DNA from: Pseudomonadota bacterium
Lineage (GTDB): Bacteria > Pseudomonadota > Gammaproteobacteria > UBA11654
NCBI GenBank assembly: GCA_029979325.1
Contig: JAPOHS010000044.1
Location: forward strand, 1-7,802
Direction of reading: 5' to 3'
DNA length: 7,802 nt
The notes beneath the pieces were generated by a model. That model ran no database searches. It saw only the letters and a list, made by a program, of their open reading frames with translations, and was not told the origin of the DNA. The translations under genes and the position numbers were made by a program. Shown piece by piece: positions 1-7,802 of this stretch (position 1 is the stretch's first letter; every line of letters starts with the position of its first letter).

Positions 1-311
1 TTTAGCGCGTCAATTATGGACGAATCTATACATAGCGGAATATCAAAATGATCCTGAATAAGTTTAATGCTATCAGCAAGAATTTTTGGCTCATCCGCCA
101 ATGGAACACCTGCATTCACATCTAACATTTGGGCTCCAGCCAGAACTTGTGCCTCTGCATCACTTAATACACGATCAAGATTTCCTGCTTTCATTTCCTC
201 AGTTAGAAGCTTTCTGCCTGTTGGATTGATTCTTTCTCCAATAACAGTGAAAGGACTGTTCGGACCGATGACGATCTCTTTTCGATCTGAGCTGATTTTT
301 GTATTTGCCAT
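1..311 (-). CDS. Methyltetrahydrofolate:corrinoid methyltransferase, N-terminal part (partial)
   Basis: Only the first 103 residues are present; the gene runs off the left edge. The start is ATG at 311-309 (protein begins MANTKISSDRKE), preceded by an AAGG ribosome binding site and lying 4 nt after the stop of the small upstream gene. The visible part matches the pterin-binding (DHPS-like) barrel of the MeTr/AcsE/MtgA family: VIGERINPTGR at residues 23-33, MLDVNAG at 62-68 and PLCIDSS at 92-98, which are the first strands that bind methyl-THF. In the family, the methyl group of 5-methyl-THF passes to the cobalt of a separate corrinoid protein in the cytosol. As last visible gene of the riboswitch-led operon it would supply the folate half-reaction of a split MetH. 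A B12-binding protein gene is expected just beyond the edge (inference). A catabolic role, loading THF from methylated amines, is the alternative. Confidence 0.85.
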   Translation of the reverse strand, partial: MANTKISSDRKEIVIGPNSPFTVIGERINPTGRKLLTEEMKAGNLDRVLSDAEAQVLAGAQMLDVNAGVPLADEPKILADSIKLIQDHFDIPLCIDSSIIDAL

Positions 312-315
312 ATAT

Positions 316-621
316 TTATTTACCTTTCTTTATGCCTTTAGATTTTACTGTTTTTTCTAGTAAATCATCTGAAAACATTGTCTCAAGTAATTCGATTTCT
401 TCATCAACAATGGATTGTGGATTGTCTGCTTCAATATTTTTTATGTCTCTCCTCCAATCCGCCATATAAGCATCACTTGAACCCTTGCCAGCCCTCATTG
501 CAGCTCTATCAATTGCTTTTTCAAATCTTGGACTCATTTGCCTTTTGAATTTTCCAGATTTTGTTTTAAAAATAATGTGTGAAGGAATGTCACGCCAAAA
601 TACAGTAATCAGTTTGCCCAT
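316..621 (-). CDS. Small 'Virulence_fact' domain protein (PF13769-like), function unknown
   Basis: A 101-residue soluble protein without signal peptide or membrane segment. It resembles the domain labelled 'virulence factor' (PF13769): ITVFWRDIPSHI at residues 5-16, then a basic stretch and FEKAIDRAAMRAG at about 33-45, DAYMADWRR at 50-58, and an acidic helix followed by a lysine-rich tail (KSKGIKKGK). Its ATG (621-619) directly follows the TAA of the DUF1638 gene with no gap, which suggests translational coupling. The methyl-THF methyltransferase starts 4 nt after its stop. The family name is misleading here: nothing in the context is about virulence, and placement between pieces of a split B12-dependent methyltransferase suggests an accessory role there (inference). 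The family match is from memory of the conserved pattern; the biochemical role is unknown. Confidence 0.8.
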   Translation of the reverse strand: MGKLITVFWRDIPSHIIFKTKSGKFKRQMSPRFEKAIDRAAMRAGKGSSDAYMADWRRDIKNIEADNPQSIVDEEIELLETMFSDDLLEKTVKSKGIKKGK

Positions 622-1215
622 TTATTTCATCGCCTTATTCAATTGATTTTCAAGGTTATTCAAACCAGTGAAGAGGGCAGAAAACTCAAGATTGAGATAA
701 TCAGCACATTCCCTAGCCTTTGATTCGAGAACATTGTCTTGTTTCTGTGCTAGATACACAACATTTTTATAATTCTTGAAATAGTTTTCTTTTAAACTTG
801 GATATTTTTGAATACCAAGACCATCGATCACAAGTCGATCGAAATTTTTAACCAAAAAATCTGTGAGATAGAATGTTCCGATTTCTTTTTCACTTAACTC
901 TTTGAAAACTGAGGATCCTGAGTAAAACTCATAACAATGCGCACCATCTAACCTATCAATATCATAATCTTTTAGTATTAAGTCAATTAATCCTCCAGTG
1001 CCGCAGTCTGCATATGCTAGAAATATTTTTGAGTAGTCATTGAGATTAGAATCAATGGCTTCTTTTATTTTATTTGGCAGTATTTTTGGCGTGTTATGCA
1101 GGTCTGCATTTAAGCATTGAAGTTTGACATTATCCCAATTATTTAATCGTATGATTTCTTTGACTTCATGCGCTATGGCACCACATCCAATGATCAGAAT
1201 TTCTTTATCTTTCAT
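622..1215 (-). CDS. DUF1638 domain protein (PF07796-like), probable partner of the split methionine synthase
   Basis: A 197-residue soluble protein with the DUF1638 pattern over nearly its whole length: IIGCGAIAHEV at 8-18, QCLNADLHNTP at 33-43, FLAYADCGTGG at 65-75, GAHCYEFYSG at 91-100, GTFYLTDFLVKNFD at 113-126, and NYFKNYKNVVYLAQ at 144-157. Cysteines 11, 34, 71 and 94 with His40 and His93 all sit inside these conserved blocks and could bind a metal or cofactor (inference). The ATG at 1215-1213 has an AGGG ribosome binding site 7 nt upstream (1226-1223). The stop abuts the next ATG. It lies 75 nt after the homocysteine methyltransferase in the same operon. No enzymatic activity is established to my knowledge. 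The recurring company of corrinoid and folate methyltransferases suggests a role in B12-dependent methyl transfer, such as assembly or cobalt delivery. Confidence 0.85.
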   Translation of the reverse strand: MKDKEILIIGCGAIAHEVKEIIRLNNWDNVKLQCLNADLHNTPKILPNKIKEAIDSNLNDYSKIFLAYADCGTGGLIDLILKDYDIDRLDGAHCYEFYSGSSVFKELSEKEIGTFYLTDFLVKNFDRLVIDGLGIQKYPSLKENYFKNYKNVVYLAQKQDNVLESKARECADYLNLEFSALFTGLNNLENQLNKAMK

Positions 1216-1290
1216 TACTTAGCCCTGAGTAAATGGCAAGATAAAAATCATAGCATATCGTTTCTCTTTCAATTAAAAATTGAGATCAAG

Positions 1291-2343
1291 TTAGCTTCTG
1301 CTCCTTCTTCTGCTTCTTCTTTTTCTTTCTGCTTTTTTCTCAGGAATACTGGGATCAAGGTAGTTTTTTATCATCTGAATGTTGCCATCAGTCATTTTAC
1401 CCAAACTATCAATGACATCATCTAACTCGAATTTAACCGTTTCTGTATGATTTTCTAGAGCATCGCTCATCGTTTTAACATGAAGATGGGTTGTCCCACA
1501 GCATCCCCCAATTATTTTTGCACCTAAACTTCTTGCATATATAGCATATTGCGCCATCATCTCAGGAGTTCCGTCATATACTATTTCAGTGCCTCTGAAT
1601 TGTGGCATCCCACAATTTCCTTTGGCGACAATAAACTGATTGTTTCCCAAAGTTGATTGACTGAAACACATAATTGATCCAATAAGTTCTGCAGCACCTA
1701 TCCCACAATTTGCACCATATCCAATAACAACATCGCAATATTTATCTGAGAGAATAGCCAATTCTCTTGGCTCAAGGCCCATCATGGATTTTCCATGTGT
1801 ATCAAAACTGTAACTACATATTGTGGGTAAACCAGTTTTCACTGCAGCATTAATAGCAGCATCCATTTCTTCACTTGAGGACATGGTTTCTATCCAAAGT
1901 AAATCGGACCCGCCTTCTTTCAATGCTATTGCTTGGTCTGTGAAGGCAAGAATTGCATCCTCAATTGAAAGAGACCCTATTGGATGAAGTATTTCTCCTG
2001 TGGGGCCAATTGAGCCAGCCACCAATACTTTCTTTTTAGATGAGTCTGCATTTCTTCTGGCTATTTGAGCGGCTTCGAAATTAATGTCTCTCACTTTATC
2101 TTCAGAGTTATGAAGAGCTAGCCTATATTTGTTTGCACCAAAGGAATTAGTGAGAATTATATCAGAGCCAGCTTCTATGAAATTTTTGTGATTATTTGAT
2201 ACCAAATCTGGTTTCTCTTGGTTCCATAATTCAGGTGGATAACCAGACTCAAGACCCATATCAAATAAATTGGTTCCTGTTGCACCATCTGCAAGAAGAT
2301 AACCTTTTTTATTTATTAGATTTACTATTTCTTCAGCTAACAT
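1291..2343 (-). CDS. Zinc-dependent homocysteine S-methyltransferase (Bmt/MetH N-terminal-domain type)
   Basis: Transfers a methyl group to homocysteine to give methionine. The methyl donor is either betaine (Bmt activity) or the methylcobalamin of a partner corrinoid protein (split MetH). From ATG 2343 it has 350 residues: LLADGATGTNLF at 16-27, ILTNSFGAN at 63-71, VAGSIGPTGE at 108-117, LLWIETMSS at 148-156, and the three zinc-ligand cysteines, C213 in GANCGIG and C281/C282 in GGCCGTT. The tail (about 335-350) is strongly basic (KKAERKRRSRRRSRS). An in-frame TTG at 2382 would give 363 residues but lies against the T-run of a terminator, so I prefer the ATG, although its ribosome binding site is weak. 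First gene after a SAM riboswitch, which argues for methionine synthesis. Neighbouring folate methyltransferase and DUF1638 genes favour the split-MetH reading over plain betaine-homocysteine methyltransferase. Confidence 0.88.
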   Translation of the reverse strand: MLAEEIVNLINKKGYLLADGATGTNLFDMGLESGYPPELWNQEKPDLVSNNHKNFIEAGSDIILTNSFGANKYRLALHNSEDKVRDINFEAAQIARRNADSSKKKVLVAGSIGPTGEILHPIGSLSIEDAILAFTDQAIALKEGGSDLLWIETMSSSEEMDAAINAAVKTGLPTICSYSFDTHGKSMMGLEPRELAILSDKYCDVVIGYGANCGIGAAELIGSIMCFSQSTLGNNQFIVAKGNCGMPQFRGTEIVYDGTPEMMAQYAIYARSLGAKIIGGCCGTTHLHVKTMSDALENHTETVKFELDDVIDSLGKMTDGNIQMIKNYLDPSIPEKKAERKRRSRRRSRS

Positions 2344-2380
2344 TGTTCTTTTTTCAAATAATTCTTGTATGTAAAAACCC

Positions 2381-2416
2381 AAAAAAAACCTGTTGGCTTA
2401 AAAAAGCTAACAGGTT
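2381..2416 (-). terminator. Rho-independent terminator in the leader of the homocysteine methyltransferase operon
   Basis: Plus-strand 2387-2398 (AACCTGTTGGCT) and 2405-2416 (AGCTAACAGGTT) form a 12-bp stem with one G-T mismatch (a G-U wobble on the plus-strand RNA, A-C on the minus) around a 6-nt loop. On the minus strand the stem is followed by eight T (2388-2381). It stands about 38 nt before the ATG at 2343 and after the SAM-II aptamer, the normal position for a riboswitch expression platform rather than an end-of-gene terminator, since no gene ends here. SAM binding is expected to favour this hairpin and switch the operon off. Confidence 0.82.
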
Positions 2417-2434
2417 AGTTAATTTTTATTAACT
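2417..2434 (-). other. AT-rich inverted repeat between aptamer and terminator
   Basis: AGTTAAT (2417-2423) and ATTAACT (2428-2434) are perfect 7-bp inverted repeats around four T. On the minus-strand RNA this small hairpin starts directly after the GGG that closes the aptamer and touches the 5' arm of the terminator stem. It could stack between the two or take part in an alternative fold. It is weak (mostly A-U), so its role is a guess. Confidence 0.4.
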
Positions 2435-2480
2435 CCCTTTTAGCGTTTTTATACACCTGCAAGTCGGTTTAAATCGGTGT
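2435..2480 (-). promoter_or_regulatory. SAM-II (SAM-alpha) riboswitch aptamer
   Basis: On the minus strand the order is P1 5' strand ACACC (2480-2476), loop GATTTAAACCGACTTGCA, P1 3' strand GGTGT (2457-2453), an A-rich linker, then GCTAAAAGGG (2444-2435). This reproduces the SAM-II layout: a short stem, a GATTT..CCG..TTGCA loop, and a downstream GCTAAA-GGG segment that folds back on the loop as an H-type pseudoknot. Possible pairs are CC with GG and TTGC with GC(T)AA. The aptamer is about 46 nt, as in the family. It precedes a terminator and a methionine-forming enzyme, the expected target of a SAM off-switch. SAM-V shares the same binding core and is the main alternative label. The consensus was recalled, not searched. 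Confidence 0.87.
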
Positions 2481-2493
2481 TATTGTTAATCGT

Positions 2494-2520
2494 ATCCTAA
2501 AAAAATTAATTTTCTATCAA
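2494..2520 (-). promoter_or_regulatory. Candidate promoter of the riboswitch/homocysteine methyltransferase operon
   Basis: On the minus strand TTGATA (2520-2515; five of six matches to TTGACA) is followed after 15 nt by TAGGAT (2499-2494; four of six to TATAAT). A start near 2487 would put the 5' end only a few bases before the aptamer, which is a sensible leader. The spacer is short and the -10 imperfect. A TATAAT on the same strand at 2576-2571 is an alternative that would give a longer leader. Confidence 0.4.
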
Positions 2521-2550
2521 AATTTTAGTCTCAACTTTAACTCTTTCTGG

Positions 2551-2578
2551 TGATTAGATAATTTGAAAGGATTATAAT
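2551..2578 (+). promoter_or_regulatory. Candidate promoter of the FAD oxidase gene
   Basis: A perfect TATAAT (2573-2578) lies 29 nt before the ATG at 2608. The -35 is poor: TGATTA at 2551-2556 with a 16-nt spacer is the best seen. The -10 sits in a palindromic TAATTATAATTA-like stretch that also reads TATAAT on the minus strand, so the divergent operon could share it. No Shine-Dalgarno sequence is visible before 2608. Confidence 0.4.
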
Positions 2579-2607
2579 TATTTTTTGAATATAAACCTCA
2601 TACTAAA

Positions 2608-3897
2608 ATGTCCTACGTTAAATCATATTATGCTGCCACAGCAAACCAAGATCTGAAATATGAGCAACTTAACTCAAATGTAAGAACTCAAGTGTGTGTG
2701 ATCGGCGGAGGTTTTACAGGACTCAATACAGCCATCAATCTCGCAAAGAAAGGTTACGATGTTGTTCTAATCGAATCCGAGAAGATTGGATGGGGAGCAA
2801 GCGGAAGGAATGGAGGACAACTCATCAGCGGGTTCTCTTTTAGCGACCATTTTGAGAAAAAAGGCACAAAAAATGATGTTCAAAATATTTGGCAGCTTGG
2901 TGCAATATCTGCTGATTTGGTAAGAGAAAGGGTTTCTGAATTTTCAATTGATTGTGACCTTAAGGAAGGGTTCATCGATGTCGCAACAAATAGAAAGCAC
3001 ATGGATGAATTGATCGATCGAGCAGGAGGATGGAAAGAGTCTGGATATCATCATGACTTGCAATTGGTTGATGAGACTGAAGTGAAGAAATACGTTAATA
3101 CTGATTCATATGTTGGCGGATTAATTGATTCAGGATCAGGGCATATTCACCCTCTTAATCTTTGTTTGGGAGAGGCAAAGGCAGCTTCAGAACTTGGAGT
3201 TATGATCTATGAGGATACCCATGCAGTTGAAATTTTCTCAGCAAGTCCAGCGAAAGTAGCCACAGGCAATGGGATTATCGAATCGGATTATATTGTCATT
3301 GCTGCTAATGCATACATTGGAGACTTGAATAAAAAACTGAGAAGAATGGTTATGCCCGCGGCGAGTTGTATCATCGCAACCGAGCCTTTAAGTAGTGAAT
3401 TAGCAGATAAAGTGATTCCATCCGACATGGCAGTTTGCGATCAAAATACAATTTTAGATTATTATCGCCTCTCGGCAGACAAGAGAATGTTGTTTGGTGG
3501 AAGGTTTAATTATTCAGGTAAAATCCCAAGTGACGATCGCATAAAGATTGAGATAAAGAAGAGGATGGTGTCTGTTTTCCCAGAGTTATCAGAAGTCAGA
3601 GTTGATTATGCATGGTCGGGGAATGTTGCAGTAAGCCTCAAGAAGATTCCTCAGTTAGGAAAAATAGCTAAGAATATTTTCTACTCTCAGGGTTACTCAG
3701 GACACGGCGTGGCTCCAACGCATATGGCAGCTAAAGTTATTGCTGATGCGATTGACGGAGACGACGAAGTCCTGAATACATTGTCATCTGTGAATCACAT
3801 TCAATTACCAGGCGGGAAATGGTTTTCCAGTCCAGCGACAGCCATTGGTATGATGTACTATCAGCTAAAGGATAAGATTGCGAATCTTTCTAGATAG
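2608..3897 (+). CDS. FAD-dependent amine oxidase/oxidoreductase of the DAO family (PuuB-like)
   Basis: A 429-residue flavoprotein whose length and pattern match the PuuB/gamma-glutamylputrescine oxidase branch of the DAO family. The dinucleotide-binding fold is N-terminal: VCVIGGGFTGLNTA at 29-42 with acidic E56 ending the second strand, then WGASGRNGGQL at 62-72, a flavin-contact motif of the branch. The C-terminal flavin region shows YAWSGNVA at 334-341 and GYSGHGVAPTH at 362-372. No signal peptide; cytosolic. Such enzymes oxidise secondary or primary amines with O2 or another acceptor. The substrate here is not determined: gamma-glutamylputrescine is the family default, but no other putrescine genes are visible, and an N-methylated amine would suit the neighbourhood (inference). 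It is divergent from the riboswitch operon and convergent with metF, overlapping its end by 8 bp. Codon use looks like the neighbours. Confidence 0.85.
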   Translation: MSYVKSYYAATANQDLKYEQLNSNVRTQVCVIGGGFTGLNTAINLAKKGYDVVLIESEKIGWGASGRNGGQLISGFSFSDHFEKKGTKNDVQNIWQLGAISADLVRERVSEFSIDCDLKEGFIDVATNRKHMDELIDRAGGWKESGYHHDLQLVDETEVKKYVNTDSYVGGLIDSGSGHIHPLNLCLGEAKAASELGVMIYEDTHAVEIFSASPAKVATGNGIIESDYIVIAANAYIGDLNKKLRRMVMPAASCIIATEPLSSELADKVIPSDMAVCDQNTILDYYRLSADKRMLFGGRFNYSGKIPSDDRIKIEIKKRMVSVFPELSEVRVDYAWSGNVAVSLKKIPQLGKIAKNIFYSQGYSGHGVAPTHMAAKVIADAIDGDDEVLNTLSSVNHIQLPGGKWFSSPATAIGMMYYQLKDKIANLSR

Positions 3898-4798
3898 ATA
3901 TTCCTGATCGCTTCACTGTTTCAGGTATTGCGGATAGATTTCTTGGCGCCATAAGGTGAGCCCCATGAACACCTTCAATTTCTTGGAATGACTCAATAAG
4001 TTCAGCACAAATATTTATCCCTTCCTGGATTTGATCGCCAGCACTCTCCATCCTTTTAACAATGGAGTCTGGCATAACTGTTCCAAATAACTTATCTCGC
4101 ATCCATTTTGCTGATTTATCGCTTCTTAGTGGGCCAATGCCGATGATGAAATAAAGCTTCTCAGATAGACCTGTTTCGACAATTCTTTGCATATACTTTT
4201 TTACCAGTTCCACGTCATAGCAAAACTGAGTTTGAATAAATCTTGCCCCAAAAGATGCTTTTTCATTCAAGGCCTTGGGTTCCCAGTTATCTTCAGGCTC
4301 ATGCAGAATTGCTGCACCTCCAGGAAAGAACATTGATTTTGTTTGTAGCTCCTTTCCTGACATTGTTTTTCCATCAGTATTCATCACATCCATGATTGAG
4401 AGTATGGTTTTAGAGTTGATATCAAAAACAGCTTTGGCGTCTTTTTGATCACCATTTTTTACAGGATCGCCAGCAAGGGTTAAGACATTATTAATGCCAA
4501 GAGCTGAAGCTCCCATTAGATCACTTTGTATTGCCAGTCTATTTCTATCTCTGCAAGTGATTTGAAGTATGGGATCAATACCTTGATTCCTGACAATTGC
4601 AGAGCCTGCAAGGCTGGACATATGTGCTGTCGCACCAGGGTTATCAGTAACATTTATTGCATGCACAGAACCTTTAAGGATTTTTATTTTCTCTTCCATT
4701 TCAGCCGATGATGCACTCACTGGAGCAGGTATTTCTGCAGTCACTGCAAAGCGACCTGACTCGAGAACATCTCTTAGTTGTTGATATTTTTCACTCAT
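3890..4798 (-). CDS. metF: Methylenetetrahydrofolate reductase (MetF family)
   Basis: Interconverts 5,10-methylene-THF and 5-methyl-THF using FAD in the cytosol. The 302-residue length is normal for the bacterial catalytic barrel. Visible landmarks: FAVTAEIPAP at 17-26, with E22 at the position of the catalytic glutamate; HAINVTDNPGA at 46-56; QITCRDRNR at 79-87 followed by QSDLMGASALGINNVLTLAGDP at about 91-112; and RFIQTQFCYD at 186-195, the folate/flavin strand with its glutamine. The CRDRNR-QSDLMGA and GDQKDAKAVFD pattern resembles the MetF type found with corrinoid methyltransferases and in C1 catabolism rather than enterobacterial MetF (from memory). Its ATG overlaps the transporter stop as ATGA (4798-4795), so the two are co-translated. 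It could supply methyl-THF for methionine or oxidise methyl-THF made by the DmdA-like enzyme; sequence alone does not decide the direction. Confidence 0.88.
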   Translation of the reverse strand: MSEKYQQLRDVLESGRFAVTAEIPAPVSASSAEMEEKIKILKGSVHAINVTDNPGATAHMSSLAGSAIVRNQGIDPILQITCRDRNRLAIQSDLMGASALGINNVLTLAGDPVKNGDQKDAKAVFDINSKTILSIMDVMNTDGKTMSGKELQTKSMFFPGGAAILHEPEDNWEPKALNEKASFGARFIQTQFCYDVELVKKYMQRIVETGLSEKLYFIIGIGPLRSDKSAKWMRDKLFGTVMPDSIVKRMESAGDQIQEGINICAELIESFQEIEGVHGAHLMAPRNLSAIPETVKRSGISI

Positions 4799-6288
4799 GC
4801 TTTTTCTTTCTTTATTAGAAGGCTTTTTAATAGTCCAGCAGCCATGATTATATACACAATCAGAAGAGGAGGTGAGATTAGAACAATAATTGTTTGAAAT
4901 GGTCTCAATTTATCGATGCCTTGAAGATCCGGCGAGTCTGTCACCCCAATTAATATAGCAAAGGGCAATAAGGCAATGAAGAAAGCCCAGAATATTCTGT
5001 TCCATACTTCTGGATTCTCACCTGCCTTCATTCTTTTTGTTGCAGATGAGGCCAAAGTGTAGGCACCAGAGTCAAAAGTAGTAGCCATAAAGACCAAGCA
5101 GAATATTCCAACCAGTGGCAAAATCCATGCCCCAAGAATCATGCTGGATACACTCCTAGAAACCATTACTGCTGGGCTCTCATCTGTCCATATTTCAATG
5201 ATTGGCATTATTCCATTGATCTCAAGATAGATCGCATTATTTCCCATGATCATAAAAAATAGAGAGGTTCCCATTGTCCCAAATCCAAGAGATCCCAGTA
5301 TCATTGCTCTGATTGTTCGACCCCTTGATATCCTTGCAATAAAGATACCTACAAATGGACCAAGGCCAAAAAACCAAGCCCACATGAATATAGTCCAAGC
5401 TTTTGAAAATTCAGATTCTCCAAACGGAGGAGGGCCCATGCTCATTCTCAGAAAATTTTCTCCAATAAAAAAAACACTTTGGATTGATGAATTGATGATG
5501 TAGGAAGTTGGCCCAAAGATGAGTATATATATCAGCACTATGAATGCTAGGTATGCACAAAACTTACTCAGTTTTTGAATGCCTTTTTCCAAGCCAAAAT
5601 ATGTGCTTATGGAGTAAATTACTAGGCAGAGCAATAGACATGAAATGGTTACAATCAAGCTTTGCTCAATCATGAAGAATTCAGTAATTGTTGCGCTCAC
5701 AACTGGCGAGGTAAGCCCCAGTCCTGCCCCCAAAACTCCAACTAGAGCGATCATATAAATCAGGTCAATAAGTTTAGCGAAGTGACTATTTTCACTGCTA
5801 TCAAATATGGCTTCACAACCTGTGCTCGCTTTTAGGCTTGTCGCCCCTCTAACATGGTAGTTGTATCCAATAGCAACCGCTGGGAAACAATAAATTGCCC
5901 AACCAGTGATGCCCCAATGAAACATTCCATATGATGAAGCCCAAGAGATGGCTTCCTTCGAGCCAGGAATTGCATTGAATGGTGGCCTAAGATAGTAATC
6001 GACCCATTCAGTTGATCCATAGAGCACAAGTGAAGCTCCAATACCGCAGCAAAAAAGCATGGAAGACCATCCAAAGGTGCCATATTCAGGTTTCTCACGT
6101 TCACTGCCTAGCCTTATTTTTCCATACTTACTGAAAGCCAGGAGCAAAAGAAAAATCAATGTTAAGAGACCCATGATCAAATAAGCACCGCCAATTTTGT
6201 TCGCGATGAGATCATATGCTGAATTCAAGTATTGATTTGTGGTGGTGGGGGCAATGAACATTGGTACAAGGATTGATAAAGATATCAA
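4795..6288 (-). CDS. BCCT-family transporter for a betaine-type osmolyte (glycine betaine/DMSP/carnitine)
   Basis: Inner-membrane carrier with about 12 hydrophobic segments. Family signatures: FCCGIGASLVLYGSTEW at 79-95 (TM3 glycine motif and sodium site region), MFHWGITGWAIY at 122-133 (TM4; W125, W130 and Y133 correspond to the BetP aromatic-box positions), WTIFMWAWFFGLGPFVG at 298-314 followed by IFIARISRGRTIR (BCCT signature), and TTFDSGAY at 403-410. The TTG at 6288 starts inside TM1. The frame stays open upstream and encodes IEWPNFILTV, a typical BCCT lead-in to TM1, after AAGGA at 6350-6346. The true start is therefore probably near 6339-6337 (an ATC codon; about 514 residues), or the sequence carries an error; no in-frame ATG exists between the stop at 6345-6343 and 6261. 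It is coupled to metF (ATGA overlap) and divergent from the DmdA-like gene, which suggests uptake of the demethylase substrate. Confidence 0.9.
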   Translation of the reverse strand: MISLSILVPMFIAPTTTNQYLNSAYDLIANKIGGAYLIMGLLTLIFLLLLAFSKYGKIRLGSEREKPEYGTFGWSSMLFCCGIGASLVLYGSTEWVDYYLRPPFNAIPGSKEAISWASSYGMFHWGITGWAIYCFPAVAIGYNYHVRGATSLKASTGCEAIFDSSENSHFAKLIDLIYMIALVGVLGAGLGLTSPVVSATITEFFMIEQSLIVTISCLLLCLVIYSISTYFGLEKGIQKLSKFCAYLAFIVLIYILIFGPTSYIINSSIQSVFFIGENFLRMSMGPPPFGESEFSKAWTIFMWAWFFGLGPFVGIFIARISRGRTIRAMILGSLGFGTMGTSLFFMIMGNNAIYLEINGIMPIIEIWTDESPAVMVSRSVSSMILGAWILPLVGIFCLVFMATTFDSGAYTLASSATKRMKAGENPEVWNRIFWAFFIALLPFAILIGVTDSPDLQGIDKLRPFQTIIVLISPPLLIVYIIMAAGLLKSLLIKKEKA

Positions 6289-6339
6289 TACTGTAAGTAT
6301 AAAATTGGGCCACTCTATGTTGTCTTTATTTTTAAAGAT

Positions 6340-6425
6340 TTTTTATCCTTGAATTGAATGATTATTAGTCTAGGTAAAAAGAACAATTAGTCTAGGAAAA
6401 TATAGTCATAGGTCTTCCTAAAATA
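6340..6425. promoter_or_regulatory. Divergent promoter region with direct repeats (transporter-metF / dmdA-like)
   Basis: Between the two divergent units lie two perfect copies of ATTAGTCTAGG (6364-6374 and 6386-6396), spaced 22 bp start to start, about two helical turns. A third partial copy, TAGTCATAGG, lies at 6403-6412. TAGGAA (6393-6398) and TTCCTA (6415-6420) also form an inverted repeat. A TATAGT at 6401-6406 could be the -10 of the plus-strand unit, but no good -35 is seen. On the minus strand TAATAA (6367-6362) is a weak -10 candidate. AAGGA on the minus strand (6350-6346) is a good ribosome binding site for the transporter. The repeats look like an operator for a regulator that would control both units together (inference). 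Confidence 0.5.
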
Positions 6426-6482
6426 ATGAAACCCTATTTTCCATTTCCTACGAATTTTAAGTATGATATCAGGTCGAAAATT

Positions 6483-7610
6483 ATGTATCAGACATCAAAA
6501 ATTGTAATCAGTCCAAGGGTCAGAAAATCGCCATATTTTGACTCCACGATGAAGCATGGAGCATCTGCTTTCACCATATATAACCACATGTACATGCCAA
6601 TTGTCTTTGAGGGGCCGGAAAAAGACTATGAGAACTTACTCAATGGTGTTCAACTCTGGGATGTAGGTGTAGAGCGACAAGTCGAAATCAAAGGGCCTGA
6701 TGCAGCAAAACTTTCTCAATACATCACTCCTCGAGACATCAATAAATGTCAAATTGGACAAGCTATGTATGCACCACTGCTCGATTTTGAAGGTGGTTTT
6801 ATCAATGATCCAGTGATGCTTAAACTTGCAGAAGATCATTTCTGGTTCTCACTTTCTGATAGTGATGCTCTCTTGTGGATTCAGGGTGTCGCTTCAGGCA
6901 AAAACTATGATACAGAGATTACAGAACCGGATGTTTCTCCCCTGCAGGTGCAAGGACCAAAATCAACAGAACTCATGAGCAGGGTATTTGGCGAATGGAT
7001 AGATGACCTCGCATTCTATAAATTTAGAGCAGTCAATCATCAAGGAATACCCATGGTAATAGCAAGAATGGGTTACAGCAGAGAAAGATGCTATGAGATT
7101 TTTCTCCAAGATGGAACCAAGGGAAATGAACTATGGGAAATACTTTGGGATGCAGGCAAAGAACTGAACATCACTCCAGGCACTCCAAATCAAATATTTA
7201 GACTGGAGGCAGGTATTCTCAGTTTTGGTGCTGACATGCATAGAGATAATAATCCTTTTGAGGTGGGTTTGGATTGGATGATAGATCTCGAACAACAAGA
7301 TGATTTTATTGGTAAAGAAGCACTCACAAGCATCAAGGAGAATGGGATAACAAAAAAATTAATGGGCGCTGAGATTCAAGGACCAAAAATGGAGTTTTTT
7401 AACGAAGAGAATTTGGATGTTTCTATCAATGGAGAAATAGTAGGCGCGATGATGTCCGCGGTTTACTCACCAAGATTTAAAAAGAATATATGTTATATCA
7501 TCCTTGATGTAGATCATGCCATTGTTGGTAAAACAGTTGACATTCATTCACCTGACGGCGATCTCAAAGCAGAACTCGTTGAGCTGCCCTGGATAAAAGA
7601 AAGAGCTTAA
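6483..7610 (+). CDS. DmdA-like aminomethyltransferase-fold demethylase (GcvT family), probable DMSP demethylase
   Basis: Expected to transfer a methyl group from a small methylated substrate (DMSP in true DmdA, giving methylmercaptopropionate) to THF. The 375 residues from ATG 6483 match DmdA length and its N-terminus (ISPRVRKSPY, then IYNHMYMPIVF). AGG at 6471-6473 is 9 nt upstream. ATG 6426 would add 19 residues with no family likeness. Motifs: VQLWDVGVERQVEIKGPDA at 56-74, PDVSPLQVQGPK at 149-160, ARMGYSRERCYEIFL at 194-208, FRLEAGILSFGADM at 239-252 and VGLDWMIDLEQ at 261-271. Versus my memory of SAR11/roseobacter DmdA, the segment ARSGWS..GGFEIY is changed (tryptophan to tyrosine, glycines lost), and the VGLDWMI segment is closer to generic GcvT relatives. 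Substrate is thus uncertain. The following DmdC-like gene (1-nt gap) and divergent BCCT carrier favour DMSP. Confidence 0.72.
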   Translation: MYQTSKIVISPRVRKSPYFDSTMKHGASAFTIYNHMYMPIVFEGPEKDYENLLNGVQLWDVGVERQVEIKGPDAAKLSQYITPRDINKCQIGQAMYAPLLDFEGGFINDPVMLKLAEDHFWFSLSDSDALLWIQGVASGKNYDTEITEPDVSPLQVQGPKSTELMSRVFGEWIDDLAFYKFRAVNHQGIPMVIARMGYSRERCYEIFLQDGTKGNELWEILWDAGKELNITPGTPNQIFRLEAGILSFGADMHRDNNPFEVGLDWMIDLEQQDDFIGKEALTSIKENGITKKLMGAEIQGPKMEFFNEENLDVSINGEIVGAMMSAVYSPRFKKNICYIILDVDHAIVGKTVDIHSPDGDLKAELVELPWIKERA

Positions 7611-7611
7611 T

Positions 7612-7802
7612 ATGGACCAGTTTCACCCCCCTGTAAAAGATATGATCTTTGCTCTAAGAGAGGTCGTAGGGAAAGGCGACTTAGATTCTAATCTTGGCTT
7701 TGAAGATTTTGATCGTGAATTTCTCGAAACAATTTATGAAAGTGCTTCAGAAATCACTTCCGAAGTCATTGCTCCAACTAATAAAGATGGTGATAGGCAT
7801 GG
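7612..7802 (+). CDS. Acyl-CoA dehydrogenase, N-terminal part (DmdC-like; partial)
   Basis: Starts with ATG one nucleotide after the TAA of the DmdA-like gene and continues past the right edge; 63 residues are visible. The order MDQFHPPVKDMIFALREVVG, then FEDFDREFLETIYESAS and EVIAPTNKDGDRHG is the N-terminal helical region of the DmdC/FadE-type acyl-CoA dehydrogenases, which begin with a P-x-(R/K)DM-x-F-x-L motif and an (E)V(I/L)AP-N--GD segment. In the DMSP demethylation pathway DmdC oxidises methylmercaptopropionyl-CoA with an FAD and electron transfer flavoprotein. The family also contains general acyl-CoA dehydrogenases, so the DmdC assignment rests mostly on position behind a DmdA-like gene. 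Catalytic and FAD-binding parts are outside the window. AGAAAGAG upstream, inside the end of the preceding gene, could serve as the ribosome binding site. Confidence 0.75.
   Translation, partial: MDQFHPPVKDMIFALREVVGKGDLDSNLGFEDFDREFLETIYESASEITSEVIAPTNKDGDRH

What the first reader, a model, noticed from the sequence alone, without database searches (positions are those of the whole stretch)
2381..2480. SAM-II riboswitch plus terminator controls a split methionine synthase operon
Seen: a P1 stem ACACC/GGTGT, the GATTT..CCG..TTGCA loop, GCTAAAAGGG, and a 12-bp hairpin with eight T just before the homocysteine methyltransferase start. Known: SAM-II aptamers bind SAM and repress methionine and SAM genes, typically metA/metX/metC-type genes in alphaproteobacteria. 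Inference: the entire bmt-DUF1638-Virulence_fact-MeTr operon is under SAM feedback, which marks these genes as methionine-biosynthetic.
Basis: partly seen in the sequence, partly recalled or inferred. Interest (0 to 1): 0.75.

Follow-up and report, generated by a model that had tools for sequence, protein, structure and literature searches.

The report
SAM-II switch on methionine synthase operon
A short RNA switch of a known kind, which senses S-adenosylmethionine, sits in front of the genes for a split, vitamin-B12-type methionine synthase in an ocean bacterium and probably turns them off when the cell has enough.

Summary
On the minus strand, 2480-2381, lie a SAM-II aptamer and an intrinsic terminator, 37 nt before the homocysteine methyltransferase (mtgE) start at 2343. 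Rfam SAM_alpha gives only 16 bits (cut-off 36), but a covariance model built from nine leaders, without the window and its closest relative in that set, finds the element at 44.4 bits, E 4e-7, and finds 30 of 30 loci fetched from strong SAM_alpha hits. P1 and pseudoknot covary. No SAM-V match. The nearest relatives are marine gammaproteobacteria, not alphas. In 10 genomes picked only for mtgE, a SAM-II lies directly before mtgE or metF-mtgE in nine; the tenth is broken by contig ends. Related aptamers precede metY, metF, hom, metA and another homocysteine methyltransferase gene. The GCUAAAAGGG strand can pair in the pseudoknot or with the terminator's 5' arm (antiterminator), which suggests an OFF switch by attenuation; the folding support is good for the window, mixed across relatives. 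In seven relatives the operon runs on through mtgD to a RamA-type activase. SAM-II attenuators are known; I found no paper on this target operon. Binding and termination were not tested.

The parts
2419..2488 (-). SAM-II aptamer as aligned to Rfam SAM_alpha (16.0 bits); models R1 and R2 place it at 2485-2428
2476..2480 (-). P1 5' strand ACACC
   Evidence: P1 covariation
2453..2457 (-). P1 3' strand GGTGT
   Evidence: P1 covariation
2458..2475 (-). loop with the conserved GATTT, CC(G) and CTTGCA; CC (2467-2466) is the 5' side of the pseudoknot
2435..2444 (-). GCTAAAAGGG: pseudoknot strand in the bound state, antiterminator strand in the free state (the two states are inferred)
2429..2452 (-). 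antiterminator, 5' strand (includes GCTAAAAGGG and AGTTAA)
2399..2422 (-). antiterminator, 3' strand; overlaps the 5' arm of the terminator
2387..2416 (-). intrinsic terminator hairpin, 12 pairs and one mismatch, loop TTTT
2381..2388 (-). run of eight T after the hairpin (first two also pair in the stem)
1291..2343 (-). mtgE/bmt, homocysteine methyltransferase module (PF02574; NCBIfam NF005718), 350 aa
622..1215 (-). DUF1638 protein (PF07796), 197 aa
316..621 (-). PF13769 'Virulence_fact' small protein, 101 aa
3..311 (-). mtgD, pterin-binding methyltransferase (PF00809), cut by the window edge

Best explanation
A SAM-II riboswitch controls transcription of the mtgE-DUF1638-PF13769-mtgD(-ramA) operon by attenuation. 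Without SAM, the 3' strand of the aptamer (GCUAAAAGGG...) pairs with the 5' arm of the terminator, forming an antiterminator, and RNA polymerase reads into the operon. With SAM, that strand is locked in the pseudoknot with the CC of the P1 loop, the terminator arm is free, the hairpin followed by U's forms before the start codon, and transcription stops. The result is end-product feedback of SAM on homocysteine methylation. Shown here by sequence: aptamer, covariation, terminator, complementarity, conserved gene context. Inferred: that SAM binds, that termination responds to it, and that the genes form one transcript.
For: Model R2, without the window and L014, finds the site at 44.4 bits, E 4e-7 and finds 30 of 30 loci fetched from high-scoring Rfam SAM_alpha hits, at 22.9-34.1 bits. 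On 50 rows P1 has 5 of 6 pairs with changes on both sides, the pseudoknot 2 of 3; covariation score 0.389 against 0.190 in shuffles, 0 of 500 as high, slid versions at most 0.129. Of 10 genomes chosen only because they encode a MtgE relative, SAM-II lies directly before mtgE or metF-mtgE in nine (six on one contig, three across contig ends that overlap by 55, 55 and 141 bases); the tenth, G006, has one at a contig end without overlap. 36 of the 49 aptamers followed downstream (window included) precede methionine-pathway genes. Antiterminator: 16 nt, 88% complementary; in the ensemble up to the T run, 9 of the 13 bases of the terminator 5' arm pair upstream with probability 0.68-0.93, and all 13 have 0.00-0.07 for the terminator. 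29 of 44 distinct leaders have a terminator-like hairpin, and their arms pair with their own aptamer strand better than permuted arms (mean -9.74 against -8.43 kcal/mol, 2 of 5000 permutations as low).
Against: Rfam SAM_alpha stays far below its cut-off (16.0 of 36 bits). The minimum-energy fold shows the antiterminator (5 or more pairs) in only 13 of 35 leaders with a U6 run; in 21 of the other 22 the terminator stands even without SAM (its window row ended at a T run inside the loop, and stands for it). In the window's full-length minimum-energy fold P1 is not formed together with the antiterminator; it is when the terminator's 3' arm is not yet made. The window's own terminator arm ranks only 12th of 29 for its aptamer strand, and the permutation test ignores relatedness. 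The outer P1 position and one of three pseudoknot pairs are not standard pairs in the window. In L016 the own arm ranks 28th of 29. 13 of 49 aptamers were not tied to a target, three of them at contig ends. The number of further pair types is no higher than in shuffles (402 of 500 as high). The 75-nt gap between mtgE and DUF1638 could hold a second promoter; not tested.
Confidence: 0.85

Rival explanations
1. The aptamer is real but acts mainly on translation or on mRNA stability, and the hairpin is a constitutive attenuator or an RNA end that yields a small RNA.
For: 15 of 44 distinct leaders show no terminator-like hairpin by the rule, 13 of them with aptamers of 48% G+C or more, so other platforms probably exist (the rule did see hairpins in L062, L068 and, at +81, L077 of these). 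Most leaders keep the terminator in the minimum-energy fold without ligand. In S. meliloti a SAM-II (metA) acts on translation at a distance, with a terminator that could not be linked to an antiterminator (PMC9373788, passages).
Against: In the window the aptamer strand is complementary to the terminator arm, and the start codon lies 37 nt beyond the T run, outside the aptamer. The three leaders aligned (window, L001, L065) keep the aptamer, the complementary arm and the hairpin.
Confidence: 0.11
2. A plain terminator or a structured leader without ligand, with chance likeness to SAM-II.
For: Sub-threshold Rfam score; an sRNA family (GibS) has a better E-value in the same scan, 0.055 against 0.23, also far below its own cut-off.
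Against: Motif absent from 200 shuffles; model hit without the window and covariation; recurring place before methionine genes.
Confidence: 0.02
3. The aptamer controls mtgE only; DUF1638, PF13769 and mtgD are expressed from their own promoter in the 75-nt gap and serve glycine betaine demethylation as well. (This rival concerns reach and can hold together with the best explanation.)
For: In G004, G009 and G010 (G006 undecided) mtgE has the SAM-II while mtgD and PF13769 sit beside mtgC and mtgB on another contig. Betaine growth raised MtgBCD but not MtgE in Ruegeria (PMC12478193, passages).
Against: DUF1638, PF13769, mtgD and ramA follow mtgE in this order in seven relatives (G001, G002, G003, G005, G008, G011, G015), the first three of them also in the window; in G003, G008 and G015 mtgC has joined them inside the operon.
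Confidence: 0.2

Closest known systems
SAM-II (SAM_alpha, RF00521) riboswitches before metY/metA/metX in alphaproteobacteria
   Same: Aptamer layout, conserved core, pseudoknot, and frequent coupling to intrinsic terminators (PMC2258182 and PMC4239095, passages).
   Different: Gammaproteobacterial relatives, A+T-rich sequence under the Rfam cut-off, and a different target operon.
Tandem SAM-II/SAM-V leader of bhmT in 'Candidatus Pelagibacter ubique'
   Same: SAM-II plus terminator before a homocysteine methyltransferase gene in an ocean bacterium (PMC2704228, PMC5069961, PMC11508383; passages).
   Different: No SAM-V match here; SAR11 BhmT is described as the human-like betaine enzyme (PMC12478193, passages), whereas this protein matches MetH homocysteine domains (E 1e-44) better than human BHMT (9e-12) among solved structures and lies in a B12-type operon.
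Split methionine synthase / MtgBCDE system of Phaeobacter and Ruegeria
   Same: Same modules: MtgE, MtgD, DUF1638, RamA-like activase (PMC5764234, PMC12478193; passages).
   Different: The one mention of 'riboswitch' in PMC12478193 is a reference title and PMC5764234 has none; here the modules are gathered behind one SAM-II leader.

Membership tests
SAM-II riboswitch | P1 stem closing a loop with GAUUU and UUGCA (features as I recall them and as in the Rfam consensus) | tested here: met
   5 standard pairs in the window; 92.9% of P1 cells paired and 5 of 6 pairs changed on both sides over 50 rows
SAM-II riboswitch | Pseudoknot between the P1 loop and the strand after GCUAAA | tested here: met
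   2 of 3 pairs changed on both sides, 74.1% of cells paired; window forms 2 of 3. A first count with shifted columns (45.6% of cells paired) was an error and was replaced
SAM-II riboswitch | Recognised by the same profile as accepted SAM-II members | tested here: met
   R2 finds the window (44.4 bits) and 30 of 30 RF00521-derived loci; L061, before an mtgE, passes both R2 (58.3 bits) and the Rfam cut-off (37.7 bits)
SAM-II riboswitch | Rfam RF00521 gathering score (a library threshold, not a property of the molecule) | tested here: not met
   16.0 of 36 bits; the cut-off was reached in only 4 of 40 sources scanned (window included; L011 and L054 are the same place), all of which hold an R1 or R2 site
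SAM-II riboswitch | Binds SAM and discriminates SAH | not testable with these tools
   needs in-line probing or ITC
SAM-V riboswitch | Match to the Rfam SAM-V model near the start codon | tested here: not met
   no SAM-V among the 11 matches up to E 10 over 2330-2620
Intrinsic terminator | G+C-containing hairpin followed by a U run | tested here: met
   12 pairs, -13.7 kcal/mol, eight T
Split B12-dependent methionine synthase operon | Homocysteine, pterin and reactivation modules as separate genes | tested here: met
   PF02574, PF07796 and PF00809 in the window; an activase with RACo domains in L002 and its homologue in six further relatives
Split B12-dependent methionine synthase operon | Corrinoid protein (mtgC) | tested here: inconclusive
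   not in the window; beside mtgB in G001, G002, G005 and G011, inside the mtgE operon in G003, G008 and G015 (G008 has a second one beside mtgB)

The most novel reading that the evidence does not exclude
In this marine gammaproteobacterial clade the SAM-II switch gates a shared one-carbon hub: it represses mtgD, the activase, DUF1638 and PF13769, which the genome also needs for B12-dependent glycine betaine demethylation by MtgB-MtgC, so that SAM level sets how much betaine methyl enters folate as well as how much methionine is made; sister lineages escaped this by keeping mtgD and PF13769 in the mtgBC operon, or, in one case, by having a second mtgC for the methionine operon.
Probability: 0.3. 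Interest if true: 0.62.

Novelty: new member of a known kind. Interest (0 to 1): 0.45.

Why it matters
It adds the split methionine synthase, including the poorly understood DUF1638 and PF13769 proteins, to the candidate targets of SAM-II; shows a SAM-II regulon (metY, metF, hom, metA, mtgE) in gammaproteobacterial relatives that Rfam's cut-off mostly misses; and makes the link between SAM status and methyl-folate use in ocean bacteria directly testable.

Tried and rejected
SAM-V and other Rfam classes: no match at gathering score in the window; at relaxed threshold the 11 matches, SAM_alpha among them, are all below their cut-offs. Alphaproteobacterial origin: rejected, the 10 MtgE relatives found are titled as gammaproteobacterial or Woeseiaceae contigs, 55-83% identity (the scan finds close relatives only). 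TTG start at 2382: rejected, it lies at the T run, and the 350-aa form matches L001 from its first residues. Whole genome of the window: none held. First pseudoknot columns on the 50-row alignment were one off and were redone. One terminator rule found hairpins in 28 of 45 leaders, a second in 29 of 44; each misses some that the other sees. RF00521 over 398 genomes of the phylum: 83 with a match, 69 over the cut-off; of the 30 loci fetched, none had MtgE in the 1.5 kb downstream, 22 had a MetY or MetA homologue and 8 no match to my six queries. Only the best-scoring loci were fetched, so this does not exclude SAM-II before mtgE in alphas. Tandem SAM-II with SAM-I/IV looked new but is already described (PMC9481103, passages).

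Whether the split synthase is the only methionine synthase of these bacteria stays open: PF01717 (MetE-like) proteins, mostly of 342-367 aa, occur in 8 of 12 genomes, and G002 has a 1220-aa protein with B12-binding and MtgD-like parts.

Rows chosen or dropped: the 11 aptamers of A2 are the window and 10 of the 23 places, picked by eye for a P1 stem and the full core, so the 11-row count is biased towards P1; the other 13 places were not used. The 49 aptamers are all 47 R1 matches, the one of G009 (L026) and the window. Near-identical leaders (L051, L057, L082, L083) and L062b were left out of the 44.

Full report
What is there. The minus strand of 2488-2381 holds P1 (ACACC/GGTGT), a loop with GATTT, CCG and CTTGCA, the strand GCTAAAAGGG, then a hairpin with eight T and, 37 nt further, the ATG of a 350-aa homocysteine methyltransferase. 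The motif does not occur in 200 dinucleotide shuffles of the window. The following genes on the same strand are DUF1638 (after 75 nt), PF13769 and a pterin-binding protein cut by the window edge.

Is it SAM-II? Rfam SAM_alpha aligns over its whole length at 2488-2419 but scores 16.0 bits, below the cut-off of 36. This looks like a matter of lineage. From 10 genomes found only through the protein, a motif pattern gave 23 places; 10 of them, picked by eye, and the window were aligned and gave model R1. Model R2 comes from nine of the 11 rows, without the window and L014, its closest relative in the set. R2 finds the window at 44.4 bits, E 4e-7, and finds 30 of 30 loci fetched from strong RF00521 hits, inside the RF00521 match. 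L061, which stands before an mtgE, passes both R2 (58.3 bits) and the Rfam cut-off (37.7 bits). Of 40 sources scanned with Rfam, each holding an R1 or R2 site, only 4 reached the SAM_alpha cut-off (L055, L061, L074, L077), and G001, the genome of the closest relative, gave no match in the RF00521 genome search. No SAM-V match was seen.

Covariation. On the 11 hand-picked sequences the named structure has 88.9% paired cells and a covariation score of 0.461 against 0.226 in shuffles, 0 of 500 as high. On 50 matches of R2 (49 whole aptamers and one fragment, L004, which repeats part of L052; a few are near-identical, for example L050/L051 and L081/L082/L083) it is 86.6% and 0.389 against 0.190, 0 of 500 as high, and the slid versions reach at most 0.129; 5 of 6 P1 pairs and 2 of 3 pseudoknot pairs show changes on both sides. 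The number of further pair types does not exceed the shuffles (402 of 500 as high). The alignment was fitted to P1, so P1 counts lean towards it; the pseudoknot was not in the model. In the window the outer P1 position and the outer pseudoknot position are not paired. The shuffles do not allow for relatedness.

Context. Over 196 genomes related to G001, 34 have an R1 match at E up to 0.001, 47 matches in all. Of the 49 aptamers followed downstream (these 47, L026 and the window), 9 lead into mtgE, 2 into metF followed by mtgE, 3 more into mtgE or metF-mtgE across overlapping contig ends, 5 into metF, 7 into metY, 6 into a hom-like gene, 1 into metA, 3 into another PF02574 protein, and 13 into nothing that my six queries recognise, three of these lying at contig ends. 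The query proteins carry PF01053 (metY), PF00696 with PF03447 (hom-like), PF04204 (metA), PF02574 and PF02219 (metF); the gene names beyond these families are recalled. Among the 10 genomes chosen for MtgE alone, nine have the aptamer directly before mtgE or metF-mtgE; in G010 the mtgE match covers only residues 168-332. G006 is undecided.

Operon. mtgE, DUF1638, PF13769, mtgD and a RACo/RamA-type activase follow one another in seven relatives: L001 (G001), L002 (G002), L003 (G003), L005 (G005) and L008 (G008), and G011 and G015; in the five loci a Rieske oxygenase comes next (Pfam names for L002). The other five of the ten loci hold mtgE without these neighbours. In L002, L005 and L008 metF comes between the aptamer and mtgE. 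MtgC lies between mtgE and DUF1638 in L003, L008 and G015; in G001, G002, G005 and G011 it lies beside mtgB instead, and G008 has both. mtgD has one place in each of 11 of 12 genomes (G007 none; in G008 it reads as two adjacent pieces; a second G002 hit is a 1220-aa protein at 35% identity): in the mtgE operon in seven, and beside mtgB-mtgC in G004, G006, G009 and G010, where a PF13769 relative (43-45%) sits between mtgC and mtgD. So PF13769 stays near mtgD in 11 of 11 genomes, whichever operon mtgD is in; this is new support, by neighbourhood only, for a role of PF13769 with the corrinoid/pterin part. PF06253 (MtgB-type) proteins occur in 12 of 12; their substrate was not tested. R2 finds no aptamer in 10 mtgB loci at E up to 0.01 (one weak match at 0.059, in L151; L154 is cut by its contig end) and, in 13 B12-protein loci (12 of MtgC size), only the one that belongs to mtgE of G015.

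Mechanism. The strand that makes the pseudoknot is also complementary to the terminator's 5' arm: 2436-2451 with 2399-2414, 16 nt, 88%. In the fold up to the T run the minimum-energy structure has this antiterminator (-25.8 kcal/mol) but not P1; keeping the aptamer strand free gives P1 and the terminator at -19.7. Before the terminator's 3' arm is made, P1 and antiterminator form together at -20.3. SAM and the pseudoknot, which this method cannot score, would have to make up the difference, or the choice is made kinetically as the RNA emerges. Across leaders the picture is mixed: 29 of 44 have a terminator-like hairpin and own arms pair better than permuted arms, yet only 13 of 35 minimum-energy folds show the antiterminator with 5 or more pairs. 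SAM-II was described as the one class most often associated with terminators in alpha- and betaproteobacteria, where other classes mostly act on translation (PMC2258182, passages), and the metZ SAM-II of S. meliloti is predicted to act by termination, with data in line (PMC9373788, passages).

What is known and what is not. [quoted passage not shown] PMC4239095 found SAM_alpha only in Rhizobiales and Rhodobacterales, with metY as core target; PMC2258182 has SAM-II in alpha- and gammaproteobacteria and Bacteroidetes and speaks of betaproteobacterial ones; PMC2704228 and PMC5069961 describe SAM-II before bhmT in SAR11. Searches for DUF1638 with methionine, SAM-II with Gammaproteobacteria, SAM-II with betaine-homocysteine, riboswitch with split methionine synthase and SAM-II riboswitch with methionine synthase, cobalamin and marine gave no title or passage that reports this pairing; four of the listed papers were not opened (PMC4137082, PMC4684408, PMC5100602, PMC12542648), and the library lacks most subscription journals and preprints.

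Verdict. A SAM-II leader with a terminator, very probably an attenuator, on a target operon that I did not find described, in a gammaproteobacterial lineage that Rfam's threshold mostly misses. The kind is known; the interest lies in the regulon and in the way the mtg modules are divided between SAM-controlled and other operons.

Noticed in passing
window 6426-7610 (+) and 7612 onward (+): A DMSP demethylase (DmdA, NCBIfam NF009133, 411.8 bits against cut-off 410), then the start of an ORF without a Pfam match in its 63 residues; by recall it resembles the dehydrogenase DmdC. DmdA makes methyl-folate (recalled), a substrate for the mtgD/mtgE route.
   Followed up: partly
window 3890-6288 (-): An MTHFR and a BCCT transporter gene, overlapping by four bases on the strand of mtgE; both are kept together with DmdA in L002 and L005: an osmolyte uptake and one-carbon block beside the riboswitch operon.
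   Followed up: partly
window 2536-2568: A noncoding block between the FAD oxidoreductase and mtgE (TTTAACTCTTTCTGGTGATTAGATAATTTGAAA on +) is well conserved in L001 and L065, outside the aptamer; perhaps a promoter or protein site.
   Followed up: no
window 2608-3897 (+): The divergent neighbour is a DAO-type FAD oxidoreductase; in SAR11 an OrdL oxidoreductase gene also lies near the SAM-controlled bhmT (PMC5069961 passages).
   Followed up: no
L080 1477-1268, L012 267-71, L059 1562-1356 (minus strands): SAM-II, terminator-like hairpin, then SAM-I/IV in tandem, before metY in L080. The arrangement is known from seven examples in PMC9481103.
   Followed up: partly
L062 1121-1183 and 1226-1290; L075: Two SAM-II aptamers in a row in L062, which also has a SAM-I/IV at 2436-2541; L075 has a SAM-I (S box) at 1646-1775 on the other strand than its SAM-II. 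[quoted passage not shown]
   Followed up: no
L065 about 640-725: The terminator after the SAM-II is duplicated almost exactly, two hairpins with T runs in series before mtgE.
   Followed up: no
L016 (G007): In this mtgE leader CAACGC in the terminator hairpin is complementary to GCGTTG of the P1 5' side, while pairing with the GCUAAA strand is poor: a possible different antiterminator, seen by eye.
   Followed up: no
L061 2033-2135 and G015: A PYLIS_3 (pyrrolysine insertion, mttB) match just over its cut-off (40.6 against 38 bits), and 12 MTTB pieces in the same genome, three with stops inside.
   Followed up: no
12 relative genomes: PF01717 (MetE-like) proteins, mostly 342-367 aa, in 8 of 12 genomes; possible second methionine-forming enzyme.
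   Followed up: no
G004, G006, G009, G010 (L166, L165, L164, L167): A PF13769 relative at 43-45% identity lies between mtgC and mtgD away from mtgE, so PF13769 goes with mtgD in both arrangements.
   Followed up: partly
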